Assembly (NCBI RefSeq): GCF_001595965.1
Contig: NZ_LOJI01000040.1
Coordinates: forward strand, 278 to 64,277
Length of the DNA: 64,000 bases
Source of the DNA: Polynucleobacter yangtzensis
Lineage (GTDB): Bacteria; Pseudomonadota; Gammaproteobacteria; Burkholderiales; Burkholderiaceae
Direction: 5' to 3'
Of this stretch, positions 1 to 64,000 are shown one piece after another. The first letter of the stretch is position 1. Every line of letters starts with the position of its first letter. The translations under genes were made by a program, and so were the position numbers. The notes below the pieces were generated by a model, which saw nothing but the letters and a program-made list of their open reading frames with translations, was not told where the DNA came from and searched no databases.

Positions 1-145
1 GAATTGAATAAATCTGAATAGACTTTAATAAAAATGTCTTTGAAATCAATGAGTGGTCTTGCAATAAATTATTATTGATTACAAAAGAATCAGTAAATTC
101 CTACAGGGAATCCCCCTAAGGATTTCTGGCGCTTTTTATAAAAAA

Positions 146-907
146 CTACTGAGCAGCAATCAGATTGAGTATTTCTGCAGCTGCCGCTAAGCCACAGGCA
201 GCAGTAACCATCACCGTAGAGCCATAGCCGGAGCAAGCCAAGCCACCGCTAGAAGCACCTGCACGTGGCTCGTGAGAGTAGATGGCGCGAATGCCAATCT
301 TTTTCTTAAGATTTCTGGAAAAGCCGTGATCTTGTCTTAGCCCTTGGCGCACCTTAGCTAGTAAAGCATCTTGTTCAGTGCGCGAGAGATCTTCGCAACG
401 CACGGATGTGGGATCCGATTTTCCGCCGGCAGCGCCACACATGACTAATGCACGCTGATTTTTAACAGCCCAAACAGATAAAGCAATTTTGGTTTGCACT
501 GAATCAGTGGCATCTAGCACCAATGCATTTTCTGGAATGAGTCGATCGAGATTTTCTGGTTCTAAAAACTCATCACAAGAAGTGAGCTTGATTTCTGGAT
601 TAATTTGCAGAATGCGTTGCGTCATTGCCTCAACTTTTGCTTTGCCGTACTGCCCCTCCAAAGCATGCAATTGTCGGTTTGTGTTGCTCTCGGCAATATG
701 ATCAAAATCAATCAAGACTAAATGTCCTATGCCAGTGCGCGCTAAAGCCTCGGCAGCCCAAGAGCCAACTCCTCCTAGACCCGCAACCACTACAGTGGCA
801 TTCAGAAAACGCTCGCGCAGTTCTGGCCCGTAGAGTCTGGAGACTCCGCCAAAACGACGATTTTCTAAGCTGCCCTCTGCCTTATCTTCTGCCTTGTCTT
901 CTGCCAT
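146..907 (-). CDS. tcdA: tRNA threonylcarbamoyladenosine dehydratase (ThiF/E1-like, TcdA/CsdL)
   Basis: GLGGVGSWAAEALARTGIGHLVLIDFDHIAESNTNRQ nucleotide-binding motif and family-wide similarity. Confidence 0.9.
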   Translation of the reverse strand: MAEDKAEDKAEGSLENRRFGGVSRLYGPELRERFLNATVVVAGLGGVGSWAAEALARTGIGHLVLIDFDHIAESNTNRQLHALEGQYGKAKVEAMTQRILQINPEIKLTSCDEFLEPENLDRLIPENALVLDATDSVQTKIALSVWAVKNQRALVMCGAAGGKSDPTSVRCEDLSRTEQDALLAKVRQGLRQDHGFSRNLKKKIGIRAIYSHEPRAGASSGGLACSGYGSTVMVTAACGLAAAAEILNLIAAQ

Positions 908-929
908 AGCTTCTCTTTATACTGAATAA

Positions 930-1565
930 ATGGACTCCATTGCTCAACTCCGCAAAAACTATACCTTTGGCCAGCTATCAGAGACCGAAGTGCCTCAGGA
1001 CCCCTTGCAGCTTTTTCAACTCTGGTTTGAACAAGCAATGAAGGCGGAGTGCCCGGAACCCAACTCCATGACCCTGGCAACAGCAGATCAAGCAGGAAAT
1101 CCATCAGCCCGTATTGTCTTACTAAAAGGTGCCGATCAAAATGGCTTTACCTTTTTTACTAACTACGAAAGCCAAAAAGGCCGGGATTTAGCCATTCGCC
1201 CGCAGGCAGCCCTACTATTTCATTGGCATGAACTGGAGCGACAGGTGCGCATTCAGGGTGTTGTTGAGAAGGTAACCGCCGCTGAGAGCGATGAATACTT
1301 CCACTCCCGTCCACCTGCTTCCAGAATTGGTGCCTGGGCCTCGCCTCAAAGTGCAACTATCCCAAACCGCGAGTTCTTGGAAGAAGCAGAGAAACGCTTT
1401 AAGGCTGAATTTGGTGACAAGCCCCCTCGTCCAGAGCACTGGGGTGGTTATCGTCTACGCCCTACTGAAATTGAATTCTGGCAGGGGCGCCCTTCGAGAC
1501 TGCATGACCGCATGCACTACAAACTAGATGGAAATCAGTGGCATGTGAACCGCTTAGCGCCTTAA
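930..1565 (+). CDS. pdxH: pyridoxamine 5'-phosphate oxidase
   Basis: [22 protein letters not shown]...[12 protein letters not shown]...[23 protein letters not shown]-terminus typical of PdxH. Confidence 0.95.
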
Positions 1566-1577
1566 GCTTTTATAGAT

Positions 1578-2150
1578 TTAGGAATACTGGGGCGCAATCA
1601 TCGATTTAAATTTCGCTCTAAATTTAGCCAACTTGGGCGCAACCACCGCCATGCAATACCCTTGATTAGGGTGCTGCTGAAAATAATTCTGGTGATAGTC
1701 TTCTGCCGGATAAATAGTTGGCGCATCTTCAATCTGCGTAACTACAGGATTGGAGTAGATTTTCGATTCCTCTAACTCCCTTACTACTTCATGTGCAATC
1801 TTGGTTTGCTCATCGCTATGCGTAAAGATGACGGAACGATATTGGGTGCCATGATCATTTCCTTGATAGTTCAAAGTGGTTGGATCATGAATCACAAAGA
1901 AGATTTCTAGCAAATCTCGAAATGAAACCACTTGTGGATCAAACAAAATATCCACAATCTCCGCATGGCCAGATAGGCCAGTACAGACAGCTTCATAAGT
2001 CGGATTAGGTCTCGCACCACCGGCGTAACCAGAAACCACGGATTTCACCCCGGTAATTTGCTGATAAACCGCCTCAAGACACCAAAAACAGCCCCCACCG
2101 AGGGTTGCGCGCTCAAAAAGGGGTTCGTTTTTATTGATATTTGTTTCCAT
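1578..2150 (-). CDS. msrA: peptide-methionine (S)-S-oxide reductase
   Basis: ATLGGGCFWCLEAVYQ active-site motif. Confidence 0.95.
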   Translation of the reverse strand: METNINKNEPLFERATLGGGCFWCLEAVYQQITGVKSVVSGYAGGARPNPTYEAVCTGLSGHAEIVDILFDPQVVSFRDLLEIFFVIHDPTTLNYQGNDHGTQYRSVIFTHSDEQTKIAHEVVRELEESKIYSNPVVTQIEDAPTIYPAEDYHQNYFQQHPNQGYCMAVVAPKLAKFRAKFKSMIAPQYS

Positions 2151-2199
2151 GGCTTTATCCTAATGCCTTATTCCAATGTCTGCCAACCAATAATCCCCT

Positions 2200-3597
2200 A
2201 TGAATCGCTTCACCATCCAGCTCGACGAAATTAAAGCAGCCTTTGCTGCCGAACCAAATCCTACGATTGACGTCAGGTTAGATCGCATTGCTCGCATTGA
2301 AAAAATGATTGATGCCAATGAAGAGAAAATTTGCAAAGCTCTTGAGGCAGACTTTGGCGTACGCCATTCCGTAGAGACAAGACTTGCTGAATGCCAGATG
2401 ATTTATCAGGCATGCAAATATACACGCAAGCACCTTAAAGAATGGATGAAGCCTGAGCAAAGAGAAGTGCCTTTTCATATGGGCGCTTCACATGCCTATG
2501 TTGAAAGTCAGCCACTTGGTGTAGTTGGTATTTTGAGCCCATGGAACTATCCTGTTCAATTAGCCCTCATTCCGGCGATCGCTGCTTTTGCTGCTGGTAA
2601 TCGCGTTTGGCTAAAACCATCTGAACGCAGTTCACGCACCTCCGGATTTGTTGCGAGCTTAATTCAAGAATATTTCCACCCATCAGAGTTTTGTGTCACT
2701 ACTGGGGGCCCGGATGTAGCCGAGCAATTTGCAGCGCTGCCTTTTGATCACCTCTTCTTTACTGGCTCCGGCACAATCGGTAAAAAGGTGATGCGCGCCG
2801 CAGCAGAGAACCTTACGCCGGTCACACTGGAGCTAGGTGGTACAACTCCCGTCATCATTGATAAGAGCGCCAAACTCAAAGACGCGGCTGCCTCGATCAC
2901 CTATGGCAAGTTGCTAAATGGCGGACAAACCTGCATTGCGCCAGACTATGTGTTGCTTGAACCAAGCCTTCAAGATGCATTTATTCAAGAGTTACAAGCT
3001 GCAGCACAAACTCAATTTAGCAATCCTGCGGAATTAACAGGCCCGATTGATGAAAGACAACTGGAGTACTGGCAGCACTTAGTGAGTGATGCACTAGATC
3101 GTGGAGCCAAAGCAATTCCTCTCCTTAATAACCCGGGCGCCGGCGCACGACCTTTTGAGCCAATTGCATTGATCAACGTTTCGCCAGAAGCGCGCATTCT
3201 TCATGAAGAAATCTTTGGGCCTATTCTGCCAATCGTGACTGTTGCCGATACCTCTGCAGCGATTGCTTATGTCAATAACAAACCAAATCCACTTGCTTTG
3301 TATTGGTTTGGTAAAGACAAAAAGAATATGAAGCAGGTTTTGAGTGAGACTCGCTCTGGCGGGGTTACCGTCAATGACACACTACTTCACATCACCATTG
3401 AAGATCTACCTTTTGGTGGTGTTGGTGCCAGCGGCATGGGTAGCTATCACGGTAAAGCAGGCTTTGATACCTTTAGCCACCAGAAGTCGATTCTTGAAGT
3501 ACGCGGTTTCTTTGGTTTGAATTTCTTCAAAGGTACAAAAACAGCGCGCCCTCCTTACGGAAAAATGACTGAGTGGTTGTTGGGTTATTTGAAGTAA
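2200..3597 (+). CDS. aldehyde dehydrogenase (coniferyl-aldehyde-dehydrogenase-like)
   Basis: SPWNYPVQL, LELGGTTPVII, NGGQTCIAPDY motifs of ALDH superfamily. Confidence 0.9.
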   Translation: MNRFTIQLDEIKAAFAAEPNPTIDVRLDRIARIEKMIDANEEKICKALEADFGVRHSVETRLAECQMIYQACKYTRKHLKEWMKPEQREVPFHMGASHAYVESQPLGVVGILSPWNYPVQLALIPAIAAFAAGNRVWLKPSERSSRTSGFVASLIQEYFHPSEFCVTTGGPDVAEQFAALPFDHLFFTGSGTIGKKVMRAAAENLTPVTLELGGTTPVIIDKSAKLKDAAASITYGKLLNGGQTCIAPDYVLLEPSLQDAFIQELQAAAQTQFSNPAELTGPIDERQLEYWQHLVSDALDRGAKAIPLLNNPGAGARPFEPIALINVSPEARILHEEIFGPILPIVTVADTSAAIAYVNNKPNPLALYWFGKDKKNMKQVLSETRSGGVTVNDTLLHITIEDLPFGGVGASGMGSYHGKAGFDTFSHQKSILEVRGFFGLNFFKGTKTARPPYGKMTEWLLGYLK

Positions 3598-3601
3598 ATC
3601 T

Positions 3602-4279
3602 TCAAACGAGAAGCAATCGGATCGCAAACCCAATAAACAAGATGCCTGCTAGCATCCAGAGTGCCGCAGCAAAACGGGGGCGCGATTGAAAGAACCTTAA
3701 AGAGGCTTGGCCCACACCAATGAGGCATGCCAAATAAGCCATGCTCATTATCTGCAGAACAATTGCAAGATAAAAGAAGGTATGCAATGGGCGTACAAAA
3801 TCTGGTCGAATAAATTGCGAGAAGAAAGCAATAAAGAAAAAGATAGCTTTAGGATTGGTGAGCGATAGTGTCAATGCAGCCAATAATGGATGTAAACGCA
3901 TCAAGCGCATTTGAATCTCAGACGTTTTTGCCTCTAAGCCCGATGACCAACGCTGCTGACCATTTCGAAATAAGCCGTAACCCATCCACGCCAAATAGGC
4001 AGCCCCGAGGGTGCGCACAAGACTAAAAATAATGGGCGAAGTAATCAAGATAGATGCCGCCCCTAAAACAACGGCCAACATCAATATCGAATCACCAATA
4101 AAGATGCCGACTGCACCCCATGCGCCAGCACGCCAACCCTTTTGAATGGCAATCGTTAAGACATAAAGCGAATTTGGGCCAGGCAACAAAATAATGAATA
4201 GCGTCCCAAGTAAATAACTTGAGAAATCCACGATACCCGCATTACTGGGCGATAAGAGACTGAGGGTGAGCCATTCCAT
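3602..4279 (-). CDS. LysE/RhtB family amino-acid exporter
   Basis: LLPGPNSLYVLTIAIQKGWRAG motif and multiple TM segments. Confidence 0.85.
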   Translation of the reverse strand: MEWLTLSLLSPSNAGIVDFSSYLLGTLFIILLPGPNSLYVLTIAIQKGWRAGAWGAVGIFIGDSILMLAVVLGAASILITSPIIFSLVRTLGAAYLAWMGYGLFRNGQQRWSSGLEAKTSEIQMRLMRLHPLLAALTLSLTNPKAIFFFIAFFSQFIRPDFVRPLHTFFYLAIVLQIMSMAYLACLIGVGQASLRFFQSRPRFAAALWMLAGILFIGFAIRLLLV

Positions 4280-4446
4280 CGCTCAATCATATAATTAATT
4301 CGGGAAAACCCTTGTAATCGAGCTCTCAAACTGTCATAATGGGAGGCTTTTTTAAGCAATTTGATTCATCGCCCCCCAGCTCTATTTCAGCGTACCGTTT
4401 AGAAGTCATAAACACAGAAGTCACAAAAACGCGCTGCCGCTTGTCT

Positions 4447-4525
4447 GATGGTCGATGCCTTTGACCATCGCACCCTATAAAAAACCATGGGTGCAACATA
4501 CGGAGACATCCCTTAAAGGGGATGT
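4447..4525 (+). promoter_or_regulatory. structured mRNA leader of DEAD-box helicase: three successive stem-loops
   Basis: GATGGTC/GACCATC (4447-4469), GCACCC/GGGTGC (4470-4494), ACATCCC/GGGATGT (4506-4525) immediately upstream of ATG 4534. Confidence 0.5.
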
Positions 4526-4533
4526 GTAATAGC

Positions 4534-6054
<1,521 letters not shown>

Positions 6055-6056
6055 AA

Positions 6057-6629
6057 ATGATTCGCCGTAATCGTCTCCGTTCTGCATGGAATCGAGTCGG
6101 TTCCGGTGAAATCCATCGGGCGCCACGCGAGTGGCAACCTTGGCTAAGCGATACCGGGTCTCTCACCCAAAAAATTGAGAAAGCAATTGGGCAAAAACTA
6201 GAAGTACAGGTTTTGCGTGACTGCCCTCAATCACTTAATAGCGACGAAAGTCGCTATTTTCATTTCAAGCTAAGGCGTTGTAGAGTGCGTGAAGTGCTTC
6301 TTTGCGCCAACGGAACTCCTTTGGTCATGGCACATAGCGTCATACCCACCTTGAGCTCTAGCGGCAGTAATCATGGGGTCCTACGCCTAGGCACAAAGCC
6401 TCTCGGGGCTGTCTTGTTTGCCAAAACCCGCAAGCACTCAAAAGCAAGGCCTCCGCGAGACATAGCTCGTTTAGATAAAAGCAGTGAATTGTGGAAAAAG
6501 TCTTCCAAGCATCTTTCTGGTTTGAGTTCACCACTATGGGCACGACGCACCCTCTATCGATTAAAGGGTCACCCTATTTTGGTAAATGAAATTTTCTTAC
6601 CTGCTTTATTGGTTGCTGTGAAGTTTTAG
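6057..6629 (+). CDS. ubiC: chorismate--pyruvate lyase
   Basis: SLTQKIEKAIGQKLEVQVL, RCRVREVLLCANGTPLVMAHSVIP, WARRTLYRLKGHPILVNEIFLPAL. Confidence 0.85.
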   Translation: MIRRNRLRSAWNRVGSGEIHRAPREWQPWLSDTGSLTQKIEKAIGQKLEVQVLRDCPQSLNSDESRYFHFKLRRCRVREVLLCANGTPLVMAHSVIPTLSSSGSNHGVLRLGTKPLGAVLFAKTRKHSKARPPRDIARLDKSSELWKKSSKHLSGLSSPLWARRTLYRLKGHPILVNEIFLPALLVAVKF

Positions 6630-6645
6630 CTTTTTGTTTTTGCTT

Positions 6646-7470
6646 TTAGATTGTTAACCAAGCTAAAGTGGATTTAATCAAAGCTTCATCACCAGGCTCA
6701 CTGGTAAAGACTTCACCAAATCCAATTAACTCAGCTGCATCAGCAATATTGTGATGTGGGCATAGCGCGCTAGCAGAATTGAGGTTTTGGATAAACTGAT
6801 CTTTCATGACTTCACCTAGATAACGCACCGCCTCAGAAGAAGTCAGCAACCAAAGAGATTTGCTTAAATCCATTTCTCGCACGAGATGCCAAGCGGGGTT
6901 ATCTAGATCCAAGGGCACACGGCTGTAGGTGGAAATAGCCTCTACAGCAGCGCCAGCCTTTGTTAATGTGTCAGCCAGCCAATCACGACCGCCCTCACCT
7001 TTAAAGATCACCACCTTTTTCTTCTGCCAATTCCATTGAAGGGCTTGAAGCTCCTGCCACAAACCCTCAGAGTCCCAGTTCTCATTATTTTTAGGGATGA
7101 TGATGGGGGTAGGATTTTCTTCTAAACCAATGCCATGGTTTTTTAAAGCTAAATGACTACTGCCACCCATCACACCAATGGGAATAATCTTTTTGGAAAA
7201 GTCTTGCCAGTCTCGTTCCAATAAACGCATCACGCTTTCAATGGCATTGGGACTAACAAATATAACTAGATCGGCATCACTCAATACAGCCGCAATATGG
7301 TCCGCCAAATGTTCGTCCGACCTTGGAACAATGGTGAGTAAAGGTAGCGACAGTATCTCCGGAAGACTACGTTTCCCTACTCCGCTCGCTTCGATTGCAC
7401 GAGTGAGGACCTCAATCAGCTGGCGAGCTTGGCCACTAGGTCTGGTAACGACAATCGTTTTAGTACTCAT
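6646..7470 (-). CDS. hemD: uroporphyrinogen-III synthase
   Basis: VTRPSGQARQLIEVL..., VFVSPNAIESV, location directly downstream of hemC. Confidence 0.88.
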   Translation of the reverse strand: MSTKTIVVTRPSGQARQLIEVLTRAIEASGVGKRSLPEILSLPLLTIVPRSDEHLADHIAAVLSDADLVIFVSPNAIESVMRLLERDWQDFSKKIIPIGVMGGSSHLALKNHGIGLEENPTPIIIPKNNENWDSEGLWQELQALQWNWQKKKVVIFKGEGGRDWLADTLTKAGAAVEAISTYSRVPLDLDNPAWHLVREMDLSKSLWLLTSSEAVRYLGEVMKDQFIQNLNSASALCPHHNIADAAELIGFGEVFTSEPGDEALIKSTLAWLTI

Positions 7471-7484
7471 CGCTACTAATGCGT

Positions 7485-8450
7485 TTATTTAGAAATCTTT
7501 GGGATTAGGTCTGCTGCACCCTGTGACAGCAGATCTTTTGCAACTGCAAGACCTAGGGCTTCCGCATCCTCAACTGATTTCACTTGCGCACTGCCGTTAG
7601 CAAGACAAATAGATTTGCCATCGGTGCTTGCGACAAATGAGCGAATCTGCATTTGATTTTGATCCCAGACAGCGTGTGCAGCGAGCGGCACTTCACATGA
7701 GCCACCCAACTGACGTGACACCATGCGCTCAGCAGAAACAGCGAATAGAGTTGGCAAATCATTTAATGGAGCAAGCCATTGCTTGATGTTCGGATGCTTA
7801 CTTAAAGTTTCGATACCCAAAGCGCCCTGACCTGCAGCAGGCGTATAAGGATCATATGGCAAGAATGCACGGATGCGCGACTCCAAACCTAAACGTTTTA
7901 AGCCAGCAGCGGCCAAAATAATGGCTTGGTACTCGCCCTTATCCAATTTACCCATGCGTGTATCTAAATTACCGCGTAGGGGTTGAATCTCGAGATGCGG
8001 AAACTTGGCGCGCAAAACAGATTCACGTCGCAAACTAGATGTACCAACAATCGCTCCAGCAGGAAGATCTTCCAGGCTAGGGTAATCATTAGAAACAAAA
8101 GCGTCTCTTGCATCTTCTCTTGCCATCACACAGGAAAGGTCAAAACCCTCTGGCATCACCATAGGGACATCCTTTAAGGAATGCACTGCCAAATCTGCAC
8201 GACCATCCTCTAGGGCGGTTTCTAGCTCTTTTACAAAAAGACCCTTACCACCCACTTTAGAGAGGGCTCTATCCAAAATCTGGTCACCGCGGGTAGTCAT
8301 CCCCAAAATCTGGACATCGCAGTCCGGATAGAGCTTTTTAAGGCAATCTCGGACGTGCTCAGCCTGCCACATAGCTAGGCGACTTTCACGGGAGGCGATT
8401 ACGAGGCGCTTTGGGGCTGCCGAGGGGGTGGAATTCAGGGTTTGGGACAT
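7485..8450 (-). CDS. hemC: hydroxymethylbilane synthase (porphobilinogen deaminase)
   Basis: [41 protein letters not shown]; start moved to MSQTLNST. Confidence 0.95.
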
Positions 8451-8493
8451 AACATTTAAAATAATCAAAGACCTACACCAATATACTGTGTTT

Positions 8494-9912
8494 ATGAGCT
8501 CATCAAACAATTCCTTAGACAACAAAGCCCAAGCTTGGTCGGCCCGTTTTGCCGAACCCGTTGACGAACTAGTACAGCGTTATACAGCCTCTATCGGCTT
8601 TGATCAACGCTTTGCGATGGTAGATATCGCTGGATCCCTAGCCCATGCTGAGATGTTGGCAACCCAAAAAATCATTAGCACCCAAGATTTGGCTGATATT
8701 AAAAAGGGAATGGCGCAAATTAAGGGTGAGATCGAGTCCGGTCAATTTAAATGGCAACTCGCCCTTGAGGATGTTCATCTCAATATTGAAGCTCGTCTTA
8801 CTGCCTTGGTTGGTGATGCTGGCAAGCGTTTGCATACCGGTCGTTCACGCAATGACCAAGTAGCAACTGATCTACGTCTTTGGCTTCGTGGCAGCGTCGA
8901 TGACATTGCTGTGACTCTGAAATCTTTACGTGTGGCATTGTTGGATTTGGCTGAGAAGCATGCTTCAACCATCATGCCTGGTCACACCCATTTACAAGTA
9001 GCGCAGCCAATTACATTTGGTCACCACTTGATGGCCTACTATGAAATGTTTAGTCGTGATGCAAGCCGCTTAGCGGATTTGCGTGCGCGCTTTAATCGCC
9101 TGCCTTTAGGTGCCGCTGCATTAGCAGGAACTACTTACCCAATCGATCGCGAGCAAGTCGCCAAAGCGCTTGGGTTTGATGGCATCTGCAATAACTCCTT
9201 GGACGCAGTATCTGATCGTGACTTTGCGATTGAGTTCTGTGCTTTTGCATCCATCTTGATGATGCACGTATCACGCCTTTCTGAAGAGCTCATCCTTTGG
9301 TTGAGCCCACGCTTTGGCTTTATTGATCTACCTGATCGCTTTTGTACTGGCAGCTCAATCATGCCGCAGAAGAAAAATCCTGACGTCCCTGAATTAGCTC
9401 GTGGCAAGACTGGTCGCGTTTATGGTGATTTGATTTCTATGTTGACCCTGATGAAAGGTCAACCGCTTGCCTATAACAAAGATAACCAAGAAGATAAAGA
9501 ACCTTTATTTGATGCTGTAGATACAGTGCAAGATACCTTGCGTATTTTTGCTGACATGGTTCCACACATTGAAGTTAAAGCCGAGGTAATGAAGAAAGCT
9601 GCTGAAGAAGGTTTTGCAACAGCAACAGACTTAGCCGACTACTTGGTTAAAAAAGGCTTAGCCTTCCGTGATGCACATGAAGCTGTAGCACATGCTGTTA
9701 AGGCCTGCGTAGGCAGAAACTGCATGCTGACTGATCTCAGTCTCTCCGAGCTTCGCTTTGCTTGTGGTCTTGATAATCGCCCTGAGTTAATGAGTGATGA
9801 TGTTTTTGCATTGCTCACAGTGGATGGCTCAGTTCAATCACGCCAACACGCAGGTGGCACCGCCCCTGCTCAAGTTCTTGCAGCCATCAAACGGGGTCGT
9901 GCAGATCTCTAA
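8494..9912 (+). CDS. argH: argininosuccinate lyase
   Basis: [47 protein letters not shown]; start moved to MSSSNNSL. Confidence 0.96.
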
Positions 9913-9917
9913 ATTGC

Positions 9918-10469
9918 ATGGGGTTTTGTTCCAAACTCTCTGCAGGCATTGATCGCGTAAACCAGCTTCTGGGTAAGGCAGCAAGCATGATGATTTTGCT
10001 GTCTTGCGTAGTTTCAGCAGCCAATGCACTTCTGCGCTATGGATTAGATATCAGCAACAACTGGCCACTTGAGCTGCAGTGGTACCTCTTTGCTGCCGCA
10101 GTCATGCTTGGCGCCTCCTACACACTAAGACGCAACGAGCACGTTCGGGTTGATTTAATTTATTCCCAGCTTTCTGATCGTGGTCGTTTATGGGTCGATC
10201 TCTTTGGCTTAACTTTCTTTTTGATGCCGGCATGCCTATTGTTTGCATGGCTCTCATGGACCACTCTTTTTTATCCATCTTGGTTAGTGATGGAACATTC
10301 GCTAAACTCCGGTGGATTAGCGCGTTACCCCATTAAGTTTGTAGTTCCATTTGGATTTTTCATGCTGAGCCTACAAGGCTTATCTGAAATCATCAAACGT
10401 ATCGGTGCACTCAAAGGTGACATTACCTTGCCCGCCGAAGACCTTCGTTACGAAAAGCCGATGCAATGA
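9918..10469 (+). CDS. TRAP transporter small permease (DctQ)
   Basis: four TM segments, NWPLELQWYLFAAAVMLGASYTLRRNEHVRVD motif. Confidence 0.88.
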   Translation: MGFCSKLSAGIDRVNQLLGKAASMMILLSCVVSAANALLRYGLDISNNWPLELQWYLFAAAVMLGASYTLRRNEHVRVDLIYSQLSDRGRLWVDLFGLTFFLMPACLLFAWLSWTTLFYPSWLVMEHSLNSGGLARYPIKFVVPFGFFMLSLQGLSEIIKRIGALKGDITLPAEDLRYEKPMQ

Positions 10470-11995
10470 TTCCATTGGAGTGGATGCCACCCTTAATGTT
10501 TGGTGGACTGATCGTCTTTATGTTGATCGGCTTCCCGGTCGCCTTCTCACTGATGGCAGCAGGATTATTTTTCTCTCTCATTGCAATTAGCGAAGGCTTT
10601 TTTGGAATGGCATTTTTACAAGCTATTCCACAACGTATCTTTGGCAGCGTGCTCGCCAATGATTTATTACTAGCCATACCTTTCTTCACCTTTATGGGCG
10701 CCATTCTTGAGCGCTGTGGGCTTGCAGAAGAGATGCTTGATTCAATGGGGCAGCTTTTTGGGCGGGTCCGTGGAGGTCTAGGTTACTCCGTCATCATCGT
10801 TGGATTTATCTTGGGTGCCATTACCGGCACCGTAGCCGCTCAGGTGATCGCTATGGCAATGATCTCGTTACCGGTGATGATGCGTTACGGCTACAACATG
10901 CGCTACGCTACAGGCGTTTTAGCGGCATCTGGAACCATTACTCAATTAGTGCCACCATCATTGGTATTGATTGTTTTGGCAGATCAACTAAAAACACAAA
11001 GCGGCAGTGCTGATGTGGGCAGCATGTATCTGGGCGCATGGGGGCCCTCACTTTTACAGATCGCCCTCTTTGCGCTCTATACCTTCTTCCTAAGCCGCAT
11101 TCGCCCCGACTACTTGCCGCCAGTTCCCGAGAGTGATCTCACGCTAAAGGGCTGGGCGCTTTGGAAAAAGTGCCTCATGGGAATCATCCCATCTGCAGTG
11201 CTAATTTTTTTAGTACTAGGGACCATCATGACTGGCATTGCAACACCGACAGAATCTGGAGCGATGGGCGCAATGGGTGCGCTATTACTAGCGTGGATTC
11301 GTAGGGCGAGCATTCCGAACCTTAATGGTCTAGTACAAGAGGCTTATCAGAACACTATGCGCATTACTGCCATGGTGGTATTTATTTTGATTGGGTCGAC
11401 TTGTTTCTCTGTCGTGTTTCAGGGAGTGGATGGCGGCTTCTGGGTTGAAGAGCTTTTCTCCAATTTACCGGGCGGCTGGGTTGGCTTTCTGGTCGTAGTG
11501 AATTTATTTGTTTTCTTTTTAGCCTTCTTCCTAGACTTCTTTGAAATCGCATTCATCGTTGTACCGATGTTGGCGCCAGTAGCTGTCAAACTATTAGCCC
11601 CAGTACTTTTGGCATCCATGAATGGCAATCCACAAGCAGCGGCCAGCGCTGCTTTAGTTTGGTTTGGAGTCATGCTTTGCGTAAACATGCAAACCTCGTT
11701 CATGCACCCCCCATTTGGCTTTGCCCTTTTCTATCTCAGAGGCGTGGCTCCTAAGGAAGTGAAGAGTAGCGATATCTACTGGGGCGCTTTGCCTTGGGTA
11801 GCACTCCAATTAGTGATGGTTGCGGTCGTGATTGCTTTCCCCGCCTTGGTGACAACCTTCTTAGATAAGCCTGCCGCAGTCGTAGAGAGCCAAGATTTCA
11901 ACTTCACCAGCGATGAAAATAAGCCAGATACCCCATCAAATAAGGTGGATGAGGATGCCCCAGTGACGTTTCAACTGGACAAGCCGGTCAAATAA
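10466..11995 (+). CDS. TRAP transporter large permease (DctM)
   Basis: multi-TM protein, GAITGTVAAQVIAMAMISLPVMMRYGY; 4-bp overlap with DctQ. Confidence 0.9.
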   Translation: MIPLEWMPPLMFGGLIVFMLIGFPVAFSLMAAGLFFSLIAISEGFFGMAFLQAIPQRIFGSVLANDLLLAIPFFTFMGAILERCGLAEEMLDSMGQLFGRVRGGLGYSVIIVGFILGAITGTVAAQVIAMAMISLPVMMRYGYNMRYATGVLAASGTITQLVPPSLVLIVLADQLKTQSGSADVGSMYLGAWGPSLLQIALFALYTFFLSRIRPDYLPPVPESDLTLKGWALWKKCLMGIIPSAVLIFLVLGTIMTGIATPTESGAMGAMGALLLAWIRRASIPNLNGLVQEAYQNTMRITAMVVFILIGSTCFSVVFQGVDGGFWVEELFSNLPGGWVGFLVVVNLFVFFLAFFLDFFEIAFIVVPMLAPVAVKLLAPVLLASMNGNPQAAASAALVWFGVMLCVNMQTSFMHPPFGFALFYLRGVAPKEVKSSDIYWGALPWVALQLVMVAVVIAFPALVTTFLDKPAAVVESQDFNFTSDENKPDTPSNKVDEDAPVTFQLDKPVK

Positions 11996-12019
11996 AAATG
12001 CCCCGCATTTGCGGGGCAT
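11993..12019 (-). terminator. intrinsic terminator of the minus-strand decarboxylase operon (possibly bidirectional)
   Basis: ATGCCCCGCA-TT-TGCGGGGCAT stem, followed on minus strand by TTTTTATT. Confidence 0.8.
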
Positions 12020-12042
12020 CGTATTGCAACATAAAGCCTGAA

Positions 12043-14310
12043 TTAAAGAGTAATGTCGCGCTCTTGTCTAACGCAATCCACGTAGTACTCGCTTTTCCCA
12101 TCAATGCTAGTTTTCACTAAACCGTGGATATCCGTTTCAAATCCAGGGAACTGCTCATTGAAGTCTCTAGCAAAGTAGAGATAGTCAATGATGCGTTTGT
12201 TAAAACGCTCGCCCGGGATAAGCAATGGAATGCCTGGAGGGTACGGTGTAACCAACATGGCCGTTACGCGCCCCTCGAGTTGATCTAGCGGCACACGATC
12301 AACTTGTTTGTGCGCCATCTTTGCCCATGCTTCTGAAGGCATCATCGCAGGAACCATGTCTGAGGTATACATCTCTGTTGTCATACGTGCTACATCACGG
12401 CTCTTATAGAACTCATGGATCTGCTGACAAATATCTTTTAAGCCAACGCGCTCATAGCGTGGGTGTTTAGCTACGAACTCTGGCAGCACTTTCCACAAAG
12501 GCGCATTCTTATCAAAGTGATCTTTAAATTGTTGCAATTCAGTTACAAGAGTATTCCAACGGCCCTTAGTAATGCCAATGGTGAACATGATGAAGAAGGA
12601 GTACAGGCCACACTTCTCAACGATCACACCATGTTCTGCAAGGTACTTGGTAACAATGCTGGCTGGGATACCCATCGAGCCAAAGTTACCCTCAATATCT
12701 AAACCAGGGGTAACCACTGTCGCCTTAATAGGATCTAGCATGTTGAAGTCTTTAGCCAACTTACCAAAGTCATGCCAAGCAGCGGATGGTTCTAAGACCC
12801 AATCTGAACGCTCACCAATACCCTCTTCGGCCAAATGATCTGGACCCCAGACCTTAAACCACCAGTCAGCACCAAACTTATCGTCCACTTCACGCATAGC
12901 GCGACGGAAATCCATTGCTTCAGCAATAGATTCTTCTACCAGGGTTGTGCCGCCAGGAGACTCCATCATGGCCGCAGATACGTCGCATGAGGCAATAATG
13001 GCGTACTGAGGGCTGGTTGAGGTATGCATCAAATAAGCTTCATTGAAACAGTCACGATCCAATTTTGTATCTTCCGCATCCTGCACTAATACTTGAGATG
13101 CCTGGGATAAGCCAGCCAATAACTTATGAGTTGATTGGGTAGCAAACATCAAACTCTTCTTGGTGCGCTTACGATCTGAGCCAATGGCATGCATATCCTT
13201 ATAGAAAGGATGGAAGGCAGCATGTGGCAACCAAGCTTCATCGAAATGCAAAGAGTCAACTTTGCCATCGAGCATCTCTTTAATCATCTCAACGTTATAG
13301 ACGATGCCGTCATAGGTACTTTGAGTCAGCGTCATTACGCGAGGTACTACGTTCTTATTTTTGATGAATGGATTGGCATCAATTTTCTTCTGGATGTTTT
13401 TCCATTCAAACTCTTCCTTTGGGATCGGGCCAATAATGCCCAGATGATTACGGGTAGGCATCAAGAAGATAGGAATCGCACCCATCATGGTGATGGAATG
13501 AATGACTGATTTATGGCAATTGCGGTCCACCAATACAACATCGCCCGGCGCAACAGTAGAGTGCCAAACAATCTTGTTCGATGTTGAAGTGCCGTTAGTT
13601 ACGAAGAACAAATGGTCGGCATTAAAGATGCGGGCAGCATTACGCTCGCTCTGTAAAACTGGGCCAGTATGGTCCAAGAGTTGTCCCAACTCTTCAACAG
13701 CATTACAAACGTCAGCACGGAGCATGTTTTCACCAAAGAACTGGTGGAACATGCGCCCTACTGGGCTCTTTAAGAAAGCAACGCCGCCAGAGTGACCAGG
13801 GCAATGCCAAGAATACGAACCTTCAGAGGCGTAATTAGTGAGCGCACGGAAGAATGGTGGCGCTAGAGAATCTAAGTACACCTTTGCTTCACGAATAATA
13901 TGACGCGCAACAAACTCAGGCGTATCTTCATTCATATGAATAAAGCCATGCAATTCACGCAAGATATCATTAGGCATATGACGTGAAGTACGAGTCTCAC
14001 CATACAAGAAGATTGGAATATCTTCATTACGCTTACGCACTTCGGTAATAAAAGCACGTAGGTTATTTAAAGCCGGAAGATCATGGTCTTCAGAATCAGA
14101 GTCAAATTCTTCATCATCAATCGAAACAATGAAAGTAGATGCGCGAGAAGCTTGCTGAGCAAACGAAGTCAGATCACCATAACTGGTTAAGCCAATAACC
14201 TCCATGCCCTCATTCTCAATGGCCTCAGCGAGGTCACGAATACCCGAGCCCGAAATATTTTCGGAGCGGAAGTCCTCATCAATAATGATGATTGGGAAAC
14301 GAAATTTCAT
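12043..14310 (-). CDS. Orn/Lys/Arg decarboxylase class-I (PLP fold I)
   Basis: SWHCPGHSGGVAFLKSPVGRMFHQFFGEN, PLP-Lys motif ATQSTHKLLAGLSQ; start placed at MKFRFPII. Confidence 0.92.
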   Translation of the reverse strand: MKFRFPIIIIDEDFRSENISGSGIRDLAEAIENEGMEVIGLTSYGDLTSFAQQASRASTFIVSIDDEEFDSDSEDHDLPALNNLRAFITEVRKRNEDIPIFLYGETRTSRHMPNDILRELHGFIHMNEDTPEFVARHIIREAKVYLDSLAPPFFRALTNYASEGSYSWHCPGHSGGVAFLKSPVGRMFHQFFGENMLRADVCNAVEELGQLLDHTGPVLQSERNAARIFNADHLFFVTNGTSTSNKIVWHSTVAPGDVVLVDRNCHKSVIHSITMMGAIPIFLMPTRNHLGIIGPIPKEEFEWKNIQKKIDANPFIKNKNVVPRVMTLTQSTYDGIVYNVEMIKEMLDGKVDSLHFDEAWLPHAAFHPFYKDMHAIGSDRKRTKKSLMFATQSTHKLLAGLSQASQVLVQDAEDTKLDRDCFNEAYLMHTSTSPQYAIIASCDVSAAMMESPGGTTLVEESIAEAMDFRRAMREVDDKFGADWWFKVWGPDHLAEEGIGERSDWVLEPSAAWHDFGKLAKDFNMLDPIKATVVTPGLDIEGNFGSMGIPASIVTKYLAEHGVIVEKCGLYSFFIMFTIGITKGRWNTLVTELQQFKDHFDKNAPLWKVLPEFVAKHPRYERVGLKDICQQIHEFYKSRDVARMTTEMYTSDMVPAMMPSEAWAKMAHKQVDRVPLDQLEGRVTAMLVTPYPPGIPLLIPGERFNKRIIDYLYFARDFNEQFPGFETDIHGLVKTSIDGKSEYYVDCVRQERDITL

Positions 14311-15224
14311 AAATACTCCCCTACTAACTTGTCCGATGTATTCGGAACCCACTTATCAAAATTGGTTAGATCAATTACTCGATCACCATCTGGCAATGCT
14401 GTGACTATATCGATGAATGTCGCATTTTGCTGCACATCTTTAGGCAAGTAAACATGGCGAGCGTAGACCTGATTGGCTAAGCTCTCGTGATAACCAGTAA
14501 AGGTAATCAGCAAATGCCATTGGCGTTCAATTGCCTCTTTACCCAAGTAATCTTTTAAGGCGCTTGTCTCATCAACACTATGCATCGCAGTCCAAGTCAA
14601 TGAGAATACTGGGCTCTCAGAACGGTGCAACTGCAATTCGACTGAGCGACGATAACGCTCACCCTCACTCGTCATACTCTCGGCGATCAACCACAGACGT
14701 AACTGCGCTTCGACAATATGCGAGCTGCGATCATTTGCTACGCGAAACTTAAATGTTTGTACGCCATCATGACTTCCAACGACAGCCACTTTAGAGAAGC
14801 GCACACCAGCAGTCGGTCTAGTGAAGCGTGCAAAAGCCAAACCGGTGGTTAATGCGGAATACACAATTCCAAAAAAGGCTTCAAAGGTCACTATGGCATT
14901 TGGCCAGCTACCTATTGGCGTCATACGACCGTAACCAATCGTTGCCATGGTTTGCACACTAAAGAAAAAGACATCCAACAAAGAACCGGGCTGAGCATGA
15001 GTAATTGCGCCATCTCCACAAGCCAAGTAAGCAAAGGCAAACACAAGGTTGGCCCCAAGATAAACCAAGACCACCAGCAGCATAAAACTGCCCCAGCTAG
15101 TCCCTAAAAGCCAGTGATAAAAATTGTTCTCTGGACGTGCAACTTCAGTGCGCGAGAGTGTTGCACGATATTCGTCTAAATTAATTCGCGCAGGACGGCG
15201 ATTAAATGGAAAAAATTTACGCAC
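14307..15224 (-). CDS. inward-rectifier potassium channel, KirBac3-type
   Basis: FFFSVQTMATIGYGRMTPIG filter, ARFTRPTAGVRFS gate linker, C-terminal Ig-like domain; GTG start. Confidence 0.9.
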   Translation of the reverse strand: MRKFFPFNRRPARINLDEYRATLSRTEVARPENNFYHWLLGTSWGSFMLLVVLVYLGANLVFAFAYLACGDGAITHAQPGSLLDVFFFSVQTMATIGYGRMTPIGSWPNAIVTFEAFFGIVYSALTTGLAFARFTRPTAGVRFSKVAVVGSHDGVQTFKFRVANDRSSHIVEAQLRLWLIAESMTSEGERYRRSVELQLHRSESPVFSLTWTAMHSVDETSALKDYLGKEAIERQWHLLITFTGYHESLANQVYARHVYLPKDVQQNATFIDIVTALPDGDRVIDLTNFDKWVPNTSDKLVGEYL

Positions 15225-15236
15225 TGCCGTAATGGC

Positions 15237-15803
15237 TTAGGTCTTGGGCAGGGTAACGCCCCGCTGACCTTGATACTTACCACCGCGATCTTTATACGAT
15301 GTACCACACACTTCGTCACTCTCAAAGAAGAGTACTTGTGCACAACCTTCACCTGCATAAATCTTGGCAGGCAATGGTGTGGTGTTAGAAAACTCTAGAG
15401 TGACATAACCTTCCCACTCTGGCTCGAATGGTGTGACGTTCACAATAATGCCGCAACGTGCATATGTACTTTTACCAACGCAAACAGTAAGGACGCTGCG
15501 TGGAATCTTGAAGTACTCAACCGTTCTTGCTAGTGCAAATGAATTCGGCGGAATGATGCAAACGTCACCCTTGAAATCAACAAAGGATTGTTCGTCGAAA
15601 TTCTTTGGGTCAACAATGGTGCTATTGATATTGGTGAAGATTTTGAATTCGTCTGCACAACGAATGTCATAGCCGTAGCTTGAAGTGCCATAACTTACGA
15701 TTTTGTTGCCTGAGGAGTCTTGGCGAACTTGCCCAGGTTCAAATGGGCTGATCATGCCTTGCTCGCCCATGCGGCGGATCCAGTGGTCAGATTTAATAGT
15801 CAT
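15237..15803 (-). CDS. dcd: dCTP deaminase
   Basis: [52 protein letters not shown]. Confidence 0.95.
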
Positions 15804-15843
15804 GGGCGAATTGTAAAACCTTCGCCCATACCTGCCCATGAAT

Positions 15844-16686
15844 TTATTGGGGTTTTTGGCTAAAAACGACCCTCTCAGGGGCGTTATAGATCTCGAAGTG
15901 TTTGCCAGAGCAGCGAGACAGGATGGTGAGATTGGTTTTGCGAGCCAGTTCTAACCCCATCAAGGTGACTCCTGAGCGGGTCAAGAGGAAGGGAATGCCC
16001 ATCTGGGCGCCCTTAATTACCATCTCTGAGGTTAGGCGGCCAGTAGTAAAGAAAATGAGATCCCTGCCCGGTTTATTAGCCAACCACATCAAGCCAGAAA
16101 TCGAGTCGACTGCATTGTGGCGACCCACATCCTCAATGAAATGCAAAAGACGTACGCCCTCATTACCGTCGCGCTCAAAAACTGCACATGCATGGACTGA
16201 ACCAGACTTTTTATAGATGGTGTCATGAATGCGGATGGAGTCAATCAAAGTAACTATTGCCTCTTGGGACAATGTCGGTCCTTGAGGAAGCTGAATCTCG
16301 TCCATCTCCTCAATGAGGCCACCAAACATCGTGCCTTGTCCACATCCCGTCGTCACCACCCGCTTACTCGTTAGGGCATCAATATCCACCGTACTCCGGC
16401 GGGTTTTCACAGCAGCTGAATCCGTCTCCCAGTCCACCTGAATGCTCTCGATATCGTCTGGAGACTCAACCAGGCGCTGATTACGCAAATAGCCCAGCAC
16501 TAGAGCCTCCGGAGCGCTACCCAGCGTCATGAGGGTTACAACTTCACGCTTATCTAAGTAAATAGTCAGAGGGCGCTCACCAGGAATATGGGTCTTTTTA
16601 AGACGTCCCATTTCATCCATAACCTCAACCTCATGCACTACGGGCACGGAGGCGCAGGACATCTGAATATTGGGTTTTGCTGCCAT
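15844..16686 (-). CDS. fdhD: formate dehydrogenase accessory sulfurtransferase
   Basis: [44 protein letters not shown]. Confidence 0.93.
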
Positions 16687-16847
16687 AAATACTCTCTCGG
16701 GGTCGGGCTTAAAGGAAGTTTATCGGGGTTTATGAAGACTTCACGGTGCTTTACTTTAACCGCAGACTAAAATCACTGCATAAGCCAGCATAATTGAGGG
16801 CTAAACCCCAGTTAACCTTTTAACCTTCTTATTTAAGTCCGCATTAC

Positions 16848-18518
16848 ATGAGCAGTTCCCAACGCCGCCTTCTTGTTACCTCGGCCCTACCCTATGCCAA
16901 TGGTCAGATCCATATCGGCCATCTGGTGGAGTATGTACAGACCGATATTTGGGTTCGCTTCCAAAGAATGCGTGGCCATGAAGTGCATTACGTTGGCGCC
17001 GATGACACTCACGGCACCCCCATCATGTTGCGCGCCGAAAAAGAAGGTCTTACACCAAAAGAACTGATTGCTAATGTTTGGAAAGAACATAAGCGTGACT
17101 TTGATAACTTCCTGATTTCATTCGATAACTACTACACCACAGACAGTCCAGAGAATGAAAAACTTGCGCAGAGCATTTACATAAAGCTGCGTGATGCAGG
17201 ATTGATTGAAAAGCGAGCTATTGAGCAAGCCTACGATCCTGTTAAGGAAATGTTTTTGCCAGATCGCTTCATTAAAGGCGAATGTCCTAAGTGTGGCGCC
17301 AAAGATCAATATGGCGACAACTGCGAAAAGTGTGGTGCAACCTACTCACCTACTGACCTCAAGAATCCATTCTCAGTAGTCAGTGGTGCAACACCAATCA
17401 AAAAGATTTCTGATCACTACTTCTTTAAGTTATCAGATCCGCGTTGCGAAGAGTTCTTGCGCGACTGGACTCAAGTAAAAACACCGTTACAGCCAGAGGC
17501 TCGCAATAAGATGAAAGAATGGGTTGGTCAACCCGGCGAAAGCAAGTTGGGCGACTGGGATATCTCCCGCGATGCCCCGTATTTCGGGTTTGAGATCCCC
17601 GATGCACCTGGTAAGTACTTCTATGTCTGGCTTGATGCCCCTATTGGTTACTACGCCAGTTTCCTCAATTATTGTCAGGCTAAAGGCCTGAATTTTGATG
17701 AATGGGTTAAGCCAGATACAACAACTGAGCAATACCATTTCATCGGCAAAGACATTTTGTATTTCCATACTTTATTTTGGCCGGCTACTTTGCAATTTGC
17801 GGGTTACCGCACGCCAACCAATGTTTTTGCACACGGCTTCTTAACGGTTGACGGCGAGAAGATGAGTAAGTCACGCGGCACACTGATCTCTGCAAACAGC
17901 GTGATTGAATGCGGCTTTAATCCAGAGTGGTTCCGCTACTACTTTGCAACCAAGCTCAATGACAGCATGGAAGATTTAGATTTAAATCTTCAAGATTTTG
18001 TCGCGCGTGTTAACAGTGACTTATTAGGTAAATACATCAACATCGCAAGTCGCAGCGCTGGCTTCTTGGTGAAGCGTTTTGGAGGCATTGTTTCTGATGA
18101 AGCAATGAGTAATCCACTGCTAAAAGAAATTGCGTCATCTAGCGAAAAAATTGCCGAACTCTATGAGAGACGCGAGTATGCCAAAGCACTGCGTACCGTC
18201 ATGGAACTAGCAGATAAGGTGAATGGCTTTGTTGACGAGAACAAGCCATGGGAAATCGCCAAAGATCCAGAGCGTGAAGCTGAGTTGCAAAGGGTCTGCA
18301 GTATTACTCTTGAGGCATTCCGCATGCTCAGCCTGTATCTCAAGCCAGTTATTCCTCATGTAGCTGCTGGCGTAGAGGAATTTCTCTCCTTGCCATCCCT
18401 TTCCTGGGCGGACATTAATACCCCCCTTTCCAGCAAGACCCCTATCAAGTCATACAAGCACCTAATGACTAGGGTTGAAGCCCCACAAATTGAGGCTTTG
18501 CTGGCTGCAAACTTGTAA
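16848..18518 (+). CDS. metG: methionyl-tRNA synthetase
   Basis: [35 protein letters not shown] zinc knuckles, KMSKSRG. Confidence 0.96.
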
Positions 18519-18621
18519 AAAGCCCCCTAAAAAGCACCTATAATGGCGGTTGTAGTCCCTAGATAACTTTTCGAATTAATTTCATAAGTTATTGAATTTA
18601 TTGAGTATTTTAGGAAATGTC

Positions 18622-18802
18622 ATGGCAAGATATCAATCTGAATTCACCCAGTTCTTAAATGAACTCAAATCCGAGCACCCAAACCTCGAGGCTGAACAGC
18701 AAGCTGGTCGTGCCCTCCTCTGGGACAAAGAGCCATTAAGCGTTGAAGATCAACGCCGCGCAAAAGCTGCGAAATTGAAGCAACGCGCTTACGTGTATTC
18801 GA

Positions 18803-18810
<8 letters not shown>
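18622..18810 (+). CDS. DUF3460 family small protein
   Basis: MARYQSEFTQFLNELKSEHPNLEAEQQAGRALLWDKEP; conserved small protein upstream of scpA in Burkholderiales. Confidence 0.8.
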
Positions 18811-20538
<1,728 letters not shown>

Positions 20539-20540
<2 letters not shown>

Positions 20541-21471
20541 ACAGGGCAAAGAACTGCCCTACCTCTAAATTCAATTCTTTAGCTAATTCAGCACCAGTCA
20601 CCTTACCTGCAGCGCCTTTGGCTTTGAGGACTTCAATCTGCCCACCATGGCAGGTGATGAAGATTGAATCAAGCGTGATCTGAGTTACTTCTCCAGGTTT
20701 GCCTTTGACGGCGCCGAATGTAGCAGCTACGTGCTTGTGGCAATCGTAGATCTGAACCTTTTGCTCGCCAAACTTCGTCCACGCACCAGGCGCTGGATTG
20801 CATGCGCGGATCAAGTTGTAGATCTGGCTAATATGGGTTGCCCAATGAATCTGAGCAGCATTCGCATCAAACCAACCTTCGTAGTTCGCTTGGGATTCAT
20901 CTTGAATGATTTCTTGATGCTTGCCTGCGACCACCAAGTCAGCTGCTTCGAGCAATGCTTTAACGCCGATTGGGAAAAGGTGATCAAAGTAGATCTTGCC
21001 TAATGTGTCATTAGGCCCAATGGCAACTTCTTTTTGCAAAATTACTTCGCCTTCATCCAGACCATCAGATGGGCGGAAGATCGTTAAGCCCGTTTTCTCT
21101 TCACCTAATGCGATCGCCCAGTTAATGGCGCTTGGGCCGCGATATTTAGGTAGTAAGGATGGGTGATATTGAATAGTGCCGTGCTTTGGAATCTTGCAGA
21201 GCTCTTGCGGTACAAATTGAATGACATATGCCATTACACAGATCTCAGCATTGCTATCAATCAGCGCTTGAGCAGCCTCAGGACCCTTCAGGGAAGCGAA
21301 CTGCAAGGGGTTTAAGCCCCTTGCGAGTGCAGCTTCTTTTAAAACTTCCGGCTTGCTTGATTTGGGATTGTCAGGTGGGCAGAAAACGGCAACCACTTCA
21401 TCGCCGCGATCTAAAAAAGCTTCTAATGCTGCTTTACCAAAATCCGCACTCCCAATCAAAGCAACCCGCAT
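20539..21471 (-). CDS. formyltransferase, Fmt / 10-formyl-THF dehydrogenase hydrolase-domain family
   Basis: YHPSLLPKYRGPSAINWAI, GLDEGEVILQKEVAI, LIRACNPAPGAWT; closer in remembered motifs to ALDH1L1 N-domain than to canonical Fmt; 1 nt after frc. Confidence 0.8.
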
Positions 21472-21472
21472 C

Positions 21473-22720
21473 TTAGATCACCTTGTCGTGACGGAGAGAA
21501 ATCAAATCGTCAGTGGTGTAACCCAACTCATGAAGAATCTCATCGGTGTGCTCACCAAGCAATGGTGAACGTGTCACTTCTGTTGGGCTATCAGACATCT
21601 TGATTGGGTTACCAACAGTAAGGTACTTGCCACGAATTGGATGATCCACTTCAACCACGGTGCCAGTAGCACGCAATGCAGGCTCTTCAGCGATTTCTTT
21701 CATGGACAAAATTGGGCCGCATGGAATGTCGTACTGATTGAGGATATCCATTACTTCAAACTTGGTCATCGTCATAGTCCACTTCTCGATCTCGCCGAAA
21801 ATTTCCATGAGATGTGGCAAGCGCGCCATTGGTGATGCAAAACGTACATCAGTAATCCAATCTTCACGACCGATTACTTTGCAAATGGCCTCCCAAACTG
21901 GAGCCTGAACGATTACATACATATAGGCGTTTGGATCTGTTTCCCAACCTTTGCATTTCACAATCCAACCTGGCTGACCACCGCCAGAAGCATTGCCTGC
22001 GCGGGGTACAGAGTCGCCGAACTCACCGTTCGGGAACTGAGGGTACTCTTGCATCAAGCCAACACGCTCTAAACGTTGTTGATCACGCAACTTCACGCGG
22101 CACAAGTTCAATACTGCATCTTGCATTGCTGCCAATACCTTCTGACCACGGCCAGAGTGAGTACGTTGATACAGGGCAGTCACAATACCGAGCGCTAAAT
22201 GCAAACCAGTTCCGCTATCACCGATTTGTGCACCAGTTACCATCGGAGGACCATCATCAAAACCAGTCGTTGATGCTGAGCCGCCCGCGCATTGCGCTAC
22301 GTTCTCATACACTTTGCAATCTTCGTATGGGCCAGGACCAAAGCCTTTTACAGAAGCCATGATCATCATTGGATTAAGTTCTTGTATACGCTCCCAAGAA
22401 AATCCCATGCGATCCAAAGCACCTGGTGCAAAGTTCTCAACTAAAACGTCGCACTCTTTAATGAGGCGCTCAAGAATTTCTTTACCCTTTTGGGTTTTCG
22501 TATTCACGGTAATAGAACGCTTGTTATGGTTCAACATCGTGAAATACAAGCTATCAGCATCAGGGATATCGCGCAACTGACCGCGTGTTGCATCACCTTC
22601 GCCAGATTTTTCTACTTTGATTACGTCAGCACCAAACCAAGCCAGTAACTGAGTACAGGTTGGGCCTGATTGAACGTGCGTAAAGTCGAGGATTTTGACC
22701 CCTTCTAGTGCTTTTGCCAT
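21473..22720 (-). CDS. formyl-CoA:oxalate CoA-transferase paralogue 1 (CaiB/BaiF family)
   Basis: [52 protein letters not shown]. Confidence 0.88.
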
Positions 22721-22794
22721 GGTTTAAGTCCTAATAAGAATGAAAATTTTGAATTGAGGCAATTTTACCAGCGGGAAATAGGGAAAAATGGTGC

Positions 22795-22813
22795 GTGCCC
22801 AATATTTGGGCAC
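22795..22813 (-). terminator. candidate hairpin downstream of the PAS gene
   Basis: GTGCCCAA-TAT-TTGGGCAC perfect 8-bp stem; U-rich stretch only several nt later. Confidence 0.35.
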
Positions 22814-22860
22814 AGATCCCTTTTAAGCCTGAATTGGCGTCGCTATAAGACTATATGTGG

Positions 22861-23289
22861 CTAAGTCTGAGGATTTTCAAGATCAGCAAGACGCTTTTTG
22901 AGAGCCCTTTCTTGGGCAAAGCGCTCGGTTTCATCCCGAATGATGGCTACCACCCCATTGGCCTTACCAGAGGCGTCAAATAGCATTCCTACTGTAAAGG
23001 CGATCGACAGCATGCTGCCATCCTTATGTTTGGCAGGCACCTTCAATAGAGATGTTCCATAGCGAGTGGTGCCTGTCTCCATGGAGTGGCTGTAACCTTC
23101 ATTGTGTTTTTGACGTTGGCGCTCTGGAACTATGAGATCCAAAGTATTTCCCAAAGCCTCTTCTTCCAAATATCCAAAGATACGAGTTGCGGCAGGATTC
23201 CAAAGCACGATCTTTTCATGGGCATCAGCCACGATGATCGCATCACCTACGCACTCCACTAATTGATGTAAATCGATATCGGTATTCAT
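22861..23289 (-). CDS. single PAS-domain protein
   Basis: VGDAIIVADAHEKIVLWNPAATRIFGY...KDGSMLSIAFTVGMLFDASGKANGVVAIIRDETERF. Confidence 0.85.
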   Translation of the reverse strand: MNTDIDLHQLVECVGDAIIVADAHEKIVLWNPAATRIFGYLEEEALGNTLDLIVPERQRQKHNEGYSHSMETGTTRYGTSLLKVPAKHKDGSMLSIAFTVGMLFDASGKANGVVAIIRDETERFAQERALKKRLADLENPQT

Positions 23290-23304
23290 GGGTCCAGTCT
23301 ATAG

Positions 23305-23334
23305 AATAAAAAAGGCGCCCACAAGGAGCGCCTT
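23305..23334 (-). terminator. intrinsic terminator after frc paralogue 2 side of the operon (between frc2 and PAS gene)
   Basis: minus strand AAGGCGC...GCGCCTT followed by TTTTTATT. Confidence 0.7.
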
Positions 23335-23360
23335 CAAAATAATGCCAGTGTTACTTATTA

Positions 23361-24611
23361 TTAAACTGCTTTAGCTGTGTGCAACTTAGCGATATCATCA
23401 GCGCTATAGCCAAGGTCAGCCAACACTTCATCAGTGTGCTCACCCAATACTGGAGATGGTTTCACTTCGATTTCCAAATCAGAGAACTTGATTGGGCTAC
23501 CGATTGTCAAATACTTGCCACGTACTTTGTGGTCAACTTCAACGATAGAACCGCTCTTACGCAAGTCTGGTGAAGCAGCCAATTCTTTCATTGAGAGAAC
23601 TGGAGCGCATGGAATATCGAATTTGCGGAGGATGTCCACAGCTTCGTACTTAGTCTTATCTTTGAGCCAGTCTTCGATAGTTGCGAAGATGTCAAAAATT
23701 TTGTCTTGACGAGCTTCAGCAGTCATATATGCTGGATCAGTTGCCCACTCTGGTTTGCCCAAAGCCTTAGTAATTGGCTCCCAAGCGTGACCTTGAATTG
23801 TGAAATAGATATACGCGTTTGGATCTGTTTCCCAACCCTTACACTTCAAAACCCAACCTGGCTGACCGCCACCACCAGCGTTACCGCCGCGTGGAACTAC
23901 GTCAGTGAATGAACCGTGTGGGTATTGTGGGTACTCTTCCAAGTATCCAACTTTGTCTAAACGTTGTTGATCGCGCAACTTCACGCGGCACAAGTTCAAT
24001 ACAGCGTCTTGCATTGAGCAAGATACTTTTTGACCTTTGCCAGTTTTTTGACGCTGCATCAACGCTGTCAAGATACCGATTGCCAAGTGCATACCAGTGT
24101 TTGAGTCGCCCAAAGCAGCAGCAGAAACTGTAGGAGGACCATCCCAAAAACCAGTAGTAGAAGCAGCACCACCAGCACACTGGGCAACGTTCTCATACAC
24201 TTTCAAATCTTCGTATGAGTGGCCATCACTAAAGCCCTTAACAGAAGCCAAAATCATTTTTGGGTTCAACTCCTGAATACGCTTCCAAGAGAAGCCCATG
24301 CGGTCTAATGCGCCTGGGCCAAAGTTCTCAACCATTACATCTGAAACTTTAATCATCTTCTCTAAAACTTCTTTACCTTCTGGAGTCTTAGTATCCAAAG
24401 TCAAAGAGCGCTTGTTGCCGTTCAACATAGTGAAGTACAAAGCGTCAGCGCCTGGAATATCGCGCAATTGGCTACGAGTAACGTCGCCAGCACCTGGACG
24501 CTCAACCTTGATGACGTCTGCGCCATAAAAGCCCAATAACTGAGTACATGCAGGACCTGCTTGTACGTGTGTAAAGTCAATAATGCGAATACCGTCTAAT
24601 GGTTTAGTCAT
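23361..24611 (-). CDS. frc: formyl-CoA:oxalate CoA-transferase
   Basis: [61 protein letters not shown] glycine loop. Confidence 0.92.
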
Positions 24612-24659
24612 GTTGTTTCTCCTTAAGTCTTTCTTGTTTACTTCTAAATTTATCTTGAA

Positions 24660-26369
24660 TTACTTCTTAGCAGCTGCTGTGGATGGGTTTAAGTTTGTTA
24701 AACGTCCACTCTCAGTACCTGCAGTTTCATCAATAACAGCATTGATGAGAGCTGGTTTACCGGCAGCAATTGCTTCTGTTAAGGCTGCTTCTAACTCTGC
24801 TGGTGTAGTTACGTAGTAACCTACGCCACCAAATGCTTCAATCATCTTGTCGTAACGAGCGTCCTTAACAAACACGGTGGGCGCAACATCAGCACCGCCA
24901 GTTGGATTAACGTCGGTACCGCGGTATACACCGTTGTTATTGAAAACAACTGTTGTAATTGGCAAGTTGTAACGGCAAATAGTTTCCAATTCCATACCGC
25001 TGAAACCGAACGCGCTATCACCCTCTACGGCTACTGTTGGCAAACCGCTAGTTACAGCAGCACCAATCGCATAACCCATACCGATACCCATAATTCCCCA
25101 AGTACCAGAGTCAAAACGCTTACGTGGCTTATACATATCAACGATTGCGCGGCAATAGTCGAGTGTATTTGCACCTTCGTTTACCAAGTTCACATCTGGG
25201 TTCTTCTTGATCACATCACGAATCACACGCAATGCACCATGGAAGTTCATTGGGTTTGCTTCTTTAGCCAATGTCTCAGCCATCTTGGCTGTGTTCTTAT
25301 CTTTCTTCTCGGTGATAGCTGCAATCCACTCAGCGCTTGGCTTGGGAACAGCAGAGATGCCCTTCAAGAGCTCACCAACGCATGAACCAATATCACCAAT
25401 TAATGGAGCAGCGATTTGTACGTTGCTATCAACTTCGTTTGCCTGAATATCGATTTGGATAAATTTCTTAGGTTCTTTACCCCAAGTTTTACCTTTACCA
25501 TGTGCAAGCAACCAATTCAAACGCGCACCAACCAATAACACTGCATCAGCTTCAGCTAATACAAATGAGCGCGCTGCAGAAGCAGACTGTGGATGATTGT
25601 CTGGCAACAAACCTTTAGCCATAGACATTGGCAAATAAGGAATGCCAGATTTTTCAACCAAATCACGGATCTCTTTATCAGCTTGAGCATAAGCAGCGCC
25701 TTTACCCAACAGAATCAATGGACGCTTAGCACCCTTCAACACGTCCAATGCACGAGCAACCGCATCGGCCGCTGGGATCTGACGTGGAACTGGATCGATT
25801 ACCTTGAAGATGGATTTCTTAGCTTCTTCAACAGGCATTGTTTGCGCGAGCAACTGTGCTGGCAAGTCCAAATACACACCACCTGGGCGACCAGAAACCG
25901 CAGCGCGAATTGCACGTGCAAAACCGATGCCAATATCTTCGATATGGTTGATACGATAAGCAGCTTTGCAATATGGCTTAGCCGCGTTGAGCTGATCCAT
26001 CTCTTCGTAGTCGCCTTGTTGCAAGTCAACGATTTCACGCTCGCTTGAACCAGAGATCAAAATCATTGGGAAGCAGTTCACAGTTGCATTAGCAAGTGCT
26101 GTTAAGCCATTCAAGAAACCAGGTGCAGAAACTGTCATGCAAATGCCTGGCTTTTGCGTCATGTAACCAGCAATCGCTGCAGCATTACCTGCATGCTGCT
26201 CATGACGGAAGCCAATAAAACGCAAACCTTCAGCCTGTGCTAAACGACATAAGTCGGTAATTGGAATACCAACCAGGCCGAAAATCGTATCAAGGTCGTT
26301 TGCCTTTAAGGCATCAATGACGAGATGGAAGCCATCCGTTAACTGTGTGTTTTGATTATCTGTTGTCAT
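24660..26369 (-). CDS. oxc: oxalyl-CoA decarboxylase
   Basis: ThDP enzyme; [66 protein letters not shown]. Confidence 0.94.
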
Positions 26370-26491
26370 AGAAATTTTTCAAGAATCACAAATCGCCCGA
26401 TAAGGGCTAATGCAATTTAGCTTTCGCTAATGTCTCCAATTTAGTTATTAATCGCACTGCGGAATTTTTGACCCCGCTTAGGCTGAGATGA

Positions 26492-26534
26492 ATATTAGGC
26501 TTGGGGAGGGGGTTCATCATTGACTTCGGTCAAT
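26492..26534 (-). promoter_or_regulatory. candidate oxc promoter: FNR/FixK-type dyad plus -10 TAATAT
   Basis: ATTGAC-N4-GTCAAT at 26519-26534; minus-strand TAATAT at 26497-26492; 22 nt between core dyad and hexamer. Confidence 0.6.
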
Positions 26535-26571
26535 TTCCCTCTAAATCCTGTAATTACAGCTGGGTGACTGC

Positions 26572-27192
26572 TTATACAAAAAGCTCTTTATGCTTTGTTT
26601 TGAGGCGACTCAGTGTCTCCGGGGAGAGGTTGAGATAAGCCGCCAGCTCCTTTTTAGGAAGGAGCTCAAACAAATCCTCGTATTTACGCAGGAAACGCTC
26701 CACCCGACCCGGGGCATCGAGCATATGCAAAGTAATCGTATGGGCCATGATTTCACTCATCAGGCGCATGACTTCAAACTCAAAACTCTCTTTCAGAATC
26801 TTGTGCTCATCCAAGAACTCCGCCCACTTCTTGAGGGGCATCCGAGCCACGCGGGCCTTGGTCACAGAGGCAATACTGTAGGGGGCAGCCGTCTTCAGAC
26901 GCCATGCCGCATAGCTAGTTTCAATATCTTTTTCGATGGCAAAACGCAGGATCATTTCTTTTGCATCTGCACTAGAAACAATACGCTTTAGGATGCCGTC
27001 CAAAACAAAGTACTGCTCCATCTGATGGTCGCCTTGATGAAGCAAAATTTCGGATTTTTTGAGGTCCGAGATCTCTAAATGACGCTCCAACTCAGCCATT
27101 GCAGCTGGATCTAAGCTTTTTAAGACCGAGTTTTGGCTCAACTGCAGGCGAATCAGGTTCTTTTCGGGATGCTTATCTAATACGGTCATCAA
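26572..27192 (-). CDS. Crp/Fnr-family transcriptional regulator
   Basis: cNMP-like beta roll and HTH KKELAAYLNLSPETLSRLKTKHK. Confidence 0.9.
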   Translation of the reverse strand: MMTVLDKHPEKNLIRLQLSQNSVLKSLDPAAMAELERHLEISDLKKSEILLHQGDHQMEQYFVLDGILKRIVSSADAKEMILRFAIEKDIETSYAAWRLKTAAPYSIASVTKARVARMPLKKWAEFLDEHKILKESFEFEVMRLMSEIMAHTITLHMLDAPGRVERFLRKYEDLFELLPKKELAAYLNLSPETLSRLKTKHKELFV

Positions 27193-27279
27193 TACTTGCT
27201 CCTAGAGCTCACATTGTAGGCTTTTTTACATTTTTAAGCGGGATTTGGGGGCTTTGACCTCAGCAGATAAGCTAGAATG

Positions 27280-27500
27280 GCGGGGTCGTGGTGCTTTATT
27301 GCAATGCAATAAAGTTAAACGGGAAACACTAAACGTGTGCTGCCCCCGCAACGGTAGGTAAATGCGCCTTTTATTCATTTGAAAGGCGTCAGGAATCTGA
27401 CAAAGCCACTGTGCGCGTCAATCGCATGGGAAGGCCAGATTCTGATATTTACTAGCCCGGATACCGGCCAAGACAGGTGGAATTTTGCGGACGGGGATCT
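27280..27500 (+). promoter_or_regulatory. cobalamin (adenosylcobalamin-type) riboswitch
   Basis: GTGGTGC, GGGAAACACTAAACGTGTGCTGCCCCCGCAACGGT, GCCACTG, GGGAAGGC, B12 box AGCCCGGATACCGGCC (27454-27469). Confidence 0.93.
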
Positions 27501-27618
27501 TCGCGCGCCAATAAAGCGTAACCTGCGCCTCATTGACGTCTGAACTCCTGCACGTGAAATTCTGTTCGACCTAGCTAACGGGGAAGTTAGCTGGGCAATC
27601 GATAACAGAAAGTCTTTT

Positions 27619-29751
27619 ATGAACTTGCAGTTAAAGCAGAAAAAAATCGCCGTAGTATGTGGCACCCTTCTCTCCCTCAGCATCAACCAGCTAGCATTTG
27701 CACAAAATAATCCATCTACACTCATTGTGACTGGTACGCGATTTGAGGAAAACCTTAATCAGGTCCCAGCGAATGTCAAAGTGATTACGCGCGATGAAAT
27801 TGAGAACTCAACCTCCAACACAATTCCTCAGGTGCTATCACAAATTGGCGGCTTAAGAGTAAGCGGTTTAAATTCAAGCGCCTTAAATTTAGATGCATCA
27901 GTCGACATGGGTGGATTTGGACCAACCGGCAACAGCACAACCGCAATCTTGGTTGATGGCATCCGAGTAAATCCAATTGATTCAGGAAGCGTCGACTGGG
28001 AATCTATTCCAATCGATTCCATTGAGCGTATCGAAATTCTTCAGGGTGGCGCAAGTGTTCAATACGGCAATGGTGCAGTTGGTGGCGTGATCAACATCAT
28101 CACTAATGGTGGCAAGAAAACAATTAACCAGGCCTCTGCGACCTACGGCACTTGGGGCACCTCCATTAACAATGCCATCTTTAGAAATACAGTCGATAAA
28201 ACGACTTTACAAGTCAGCGCCAACACATCGAATACCAATGGCTGGCGTCCTAATACAGGGGCAAACGCCTACTCTATCGATGCGAAAATTTTGCAAGATT
28301 TAGGCAACAGAGATCGCTTTTTTGTTGATGCATATTACGGCTACACCAATTCACAACTTGCTAGTCCTGTAGTGGGATTGGTTGGCTCAGGAAACCCACT
28401 CTCCGTTAGACCGCAAAATGCGGGCAATAACATAACAACCAATAATTCTGGCTTTCGCCAAGGATTAACAAAAACATTAAGCGAGAATTACGTAGTAGAA
28501 ATCGATACCTCTTATAACAATAAATCCTCTTTCTTCTACGTACCCCAAGCAGATTACTTTGCTAGCCCCGAGTTTGGTTCAGCCGGTAGTCCGATGAATA
28601 ATAAATTGCAAGGCTGGCAGCTTGCTTTGTCACCGCGCCTGAAAGCAGACTTTGGCGTTATTGGCACTTCGATCTTTGGCTATGATTTCTCGAAAGCGAA
28701 TCAAGCTGGAAGCAATAGCTACACGCCACAATCTCAAAGCATCATTCTCGCGAATCAATTCGATGCCACGAGCAATCCCTTTGGAACTTATTACAACAAT
28801 CTAACAAGCGATTCGCAAAACGCCACACAAATTAATAATTCAGTCTACGTAATGCAAAGAATTCCCCTAGGAAATATTTTGGAGGCAAGCGGAGGATTCC
28901 GTCGACAAGTGCAGCAAGCATCAACAACTAGCTCTGCCATCACCGCTTCCAATGGGACTGTCTCTGGCAATCAGCAATATGCTGCCAATGCAGGAGATTT
29001 AGCGCTTAATGCTAACTACCTGCCAGGACAACGTGTGTATGTGAAGTGGAATCAGTCCTTCAGATTCCCCAATATTGACGAATACTGGGGCCTGCTATAC
29101 AACCCAACAACCCAAACTACATCAACCGTCTTTAGCGGGATTTTGCAACCACAAACAACTCAGACATATGAGGTTGGCGGCAACTGGGATGTTTTGAGTT
29201 CTAAAGTGACATCGTCGATATTTAAGTCTATGACACAAAATGAAATTAGCTATAACCCCGCCACAGGTTACAACTACAACTCAATTTATCAAGTGAATCG
29301 CGGCGGAATTCTATTGGATGTTGCATCTAATATTTCACCCTCATTCAATATTGGCTTCGGAGGAAAATACCAAAAGTCATACTATGCCAATGGGCCATTT
29401 TCCGGAAATGCTATTCCAGTAGTTCCAGACACGCTTCTTAATGCTAGAGCGAATTACCTCATTGCAACAAATTGGACCATTGGTGGAGTAGTGAATTACG
29501 TTAGCAGTCAGCATTACGATACCGGCCCAAGCTACTACAGCGCAACACCAGTGATGCCGTCTTACGTCATTGGGGATATATTTACCTCGTATAAGTTCCA
29601 AGGCATTGAAGCACGTCTTACAGTCAAAAACGTTGGTAATGCGCAATATGCCACGTACGGAACTGCGCCAAGCAATGTCTCTAGTCGTTACTCTTACTAT
29701 CCAAGCGAACCAAGGTCGGTTTTTGTAACCCTGAAATACAACTTCAATTAA
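27619..29751 (+). CDS. btuB: TonB-dependent outer-membrane receptor, BtuB-like
   Basis: TLIVTGTRFEENLNQVPANVKVITRDEIENSTSNTIPQVLSQIGG plug; C-terminal VFVTLKYNFN; downstream of B12 riboswitch. Confidence 0.85.
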   Translation: MNLQLKQKKIAVVCGTLLSLSINQLAFAQNNPSTLIVTGTRFEENLNQVPANVKVITRDEIENSTSNTIPQVLSQIGGLRVSGLNSSALNLDASVDMGGFGPTGNSTTAILVDGIRVNPIDSGSVDWESIPIDSIERIEILQGGASVQYGNGAVGGVINIITNGGKKTINQASATYGTWGTSINNAIFRNTVDKTTLQVSANTSNTNGWRPNTGANAYSIDAKILQDLGNRDRFFVDAYYGYTNSQLASPVVGLVGSGNPLSVRPQNAGNNITTNNSGFRQGLTKTLSENYVVEIDTSYNNKSSFFYVPQADYFASPEFGSAGSPMNNKLQGWQLALSPRLKADFGVIGTSIFGYDFSKANQAGSNSYTPQSQSIILANQFDATSNPFGTYYNNLTSDSQNATQINNSVYVMQRIPLGNILEASGGFRRQVQQASTTSSAITASNGTVSGNQQYAANAGDLALNANYLPGQRVYVKWNQSFRFPNIDEYWGLLYNPTTQTTSTVFSGILQPQTTQTYEVGGNWDVLSSKVTSSIFKSMTQNEISYNPATGYNYNSIYQVNRGGILLDVASNISPSFNIGFGGKYQKSYYANGPFSGNAIPVVPDTLLNARANYLIATNWTIGGVVNYVSSQHYDTGPSYYSATPVMPSYVIGDIFTSYKFQGIEARLTVKNVGNAQYATYGTAPSNVSSRYSYYPSEPRSVFVTLKYNFN

Positions 29752-29771
29752 ACACCCCAGTAATGATTCGC

Positions 29772-29812
29772 CTACTTTAAGACCCCAATTCTGCATTGCG
29801 GTCTTAAAGTAG
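29772..29812. terminator. long hairpin downstream of btuB
   Basis: CTACTTTAAGACC (29772-29784) / GGTCTTAAAGTAG (29800-29812), 13-bp perfect stem with inner CAAT/ATTG. Confidence 0.6.
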
Positions 29813-29853
29813 CGCCCTCCCCCATGGTTTGAAGCTGAGGCTACAATGCCAAT

Positions 29854-30141
29854 ATGAGTGAATTAAGCCCAATTCCCCCAAGCGAAGATACTAGCGATCT
29901 AAGTTCGCTGAGCATCTCTATTGCCCGCATATCCGAAAAAATTTCATTGATTGAAGATGCAGTAAGAAACTTGAATCAAAATCGAGCGCAACTGGAAGGC
30001 AAAATTGATGAAGCTCAAAAACGCGTTCAACGCATTTTGAGTCGCCTACCAGATCAAAGTGATGGTCGCCAACTAAATCTACTTGGCGAAGTTGCTACAC
30101 CAAACAATCCAGAGGATGATAATGAGCCAACAACGCATTGA
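29854..30141 (+). CDS. small coiled-coil protein upstream of zapA
   Basis: heptad-like SISIARISEKISLIEDAVRNLNQNRAQLEGKIDEAQKRVQRIL; overlaps zapA start. Confidence 0.7.
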   Translation: MSELSPIPPSEDTSDLSSLSISIARISEKISLIEDAVRNLNQNRAQLEGKIDEAQKRVQRILSRLPDQSDGRQLNLLGEVATPNNPEDDNEPTTH

Positions 30142-30475
30142 AGTCAGCCTTGCCGGCCAAAAAATCACCTTAGCAACGAGCGCTGAGCATGAACCTTTAT
30201 TAAGAGCAGCATGCGTCCTAGTTGACGAACAAATTCAGCTTGCTATTAGTGGTGGTAATCGCAGCATTGAACGCGCCAGCATGATGGCGGCGCTCAAAAT
30301 TGCCGGCGACCTCATTACATTACAAAAAAATCAAACGCAGCAAAGCAACTCCTCCAACGTGAGCTCCGATGAAATCACTCGCCTGCAAAGTGAAATTCGC
30401 GCTCTAGAGGATCAAGTCGACGCTTTGATGCAAACCCTTTCCCTGCCTGGTTCGCCAAGGCCAATAGTTCCTTGA
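30122..30475 (+). CDS. zapA: cell division protein ZapA
   Basis: IEVSLAGQKITLATSAEHEPLLRAACVLVDEQ; start set at MSQQRIE. Confidence 0.88.
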   Translation: MSQQRIEVSLAGQKITLATSAEHEPLLRAACVLVDEQIQLAISGGNRSIERASMMAALKIAGDLITLQKNQTQQSNSSNVSSDEITRLQSEIRALEDQVDALMQTLSLPGSPRPIVP

Positions 30476-30652
30476 ACCGATGCGCAAGCATCCGGAACGA
30501 TCTTTACCTTGTGGGCGTGAGCGTTTTGAAAGTTCACAGTGCCAACTTAGACTTGGTCACTCCCTGAGCCTCTTAATGCACCCGAAACAGAGTAGCCGTT
30601 CCACCTTGAACCTTAGGGTTCAGGATGACGGCCTAGCGGCTAAGGCGGGGAA
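30438..30652 (+). ncRNA. ssrS: 6S RNA
   Basis: zapA-adjacent position; TTTCCCTG..GGTTCGCCAAG, CCTTGAACC, CACCTTGAACCTTAGGGTTCAGGATGACGGCCTAGCGGCTAAGGCGGGGAA resemble E. coli 6S; closing stem TTCCCTGCCT/AGGCGGGGAA. Confidence 0.85.
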
Positions 30653-30655
30653 TTC

Positions 30656-31474
30656 ATGTTACTAAGCGATATCGCCATGTTGATGCTGTGTGGCAGCATC
30701 TCCGGATTTTTAGCAGGCCTACTAGGCATTGGTGGCGGCATGATTCTGGTGCCATTCATGATCTTAGTTTTTAACCATCAAGGCTTTAGTCAAGAAGTGA
30801 TTGTGCACATGGCCATCGCTACTGGTATGGCCACCATCTTGTTCACCACCACCTCCGCAATTTGGGCGCATCACAAACATGGCTCTATCGATTGGAAGTT
30901 GGTTGGGTCGCTGAGTCCCGGCTTGGTCGTTGGCAGTTTGATTGGTGGCAGCGAAATTTTTGAAGCCCTAAATACTTCTTGGCTCTCACTTTTCTTCGCC
31001 ATTTTTATTGTCTATACATCCATTCAGATGCTGCTCAATAAAAAGCCTAAGCCAGGTAGAGATTTACCTGGTTCTCTAGGCTTATTTGGGTTTGGATCAT
31101 TTGCAGGAGCACTATCGAGCTTAGTGGGGGCCGGCGGGGCCTTCATCACTGTGCCATTTATGCTCTGGTGCAATGTCAAACCACACGTTGCTATGGCGAG
31201 CTCCTCTGGCTTGGGCTTTCCGATTGCAGCAGCAGCCACTGCAGGCTACATGTACGGTAGTTGGGGTCACCCCAACCTACCCTCCGGGTCTCTAGGATTT
31301 GTTTATTTACCAGCGGTAGTGTGTATTGCGGCAGTGAGTATTTTCACAGCACCGCTTGGCGCCAAAATGGCTCGCAAACTGGATGTGGCACAACTCAAAC
31401 GTATTTTTGGGGTGATGCTACTAATGCTTGCGGCCTTCATGTTTAATGAAAGCCGCAAAGCATTTGGTTACTAA
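30656..31474 (+). CDS. TauE/SafE family sulfite/anion exporter
   Basis: GFLAGLLGIGGGMILVP and SSLVGAGGAFITVPFM repeats. Confidence 0.88.
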   Translation: MLLSDIAMLMLCGSISGFLAGLLGIGGGMILVPFMILVFNHQGFSQEVIVHMAIATGMATILFTTTSAIWAHHKHGSIDWKLVGSLSPGLVVGSLIGGSEIFEALNTSWLSLFFAIFIVYTSIQMLLNKKPKPGRDLPGSLGLFGFGSFAGALSSLVGAGGAFITVPFMLWCNVKPHVAMASSSGLGFPIAAAATAGYMYGSWGHPNLPSGSLGFVYLPAVVCIAAVSIFTAPLGAKMARKLDVAQLKRIFGVMLLMLAAFMFNESRKAFGY

Positions 31475-32998
31475 CTAACTAGTAAATTGCTGGCGCAAAA
31501 TATTCTTTTGCACTTTACCCATAGCATTACGCGGTAAATCAGAAACAATTTCCACGCGCTTTGGAATCTTGAAGTTTGCAATTTGTGTTTTCAAAGTAGC
31601 GATCATCTCTTCGGCATTTAATTTAGCCCCAGCCTTGGGCACAACTACCGCCATCACTGCCTCACCGAAATCTGGATGCGGAATGCCAATCACAGCGCTT
31701 TCTTCAACACCAGGCATGTCATCGATAAAGCTTTCAATTTCTTTTGGATAAACGTTATAGCCACCAGAAATAATTAAATCCTTACTGCGGCCAACGATAC
31801 ACAAATACTCCTTCGGTGCTTTGCCGCCATTGGCATCACCACCCCAACGACCAACGTCACCTGTCTTGAACCAACCATCTTTGGTAAATTCTTCAGCAGT
31901 CTTCTCTGGCATACGCCAGTAGCCTTTGAATATGTTTGGACCTTTAACCTGAATGCCGCCAATTTCATCGACCTTGCAAGGTTTATTGTCTTCATTCACT
32001 ACGCGCACCTTTACACCAGGAAGAGGCAGGCCAACGGAGCCACCTACGCGCTTACCCTTATAAGGGTTGGAGACCAACATCACGGTCTCGCTCATGCCAT
32101 AGCGTTCCAAAATTGGCTGACCAATGACTTCCTTGAAAGTATTAAACGTTTCTGTAAGTAGTGGAGCAGAACCAGAAACAAAAAGGCGCATATTGCGTGC
32201 CACTTTCTTATTAAAGCCTTTATCGGCTAATAAGCGTACATAGAATGTTGGCACACCCATCATCACTGTTGCCTGTGGCATATGTTTGATCAGTTGCGCA
32301 GTATCTAAACGCGGCAACCAAATCATCTTGCTGCCATTAATCAATGCGCCATGGGCCGCAACGAACAAACCGTGAACGTGAAAGATAGGCAAAGCGTGCA
32401 ATAGAACATCGCCTTTTTTCCAACCCCAAAACTTTTGCAATACTTGAGCATTGCTGCCCAAGTTCTTATGAGTCAGCATTGCACCTTTGCTACGGCCAGT
32501 AGTGCCGGAGGTATACAAAATAGCCGCAAGATCATCATCCTTAGCGGGTACAGTTTTGAATTTATCGCTTAAACCAGCTGCACGGTCCAACAAAGAACCG
32601 GTGCGGTTTTCATCTAGGGTAAAGACATGCTTGGTGCCGGCTTTAGCAGCAACCTTAGATACCCAAGATAGATTCTTGCTACTGCAAACAACTACCGCCG
32701 GCTCTGCATTTTCTAAAAAATATTGAATTTCAGCAGACTGGTAGGCGGTATTGAGTGGCAAATACACATAACCCGCACGAATTGTTGCTAGGTATAGAAA
32801 AAGAGCCTCAGGTGACTTCTCAACCTGAACTGCAACCCTAGACCCTTTTGGCAACTTCAAGCTGGCAAGTAAATTTGCCAGCTTTGCCGTTGCAGCCTCA
32901 AGGTCACCCCAGGAGTAATACAGACCATCATGCGTCTCGAGAGCGCATGCTTTTTTATCTTTTGGAAAACCTTTTTCCAATAGTGAATATAAATTCAT
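31475..32998 (-). CDS. matB: malonyl-CoA synthetase (AMP-dependent ligase)
   Basis: AILYTSGTTGRSKGAMLTHKNL, GRSKDLIISGGYNVYPKEIE, adjacent to malonyl-CoA decarboxylase. Confidence 0.85.
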   Translation of the reverse strand: MNLYSLLEKGFPKDKKACALETHDGLYYSWGDLEAATAKLANLLASLKLPKGSRVAVQVEKSPEALFLYLATIRAGYVYLPLNTAYQSAEIQYFLENAEPAVVVCSSKNLSWVSKVAAKAGTKHVFTLDENRTGSLLDRAAGLSDKFKTVPAKDDDLAAILYTSGTTGRSKGAMLTHKNLGSNAQVLQKFWGWKKGDVLLHALPIFHVHGLFVAAHGALINGSKMIWLPRLDTAQLIKHMPQATVMMGVPTFYVRLLADKGFNKKVARNMRLFVSGSAPLLTETFNTFKEVIGQPILERYGMSETVMLVSNPYKGKRVGGSVGLPLPGVKVRVVNEDNKPCKVDEIGGIQVKGPNIFKGYWRMPEKTAEEFTKDGWFKTGDVGRWGGDANGGKAPKEYLCIVGRSKDLIISGGYNVYPKEIESFIDDMPGVEESAVIGIPHPDFGEAVMAVVVPKAGAKLNAEEMIATLKTQIANFKIPKRVEIVSDLPRNAMGKVQKNILRQQFTS

Positions 32999-33038
32999 TT
33001 AAACCTCAAACCCCAGGGGTAATATTTAATAAAAATTC

Positions 33039-34028
33039 TTAGTCTAATTTGGCGCCAGAAGCCTTAGCAACGGCAGCCCAACGCTTAACATCAGCACTCA
33101 CAAATTTTCCAAAAGCTTCGCCTGAAAGGGTTGGAGTTTCGGAACCGTTATTAGTCCAGATAGTTTTGAGCTCAGGCGTATTCAGCGCCTTCTGTGTCTC
33201 AGCAATCATCTTGTCAACGATCGGTTGCGGAGTTCCTTTAGGAGCAAACAAGCCATACCATGTAGAAACCTCGTAACCCACTAAACCAGCTTCAGCTGCA
33301 GTAGGTACGTTCGGAAATCCTGGAGCGCGCTTTTGTGATGCAACTGCCAAAGCAACAATCGAGCCATTCTTAATTTGTGCGGCTGAAGAACCCAATCCGT
33401 CGAACTCGATGTCTACCTGACCAGCAATTAAGTCTTGCATGGCTGGGCCAGCACCACGATAAGGGATGTGCGTAATAAAGGTTTTGGTCAACATCTTGAA
33501 TTGCTCGCCTGCCAGATGATGTGTAGATCCATTACCGGCGCTGGCGTAGTTGAACTTACCTGGGTTTTTCTTCAATAGTGCAATAAATTCTTTCAAGTCT
33601 TTCACTTGAACATTCTTAGGATTAACAACGATCACCTGCGGTGGACTTGCAATCATTGCAACTGGCACAAAACTTTTCTCGATATCGTAATCCAAGTTTG
33701 GATACATGGAAGGTGCAATTGCATGGTGCGCTGCACCCACAAAAAAGGTATATCCATCTGGAGCAGCCTTAGCAGCAATAGAGGCGCCCAAGGTTCCACC
33801 TGCGCCACCACGATTATCAATAATAATTTGCTTACCCAATTGCTTAGTCAACTGTGTTGCCAATGGTCGCGCAAAAGCGTCTGTACCACCGCCCGCAGGA
33901 AAGGGCACAACAAAGGTAATCGGTTTATTGGGCCACTCTTACGCCATCACCACCAAAGGGGCAGCGCAAACCAAAAGAATTGCCTTCTTGATCATTGCCG
34001 AAAGGCTTAATTGGTTAATCATCTTCAT
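33039..34028 (-). pseudogene. Bug/TctC-type solute receptor with in-frame stop at signal-peptide junction
   Basis: MKMINQLSLSAMIKKAILLVCAAPLVVMA*EWPNKPITFVVPFPAGGGTDAFARPL; TAA at 33939-33941. Confidence 0.85.
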
Positions 34029-34186
34029 CTCCTCCACTTGCCACTATTTCATGGCTATGTTCATTATTAATACCGCTGAATCGCACACCATACTACCTTC
34101 TGGATCTTGATGCCCAGTTTGCTTATTAAACCCTAAAGTGAATCTCTTTGGATTCTGCCTTGGGGCATCTCCTCCTCAATTCCTTA

Positions 34187-35491
34187 TCACGGCGCCATCA
34201 AGCGCCCTACCGATCTTGAATACACGATTTCGCCATTGGCAAATTTCTCATGGTTTTCTTCCACATTCCCTAGATCATAGAGATAGTTCACCATCAAACC
34301 CGCTGACTGACGCAAGCCTTTACGAGATAAATCTCCCGCCCAATTTACCAAATGCAACTTAGCGCCATTGCCTAAATGGAACTTAGCAACTGGATTGCCA
34401 TTACGACCAGTAGAACCTAGACCCAAATAGATAGAGGCTAAACAAAGCAAAGACTCTTGCTCTTTAGGTGATGCCAAATCGGGATGCCATCCAGCACTGA
34501 GTTTTTCTGTCCATGACTGCGCATCTAACTTAAGATTTGCTAATGCCTGGTCTCGTGCCGCCCGTAAGTTTGGCTTCAATCTTTCTGCAGGCACATCCTC
34601 ACCCAAGTTAGCACCAGCAGATACCCAATCCATAAATCCAGGTATCGGCGATAGAGTAACAAAGGTTTTGAGCCCTGGGAATTCAGCATGTAACTGCTCG
34701 GCAACACGCTTAATTAAGAAGTTGCCCATTGATACGCCACGCAGACCCGGCTCACAGTTACTAATTGAATAGAACACCGCTACTTTGTATTGAGATGGCT
34801 GATCCACTGTCTCAGCTTTCTTATCCACCAAGGGCGTAATAACGGTCGGGATCTCGGGTAATAAGGCCACTTCCACAAAGATCAAAGGCTCGCTAGGCAG
34901 CTGCGGGTGGAAGAAGGCAAAGCAACGGTGATCAGGCTGTAGGCGGCGACGTAAATCATCCCAGCCATCAATGGCATGTACCGCTTCGTGGTGAATCAAC
35001 TTCTCCAAAACCTCTGCAGGTGATTTCCAGTCAACACGATGCATCTTCAAAAATCCTGGATTGAACCAAGATGACAGAAGATGGCGCATATCAAAATCGA
35101 CTGCTGCTAGCTCGGGCTTCTTATCTAAGATTTGCAAAAGATCTCGCCGCATTTGCACCACAGCAGCAGTTCCATGACCGGCACGATTTAAGCGGCGGAA
35201 CAATTCTTGCCTAGGAGATTCAGAAACTTTTTGTAATTGAATGTAATTGCGCGCTGTAGATTCGGCAGCAAAATTTTGTGCAGCCTTAAGAACTGCATCG
35301 ACTTGAGGATTTAATTTCTCAAATAAATAAGTAAAGAATGCAATGTGTTGGTCTTTTGTCAGCTTACGATAGTTGTTCACAACATCGTCAGCCATGCTGA
35401 CTGCATTAGATTCGCCTCGCTCAGAAATCAAGCGCTTAATGGCGTTGTTTGCCTTTGATAGGTTGCGGGCTTTTGCTAACTTTTCGAGCAT
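34187..35491 (-). CDS. malonyl-CoA decarboxylase
   Basis: VDFDMRHLLSSWFNPGFLKMHRVDWKSPAEVLEKLIHHEAVHAI, HPQLPSEPLIFVEVAL, YSISNCEPGLRGVSMGNFLIK. Confidence 0.92.
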   Translation of the reverse strand: MLEKLAKARNLSKANNAIKRLISERGESNAVSMADDVVNNYRKLTKDQHIAFFTYLFEKLNPQVDAVLKAAQNFAAESTARNYIQLQKVSESPRQELFRRLNRAGHGTAAVVQMRRDLLQILDKKPELAAVDFDMRHLLSSWFNPGFLKMHRVDWKSPAEVLEKLIHHEAVHAIDGWDDLRRRLQPDHRCFAFFHPQLPSEPLIFVEVALLPEIPTVITPLVDKKAETVDQPSQYKVAVFYSISNCEPGLRGVSMGNFLIKRVAEQLHAEFPGLKTFVTLSPIPGFMDWVSAGANLGEDVPAERLKPNLRAARDQALANLKLDAQSWTEKLSAGWHPDLASPKEQESLLCLASIYLGLGSTGRNGNPVAKFHLGNGAKLHLVNWAGDLSRKGLRQSAGLMVNYLYDLGNVEENHEKFANGEIVYSRSVGRLMAP

Positions 35492-35565
35492 GTAATCTTT
35501 TCAAATAAGAAAAACGACAAAATTAAGATCGAGTTCAATTTATTACTCAGAACATGCAAAATCAA

Positions 35566-35601
35566 TTAAGTTAAATGAATAATTATTAACTTAAAGTTAA
35601 G
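35566..35601. promoter_or_regulatory. cluster of TTAAGTTAA/TTAACTTAA repeats, candidate LysR operator upstream of malonyl-CoA decarboxylase
   Basis: TTAAGTTAA 35566-35574; TTAACTT-A-AAGTTAA palindrome 35586-35600. Confidence 0.5.
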
Positions 35602-35626
35602 TATAGGCGCAAAACCTTAGGGTAAA

Positions 35627-36535
35627 TCAGGAGTTTTTGCGATGCAGCATGCGGGCTTCAGCCGCTAAAGCCAAAATATTGGGGTTTGATTCATTAGCCT
35701 GAAGATACATTAGGCCAATACGTTGAATCACCTGGTATTTAGGTAATAAAGGCGTAAATTCGATTGCATCGCCCATTAGCGCCCTTACCCTACCGGGCAA
35801 CAAGGAATGTCCCAGATCACCGGAAACCATATTCATTAGGGAAAAGATATCGCCCACCCTCATAACTACATCAGGTTTAAAACCAGCAAGCTGAAATGCC
35901 TCATAAAACCCCGAGGTAGTAGCAAAGCCATCTTGAAGGGTAAGAAATTTCTTATGTTGATATTCTGATAGGTCAATATCGGCTGCGGCAGGCTTACTGC
36001 CTTTTGAAGAGGCCAGAAATAACTGATCCTCAAAAAGAGAGACAACCTGGACGCCCTCAGGCAAGTCGTGCGCTGGAACAGCAATGACAACTGCATCAAC
36101 ACTGCCCTCAGTCAAGCGCTTCATCAACTCTTCATTAGACCCAAGAAATAAGTCGATATCTAAATCGGGCCTGCGGATTTTGGTGCCCATGATCATGCGA
36201 GGAATGATGTTGGCAGTCAGGGAATACATAGACCCTAGGCGAATTTGCCCGCTTTCAAGCCCTGCTTTAGCCCTCGTCTTTTTTAGAATGCGATCTACGT
36301 CTGATAGCAAATCATTACTTGCCTCAGCTAAATAGATTGCCGCTGGCAAGGCTTTTAATTGGCGTCCCTCTTTAACAAATAAAGGGCACCCAATCCCTGA
36401 CTCAAGAGAGTGCAACGCCTTGTGAATGCTGACTGAGCTCAAGTGCAACTCTTCTGCAGTTCGTGAGAGGCTTCCGGTTCGCACGAAAGAACATAGAATT
36501 TCTAACTTTCGCAGTGTCAGTTCTTCATTCAACAT
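35627..36535 (-). CDS. LysR-family transcriptional regulator
   Basis: N-terminal HTH LEILCSFVRTGSLSRTAEELHLSSVSIHKALHSLESGIGCPLF. Confidence 0.9.
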   Translation of the reverse strand: MLNEELTLRKLEILCSFVRTGSLSRTAEELHLSSVSIHKALHSLESGIGCPLFVKEGRQLKALPAAIYLAEASNDLLSDVDRILKKTRAKAGLESGQIRLGSMYSLTANIIPRMIMGTKIRRPDLDIDLFLGSNEELMKRLTEGSVDAVVIAVPAHDLPEGVQVVSLFEDQLFLASSKGSKPAAADIDLSEYQHKKFLTLQDGFATTSGFYEAFQLAGFKPDVVMRVGDIFSLMNMVSGDLGHSLLPGRVRALMGDAIEFTPLLPKYQVIQRIGLMYLQANESNPNILALAAEARMLHRKNS

Positions 36536-36550
36536 AGAGGGTGATGAACT

Positions 36551-37339
36551 TTAAATGCTTTTAGATTTAAATGCGGTCATCAAATAGATGCCAAATAGAA
36601 TCATCGGAACGCATAACCATTGACCCATCGACAAGCCTAGACCAAGAAGACCAAGGAACGCATCTGGTTCACGCGCGTATTCGGCTAAGAAACGGCAAAT
36701 ACCGTAGCCCAATAAGAAGAATCCAGACACCTGACCTACGCGCCTTGGTTTGCCTGCATAAATCCAGAGCGCAATACCAAGTAATACACCCTCACCTAGC
36801 AGTTGATAAATTTGCGAGGGGTGACGCGGCACAGAATCAACTAATGGGAACACCATTGCCCAAGGCAAATCAGTAGGCCTACCCCAGAGCTCTCCGTTAA
36901 TAAAGTTACCAAGTCGACCAAAAGCTAAGCCAAATGGAACGAGTGGAGCTACTAAATCACTAACAACAAAGAAAGTGGTCTTCCGTTTTTTAGCAAACCA
37001 GTAAAGAGCAGCAAGCACTCCTAGCAAGCCACCATGGAAAGACATACCACCTTCCCAGATTTTGAAAATACTCAAGGGATTGGCCAAGTAAAAGCCAGGC
37101 ATATAAAACAAGGTATAGCCTAAGCGCCCACCAAGCACAACACCGAGAACACCAGCAAAGAGGAGATCCTCAAGATCTTTATAAGTCCAGCCTAAAACCT
37201 GATAACGCGGCGCTCGAATACGTAAGCGACCTAATAGCAAAAACTGCACAAAAGCCATCAGATACATCAAGCCATACCAGTGAATAGCAAAGGATCCAAT
37301 ACGAATTGCTGCGGGGTCAAACTGAGGATGAATCAACAT
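36551..37339 (-). CDS. lgt: prolipoprotein diacylglyceryl transferase
   Basis: [44 protein letters not shown]. Confidence 0.95.
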
Positions 37340-37344
37340 GAATA

Positions 37345-37809
37345 TTAACTTTTGGATTGATCAAAGTTATGCAACTCGTGACCTAGATCCCGGTAGGCTT
37401 TATAGCGTTCGCGCCCAGCCAAACGCTCAGCCTCATTGACAGTAACTACCTCAACGATTCTAGGGAAGCGCGCGACAAGAGCGGCTACATCCGCAGGCAT
37501 ACGCATACCCAGGTGAATCATCACATCCGCATGAGGTACGTTATTTAGGGCGGAGGAAGTAAAGTCGTCTGTCAAAACAATGGGCGTTTCTGCTGCGGCC
37601 TCGTCTTCGATAAAGCAGTGCGGTAAAAAATCAGCACCACTAAATGACCACAAAAGATCATTTAACTTTTGGAGATCAGCTTTCTCACCAACCATCACGA
37701 TATTACGAACAGGCTCGCCTTCAGGCGTGGCACTCCAAATCTTGCGTGTTAAACGACAGGCGTATTCCAGCTTGTCGTTTACATTGCTATGAAAATCAAT
37801 TCGTGCCAT
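37345..37809 (-). CDS. holC: DNA polymerase III subunit chi
   Basis: [25 protein letters not shown]; next to pepA. Confidence 0.88.
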
Positions 37810-37838
37810 TCGGTATCTATCCAAAACTTCTCAAGTTC

Positions 37839-39449
37839 TTACTTACGTTCAAGCAAGAAGTTCACCAACAAGGGAACTGGACGACCAGTCGAGCCCTTAG
37901 CGGCGCCGCTCTTCCAGGCTGTTCCTGCAATATCCAAGTGAGCCCATTTGTATTTCTCTGTAAAGCGTGACAAGAAACATGCTGCCGTTACGCTTCCTGC
38001 TGGACGTCCGCCAATATTGGCGACATCTGCAAAATTCGATTTGAGTTGCTCATGATAAGCAGCATCTAAAGGCAAGCGCCATACGGTATCCAAAGAAGCA
38101 TGACCAGCTTTAGTGAGCTCACTCACCAAGCCTTCGTCTTCAGAAAATAAACCGCTATGCACATGACCCAAAGCAATTACGCATGCGCCAGTTAAGGTGG
38201 CGATATCAATCACCGCTGCGGGTTTAAAGCGTTCAACATAAGTTAAGGCATCACACAATATGAGACGGCCTTCTGCATCGGTATTGAGAATCTCAATCGT
38301 CTGCCCAGACATGCTCTTCACAATATCGCCTGGTCGCGTAGCCTGACCTGATGGCATATTTTCACAAGTAGGAATGACGCCAATGACATTCTTCTTTAAA
38401 TTCATTAAAGAAACGGCGTACATGGTGCCTATCACTGATGCAGCACCACACATGTCGTACTTCATCTCATCCATCGCTTCGCCTGGCTTGAGTGAGATAC
38501 CGCCCGTGTCAAAAGTAATTCCTTTGCCAACTAAGACAATCGGGGCCTCGCCCGCTTTGCCGCCTTGGTGACGCATCACAATAAACTGAGGTGGAGTATC
38601 AGAGCCTTTCGCAACCGACAAGAAGGAGCCCATTCCTAAGGCTTCAATCTGTTTGCGTCCTAGCACTTCCACTTTCAAGCCCGCCTTCTTGCTCAAGCCT
38701 TGTGCAGTCTTACCTAAATATGTTGGCGTACAGACATTGGGCGGAAGATTACCCAAATCTTTCGCTAAGTTCATACCCTCAACCATGGCTACACCCTGCT
38801 CTACAGCAGCCTTCAGCTCTTTTGCACAATCATCATTACCAGCAAACACTAAATGTTTAAATGTATCTGCTTTATCTTTCGCTTTAAATTTCATGGCAGG
38901 CTGACGAACGCCAAAACGATAGGCTTGATCGCCAGCGTATTGAACGGTCAGGCGCACCTCTTCTGCGATAAAATCTGCTTTATGGGAAAGCGCAAAACTT
39001 GGAGTAAACCAAAGTGCATTCTCAATTGAGCCGCCGCTCAGCACCTTCAAAGCTGCGCGAGCTACTTTGGAATAAGTAGTCAAACTACGTTCGCTAGCAA
39101 GATGAACGTCACCCAAAGCAACTAGCAATATGCGTTTTGCTTTAACACCACTAGCAGTCCAAGATTTTTCTGCTCGCAACATGCAAACGGAAGCCTGCTT
39201 AGGATCTAAATCCCCAACAACAATAGCGTGATTAACAGAACCTCCAAGCAAGAGATCCAGCTCCGGCAAAAAGCCAGCTTTGGCCTTGGCGCCTTTAGCC
39301 CCAGAGAAACTATCAAAATCTGCTTTTGAGAAGGCCAAGACCAAACAGTCGGTGTTGTGACCCAATAGAGATTTGAGGCTAGATTTCTGGAGTTTTGGGC
39401 TCTGCAGGTCGGCTTGAGGGAAAATCTTGGTACTAAATTGAATTGTCAT
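37839..39449 (-). CDS. pepA: leucyl aminopeptidase (M17)
   Basis: VGKGITFDTGGISLKP, YDMCGAASVIGT, NTDAEGRLILCDALTY. Confidence 0.95.
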   Translation of the reverse strand: MTIQFSTKIFPQADLQSPKLQKSSLKSLLGHNTDCLVLAFSKADFDSFSGAKGAKAKAGFLPELDLLLGGSVNHAIVVGDLDPKQASVCMLRAEKSWTASGVKAKRILLVALGDVHLASERSLTTYSKVARAALKVLSGGSIENALWFTPSFALSHKADFIAEEVRLTVQYAGDQAYRFGVRQPAMKFKAKDKADTFKHLVFAGNDDCAKELKAAVEQGVAMVEGMNLAKDLGNLPPNVCTPTYLGKTAQGLSKKAGLKVEVLGRKQIEALGMGSFLSVAKGSDTPPQFIVMRHQGGKAGEAPIVLVGKGITFDTGGISLKPGEAMDEMKYDMCGAASVIGTMYAVSLMNLKKNVIGVIPTCENMPSGQATRPGDIVKSMSGQTIEILNTDAEGRLILCDALTYVERFKPAAVIDIATLTGACVIALGHVHSGLFSEDEGLVSELTKAGHASLDTVWRLPLDAAYHEQLKSNFADVANIGGRPAGSVTAACFLSRFTEKYKWAHLDIAGTAWKSGAAKGSTGRPVPLLVNFLLERK

Positions 39450-39607
39450 AATCTATTACGGTATTTTGGTCGAATCAAAAGAGGGGAAATTGCTAATCCG
39501 GGACGTTTATCCATTATCCTCCGACATGAGAATAGTCTCCCTTATCGATAGCAATATAAGCCATTTATAGCCCCTAATAACCCCACGAATCCAGACCCTT
39601 ATTTTTC

Positions 39608-40723
39608 ATGATTTTTAAACAGGCCCTCCGCCGCGAACTCAGTTTTACGACTGGTGGGGTGTTTTTGGTCTTAGTCACCATCATGGTGACTACTTTGGTT
39701 ATCCGAATCTTGGGCTATGCCGCCAACGGCGCAGTCAACCCTGAGGATGCGCTCGTTTTAATTGCCTTAGCCACTTTGGGTTATCTCGCCGTTCTTTTAA
39801 CGGTCTCGCTGTTTGTAGCAACCCTCATTGTTTTAGTCCGCTGGTACAAAGATTCCGAAATGATCGTTTGGTTTGCAAGCGGCTTAAGTGTCACCAATCT
39901 CATTCGCCCTATTTTGCAATTCGCTACACCGCTCATCATCGTCATCGCCCTACTTGCACTTTTTGTTTGGCCATGGGCAAATCGGGAATCCACTTTAATC
40001 AGTCAGCGCTTTCAACAGCGTGATGATGTATCAATGGTGAGCGCTGGGCAATTTAAAGAATCTGCAAAAGCAGAACGTGTTTTCTTTATTGAAGAGCTCG
40101 ATGTAGATAAGAGTGAAGTAAAAAATATCTTCGTAGCAGACTCTAAGAATGGTCGCCTGAGTATTGCGGTGTCATCCACCGGCTACATTCAAAATTCGGA
40201 GGGTGGAGAAAAGTCTATCGTCCTCAATAACGGCCGACGCTATGAGGGGCAACCCACTCAGCCCGATTTTAGAATTCTCGAATTTAATGAGTACAGCACC
40301 AAGATTCGCAGTAAGGATGCATTAGCCCCTGCACCTCGCGATCGTGAGAAGACCATTACCGAACTTCTCAACGACCCTAACCCTGCTTCTGTGAACCCTA
40401 ATCGCGCTGAATTGCTTTGGCGTGTTGGCTTGCCTTTAATGGCTTTGGGTTTAGTGCTAATCGCCATACCACTTGCATATGTAAATCCGCGTCTCGGCAA
40501 TTACACAGCAATGTTCTATGCGGTATTGATTTACCTGATTTATAGCAACCTGCTGAACCTGACGCAAAATTTTGTTTCACAAGGTAAGGTCAGTGTTTTT
40601 GTGGCCATTTGGCCGATCCATTTACTTGCTCTTTTGATTGCAACAGTCTTAATTCGCAATCGTATCAACCCCTCACTCAAGTGGTGGCTCCGTCAGTTGC
40701 CCGCCTCAATAGCTAGAAAATGA
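39608..40723 (+). CDS. lptF: LPS export permease LptF
   Basis: MIFKQALRRELSFTTGGVFLVLV; LptF/LptG permease fold, divergent from pepA. Confidence 0.93.
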   Translation: MIFKQALRRELSFTTGGVFLVLVTIMVTTLVIRILGYAANGAVNPEDALVLIALATLGYLAVLLTVSLFVATLIVLVRWYKDSEMIVWFASGLSVTNLIRPILQFATPLIIVIALLALFVWPWANRESTLISQRFQQRDDVSMVSAGQFKESAKAERVFFIEELDVDKSEVKNIFVADSKNGRLSIAVSSTGYIQNSEGGEKSIVLNNGRRYEGQPTQPDFRILEFNEYSTKIRSKDALAPAPRDREKTITELLNDPNPASVNPNRAELLWRVGLPLMALGLVLIAIPLAYVNPRLGNYTAMFYAVLIYLIYSNLLNLTQNFVSQGKVSVFVAIWPIHLLALLIATVLIRNRINPSLKWWLRQLPASIARK

Positions 40724-41874
40724 AGCTGCTCTTTCCCTTCATCTATGAGCGCTATTTAGCCAAGCAGATCTATGCTGCTTTTGGGTTCATTCTCTTTGCA
40801 CTGGTAGCTTTGTTTTTGTTCTTCGATATTTTGAGCGAGCTTGGTTCAGTGCAGGGTGCTTACACACTCCCCTTGGCGCTACTTCACGTTCTCCTGAAGG
40901 CACCAAGCCGTATTTCAGAAATTATTCCGATTGCAGGCTTGATTGGCAGTATTTATGTATTTGCGATGCTAGCTAGCCAGTCTGAGTTCACCATCTTGCG
41001 CATCGCTGGCTTAGATGTGAGACGCGGACTCATTACGCTCACCAAAATCTCTCTTCCATTGATTGCACTTACACTCATCATGAGTGAATGGGTTGGGCCT
41101 TACGCAGAAGCCAAGTCCGATCAGATTCGCATGAAAGCTATGGGTTCAGCATACTCATCCCAATTTAGAACTGGTGTCTGGGTAAAAGATCGCTTGCGCG
41201 ATGAGGATGGCAGTGGCCCTGTTCGTCCTGGGGTCCGCTACGTCAACGTTGGTAAGGTTGATAAGGATAATGAAATTCGCAATATCCGCATGTATGAGTT
41301 TGACGACACCTATCACCTGCTCTCCATTCGTAGTGCCGTATCAGGACAGTTTGATGAGACAGGTGTCTGGGTTTTAAACGATGTTACAGAAACTCGTTTC
41401 AAAGAAACCAAACAATCAGACCCGCTTAATCCAGTTTTTTCTGCGCAGACTTTTACTCACCCGATTGTTACTCTGGAGTCCGAAGTCACGCCACAAATTT
41501 TGAGCGTGCTTTTAATTAGCCCTGAAAAAATGTCTATTGTGAGTTTGGGCCGCTTCATCTCCCATCTGCGTGATAACAAACAAGATGCGCATAGGCATTC
41601 GATTGCCTTCTGGAAAAAAGTCATTTACCCATTCACCATTTTTGTGATGCTCACTTTGGCGCTTCCCTTTGCTTACTTGAAGGTACGTGCAGGAAGCGTT
41701 GGTATTAAAGTGTTCGGCGGCATCATGCTGGGCATGAGCTTCCAGCTCTTTAACTCCCTATTCTCAAACGTAGGACTTTTGGGTTCCTGGCCAGCCCTGA
41801 TCACTGCTCTTACCCCGCCTTTGCTCTATTTCCTATTAGCCCTAGTTGGATTACGCTGGGTTTCTAAGGCTTAA
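40720..41874 (+). CDS. lptG: LPS export permease LptG
   Basis: YERYLAKQIYAAFGFILFALVALFLFFD; 4-bp overlap with lptF. Confidence 0.93.
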   Translation: MKLLFPFIYERYLAKQIYAAFGFILFALVALFLFFDILSELGSVQGAYTLPLALLHVLLKAPSRISEIIPIAGLIGSIYVFAMLASQSEFTILRIAGLDVRRGLITLTKISLPLIALTLIMSEWVGPYAEAKSDQIRMKAMGSAYSSQFRTGVWVKDRLRDEDGSGPVRPGVRYVNVGKVDKDNEIRNIRMYEFDDTYHLLSIRSAVSGQFDETGVWVLNDVTETRFKETKQSDPLNPVFSAQTFTHPIVTLESEVTPQILSVLLISPEKMSIVSLGRFISHLRDNKQDAHRHSIAFWKKVIYPFTIFVMLTLALPFAYLKVRAGSVGIKVFGGIMLGMSFQLFNSLFSNVGLLGSWPALITALTPPLLYFLLALVGLRWVSKA

Positions 41875-41936
41875 TACCTAAAAATCATTTAGAATGTGAT
41901 TCCTATATCGCTGTTGATATATAGACAGGAATCCTT

Positions 41937-42878
41937 ATGAATCTGCATCAATTCCGCTTTGTACGCGAAGCCGTTAGACAAAACTTCAACCTAACAACCG
42001 CTGCAAAAGCGCTGTTTACGTCACAACCTGGCGTATCCAAGGCCATCATCGAGCTAGAAGATGAGTTAGGCGTTGAGATTTTCCGTCGTCATGGCAAACG
42101 CATTCGCTCCCTAACGGAGCCAGGCAAACGGATTTTGAGCTCGATTGAGCGCATCCTAGATGAAGTGGAAACACTAAAACGCGTAGGCAAAGATTTTGCT
42201 AGCCAAGATCAAGGTAGTTTCGTAATCGCCACCACCCACACGCAAGCGCGGTATGCCCTACCCAAAGTACTTACTGAATTTACTAAACGTTTCCCAAAGG
42301 TGAAGGTCAGCATTCAGCAAGGCAGCCCAGGACAAATTGCAGAATTACTCACACATGATCGCGCAGATATTGCAATTGCAACTGAAGGCATTGCCAATAC
42401 TCCAGGTGTACTCGCACTTCCAGGCTATCAATGGCATCACGTATTAATGGTGCCGCTCAGCCATCCACTTCTCAATCAAGCAACGCTAACGCTAGAAGAG
42501 ATCGCTAAGTACCCCATCATTACCTATGACAAAGCATTCGCGGGTCGCAGCAAGATTGATGCAGCGTTTGCACAAAGAAACATTACGCCTGACATTATTT
42601 TGGAAGCGATTGATGCTGACGTGATTAAGACCTATGTTGAAACCGGCATGGGTATCGGCATCGTTGCGGGCCATGCATATGATCCTGATCGAGATCGCAA
42701 TCTGAAGGTGATTCCTGCGGGGCACTTGTTTGGCAACAACGTCACGCATTTGGGAGTTAAGCAAGGCGCTTACTTGCGATCTTTTGTATACACCTTCATT
42801 GAACTCTTCTCACCGACACTCACCAAGAAAATTGTTGAGCAGGCAATGTCGAACGAAAGCGAGACGTACGAGATCTAA
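41937..42878 (+). CDS. CysB-family LysR transcriptional regulator
   Basis: MNLHQFRFVREAVRQNFNLTTAAKALFTSQPGVSKAIIELEDELGVEIFRRHGKR. Confidence 0.92.
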   Translation: MNLHQFRFVREAVRQNFNLTTAAKALFTSQPGVSKAIIELEDELGVEIFRRHGKRIRSLTEPGKRILSSIERILDEVETLKRVGKDFASQDQGSFVIATTHTQARYALPKVLTEFTKRFPKVKVSIQQGSPGQIAELLTHDRADIAIATEGIANTPGVLALPGYQWHHVLMVPLSHPLLNQATLTLEEIAKYPIITYDKAFAGRSKIDAAFAQRNITPDIILEAIDADVIKTYVETGMGIGIVAGHAYDPDRDRNLKVIPAGHLFGNNVTHLGVKQGAYLRSFVYTFIELFSPTLTKKIVEQAMSNESETYEI

Positions 42879-42940
42879 CCGCGTGCAGTTTGTGATTGAG
42901 TCTGATATTGAGGATGTTCAAAGACTGATCAGCCTTTGAG

Positions 42941-43025
42941 TGGTGCCTCGGGGCGGACTCGAACCGCCACGCCTTGCGGCACCGGATTTTGAGTCCGGCA
43001 CGTCTACCAATTCCATCACCGAGGC
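42941..43025 (-). tRNA. tRNA-Leu(CAA)
   Basis: GCCTCGG/CCGAGGC acceptor, GCCGGA-CTCAAAA-TCCGGT anticodon arm, GGTTCGAGTCC T-arm, encoded CCA. Confidence 0.95.
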
Positions 43026-43177
43026 AGGTGTTTGCAGTGGAAATTCTGCTTACTTTGCTATTTTGTTACTGCTAAGACATGAGAGTGTAACAAAAAATGG
43101 TCAGATACCCCCTACCTTGGGTCTAGAACCCCTTAAAATGAGGTCTTCTAGCCAAATTATTAAAAGGACTTACCCGT

Positions 43178-43897
43178 ATGGCCGGCCATTCGAAATGGGC
43201 CAATATTCAGCACCGCAAAGGTCGTCAGGACGAAAAACGCGGCAAGATTTGGACCAAACTCATTAAAGAAATTACCGTAGCCGCCAAATTAGGTGGTGGC
43301 GACGTTGCTACTAATCCACGTTTGCGTTTGGCGATTGATAAGGCCAAAGACTCAAATATGCCTAATGACAACGTGCAACGAGCAATTCAGCGCGGAACTG
43401 GCTCACTTGAGGGCGTGAACTACGAAGAGATTCGTTATGAGGGTTACGGCATGAATGGCGCTGCCATTATCGTTGATTGCTTAACCGATAACCGCACTCG
43501 TACCGTTGCAGAAGTTCGTCATGCATTTAATAAAAATGGTGGCAACATGGGTACAGAAGGTTCAGTTGCTTTTTTATTCAAACACTGTGGCCAAATGTTG
43601 TTTGCTCCTGGCACTAACGAAGATCAACTCATGGAAGTTGCGTTAAATGCTGGTGCAGAAGATGTCATCACTCATGATGATGGATCTTTAGAAGTGTTAT
43701 GCCCTGTTTCGGATTTCTCAAAAGTACAGGATGCCATTAGTCAAGCAGGCCTTAAGCCTGAGCTGGCAACCGTTGCTATGCGCCCTGAGACTGAGATCGC
43801 TCTTGAAGGTGAGCAAGCAGAAAGCATGCAGAAATTGCTGGATGCACTTGAGAACTTGGATGACGTTCAAGAAGTCTTTACGAACGCTGAACTTTGA
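43178..43897 (+). CDS. YebC/PmpR family regulatory protein
   Basis: [32 protein letters not shown]. Confidence 0.95.
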
Positions 43898-43948
43898 TTT
43901 CTGAATTTAATTTTTTAATTACCTCATTTAAATAATAGATAGCTTGTT

Positions 43949-45226
43949 ATGAAAATTCTACTGATCGGATCTGGCGGACGCGAACATGCGCTAGCTTGGA
44001 AACTAGCTCAATCCCCACAAGTACAAACAGTCTATGTTGCGCCGGGTAATGGCGGAACTGCCACTGCCAAACAGACTGCTACGGGCATTGAGAACCTGCC
44101 GATCACCGGGTTACAGGAACTTGCTGATTTTGCTAAGCGCGAGAAAATTCACCTGACAGTAGTTGGTCCTGAAGCTCCTTTAGCTGCAGGCATCGTAGAT
44201 GTATTCCGTAATAATGGCTTGCGTATTTTTGGGCCAACCCAATTGGCTGCGCAATTAGAGTCCTCTAAAGACTTCTCTAAAGCCTTTATGAAGCGTCATG
44301 GTATTCCGACTGCGGATTACCAAACTTTTTCTAGCGCTTTAGAAGCTCATGCTTACATTGATGCTAAAGGTGCGCCGATTGTGATTAAGGCTGATGGGCT
44401 TGCGGCAGGCAAAGGCGTAGTCGTTGCCATGAGTCTTGAAGAGGCGCATGCCGCAGTGGACATGATGTTGGCTGATAACAAATTAGGTAATGCTGGTGCC
44501 CGTGTAGTCATTGAAGAATTTCTCACCGGTGAAGAAGCTAGCTTCATTGTTTTGGTTGACGGTAAAAATGTTTTAGCTTTGGCAACAAGCCAGGATCACA
44601 AACGACTGCTTGATGCTGATCAGGGTCCAAATACCGGCGGTATGGGTGCTTACTCCCCTGCCCCAGTGGTTACTCCAGAAATCCATGCACGTGCATTACG
44701 TGAAGTGATCATGCCAACCGTGAATGGCATGAAAGCTGATGGCATTCCTTATACCGGCTTCTTGTATGCAGGCTTGATGATCGCACCTGATGGCAAGATC
44801 AAGACCCTTGAATTTAATTGCCGCATGGGCGACCCAGAGACTCAACCAATCATGGCGCGTCTGCGTAGCGATCTTGTGAACGCCTTAGATCATGCTGTGG
44901 ATGGCACACTCAATGAGGTCGAGCTGGAATGGGATCGCCGTACTGCTCTAGGTGTGGTACTTGCTGCACATAACTACCCCGATACCCCACGTGCTGGCGA
45001 TGTCATTACCGGCATCCCTGCTGATACTGAAGATCAAATTACCTTCCATGCTGGCACAAAACTGCAAGATGGCAAAGTAATCACTTCTGGTGGACGTGTG
45101 ATGTGCGTTGTTGGACTTGCTGATACCGTTCGTGGCGCACAACAAAAAGCATACGATGCAATCAATCACATCAAATTCGATGGCATGCAATATCGCAAGG
45201 ATATTGGTTACCGCGCAATTAAATAA
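43949..45226 (+). CDS. purD: phosphoribosylamine--glycine ligase
   Basis: [28 protein letters not shown]-grasp domain. Confidence 0.97.
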
Positions 45227-45249
45227 ATATAACTATCGATAGAGCTCAC

Positions 45250-46182
45250 TTGTCAGATCAACACACCCAAATCGATATTGCCGCCTTAAAAGATTACTTT
45301 TTAGGATTGCAAGAACGCATCACCACTGCAATGAGTGCTTTGGATGGCAAAGTATTTGTTGCAGATGAATGGCATAAGCCTGAAGACAGCAAACTCAAAG
45401 GCTATGGCCGCACCTGTATTTTGGATGGCGGCAATATTCTTGAAAAAGGTGGTGTAGGTTTCTCACACGTTCGCGGCGACCAAATGCCGCCCTCAGCATC
45501 GCATCACCGCCCAGAAGTCGCGGGCCGTAGCTTTGAAGCAATGGGTGTCTCTTTGGTGTTTCACCCAAATAACCCCAAAGTACCGACTACACATATGAAT
45601 GTGCGCTGCTTTATTGCGCAAGCCCCTGACAAAGAACCAGTTTGGTGGTTTGGTGGTGGCTTTGATCTCACACCCTATTACGGCGTTGATGAAGACTGTA
45701 AACATTTTCATCAAACCGCTAAAGATGCCTTAGATCCTTTTGGTGAAGAGCTCTATCCTCGCTTCAAGAAGTGGTGTGATGAATACTTCTATTTAAAGCA
45801 TCGTGAAGAGCCACGCGGCATTGGCGGCGTTTTCTTTGACGACTTTAATGAACTCGGTTTTGAAAAGAGCTTTGCGATGACTCGCGCAGTGGGTGATGCA
45901 TTCATTAATGCTTACCTGCCTATTGTGCAGCGTCGCCATCAAGATAACTTTACTCCTGAAGAAAAGGCTTTCCAAGAATATCGCCGTGGCCGCTATGTGG
46001 AATACAACCTCATCTTTGATCGAGGCACCATCTTTGGTCTGCACTCTGGTGGCCGTACCGAATCTATTTTGATGTCAATGCCTCCAGTGGTTCAGTGGTG
46101 GTACAACTGGCAGCCTAAGCCTGGCACGCCAGAAGCTAAGCTGTATGACTACTACCTCAAGCCACGCGATTGGCTAGCGTGA
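45250..46182 (+). CDS. hemF: oxygen-dependent coproporphyrinogen III oxidase
   Basis: [57 protein letters not shown] start. Confidence 0.96.
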
Positions 46183-46192
46183 GCATCCATCA

Positions 46193-46882
46193 TTGAGCGC
46201 TATTAAGAAAATTGGCATTCTGGGGGGCACTTTTGATCCCCCTCATGTTGGCCACCTCAAACTGGCAACGCATTTTGCCAAGCTACTGCGCTTAGACGCG
46301 CTCCTACTGATACCTAGTGGTGAGCCATGGCAAAAAAGCACCTGCATCACTTCAGCAGAAATGCGCTTTAGATTGACTGAAGCCGCTGGTATTGATTTAG
46401 CTCGTGCGTTTTTGTATTTAAAGATATCGACTCAGGTGGGAATTGATCGCATAGAAATAGATCGTGCCGGCCCAAGTTACGCCATTGATACCGTGAAAGC
46501 ACTGCGCGAGCGATTTGGAGTGGATGCCAGCCTAACTTGGCTCATGGGAGCTGATTCCTTGGTTGCACTACCCAGCTGGAACTCCTGGGAAAAACTCAGT
46601 CAATACGTAAATTTTGCCGTAGCCACTAGACCACACCACGACTTAAAGGAGCAAATCAGCTCTGAGGTGGGTCAATTTCTGCAAGAACATCAGACAAAGG
46701 ATGCTGCCGCCCTTGAAAAATGCGCTGCAGGCCTCATATACATCGATGAAAGCCTCAATGTCGACCTATCCTCTACCGAATTAAGAGATCGCCTTAAATC
46801 CAGCTCCAGAAGCGCCATAGCATCTGAGCAAATTCCAACCCACACCCTAGAAATCATTACAAATCTGGGCTTGTATCAGTAA
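46193..46882 (+). CDS. nadD: nicotinate-nucleotide adenylyltransferase
   Basis: GILGGTFDPPHVGHLKLA, LSSTELRDRL; TTG start. Confidence 0.93.
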   Translation: MSAIKKIGILGGTFDPPHVGHLKLATHFAKLLRLDALLLIPSGEPWQKSTCITSAEMRFRLTEAAGIDLARAFLYLKISTQVGIDRIEIDRAGPSYAIDTVKALRERFGVDASLTWLMGADSLVALPSWNSWEKLSQYVNFAVATRPHHDLKEQISSEVGQFLQEHQTKDAAALEKCAAGLIYIDESLNVDLSSTELRDRLKSSSRSAIASEQIPTHTLEIITNLGLYQ

Positions 46883-46927
46883 TCAAGCTAAGATCACCCT
46901 AAATACAAAAATTATTGTCGAGAAAAT

Positions 46928-47320
46928 ATGGACTTACGTAAATTACAACGCGTCGTGATTGATGCTCTAGAAGATGTGAAGGCGCAAGATATACGCGTCT
47001 ACGACACCACCAAATTAAGTGAATTATTTGACCGGGTCATTATTGCCACTGGTTCAAGTAATCGCCAAACTCGCTCATTAGCAATGTCCGTTAAAGAGGA
47101 GGTAAATGCCAAAGGTGGCGAAGTCATCTCTATTGAAGGCTTGGAGACTGGTGAATGGGTATTGGTTGATTGCGGCGATATCGTCGTGCACATTTTGCAA
47201 CCGATGCTGCGCTCTTACTATCAGCTAGAAGGCATGTGGGGTGCTAAACCTGTGCGTGTGAAATTGGCTGGTAGCAAAGGTCTTGCCAAAGCTAGTGAAT
47301 CTGAAGACGACGACGAATAA
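46928..47320 (+). CDS. rsfS: ribosome silencing factor
   Basis: [47 protein letters not shown]. Confidence 0.95.
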
Positions 47321-47340
47321 CTTCGTCGTTAAAAGCATCG

Positions 47341-47784
47341 ATGCGCCTCACCATTGTTTCAGTTGGTCATAAGATGCCTGATTGGGTTGCAACCGCAACC
47401 CATGACTACATCAAAAGAATGCCCGCAGACTGCAGCATTGAAATCAAAGAAATCAAACCAGATCTGACGCCTGCTAAAGAGGCCGTCAAAATTGCTGCTG
47501 CTATTCCGAAGGGCTCAAGAGTCATTGCCTTAGATGAGCGCGGCAAAGACCAAACTACTCAAAACTTAGCTACTCAATTGGCCAGTTGGCGCCAAGAGGG
47601 TTTTGATATCACCTTCTTAATTGGTGGTGCAGATGGCTTAGATCCCAGCCTGAAAACCACTGCTCAGGCAATGTGGCGCCTCTCCAGCCTCACCCTTCCC
47701 CACGCTATGGCTAGAGTGCTGCTGGTAGAGCAACTCTATCGTGCTTGGACCATTCTGCAGGGTCACCCCTACCATCGTGAGTAA
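47341..47784 (+). CDS. rlmH: 23S rRNA (pseudouridine1915-N3)-methyltransferase
   Basis: [48 protein letters not shown]. Confidence 0.95.
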
Positions 47785-48412
47785 TCTTGTGAGCCCATTT
47801 ATTTATCTCGCCTCACAAAGTCCGCGTCGCCAAGAACTCTTAAAACAAATTGGTGTTCGCTTCGAAATGCTTTTACCAAGTGTCGATGAGGATAGTGAAG
47901 GGATTGAAGCGCCTCTCCCCCAAGAAAATGCTCGCGTGTATGTTGAAAGAGTTACCTTGGCAAAAAGCGCGGCAGCACTCGCTCGTTGGCAAAAAAGGAA
48001 TTTACCTTGGGCTCCGATTCTTTGTGCGGATACTACGGTTAGTCTGCCCAACAGTCCTGATGGTGAAATCTTGGGGAAACCGGGTGATGCAGCCGATGCT
48101 ATGCGGATTCTGAATATGCTCAGTGGCAAAGTGCATGAGGTATTAACTGCGGTTGCCGTTACGCTAGCCCCCACAGAAATACCCAAGATTTTGGTGCAGG
48201 TATCACGTGTGCAATTTGCAGAGCTATCTCAAAAGCAGATTGAAGCTTATATCGCCAGCGGCGAACCCTTTGGTAAGGCTGGGGCCTATGGCATTCAAGG
48301 GCTAGGGGGTGCTTTTATTCCCTCTATCCAAGGAAGTTATAGCGGTATCATGGGCCTACCCATCTATGAAACCCAACAATTACTAGAAATTGCCGGCCTG
48401 ACTCGCGTATGA
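47777..48412 (+). CDS. maf: Maf-family nucleotide pyrophosphatase
   Basis: [38 protein letters not shown] start inferred. Confidence 0.92.
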
Positions 48413-49872
48413 ACGAAGAAATACTGATCAATATCACCCCGCAAGAAACGCGCGTTGCTTTAATTCAGCAAGGGGCTGTTCAGGAGCTGCAAATTGAGCG
48501 CACTCGCCAACGCGGCATTGTGGGTAATATTTATTTAGCAAAAGTAGTCCGAGTATTGCCGGGTATGCAATCGGCGTTTATTGAGGTTGGCTTAGAGCGC
48601 ACTGCTTTTATGCATGTAGCAGATATCACCCAAAATAATCCCCAAGCGCAAATTGAAAAGCTATTGTTTGAAGGTCAAACACTTTTAGTTCAGGTGCTCA
48701 AAGATCCTTTAGGTACAAAAGGCGCACGTCTTACAACCCAATTAAGTATTGCTGGGCGCAATTTGGTTTACCTTCCTCCAGCAGGTAGTGATACCGCTAC
48801 CGAAAAATATATTGGCGTTTCTCAGCGAATCGACCAACCTGAGGAGCGCGAAGCCATCAAGACTCGTCTCGCCAGATTGATGGCTGCAGATGAAAAAGGT
48901 GGGATTATCGTTCGCACGAGTGCTCAGGATGCCTCAGATACTGAACTACAGCATGACATGCTTTACCTACGCACTACCTGGGACAACATCCATGCAGCCA
49001 TGAAACACAATCCTGCGCCCACCCTGCTCTATCAAGACCTCAGCCTGGCTGAACGAGTATTGCGGGATGTGGCTGGAGAAGAAACTACCCAGATTCGCGT
49101 GGATTCGGCTGAGAATTTCGAGAAGCTCAAAGCATTTACTAATTCTTACATGCCCAATCTATTGGGCAAGCTGACATTACATCGTGGCGAGCGCGCCCTC
49201 TTTGATTTATTTGATGTCGATGCAGAGATTAATAAGGCGCTGGGTCGCAGAGTTGACCTCAAGTCGGGTGGCTATCTGATGATTGATCAAACAGAGTCTA
49301 TGACTACGATTGATGTGAATACTGGTAGTTATGTCGGTGCTCGCAATCTTGATGACACTGTTTTTAAAACGAATTTAGAAGCAGCCCAAGCAATCGCTCG
49401 ACAGCTACGCTTACGCAATCTAGGTGGAATCATCATTATTGATTTCATCGACATGATTGGCAAAGATCATCAAGAATCTGTTCTACATGAACTTAAGCGC
49501 AATCTTGAGCGCGATCATGCGCGCACCTCAGTGAGCGACTTCTCCGCTTTAGGTTTGGTAGAGATGACGCGCAAACGTACTCGTGAATCTTTAGCTCATA
49601 TTACCTGCGAGCCTTGTGCTACTTGCCTTGGTAAGGGTGAAGTTAAAACTGCACAAACGATTTGCTACGAGATTTTGCGTGAGATTGTGCGGGAGCACCG
49701 CCAATTTAATCCAAGAGAATTTAGGATTGTGGCTGCGCCTGATGTCATTGATCTATTCCTAGAAGAAGAGAATCAATTCTTGGCACAACTCGGTGACTTT
49801 ATTGGAAAACCCATCACCCTCCAGGCAGAGGGTAGCTTCCGCCAAGAACAATACGATATTGTTCTTAGTTAA
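48409..49872 (+). CDS. rng: ribonuclease G
   Basis: [67 protein letters not shown]. Confidence 0.95.
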   Translation: MNEEILINITPQETRVALIQQGAVQELQIERTRQRGIVGNIYLAKVVRVLPGMQSAFIEVGLERTAFMHVADITQNNPQAQIEKLLFEGQTLLVQVLKDPLGTKGARLTTQLSIAGRNLVYLPPAGSDTATEKYIGVSQRIDQPEEREAIKTRLARLMAADEKGGIIVRTSAQDASDTELQHDMLYLRTTWDNIHAAMKHNPAPTLLYQDLSLAERVLRDVAGEETTQIRVDSAENFEKLKAFTNSYMPNLLGKLTLHRGERALFDLFDVDAEINKALGRRVDLKSGGYLMIDQTESMTTIDVNTGSYVGARNLDDTVFKTNLEAAQAIARQLRLRNLGGIIIIDFIDMIGKDHQESVLHELKRNLERDHARTSVSDFSALGLVEMTRKRTRESLAHITCEPCATCLGKGEVKTAQTICYEILREIVREHRQFNPREFRIVAAPDVIDLFLEEENQFLAQLGDFIGKPITLQAEGSFRQEQYDIVLS

Positions 49873-49889
49873 TTTGGTTCGTTCGTTAA

Positions 49890-51653
49890 TTAAGCATTAG
49901 AAAACTGAATACGATGCAAGTTGGCATAAAGTCCATCTTGCTTAATCAGCTCTTCGTGTGAACCATTTTCAATAATCTGACCGTGTTCCAACACCACAAT
50001 ACGATCGGCATGTTCAATCGTCGATAGGCGGTGAGCAATTACCAAAGTTGTTCTACCAGCCATCAAGCGCTCTAGAGCGTCTTGCACCTGTCTCTCAGAC
50101 TCAGAATCCAAGGCTGAAGTTGCTTCATCCAAGATCAAAATTGGGGCATTTTTATAGATAGCCCGCGCAATAGCCATGCGCTGACGCTGCCCGCCAGATA
50201 AGCGATTACCGTTATCACCCACTATCGAATCAATGCCCTCTGGCAGCTCCTTGATGAGCGCACTCAGATTGGCGGCCTCCAATGCTTCTATCACCCTGCC
50301 ACGATCTATTGCCTCTTGTGAATCCGCTCCATAGGCTACGTTTGCTGCAATCGTATCGTTAAAGAGAACCACATCTTGGCTGACAAATGCTATTTGCTTA
50401 CGAACATCAGATAAGACGATGTCCTCTAATGGAATGCCGTCCAAGAAAATATGACCGCTAGTTGGCTTGTAGAATCGCGGCAATAAATTCACGAGAGTAG
50501 ATTTGCCTCCACCAGAGGGACCAACAAAAGCTACAACCTCACCCGGCTTAATATCCAGATTGATATTGCGCAGAGCATCTTTTCGCCCCGCTTCTTGTTG
50601 ATACGCAAAGCCAACGTCATCAAATCGAATAGCGCCTTTAGCCTTTTCTAAAGATCGCATGTTGAGTTTGCGATCTTCATCCTCTTCAAAGGGTTGATCC
50701 ATCATCCCAAAAATCATTTCTGCTGCAGTGAGTCCACGCTGAAGCGGCTGATTGATATCCGCTAAATGCTTAAGTGGTGAAATGACTAACATCATCGCAG
50801 TGATAAATGCCGCAAAACCCCCAACAGTAGTGCCTTCAGTCGCAGATTGCATCAAAGCAATCACCAACACTATCGACAGAGCCATAGAGGCAATAAGCTG
50901 AGTAATCGGCTGATTGAGACCTCCGGCTACTGCAGACTTCAAAGCAAACTGGCGTAAACGCTCCGCCTTTTGCTTAAAGCGATCCATCTCATACGCTTCA
51001 GCGCCATGCACTTTGACAATTTTGTAGCCTGCAGCCGCTTCTTCGACGATATAGGCCAACTCACTAGTGAGAGTCTGCTGCTCCCTATTAAGAGATCTTA
51101 GGCGACGATTGATCTTACTCATGACAAATGCGATCACCGGGAAAATAATCAGAACTACCAATGTCAATTGCCAGTTCAGATAAATCAAGTACCCCATTAA
51201 GCCAACTACGGTGAGCGAGTCTCGCACCAAGCTGATTAACATGCCGCCCATCACGGTAAGTACATTATTTACCTCGAATACCACACCATTAATTAGAGTT
51301 GATGCGGAGTTCTTTTGGAAAAATGATGTGCTGGCATGCAAAAGTGTTTGAAACATTTGCTCACGCAACTTCAACAACACCGCATTAATAACGCGAGTTA
51401 ATAAATAGTTGGATAAAAATTGAGCCAAACTGCGCACCAAAGCCAAACCCACCAAGAAGACTGGAACCTGCCAGAGCTTGCTATTGAGCTGTCCAGTAAA
51501 GCCACGATCTAATAAAGGCTTCATCAGGGCCGGAATGGAGGTCTCGGCGGCGGCTACTACCGCCATGGCCAAAAGAGACCCGATAATCAAGCCAATATGG
51601 GGCTTTAGGTATGTAATTAAGCGATTTAAGGCGGTACGGTCTTGAGCATTCAT
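49890..51653 (-). CDS. msbA: lipid A export ATP-binding/permease MsbA
   Basis: ABC exporter; [33 protein letters not shown]; start set at [12 protein letters not shown]. Confidence 0.93.
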
Positions 51654-51663
51654 ATAATGAATT

Positions 51664-52425
51664 ATGCCCACCTTATCAGTCATACTCATCACCCGCAATG
51701 AAGAGGCCAATTTGGACGATTGTCTGGCCTCTCTGGAGGGTATTGCCCAACAGATCGTGGTTGTTGATACCAATAGCTCAGATCGCACCCTAGAAATAGC
51801 CAAAAACCATGGTGCAACCATATCCCAGCCATCTGACTGGCCTGGTTTTGGCCCTCAAAAGAACCGTGCATTAGACCTTGCAACCGGGGAATGGGTCTTA
51901 TCCATAGATGCAGACGAGCGCCTAACCCCAGCCCTCAAATCTGAGATTCTGACGGCAATTCACCATAGCGCCCATGTGGACTGTTTCGCTATCCCTAGAC
52001 TATCTTGGTACTGCGGTCGTTTTATCCGCCACTCCGGCTGGAGCCCTGACTATGTAGATCGTCTATTTAAGTGTGGTACCGCCCGCTTCTCAAATGACCT
52101 AGTCCATGAGCGCCTCATTCCCAATGGTCAGGTAGCCAAATTAGAAAACCCACTACTCCATTACAGCTTCATGAACTACTCTCAAGTTCTGCAAAAGCTC
52201 GATCGCTATTCCACCGCATCCGCAGAGCAAGCATTTGCCAAAGGCAAAACGAGCAGCCCTCTGAAAGCTGTTCTTCATGGCATATGGGCATTTATCCGCA
52301 CTTATATTATTCGCGCAGGATTCTTAGATGGGGCGCAAGGATTTGCTCTAGCAGTATCTAATGGTCAAGGTACGTACTACCGCTATATCAAGCTCTGGCA
52401 CCTCAATCAGGAAGCCAATAAATGA
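51664..52425 (+). CDS. glycosyltransferase family 2 (WaaE-like LPS core)
   Basis: [34 protein letters not shown]. Confidence 0.88.
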
Positions 52426-53201
52426 TTTCGATTTTGCTGGCCACTTATAACTGGCCACAAGCGCTCAAGCTTTGTCTGGAATCGTTAGCCACTCAAACGG
52501 ATAAGAACTTTGAGATCATCATTGCAGATGATGGCTCTACCGAGAGCACGAAGCAAGTGATTGATTCTTTTAGCGGCTCACATCCCACTGCTATCAAACA
52601 TCTATGGCAAGAAGACCAAGGTTTTCGGAAAACCAAAATTCTGAACCAAGCTATTAATGCTGCCCATGGGGACTACCTAGTCTTTTTAGATGGCGACTGC
52701 ATCGTGCAGCCGGACTTTGTGGCCAGACATCGAGAACTGGCGCAAAAAGGATATTTAGTTACTGGCAGCAGAATTCTTCTCAATGAAAGTCTCACCCAAG
52801 AATTACTCACCTGGTCGCAATGGAGTTTTCAGAAGTTCTCATCAGGCTTGCTAGGCAAGAGATTTAGTGGAGGCATTAATAAATACTGGCCTCTTAAAAT
52901 CAAGCTAGGTAACGGCTCCTGGCGTGATTACAAAAAATTTGTTTGGCGCCGTATCAAAGGCTGCAATATGGCCTGCTGGAAAGCGGATGCCGAAGCTATA
53001 AACGGCTTTGATGAAACCATGACGGGATGGGGTCACGAAGATGCTGACTTTGTATTTAGATTGCAGCATCACGGCATCACTCGCAAATCTGGTTCTTGGT
53101 CTACCGAAGTCTTGCATCTCTTTCATAAAATTAATGATCAAAGCAATGCTGCCGAGAATGCGCGGCGTGTACGTGAGAAGATTTTGGCTAAGGCACTGTG
53201 A
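52422..53201 (+). CDS. glycosyltransferase family 2
   Basis: [48 protein letters not shown]. Confidence 0.9.
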   Translation: MISILLATYNWPQALKLCLESLATQTDKNFEIIIADDGSTESTKQVIDSFSGSHPTAIKHLWQEDQGFRKTKILNQAINAAHGDYLVFLDGDCIVQPDFVARHRELAQKGYLVTGSRILLNESLTQELLTWSQWSFQKFSSGLLGKRFSGGINKYWPLKIKLGNGSWRDYKKFVWRRIKGCNMACWKADAEAINGFDETMTGWGHEDADFVFRLQHHGITRKSGSWSTEVLHLFHKINDQSNAAENARRVREKILAKAL

Positions 53202-54373
53202 GCATTCACAACAATATGACTACTTACTCCAAAATCAAGCCCAAAAAAGTCTTATTCATTGCCACTCGGCAAATCGGCGACGTGCTGGTCACAACACCCC
53301 TCATTAGCAAAGCTAGAGAATTGTGGCCTAAAGCAGAATTTCATTTTTTGGGCTATCGCGGCAAGTTAGAGATGTTGCATGGCAATCCCGACATTACTGA
53401 AGTCATTGAAACCTCAGATCGCCCAGGCTTTAGTGAATACCTCTCCTTATTTAATCGCCTATTTCAGCGTTATGACTTGGCAGTAGTCACCCAACCTAGC
53501 GACCGGGCCTACCTATATGGCTTAGTAGCCGCCTTTAGAAGAGTGGGTGTCCTAGGCGGCCATCCTCAAGGTAAAGATTCTGCAGATAAGCACAAGCGTA
53601 GCAAGAGTGAGAAGCAAAATGCCTGGAAGAAGTTCATCTGCATGCACACCGTGGATGTTGATTACTTTAATCAACATGTCATTACAGAAAAGCTACGCCT
53701 TCTAGAAACGTTCTTTAAAAATCCAGCGGATTTATTCTCTAAGCAGATCTCGGTAACGCCTCCTGTAGGCGAACCCTTGACACCCATCATCGCCAGTGAA
53801 CTCAAGCAACCCTATGTCGTCATACATCCAGGACCTCTGACCGCTTATAAACGTTGGCCACTCGCATACTGGCAAGAGCTCATTACCTGGTTAGTGAATC
53901 AAGGTTTTCAGGTTGTATTAAGCGCTTCACCCGCAAAGCAAGATGTGCAACTCAATCACGACATCATGTCCTTATTGGCTCAAGAAATTAAGGGCAAGGT
54001 AATCAACGCTGCGGGTAAGCTATCTATTCCACAGGCGGGCACACTCATTCGGAGTGCTGCTTTATATATTGGTGTTGATACGTCCATCACGCATTTAGCA
54101 GCAGCTTGTAACACTCCAACCATCACCCTATTTGGCGCTACTCCGCCAACCAACTTTGGCCCGTGGCCCAATGGCTTTATCGGCGAACAACCCTATCAAT
54201 TGCGCGCCCGTACACAAACCGTGGGCAATGTCACCATTTTGCAAGGCCCTGGTGAATGCGTGCCATGCCGTAAAGCCGGTTGTCTTGATAAAGCGGATAG
54301 CTACAGCGAGTGTTTAGATCTACTAGAACCTAATCAAGTGATTGAAGCAATTCAAAAAGCGCTAGCAAACTAA
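53198..54373 (+). CDS. glycosyltransferase family 9 (heptosyltransferase-like)
   Basis: KVLFIATRQIGDVLVTTPLI, HPGPLTAYKRWP, GVDTSITHLAAACNTPTITLFGATPP. Confidence 0.9.
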   Translation: MSIHNNMTTYSKIKPKKVLFIATRQIGDVLVTTPLISKARELWPKAEFHFLGYRGKLEMLHGNPDITEVIETSDRPGFSEYLSLFNRLFQRYDLAVVTQPSDRAYLYGLVAAFRRVGVLGGHPQGKDSADKHKRSKSEKQNAWKKFICMHTVDVDYFNQHVITEKLRLLETFFKNPADLFSKQISVTPPVGEPLTPIIASELKQPYVVIHPGPLTAYKRWPLAYWQELITWLVNQGFQVVLSASPAKQDVQLNHDIMSLLAQEIKGKVINAAGKLSIPQAGTLIRSAALYIGVDTSITHLAAACNTPTITLFGATPPTNFGPWPNGFIGEQPYQLRARTQTVGNVTILQGPGECVPCRKAGCLDKADSYSECLDLLEPNQVIEAIQKALAN

Positions 54374-54399
54374 ATTAGCGACAACACCGAACAATATTC

Positions 54400-57300
54400 T
54401 TAGTGGTACTGAACTTGTACGGGATCTTTTTGCTTGGATGCCAAGATTTGGTTCAAACTATGTAAGCAGGCATCATCTGGATAGATACGCAGCTCTTCTG
54501 GGAACCGCATCAAGCAAGCGCCACCACTAGTGGTAACAGCAGCAGTCAACATTAAACCCTTCATGCCATCATTTGAGCCCGGCGCAGCTGGAGCAGAAGC
54601 CCCTAACTTAGGATCTCTGACGCGATTAGCCATCAAGTAAGGATTAATTTGACTACGCAGCATCTTGATATCAATAGCGTTATCAATACATACGTGAATG
54701 TTACGAGCAAAACGCATACGCGCACCAGTGATGTCCATCACCGCCTCAGAAACAATACGCATACCACCTGAGAACTTATCGGGAGTCACGTTCACTTTGG
54801 CGACTAGGAGCTCATCTTCCTTGAGCCATGAGCGATTAGGCTCATACACTTCGCTGTACAAAGTGACTTCCAGGGCCGCAGTGCCATCATCAATTGTCGC
54901 AATCATCATGCGACCGCGCTGGCCAGTCAACATCCGCGCTGAAGTGATGATGCCAGCGATCAGCTGATCTTTGCCTTCAGTAACTTTTGACAAAGGTTGA
55001 CGAATGAAGTGGGAGGTCTCGTCACGATAGGCATCAAACATATGACCCGTTAAACAGAGCCCTAAAGCATTCTTCTCTTCTTGCAGACGCTTCTTTTCAG
55101 ACCAAACAGGCTCGCGCACTAACTCTGGTAGATGGCGATTCTCTTCGCCAGCAACTTCAAACAAACTCACTTGATGAATCGATGCCTCAGCTTGCTCGGC
55201 AGCTTCAATCGCTCTTGCTAAAGAAGCAAGCAAGGTAGAGCGAATGTCGTACAGATTGCCGCCCGCAGGGACAGAATCGCGATAGAGGCTATCAAATGCA
55301 CCCGCACGCATTAAGGCTTCAATCGCACGGCGATTTACCTGTCTGCGGTCTACACGAGCACAGAAATCAAACAGATCCTTAAATGGTCCGCCAGTTTCAC
55401 GTGCTTTAACAATGGATTCAATTGCAGCCTCGCCAGTACCACGTACTGCACCTAAGCCGTAACGGACATGACTAATTGGGGAGTCTGGAGCTGCATCAGG
55501 CGCACGCAATGGAGTGAACTCATAAACACCAGTATTAATATCTGGCGAGAACACTCGAATGTTGTTGGCCAAGCAATCGTCATACAGAATCTTCACCTTA
55601 TCGGTGTCATCCATCGCGAGCGATAAGTTGGCCGCCATAAATTCTGCGGGGTAATACGCTTTAAGCCAAGCAGTTTGATATGCCAAGAGCGCATAGGCAG
55701 CAGCGTGGGACTTATTAAATCCGTAGCCCGCAAAGCGCTCCATCAAGTCATAGATTTCGTTGGCTTTACTCTCGGAGATGCCGCCTGCTTTTGCACCATC
55801 ACTAAAGATCTTGCGATGCTGTGCCATTTCTTCAGGCTTTTTCTTACCCATCGCACGGCGCAACATATCAGCGCCACCCAATGAGTAGCCGCCAATCATC
55901 TGCGCCATCTGCATCACCTGCTCTTGGTAGACCATGATGCCGTAGGTCTCACGCAGAACTGGCTCAATACGTGGATCGGGATACTCCACTTTTTGGCGAC
56001 CGTGTTTACGCTCAATAAAGTCTGGGATCAAATCCATAGGACCTGGGCGGTACAAAGCCACCAAGGCAATAATGTCTTCAAAGCGGTCGGGCTTAGCTTC
56101 ACGAAGCATGCCTTGCATGCCGCGACTTTCTAGCTGGAAGACGGCTACCGTATTAGCGCGCTTAAGAACATCAAATGCTTTTTCATCATCAAGCGGTATC
56201 TCACCGATATTCCAATCTCTGCGATCAGCGTGCAATGTTTTAATCCAGCGCTCTGCTGCTGCCAAGATCGTGAGCGTGGTTAAACCCAAGAAGTCGAACT
56301 TTACCAAGCCGATTGCTTCTACGTCATCTTTATCAAACTGACTAATGACGGAGCTACTGTCTTGATCTTTACTCTCTTGCGTGTAGAGAGGGCAGAAATC
56401 GGTGAGGCGTCCCGGGGCGATCAACACACCACCCGCATGCATACCCACGTTACGAGTCATGCCCTCTAATTGCTGCGCTAATGAAAGTAATTGACGCACC
56501 TCGTCTTCATTCTTTTCGCGTTCGGCTAATTGCTTCTCTTCCTTCTTAGCCATTTCAATCGTCATGTACTGACCTGGCTTATTGGGTACCAGTTTAGCGA
56601 TACCGTCGACGAAGTTATAACCTTGCTCAAGTACGCGACCCACGTCACGAATCGCCGCTCTGGCAGCCATCGTTCCAAAAGTAGCAATCTGACTCACCGC
56701 ATCTTTGCCGTACTTATCTTTCACATACTGAATCACACGGTCGCGACCGTGCTGACAGAAGTCAATATCGAAGTCTGGCATCGATACCCGCTCTGGATTG
56801 AGGAAGCGCTCAAAGAGTAAGTTGTAACGCAGCGGATCCAAATCGGTAATACCGAGTGAGTACGCGACTAAAGAGCCCGCACCAGATCCACGACCCGGCC
56901 CTACAGGCACTCCATTGTTTTTAGCCCAGTTAATGAAGTCTGCCACGATTAAGAAGTAACCAGGAAATCCCATTTGAGAGATGGTCTTCACCTCAAAGAC
57001 CAAACGCTCGTGATAGCGGGCCATTTCTTTTTCGCGTTCTTGCGCATCCGGGAAGTTGCGTTCCATATGGCGCTTCAGACCGATCTCAGATTGCTGCAAG
57101 AGATAGTCTTCCAAAGTAATTCCAGGTGGTATTGGAAAATCTGGCAAGCGTGGCTGACCTAAAACCAAAGAGAGATTGCAACGCTTAGCAATTTCAACAG
57201 AGTTTGCAATTGCTGCTGGCAAATCTGCGAAACGTTTTTCCATCTCTTCTTGGGTCAAGAAGTATTGCTCTTCATTAAACTTTTTGGTGCGACGTGGATT

Positions 57301-58017
57301 GCCAAGCAATTCGCCTTCAGCAATACAAACACGGGCTTCATGCGCCGTAAAGTCACTTCTCTGCATGAACTGCACTGGGTGTGTTGCAACCACCGGTAAA
57401 TCGAGCTCACTCGCTAAATGACAGGCAAGTTGCAGTTGCTTCTCGTCTTGTGGATTACCGCCGCGCTGAACCTCGATATAGAAGGAATTGGGAAACAGCT
57501 TTTCATAACGTCTAGCAATAATCCTCGCTTGATCTTCTTGACCAGCTAGCAATGCTGCCCCTACTTCACCCATGCGCGCGCCAGAGAGCGCAATCAATCC
57601 ATAAGATAAGGTCCGCTTGGCTTTTTTATCTTCAGCTTTAGCAGCGGGCTCACTAAACCAAGCAGAATCCACTTCAGCACGACCGCGTGATTGATTATCT
57701 AAAGAGGCCCTACTGAGCAACTCACATAAATTGAGATATCCAGAATGGTTTTGAACTAAGAGCAATAAACGATGGGGCTGGTCTGGATCTTGCGGATTGC
57801 TGATCCAAACGTCGGCACCAGCAATCGGTTTAATGCCACTTGAGCGTGCGGCAGTATAAAAACGCACTAAACCAAATAAATTACTTAAATCCGTAATCGC
57901 TAGGGCGCCCATCTCATCTTTGACGGCCGCCGCGACTGCATCATCAATGCGAACGACTCCATCCGTAATCGAAAACTCGGAATGGACGCGGAGATGTACA
58001 AAACGGGGTAAAGCCAT
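54400..58017 (-). CDS. dnaE: DNA polymerase III subunit alpha
   Basis: [17 protein letters not shown] PHP domain, [49 protein letters not shown]. Confidence 0.98.
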   Translation of the reverse strand: [1205 protein letters not shown]

Positions 58018-58020
58018 GAG

Positions 58021-58980
58021 ATGATTTTAGCTGTGTCGACACCTAAAAACCCTCCATCCCCAGCCGGTGGCTATCGCGGGCGATTTGCCCCTTCCCCTAC
58101 TGGCCCACTGCACGCCGGATCCCTGGTTGCTGCCCTCGGAAGCTGGCTAGATGCCCGCAAAAATGGGGGTAAATGGCTCCTCAGAATCGAGGATTTAGAC
58201 ACCCCTCGCTGCATCCCCGAAGCAACCCAGCAAATACAGTCCCAATTGCTCGCATGTGGGCTTTCTTGGGATGAGGAGATCATCCATCAATCCCAGCGCC
58301 AAGAGGCTTACCAGAGGGCTTTGGAGCGCTTAAATAGCTTGAAATGCCTTTATGCCTGTACTTGCTCTAGGCAGACCATTGCCTACACCCTAGCCAACCT
58401 CGGAATAGAAACCCCCCGCAATCAAGAAATGGTCTATCCAGGCACCTGCCGCCCCGCCTCTTTAATAAGCAATTCCGCAGAAGCCTTTAAAAATTCGGGG
58501 AAAGCTTGGCGGATCGCCCTGCCCCCAAATTGCCATATTGAATTTGAGGATTTAGAACTAGGACACCAAAGCCAAAATCTCAATCAGGAAGTCGGTGATT
58601 TTGTACTACGCAGAAGCGATGGATTATTTACCTACCAGCTAGCTGTTGTAGTTGATGATGCCGAACAAGGCATTACCCATATCGTGCGTGGCAAAGATTT
58701 ATTGAGCAATACCGCAAGACAAATTTACCTACAAAAGATATTGGGATATCAGAGGCCAAAGTATTTTCATCTACCTTTAGTGCTTGATGAGCATGGTGAA
58801 AAGCTCAGTAAACAAACACTCGCAACGCAAATCAATACGCAAGATGAAAAACACTCGCTGATGGAGTTGCGCAAAGCAGCAAAGCATTTGGGATTGAAAA
58901 ACTTACCTGATGGCGAAAACACTACGATTGCTGAGTGGCTGTTAGCAGCCACTCATGCATGGAAAAACTCAAGAACTTAG
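58021..58980 (+). CDS. gluQ: glutamyl-Q tRNA(Asp) synthetase
   Basis: YRGRFAPSPTGPLHAGSLVAALGSWLDAR, C-terminal catalytic core only, KLSKQT. Confidence 0.93.
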   Translation: MILAVSTPKNPPSPAGGYRGRFAPSPTGPLHAGSLVAALGSWLDARKNGGKWLLRIEDLDTPRCIPEATQQIQSQLLACGLSWDEEIIHQSQRQEAYQRALERLNSLKCLYACTCSRQTIAYTLANLGIETPRNQEMVYPGTCRPASLISNSAEAFKNSGKAWRIALPPNCHIEFEDLELGHQSQNLNQEVGDFVLRRSDGLFTYQLAVVVDDAEQGITHIVRGKDLLSNTARQIYLQKILGYQRPKYFHLPLVLDEHGEKLSKQTLATQINTQDEKHSLMELRKAAKHLGLKNLPDGENTTIAEWLLAATHAWKNSRT

Positions 58981-59010
58981 TCTTTCCTTTTTTATTTCTT
59001 ATTTCTTTAA

Positions 59011-59059
59011 TTCTTGTTTCTTGTTTCTTGATTCTTGATTCTTGATTCTTGATTCTTTA
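59011..59059 (+). repeat. heptanucleotide tandem repeat TTCTTG(A/T)
   Basis: TTCTTGT x2, TTCTTGA x4, TTCTTTA x1, preceded by degenerate TTATTTC copies. Confidence 0.95.
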
Positions 59060-60514
59060 TTTCTTTTTAAAGCCACCGAGCAAAGCACCAACCGCAGGCT
59101 TAGCAGGAGTAATACCTACTTTTTTCTCTTCTGGCTTTGCAGGATCTGTAGTGGAAGCTGTAGATGCAGATGGCTCGTAAGGCTTGTAGAAGAAAGGGTC
59201 TGACATTTTTGCTGGTGCACTGCCATAGCTACTGAATGATGGGCGACTTTGTGAAGGTGCACCTTCAGGCAAAGGCTTCACATCCAATTTACGCTTCATC
59301 AACTTTTCAATATCGTCGAGTAAGCGTTTCTCACTAGCATCAACCAATGCAATCGCATCGCCCTTGCTGCCAGCGCGACCGGTACGACCGATACGGTGAA
59401 TAAAGTCTTCTGCGTTGTATGGCAGTTCGTGATTGATTACGCAAGGCATATCCGGAATATCCAAACCACGAGCAGCTACATCAGTCGCCACTAAAGCTTC
59501 GATGGCGCCAGACTTAAATGCATCCAAAGTTAAAGTACGTTCACCTTGGCTCTTATCGCCATGAATCGCGCCCGCTTTAATACCGTCACGCTCTAAGGCA
59601 CGCGATAACTTTGCGCAGCCCAAACGACTATTGGTAAAGATGATGCATTGACGTGATAAGCCTGCACGTGTGCGTGCTTCAAGCACCTTCACAATTGCGC
59701 GTTGCTTATCTGCAGAGGAAACCATATGCACTACTTGCTTAACCGTATCAGCAGCAGCATTTTGACGTGCCACCTCTACCGTCACTGGAGTACGCAAATA
59801 GCTTTGCGCCAGCTTTTTAATTTCTGGTGAGAAAGTCGCCGAGAACAATAAGGTTTGTCTTTGCGCCGGAATTAAATCAATGATTCGTTGTAAGTCTGGC
59901 AAGAAACCCATGTCGAGCATGCGATCGGCTTCGTCCAAAACCAAGATCTCTACTTGCGAGAGGTTGGCCACTTTTGAACCAATGTGATCAAGCAAACGAC
60001 CAGGGGTGGCAATCAGGATCTCTACGCCATTGCGCAAAATACCTACTTGCTCTTTCATGTCCACGCCGCCGTAGACCACTGCAGCGCGCAGATCAGTGTG
60101 CTTGGAATAGTTCGCAGCGTTTTCAGCCACTTGCACGGCCAACTCACGGGTTGGCGTGAGAACCAGTGCACGAATGGGATGACGTGCTGGTGACGCGCTA
60201 TTGCTTGCGTGACGCAAAATCTTTTGAATGATCGGCAATACAAAAGCAGCGGTCTTACCGGTACCGGTTTGCGCAGCGCCCATGAGGTCGCTTCCCGCTA
60301 AGACATGCGGAATCGATTGCGCTTGAATCGGAGTCGGAGTGTTGTAGCCCTGCTCCAGAACCGCTTTTTGAATTTTCGGATCTAAACCAAAGTCAGCAAA
60401 AGTGATTGTTGCCGGAGGTGAAGCAGTGGCAGCAGTGTCAGTGTCAGTAACACTAGGGTTAGCGGCTTCGCTAACCCCTGTAGAAGAATTTATTTCAGTA
60501 GCAGTATTTGTCAA
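59057..60514 (-). CDS. DEAD-box ATP-dependent RNA helicase (second RhlE-like paralogue)
   Basis: AQTGTGKT, DEAD, SAT, HRIGRTGRAG motifs; GGFKKK C-terminus. Confidence 0.95.
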   Translation of the reverse strand: MTNTATEINSSTGVSEAANPSVTDTDTAATASPPATITFADFGLDPKIQKAVLEQGYNTPTPIQAQSIPHVLAGSDLMGAAQTGTGKTAAFVLPIIQKILRHASNSASPARHPIRALVLTPTRELAVQVAENAANYSKHTDLRAAVVYGGVDMKEQVGILRNGVEILIATPGRLLDHIGSKVANLSQVEILVLDEADRMLDMGFLPDLQRIIDLIPAQRQTLLFSATFSPEIKKLAQSYLRTPVTVEVARQNAAADTVKQVVHMVSSADKQRAIVKVLEARTRAGLSRQCIIFTNSRLGCAKLSRALERDGIKAGAIHGDKSQGERTLTLDAFKSGAIEALVATDVAARGLDIPDMPCVINHELPYNAEDFIHRIGRTGRAGSKGDAIALVDASEKRLLDDIEKLMKRKLDVKPLPEGAPSQSRPSFSSYGSAPAKMSDPFFYKPYEPSASTASTTDPAKPEEKKVGITPAKPAVGALLGGFKKK

Positions 60515-60520
60515 GGTAAC

Positions 60521-60928
60521 TTACAGGATGGCCGCAATGCCGGCCTTAGCGGTTTCAGCATCCTCGGTCGATTTAACGCCGGAAACGCCGACTGCGCCGA
60601 TGGTAAACCCATTTACCTCGATATTGACCCCACCTTCCAACATGCCCGAGATATGCGGAGCAGATAAGAAAGAGGTACGGCCGTTATTAATAATTTCTTC
60701 GTAGACACGGCTCTCACGTTTACCCATTGCTGCAGTACGTGCTTTTTCTTGAGCAATGTATGTGGATACAGGAGCGCAACCATCGCGACGAATTAAACCT
60801 AACACATGACCGCCATCATCACAAACGGCAATAGTCACAGCCCAATTATTTGCGGCAGCGTGCTTGTTTGCTGCATCCAAAATCTTTTGAACATCAGCTT
60901 GAGTTAAATATGGTTTAGTAGCCAACAT
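60521..60928 (-). CDS. GlcG/HbpS family protein
   Basis: ANNWAVTIAVCDDGGHVLGLIRRDGCAPVSTYIAQEKARTAA. Confidence 0.88.
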   Translation of the reverse strand: MLATKPYLTQADVQKILDAANKHAAANNWAVTIAVCDDGGHVLGLIRRDGCAPVSTYIAQEKARTAAMGKRESRVYEEIINNGRTSFLSAPHISGMLEGGVNIEVNGFTIGAVGVSGVKSTEDAETAKAGIAAIL

Positions 60929-61073
60929 GGTTAATCTTTCTTTGTCTCGAATATGTTTTATATGATGAAAGTGCTATCTATATAGAGCACCTGAATTATA
61001 AGGGGTGTAGCCCGACTTCGGTCTAGAAGCCTTGCTACACCCTGTCTCCACCCAACCTATTGATTATTTAAGG

Positions 61074-62270
61074 CTATTTGAGAAATTCTTGGGCGGCAAC
61101 TACGCCACTGGCCTTGGGTTTAAAGCCCATGGAGCCCAAGCTCATCTCTACACCACTTAAAGCAGCCATTAAGCTCAATTCATTGCAATCGCCCAAATGG
61201 CCGATGCGGAATGCCTTGCCTTTGATCTTACCTAAACCAGTACCCAATGAGAGGTTGAACTTCTCTAAAGCATGTTTACGCAATACATCGGCATCCATAC
61301 CCTCTGGTGTTGCAATACAAGTAAGCACTGGTGAATAGCAATCTTTGTCTTGACACTGAATTTCTAAGCCCCACGCTTTTACCGCTTCACGACAAGCTGC
61401 AGCTAAACGTTGATGACGTGCAAAGATCGTATCCAATCCTTCAGCCATCATCATGTCCATTGCTTCATGCAAACCGTACATCAAATTGGTGCTCGGAGTT
61501 GTTGGCCAGTAACCTGTTTTATTGGATTCGAGAATTTCATCCCAAGCCCAATATGCTTTAGGCATTTTGTTGCTTTTACTGACTTCGATAGCACGTGGTG
61601 ACAGAGCATTAAAGCCAATGCCTGGAGGTAACATCAAGCCTTTTTGTGAGCCAGAAATCGTAACGTCAGCGCCCCACTTGTCATGCTCATAATCCGCCGA
61701 ACCCAAGCCAGATACGCTGTCTACAAGCAATAAGGCTGGATGCTTCAGAGAATCAATCGCTTTACGCACTGCTGCGATATTTGATGTCACACCAGTAGAA
61801 GTTTCGTTGTGTACTACGCAAACCGCTTTGATCTCGTGGCCCGTGTCTTTGCGTAAACGCTCTTCAATAACAGAAGCATCTACACCCCAACGCCAAGAAT
61901 CTTGTCCCGCTTTACCAACTACTTCTACGTCCAAACCAAGGCGCTTACCAAGCGCGCGCCATAAGTTCGCAAACTGTCCTGTTTCGTAGAACAACACTTT
62001 GTCGCCAGGACTCAGTACGTTTACCAAAGCACCTTCCCATGAACCTGTTCCAGAAGCGGAATAAATAATTACAGGCTGCTCAGTTTTGAAAATCTTTTTG
62101 ATGTTTTCTAAAACCTTCAGACCAAAGGCACCAAACTCAGGACCACGATGGTCGATGGTTTGATAGCTGATGGCGCGCAGTACGCGCGGAGGAACAGGAC
62201 TAGGGCCGGGAATATGTAAAAAGTGGCGTCCTGATGCGTGGTTATCAAGTTTCAACATGCTTTGTCTCAC
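61074..62270 (-). CDS. serine--glyoxylate (alanine--glyoxylate) aminotransferase family protein
   Basis: HIPGPSPVPPRVLRAISYQTIDHRGPEF, SASGTGSWEGALVNVLSPGDKVLFYETGQFA, SGSQKGLMLPPGIGF. Confidence 0.92.
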   Translation of the reverse strand: MRQSMLKLDNHASGRHFLHIPGPSPVPPRVLRAISYQTIDHRGPEFGAFGLKVLENIKKIFKTEQPVIIYSASGTGSWEGALVNVLSPGDKVLFYETGQFANLWRALGKRLGLDVEVVGKAGQDSWRWGVDASVIEERLRKDTGHEIKAVCVVHNETSTGVTSNIAAVRKAIDSLKHPALLLVDSVSGLGSADYEHDKWGADVTISGSQKGLMLPPGIGFNALSPRAIEVSKSNKMPKAYWAWDEILESNKTGYWPTTPSTNLMYGLHEAMDMMMAEGLDTIFARHQRLAAACREAVKAWGLEIQCQDKDCYSPVLTCIATPEGMDADVLRKHALEKFNLSLGTGLGKIKGKAFRIGHLGDCNELSLMAALSGVEMSLGSMGFKPKASGVVAAQEFLK

Positions 62271-62333
62271 TTATGGGTGTGTTTATGGGTGATATTTCTG
62301 GCACTAGTGTATGACAATTTTTGCCAATTTTCC

Positions 62334-62348
62334 ATTTTGTATACAAAT
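62334..62348. promoter_or_regulatory. candidate GntR-FCD operator 1
   Basis: ATTTTGTATACAAAT containing TTTGTATACAAA palindrome. Confidence 0.75.
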
Positions 62349-62427
62349 TATTTGAAATAATTCCTTAAATAAACCTAAAAATAGGCATTTAAAGCCTGTA
62401 TTTATGCTTTATGATGGCTTATTGTTA

Positions 62428-62442
62428 ATTTTGTATACAAAT
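62428..62442. promoter_or_regulatory. candidate GntR-FCD operator 2
   Basis: second exact copy of ATTTTGTATACAAAT, 94 bp from the first. Confidence 0.75.
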
Positions 62443-62464
62443 ATAGGGTTTAGGGGATTCCAGC

Positions 62465-63160
62465 ATGGCAGCTATAGAACAGCCTAATTCTCAGAATTTG
62501 CACGAGGCCACCTTCCAAAAGCTCAGATCACTCTTGGTTGAAGGCAAGATCGCGCCCGGCAGCAAACTCAATGAACGTGAATTAGCTGAGAGTCTCAATG
62601 TATCTCGCACCCCTATTCGGGAGGCAATTCGTCGCTTAGCTGCAGATGGCTTAGTAGAGCTTATCGCCAATCGTGGCGCCATTGCTGTGCAACTCAGTCT
62701 TGAGGATGTCATTCACACTTTTGATGTGATTGCTGACCTTGAAGGATTCTCTGGCGAGTTGGCTACTAACAATATTAGCGATGCCATCCTCTCTGAATTG
62801 GAAGCCCTTCAATATGAAATGATGGCTTCGTATGCGCGCCGTGATTTATCGAGCTATTACAAACTCAATCTACGTATTCATCATCTGATTAATCAAGCAG
62901 CAAATAATCCGGTGCTCTCCAAACTCTTCACACAAGTCAACGCACGCATTGAAGCTCTGCGCTTTCGCTCCAACCAGGATGGCGTGAAATGGGAAAAGGC
63001 GGTTGAAGAACATCAAGAGATGCTCGACGCTCTCAAAGCCAGAGATGCTGCACGCATGCGCAGAATCATGATCCAGCACGTTCAAAACAAACGTGATGTT
63101 GTAGTGCAGTTACTGAAATCAGAAGCAGAAATCAAAGATGCGGAGACAAGCAAGTCATGA
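62465..63160 (+). CDS. GntR-family transcriptional regulator, FCD subfamily
   Basis: KIAPGSKLNERELAESLNVSRTPIREAIRRLAADGLVELIANRGAIAV and FCD C-domain. Confidence 0.93.
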   Translation: MAAIEQPNSQNLHEATFQKLRSLLVEGKIAPGSKLNERELAESLNVSRTPIREAIRRLAADGLVELIANRGAIAVQLSLEDVIHTFDVIADLEGFSGELATNNISDAILSELEALQYEMMASYARRDLSSYYKLNLRIHHLINQAANNPVLSKLFTQVNARIEALRFRSNQDGVKWEKAVEEHQEMLDALKARDAARMRRIMIQHVQNKRDVVVQLLKSEAEIKDAETSKS

Positions 63161-64000
63161 ATAAGCCTCTAGACCTCAAAGAACTCATGGTGGATCAAGC
63201 TGAGCTAGCCAAGCGCTTGCGTCAGGAGACTTCTGGCGAAGTGATGACCGATAGCGCGAGTCGTGGACGCTATGCAACGGATGCCTCTATCTATCAAGCC
63301 ATGCCAGTTGCCGTATTTGTACCAAAGACTGCGCAAGATATTGCCAGCGCCATTCAGATCGCTGCTGAACTGGGTGTACCTGTGCTGCCTCGTGGTGGTG
63401 GCACTAGCCAATGCGGTCAAACCACTGGCGCAGCACTGGTGATTGATAACACTAAATATTTCAGAAACGTTATAGATCTCAATCTTGATAAAGCTTATGT
63501 TGAAGTTGAGCCCGGCATCGTGCTTGATCACCTTAATGGCTCTCTAAAGCAATATGGCCTCTGGTATCCAGTTGACGTTTCTACTGCTGGTCAAGCAACC
63601 ATTGGCGGCATGGCAGGTAATAATTCCTGCGGCAGTCGCTCTATTGCTTACGGCAATATGGTGCATAACGTTTTAGGTATTGATGCGTGGTTAGCGGATG
63701 GCCAAGTCGCACAGTTTGGTAATTACGCTAGCAGTTCTGGCGCTGCAAAAGAGCTAGGTGATTTTGTTAAAAACCTAGCCCACACCCTAACCCCGGAGAT
63801 TGAGGCCCATTTTCCAAAAGTATTAAGACGGGTAGCGGGATATAACCTCGATATCTTCAATCCTCAAAGTGAATTGCCTTATACCCAAGATGGCAGCGTG
63901 AACTTGGCGCACCTGTTAGTGGGCAGCGAAGGTACTTTGGCGTATTTCAAATCTCTCAAGCTCAAACTCGCGCCATTGCCACAACATAAAGTGCTCGGCA
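63157..64000 (+). CDS. FAD-linked oxidoreductase (GlcD / D-2-hydroxyacid dehydrogenase type), truncated by window end
   Basis: my translation: VPVLPRGGGTSQCGQTTGAALVIDNTKYF...GGMAGNNSCGSRSIAYGNMVHNV; start overlaps gntR stop. Confidence 0.85.
   Translation, partial: MNKPLDLKELMVDQAELAKRLRQETSGEVMTDSASRGRYATDASIYQAMPVAVFVPKTAQDIASAIQIAAELGVPVLPRGGGTSQCGQTTGAALVIDNTKYFRNVIDLNLDKAYVEVEPGIVLDHLNGSLKQYGLWYPVDVSTAGQATIGGMAGNNSCGSRSIAYGNMVHNVLGIDAWLADGQVAQFGNYASSSGAAKELGDFVKNLAHTLTPEIEAHFPKVLRRVAGYNLDIFNPQSELPYTQDGSVNLAHLLVGSEGTLAYFKSLKLKLAPLPQHKVLG

Follow-up and report, generated by a model that had tools for sequence, protein, structure and literature searches.

The oxalyl-CoA decarboxylase gene (oxc) of Polynucleobacter yangtzensis lies behind a gene for a CRP/FNR-superfamily regulator, with an inverted repeat between the two. 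This arrangement raises the question of which protein reads the repeat and whether oxalate breakdown is thereby switched on or off.

Gene content of the oxalate cluster

The window, i.e. the whole 64,000-nt stretch of DNA that was analysed, carries the regulator, oxc and two frc genes all on the minus strand, the regulator coming first:

26572..27192, minus strand: CRP/FNR-superfamily regulator, 206 aa from TTG (PF00027 over cut-off; AlphaFold model)
26520..26533, no strand: dyad TTGAC-N4-GTCAA, 14 bp, proposed operator (sequence, unique in the window, conservation)
26492..26497, minus strand: -10-like hexamer TAATAT (22 nt past the dyad core; position fixed among Polynucleobacter rows)
26485, minus strand: predicted oxc transcription start, 7 nt beyond the hexamer (from the spacing)
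24660..26369, minus strand: oxc, oxalyl-CoA decarboxylase, proposed target (TIGR03254, 987.8 bits, cut-off 739.4)
23361..24611, minus strand: frc, formyl-CoA transferase (TIGR03253, 723.6 bits, cut-off 504.2)
21473..22720, minus strand: second frc-type formyl-CoA transferase (TIGR03253, 731.6 bits)

As frc begins 48 nt past the end of oxc on the same strand, the two genes probably form one operon, of which the second frc-type gene is a possible further member. For the regulator, an ATG at 27189 (205 aa) is more likely to be the start than the TTG. A 142-aa stand-alone PAS-domain protein is encoded between the two frc genes of the oxalate cluster (22861-23289, minus strand) and is a possible sensory partner. 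The plus strand carries a cobalamin riboswitch (RF00174, 75.4 bits, 27272-27486) upstream of a 710-aa ORF (27619-29751) that, judged by reading, presumably resembles a TonB-dependent receptor.

The dyad and its promoter geometry

The minus-strand sequence that separates oxc from the stop codon of the regulator includes ...GGGAAATTGACCGAAGTCAATGATGAACCCCCTCCCCAAGCCTAATATTCATC..., and direct reading confirmed that the dyad sits there, as the original prediction had stated. Including the flanking A/T, the dyad extends to 16 bp (26519-26534; ATTGACCGAAGTCAAT on the minus strand, 26534-26519). The 22 nt previously said to separate it from TAATAT apply if the count begins at the 14-bp core (26533-26520) and become 21 nt if it begins at the 16-mer. 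The predicted centre of about -41.5, which assumes that transcription begins 7 nt beyond the hexamer, was reproduced on recalculation: with the start at 26485, the centre at 26526.5 corresponds to -41.5. The promoter would thus have a single dyad at class II distance (-41.5) from a -10 element, a placing that depends on the predicted start. No consensus -35 element was found before the hexamer in a scan of the minus strand.

TTGAC-N4-GTCAA occurs once in the window versus 0.05 expected, and genome-wide it was not enriched (three sites versus three for a reversed-pattern control). The motif count alone is therefore insignificant, and the case rests on position and conservation.

In most Polynucleobacter, the oxc leader contains a conserved TTGGAGAC...TAGCGAAAGC element (26417-26445 in the window, minus strand), which is present in a single copy in the genome and missing from short-leader species. 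A structured leader RNA between the start site and oxc was considered and rejected, as the sequence is conserved but showed no compensatory pairs and no Rfam match.

Conservation of dyad and spacing across Burkholderiales

Of 399 Burkholderiales genomes sampled, 76 encode an orthologue of the regulator and 75 have oxc over cut-off. Both genes were present in 67 of the genomes, the regulator alone in nine, oxc alone in eight and neither in 315, a co-occurrence count that ignores shared ancestry. In a phylum-wide sample of 398 genomes, regulator matches at 1e-25 were confined to Burkholderiales. Two genomes of the genus (G016 and G022) have both the regulator and oxc broken (loci L137 and L141), which is consistent with joint loss.

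The adjacent regulator-oxc pairs of relatives were searched for loss of the dyad. TTGAY-N4-RTCAA was found before oxc in all 81 distinct adjacent loci scanned (30 co-directional in Polynucleobacter, 42 divergent, and nine co-directional in other families; shared ancestry ignored), and the spacing from dyad to TAnnnT was kept in 78 of the 81. Within Polynucleobacter, TAnnnT lies 22 nt past the core in 30/30 rows. In a second collection, which overlaps the first in species, the dyad precedes oxc in 80/80 loci, with TAnnnT at 22 nt in 77/80 and at 23 nt in 3/80. Pooling of the two sets (30 + 80 rows, overlapping in species) gives 110 rows that all contain the dyad, 107 with a spacing of 22 nt and three with 23 nt. 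Among the other families, TAnnnT lies at 22 or 23 nt in 48 of the 56 promoter rows; composition-preserving shuffles of these rows averaged 3.2 and never exceeded 11, and offset pairs that include neither 22 nor 23 nt reached at most three rows.

Genomes encoding oxc but not the regulator provided the reverse comparison, and no dyad was found in the 340-600 bp examined upstream of 11 such oxc genes (eight from the order sample, plus G003, G014 and G024 of the same genus). The proposal that the neighbouring regulator activates oxc-frc through the dyad is strongly supported by the comparison across genomes (81/81 loci with the dyad, 0/11 where the regulator is absent).

Separated genes and other putative targets

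In four genomes where the regulator is encoded elsewhere, oxc still has the dyad (G038, G044, G092, G352); the two promoters of this kind that were counted, those of G038 and G044, showed no TAnnnT at 22-23 nt. Regulator and oxc are also apart in G087, G171 and G214, where oxc has no dyad and the regulator instead adjoins a frc-like gene bearing the dyad with the 22-23 nt spacing. The loci of G178 and G362 are cut by contig ends.

The same dyad with TAnnnT at 22-23 nt was found at loci with no adjacent oxc, before frc-like CoA-transferase genes at six loci and before a gene for a TPP enzyme of the acetolactate synthase/2-hydroxyacyl-CoA lyase type at seven, with the -10 on the target-gene side of the dyad. 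Two such loci also hold genes for a formate-tetrahydrofolate ligase and a formyltransferase beside them. One of the TPP-enzyme loci (L140, in G043, a genome without oxc) encodes the closest regulator outside the genus (70%), placed amid two equal-scoring TPP-enzyme genes that each have a dyad and a -10 at 23 nt.

On contig C3 of the own genome (L142:2985-2998), TTGACTGYAGTCAA precedes an AAA-ATPase gene of unknown role, with a TATGAT -10 at 22 nt. The gene occurs in 3/41 genomes of the genus, both relatives keep the dyad and the 22-nt spacing, and it is a candidate second target. A site on contig C35 was attributed to chance, being located within the coding sequence of a CoA-transferase and having no -10 at the right distance.

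The regulator protein

The regulator matches PF00027, the cNMP-binding effector beta-barrel domain (31.2 bits, cut-off 27.5), and gave no match to Pfam HTH_Crp_2 or Crp at 1e-3. Its AlphaFold model (pLDDT 92.7) is most similar to GlxR and other CRP proteins (TM 0.82 to CRP/GlxR) and also matches FNR, over about 200 columns. The E..SR residues noted earlier in the recognition helix proved invariant in 58 aligned orthologues (E191, T192, S194, R195), as are K68, R69, R82, T91, W96, P103, I106, W122 and H155. Together, the full-length model match and this invariant helix indicate that the predicted fold includes the C-terminal helix-turn-helix of the CRP/FNR superfamily. Regarding Fe-S cysteines, the window protein has no cysteine and the 58 orthologues have no conserved cysteine column. 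The label FNR/FixK-type given in the original prediction therefore suits the DNA site and the geometry of the promoter, whereas the protein itself does not match it.

In CRP, cAMP is held by E72, R82, S83, T127 and S128 (PMC11253593); according to a phmmer alignment, the equivalent positions here are S, variable, P, V/I and M. The invariant R69 and R82 map to positions lining or adjoining the cAMP pocket of CRP, R82 being aligned in the phmmer alignment with CRP S62, the adenine contact. An anionic effector is suggested by these two arginines at pocket positions and by the replacement of the CRP E72 and R82 contacts, and it is possibly a small anion of the pathway, either oxalate or oxalyl-/formyl-CoA. 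By contrast, the arginine that DdrI has at the position of CRP S62 fills the pocket (PMC11253593), so that by analogy a ligand-free regulator is also possible. A plasmid search returned only distant homologues of the regulator, most of them Bacteroidetes proteins at 24-34% identity. We tentatively suggest that the orthologues might constitute a CRP/FNR lineage of their own, with oxalate or oxalyl-/formyl-CoA sensed directly in a former cAMP pocket now lined by arginines, and with control over the metabolism of oxalate and formyl-CoA throughout Burkholderiales.

Which protein reads the dyad, and with what effect

Taken together, the regulator very likely serves as a dedicated class II activator of oxc-frc and acts via the neighbouring dyad. 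Evidence against this assignment includes the lack of enrichment of the motif in the genome, the oxc genes of G087, G171 and G214 that have no dyad, the trans promoters without TAnnnT at 22-23 nt, and a half-site, TTGAC, that is one base off the FNR consensus. One other PF00027 protein is encoded in the genome; it is FNR-like, carries N-terminal cysteines and has cco-type genes as neighbours. FNR is able to accept a TTGAC half-site (TTGACTTAAATCAA has been described; PMC7349173); the dyad might accordingly be read by this canonical oxygen sensor, with oxc as an anaerobically induced FNR target. We consider this very unlikely, as G003, G014 and G024 have FNR relatives yet no dyad at oxc, whereas G010 keeps the dyad and no FNR match was found in it, and as the dyad goes with the adjacent regulator to other genes. 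Moreover, position 5 of both half-sites is C in nearly all Polynucleobacter, in contrast to TTGAT-N4-ATCAA, the form over-represented in the own genome (18 versus 2). Over-representation of the TTGAT form but not of the TTGAC form suggests two distinct reading specificities. The 18-versus-2 count itself only suggests an FNR regulon, since class II geometry was mostly not evident at the ten FNR-type TTGAT sites inspected in this genome.

If the neighbouring regulator binds the dyad, it might instead repress oxc-frc, or switch between repression and activation with an effector; the binding evidence is the same for both, and the sequence does not reveal whether regulation is positive or negative. 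However, the dyad occupies the place of a -35 element with the -10 at class II distance, and promoters that depend on an activator typically lack a consensus -35, as was the case in the minus-strand scan. Repression appears improbable, and the class II position speaks for activation. The original prediction also raised the alternative of a 6-bp RNA hairpin. Placed in the 3' untranslated region of the regulator, such a hairpin might be a terminator or a site of processing, but we give this reading almost no credence. The predicted RNA does form the 6-bp stem, but the folding is ordinary (z -1.7) and no terminator match was found. Furthermore, the innermost pair is broken (C with A) in 12/86 rows with flanking positions often unpaired, the dyad still precedes oxc in loci with a divergent regulator, and a hairpin would leave the fixed dyad-to--10 distance unexplained.

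Proposed mechanism and significance

Under class II activation, a dimer of the regulator would occupy both TTGAC half-sites of the dyad, whose centre is at -41.5, and bring RNA polymerase to a promoter in which a -10 is present but a -35 is not evident. In this way oxc-frc, and probably also the genes behind, would be switched on. The dyad, its spacing, its linkage to the regulator and its conservation are directly observed in the sequences, and from them we infer binding, activation and the start site. The regulator would be pathway-specific, its orthologues and their putative operator co-travelling through Burkholderiales, where they precede oxc, genes for related TPP enzymes or those for frc-like CoA-transferases.

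A CRP/FNR-type regulator of oxc-frc was not found described in the open-access literature, in a search covering few subscription journals, nor was a dedicated bacterial oxc-frc regulator in Burkholderiales found in searchable open-access papers. Although the mechanism belongs to a familiar type, the oxalate regulator-operator system thus appears undescribed in the searchable literature, its novelty being provisional. With regulator, operator and promoter geometry named in dozens of genomes, the oxalate-breakdown switch becomes testable by gel shift and reporter assays, and the regulator-operator pair is a candidate oxalate biosensor. Polynucleobacter species have been reported as not assimilating oxalate, with four species described so and one lineage found so in tests (PMC5018217, PMC3308952). 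Such species may keep the operon for energy gain or for detoxification and not as a supply of carbon, and the regulator provides a lead on this question.

Comparison with known regulators

Among solved structures, the best match to the regulator is 3dn7 from Cytophaga hutchinsonii (E 1e-8), a Bacteroidetes-type Crp/Fnr protein that is too distant for function transfer; to our knowledge, proteins of this type have no oxalate link. The regulator shares its fold, by model comparison, and the PF00027 cNMP-binding domain with E. coli CRP and GlxR, but the cAMP contacts E72, R82, S83, T127 and S128 of CRP are replaced. The half-site of CRP, TGTGA, differs from that of the dyad. FixK/DNR-type regulators, which have no Fe-S cluster and read a TTGA-type palindrome, are alike in both respects, DNR being a weak match to the regulator (E 0.0055), and differ in that the regulator is linked to oxalate genes.

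The promoter itself most resembles FNR-type class II promoters, in which a single activating site is centred at about -41.5 and ETxSR reads the TTGA half-sites (PMC7349173). As at those of E. coli and Ideonella (PMC7349173), a palindrome of TTGA half-sites with a 4-bp spacer lies at about -41.5 from the predicted start, followed by a -10 without a clear -35, and the E-T-x-S-R of the FNR recognition helix is also found in the regulator. In contrast to FNR, the regulator has no conserved Fe-S cysteines and its dyad has TTGAC half-sites in place of the FNR-preferred TTGAT; and while FNR governs a global regulon, this regulator adjoins and is co-inherited with one pathway.
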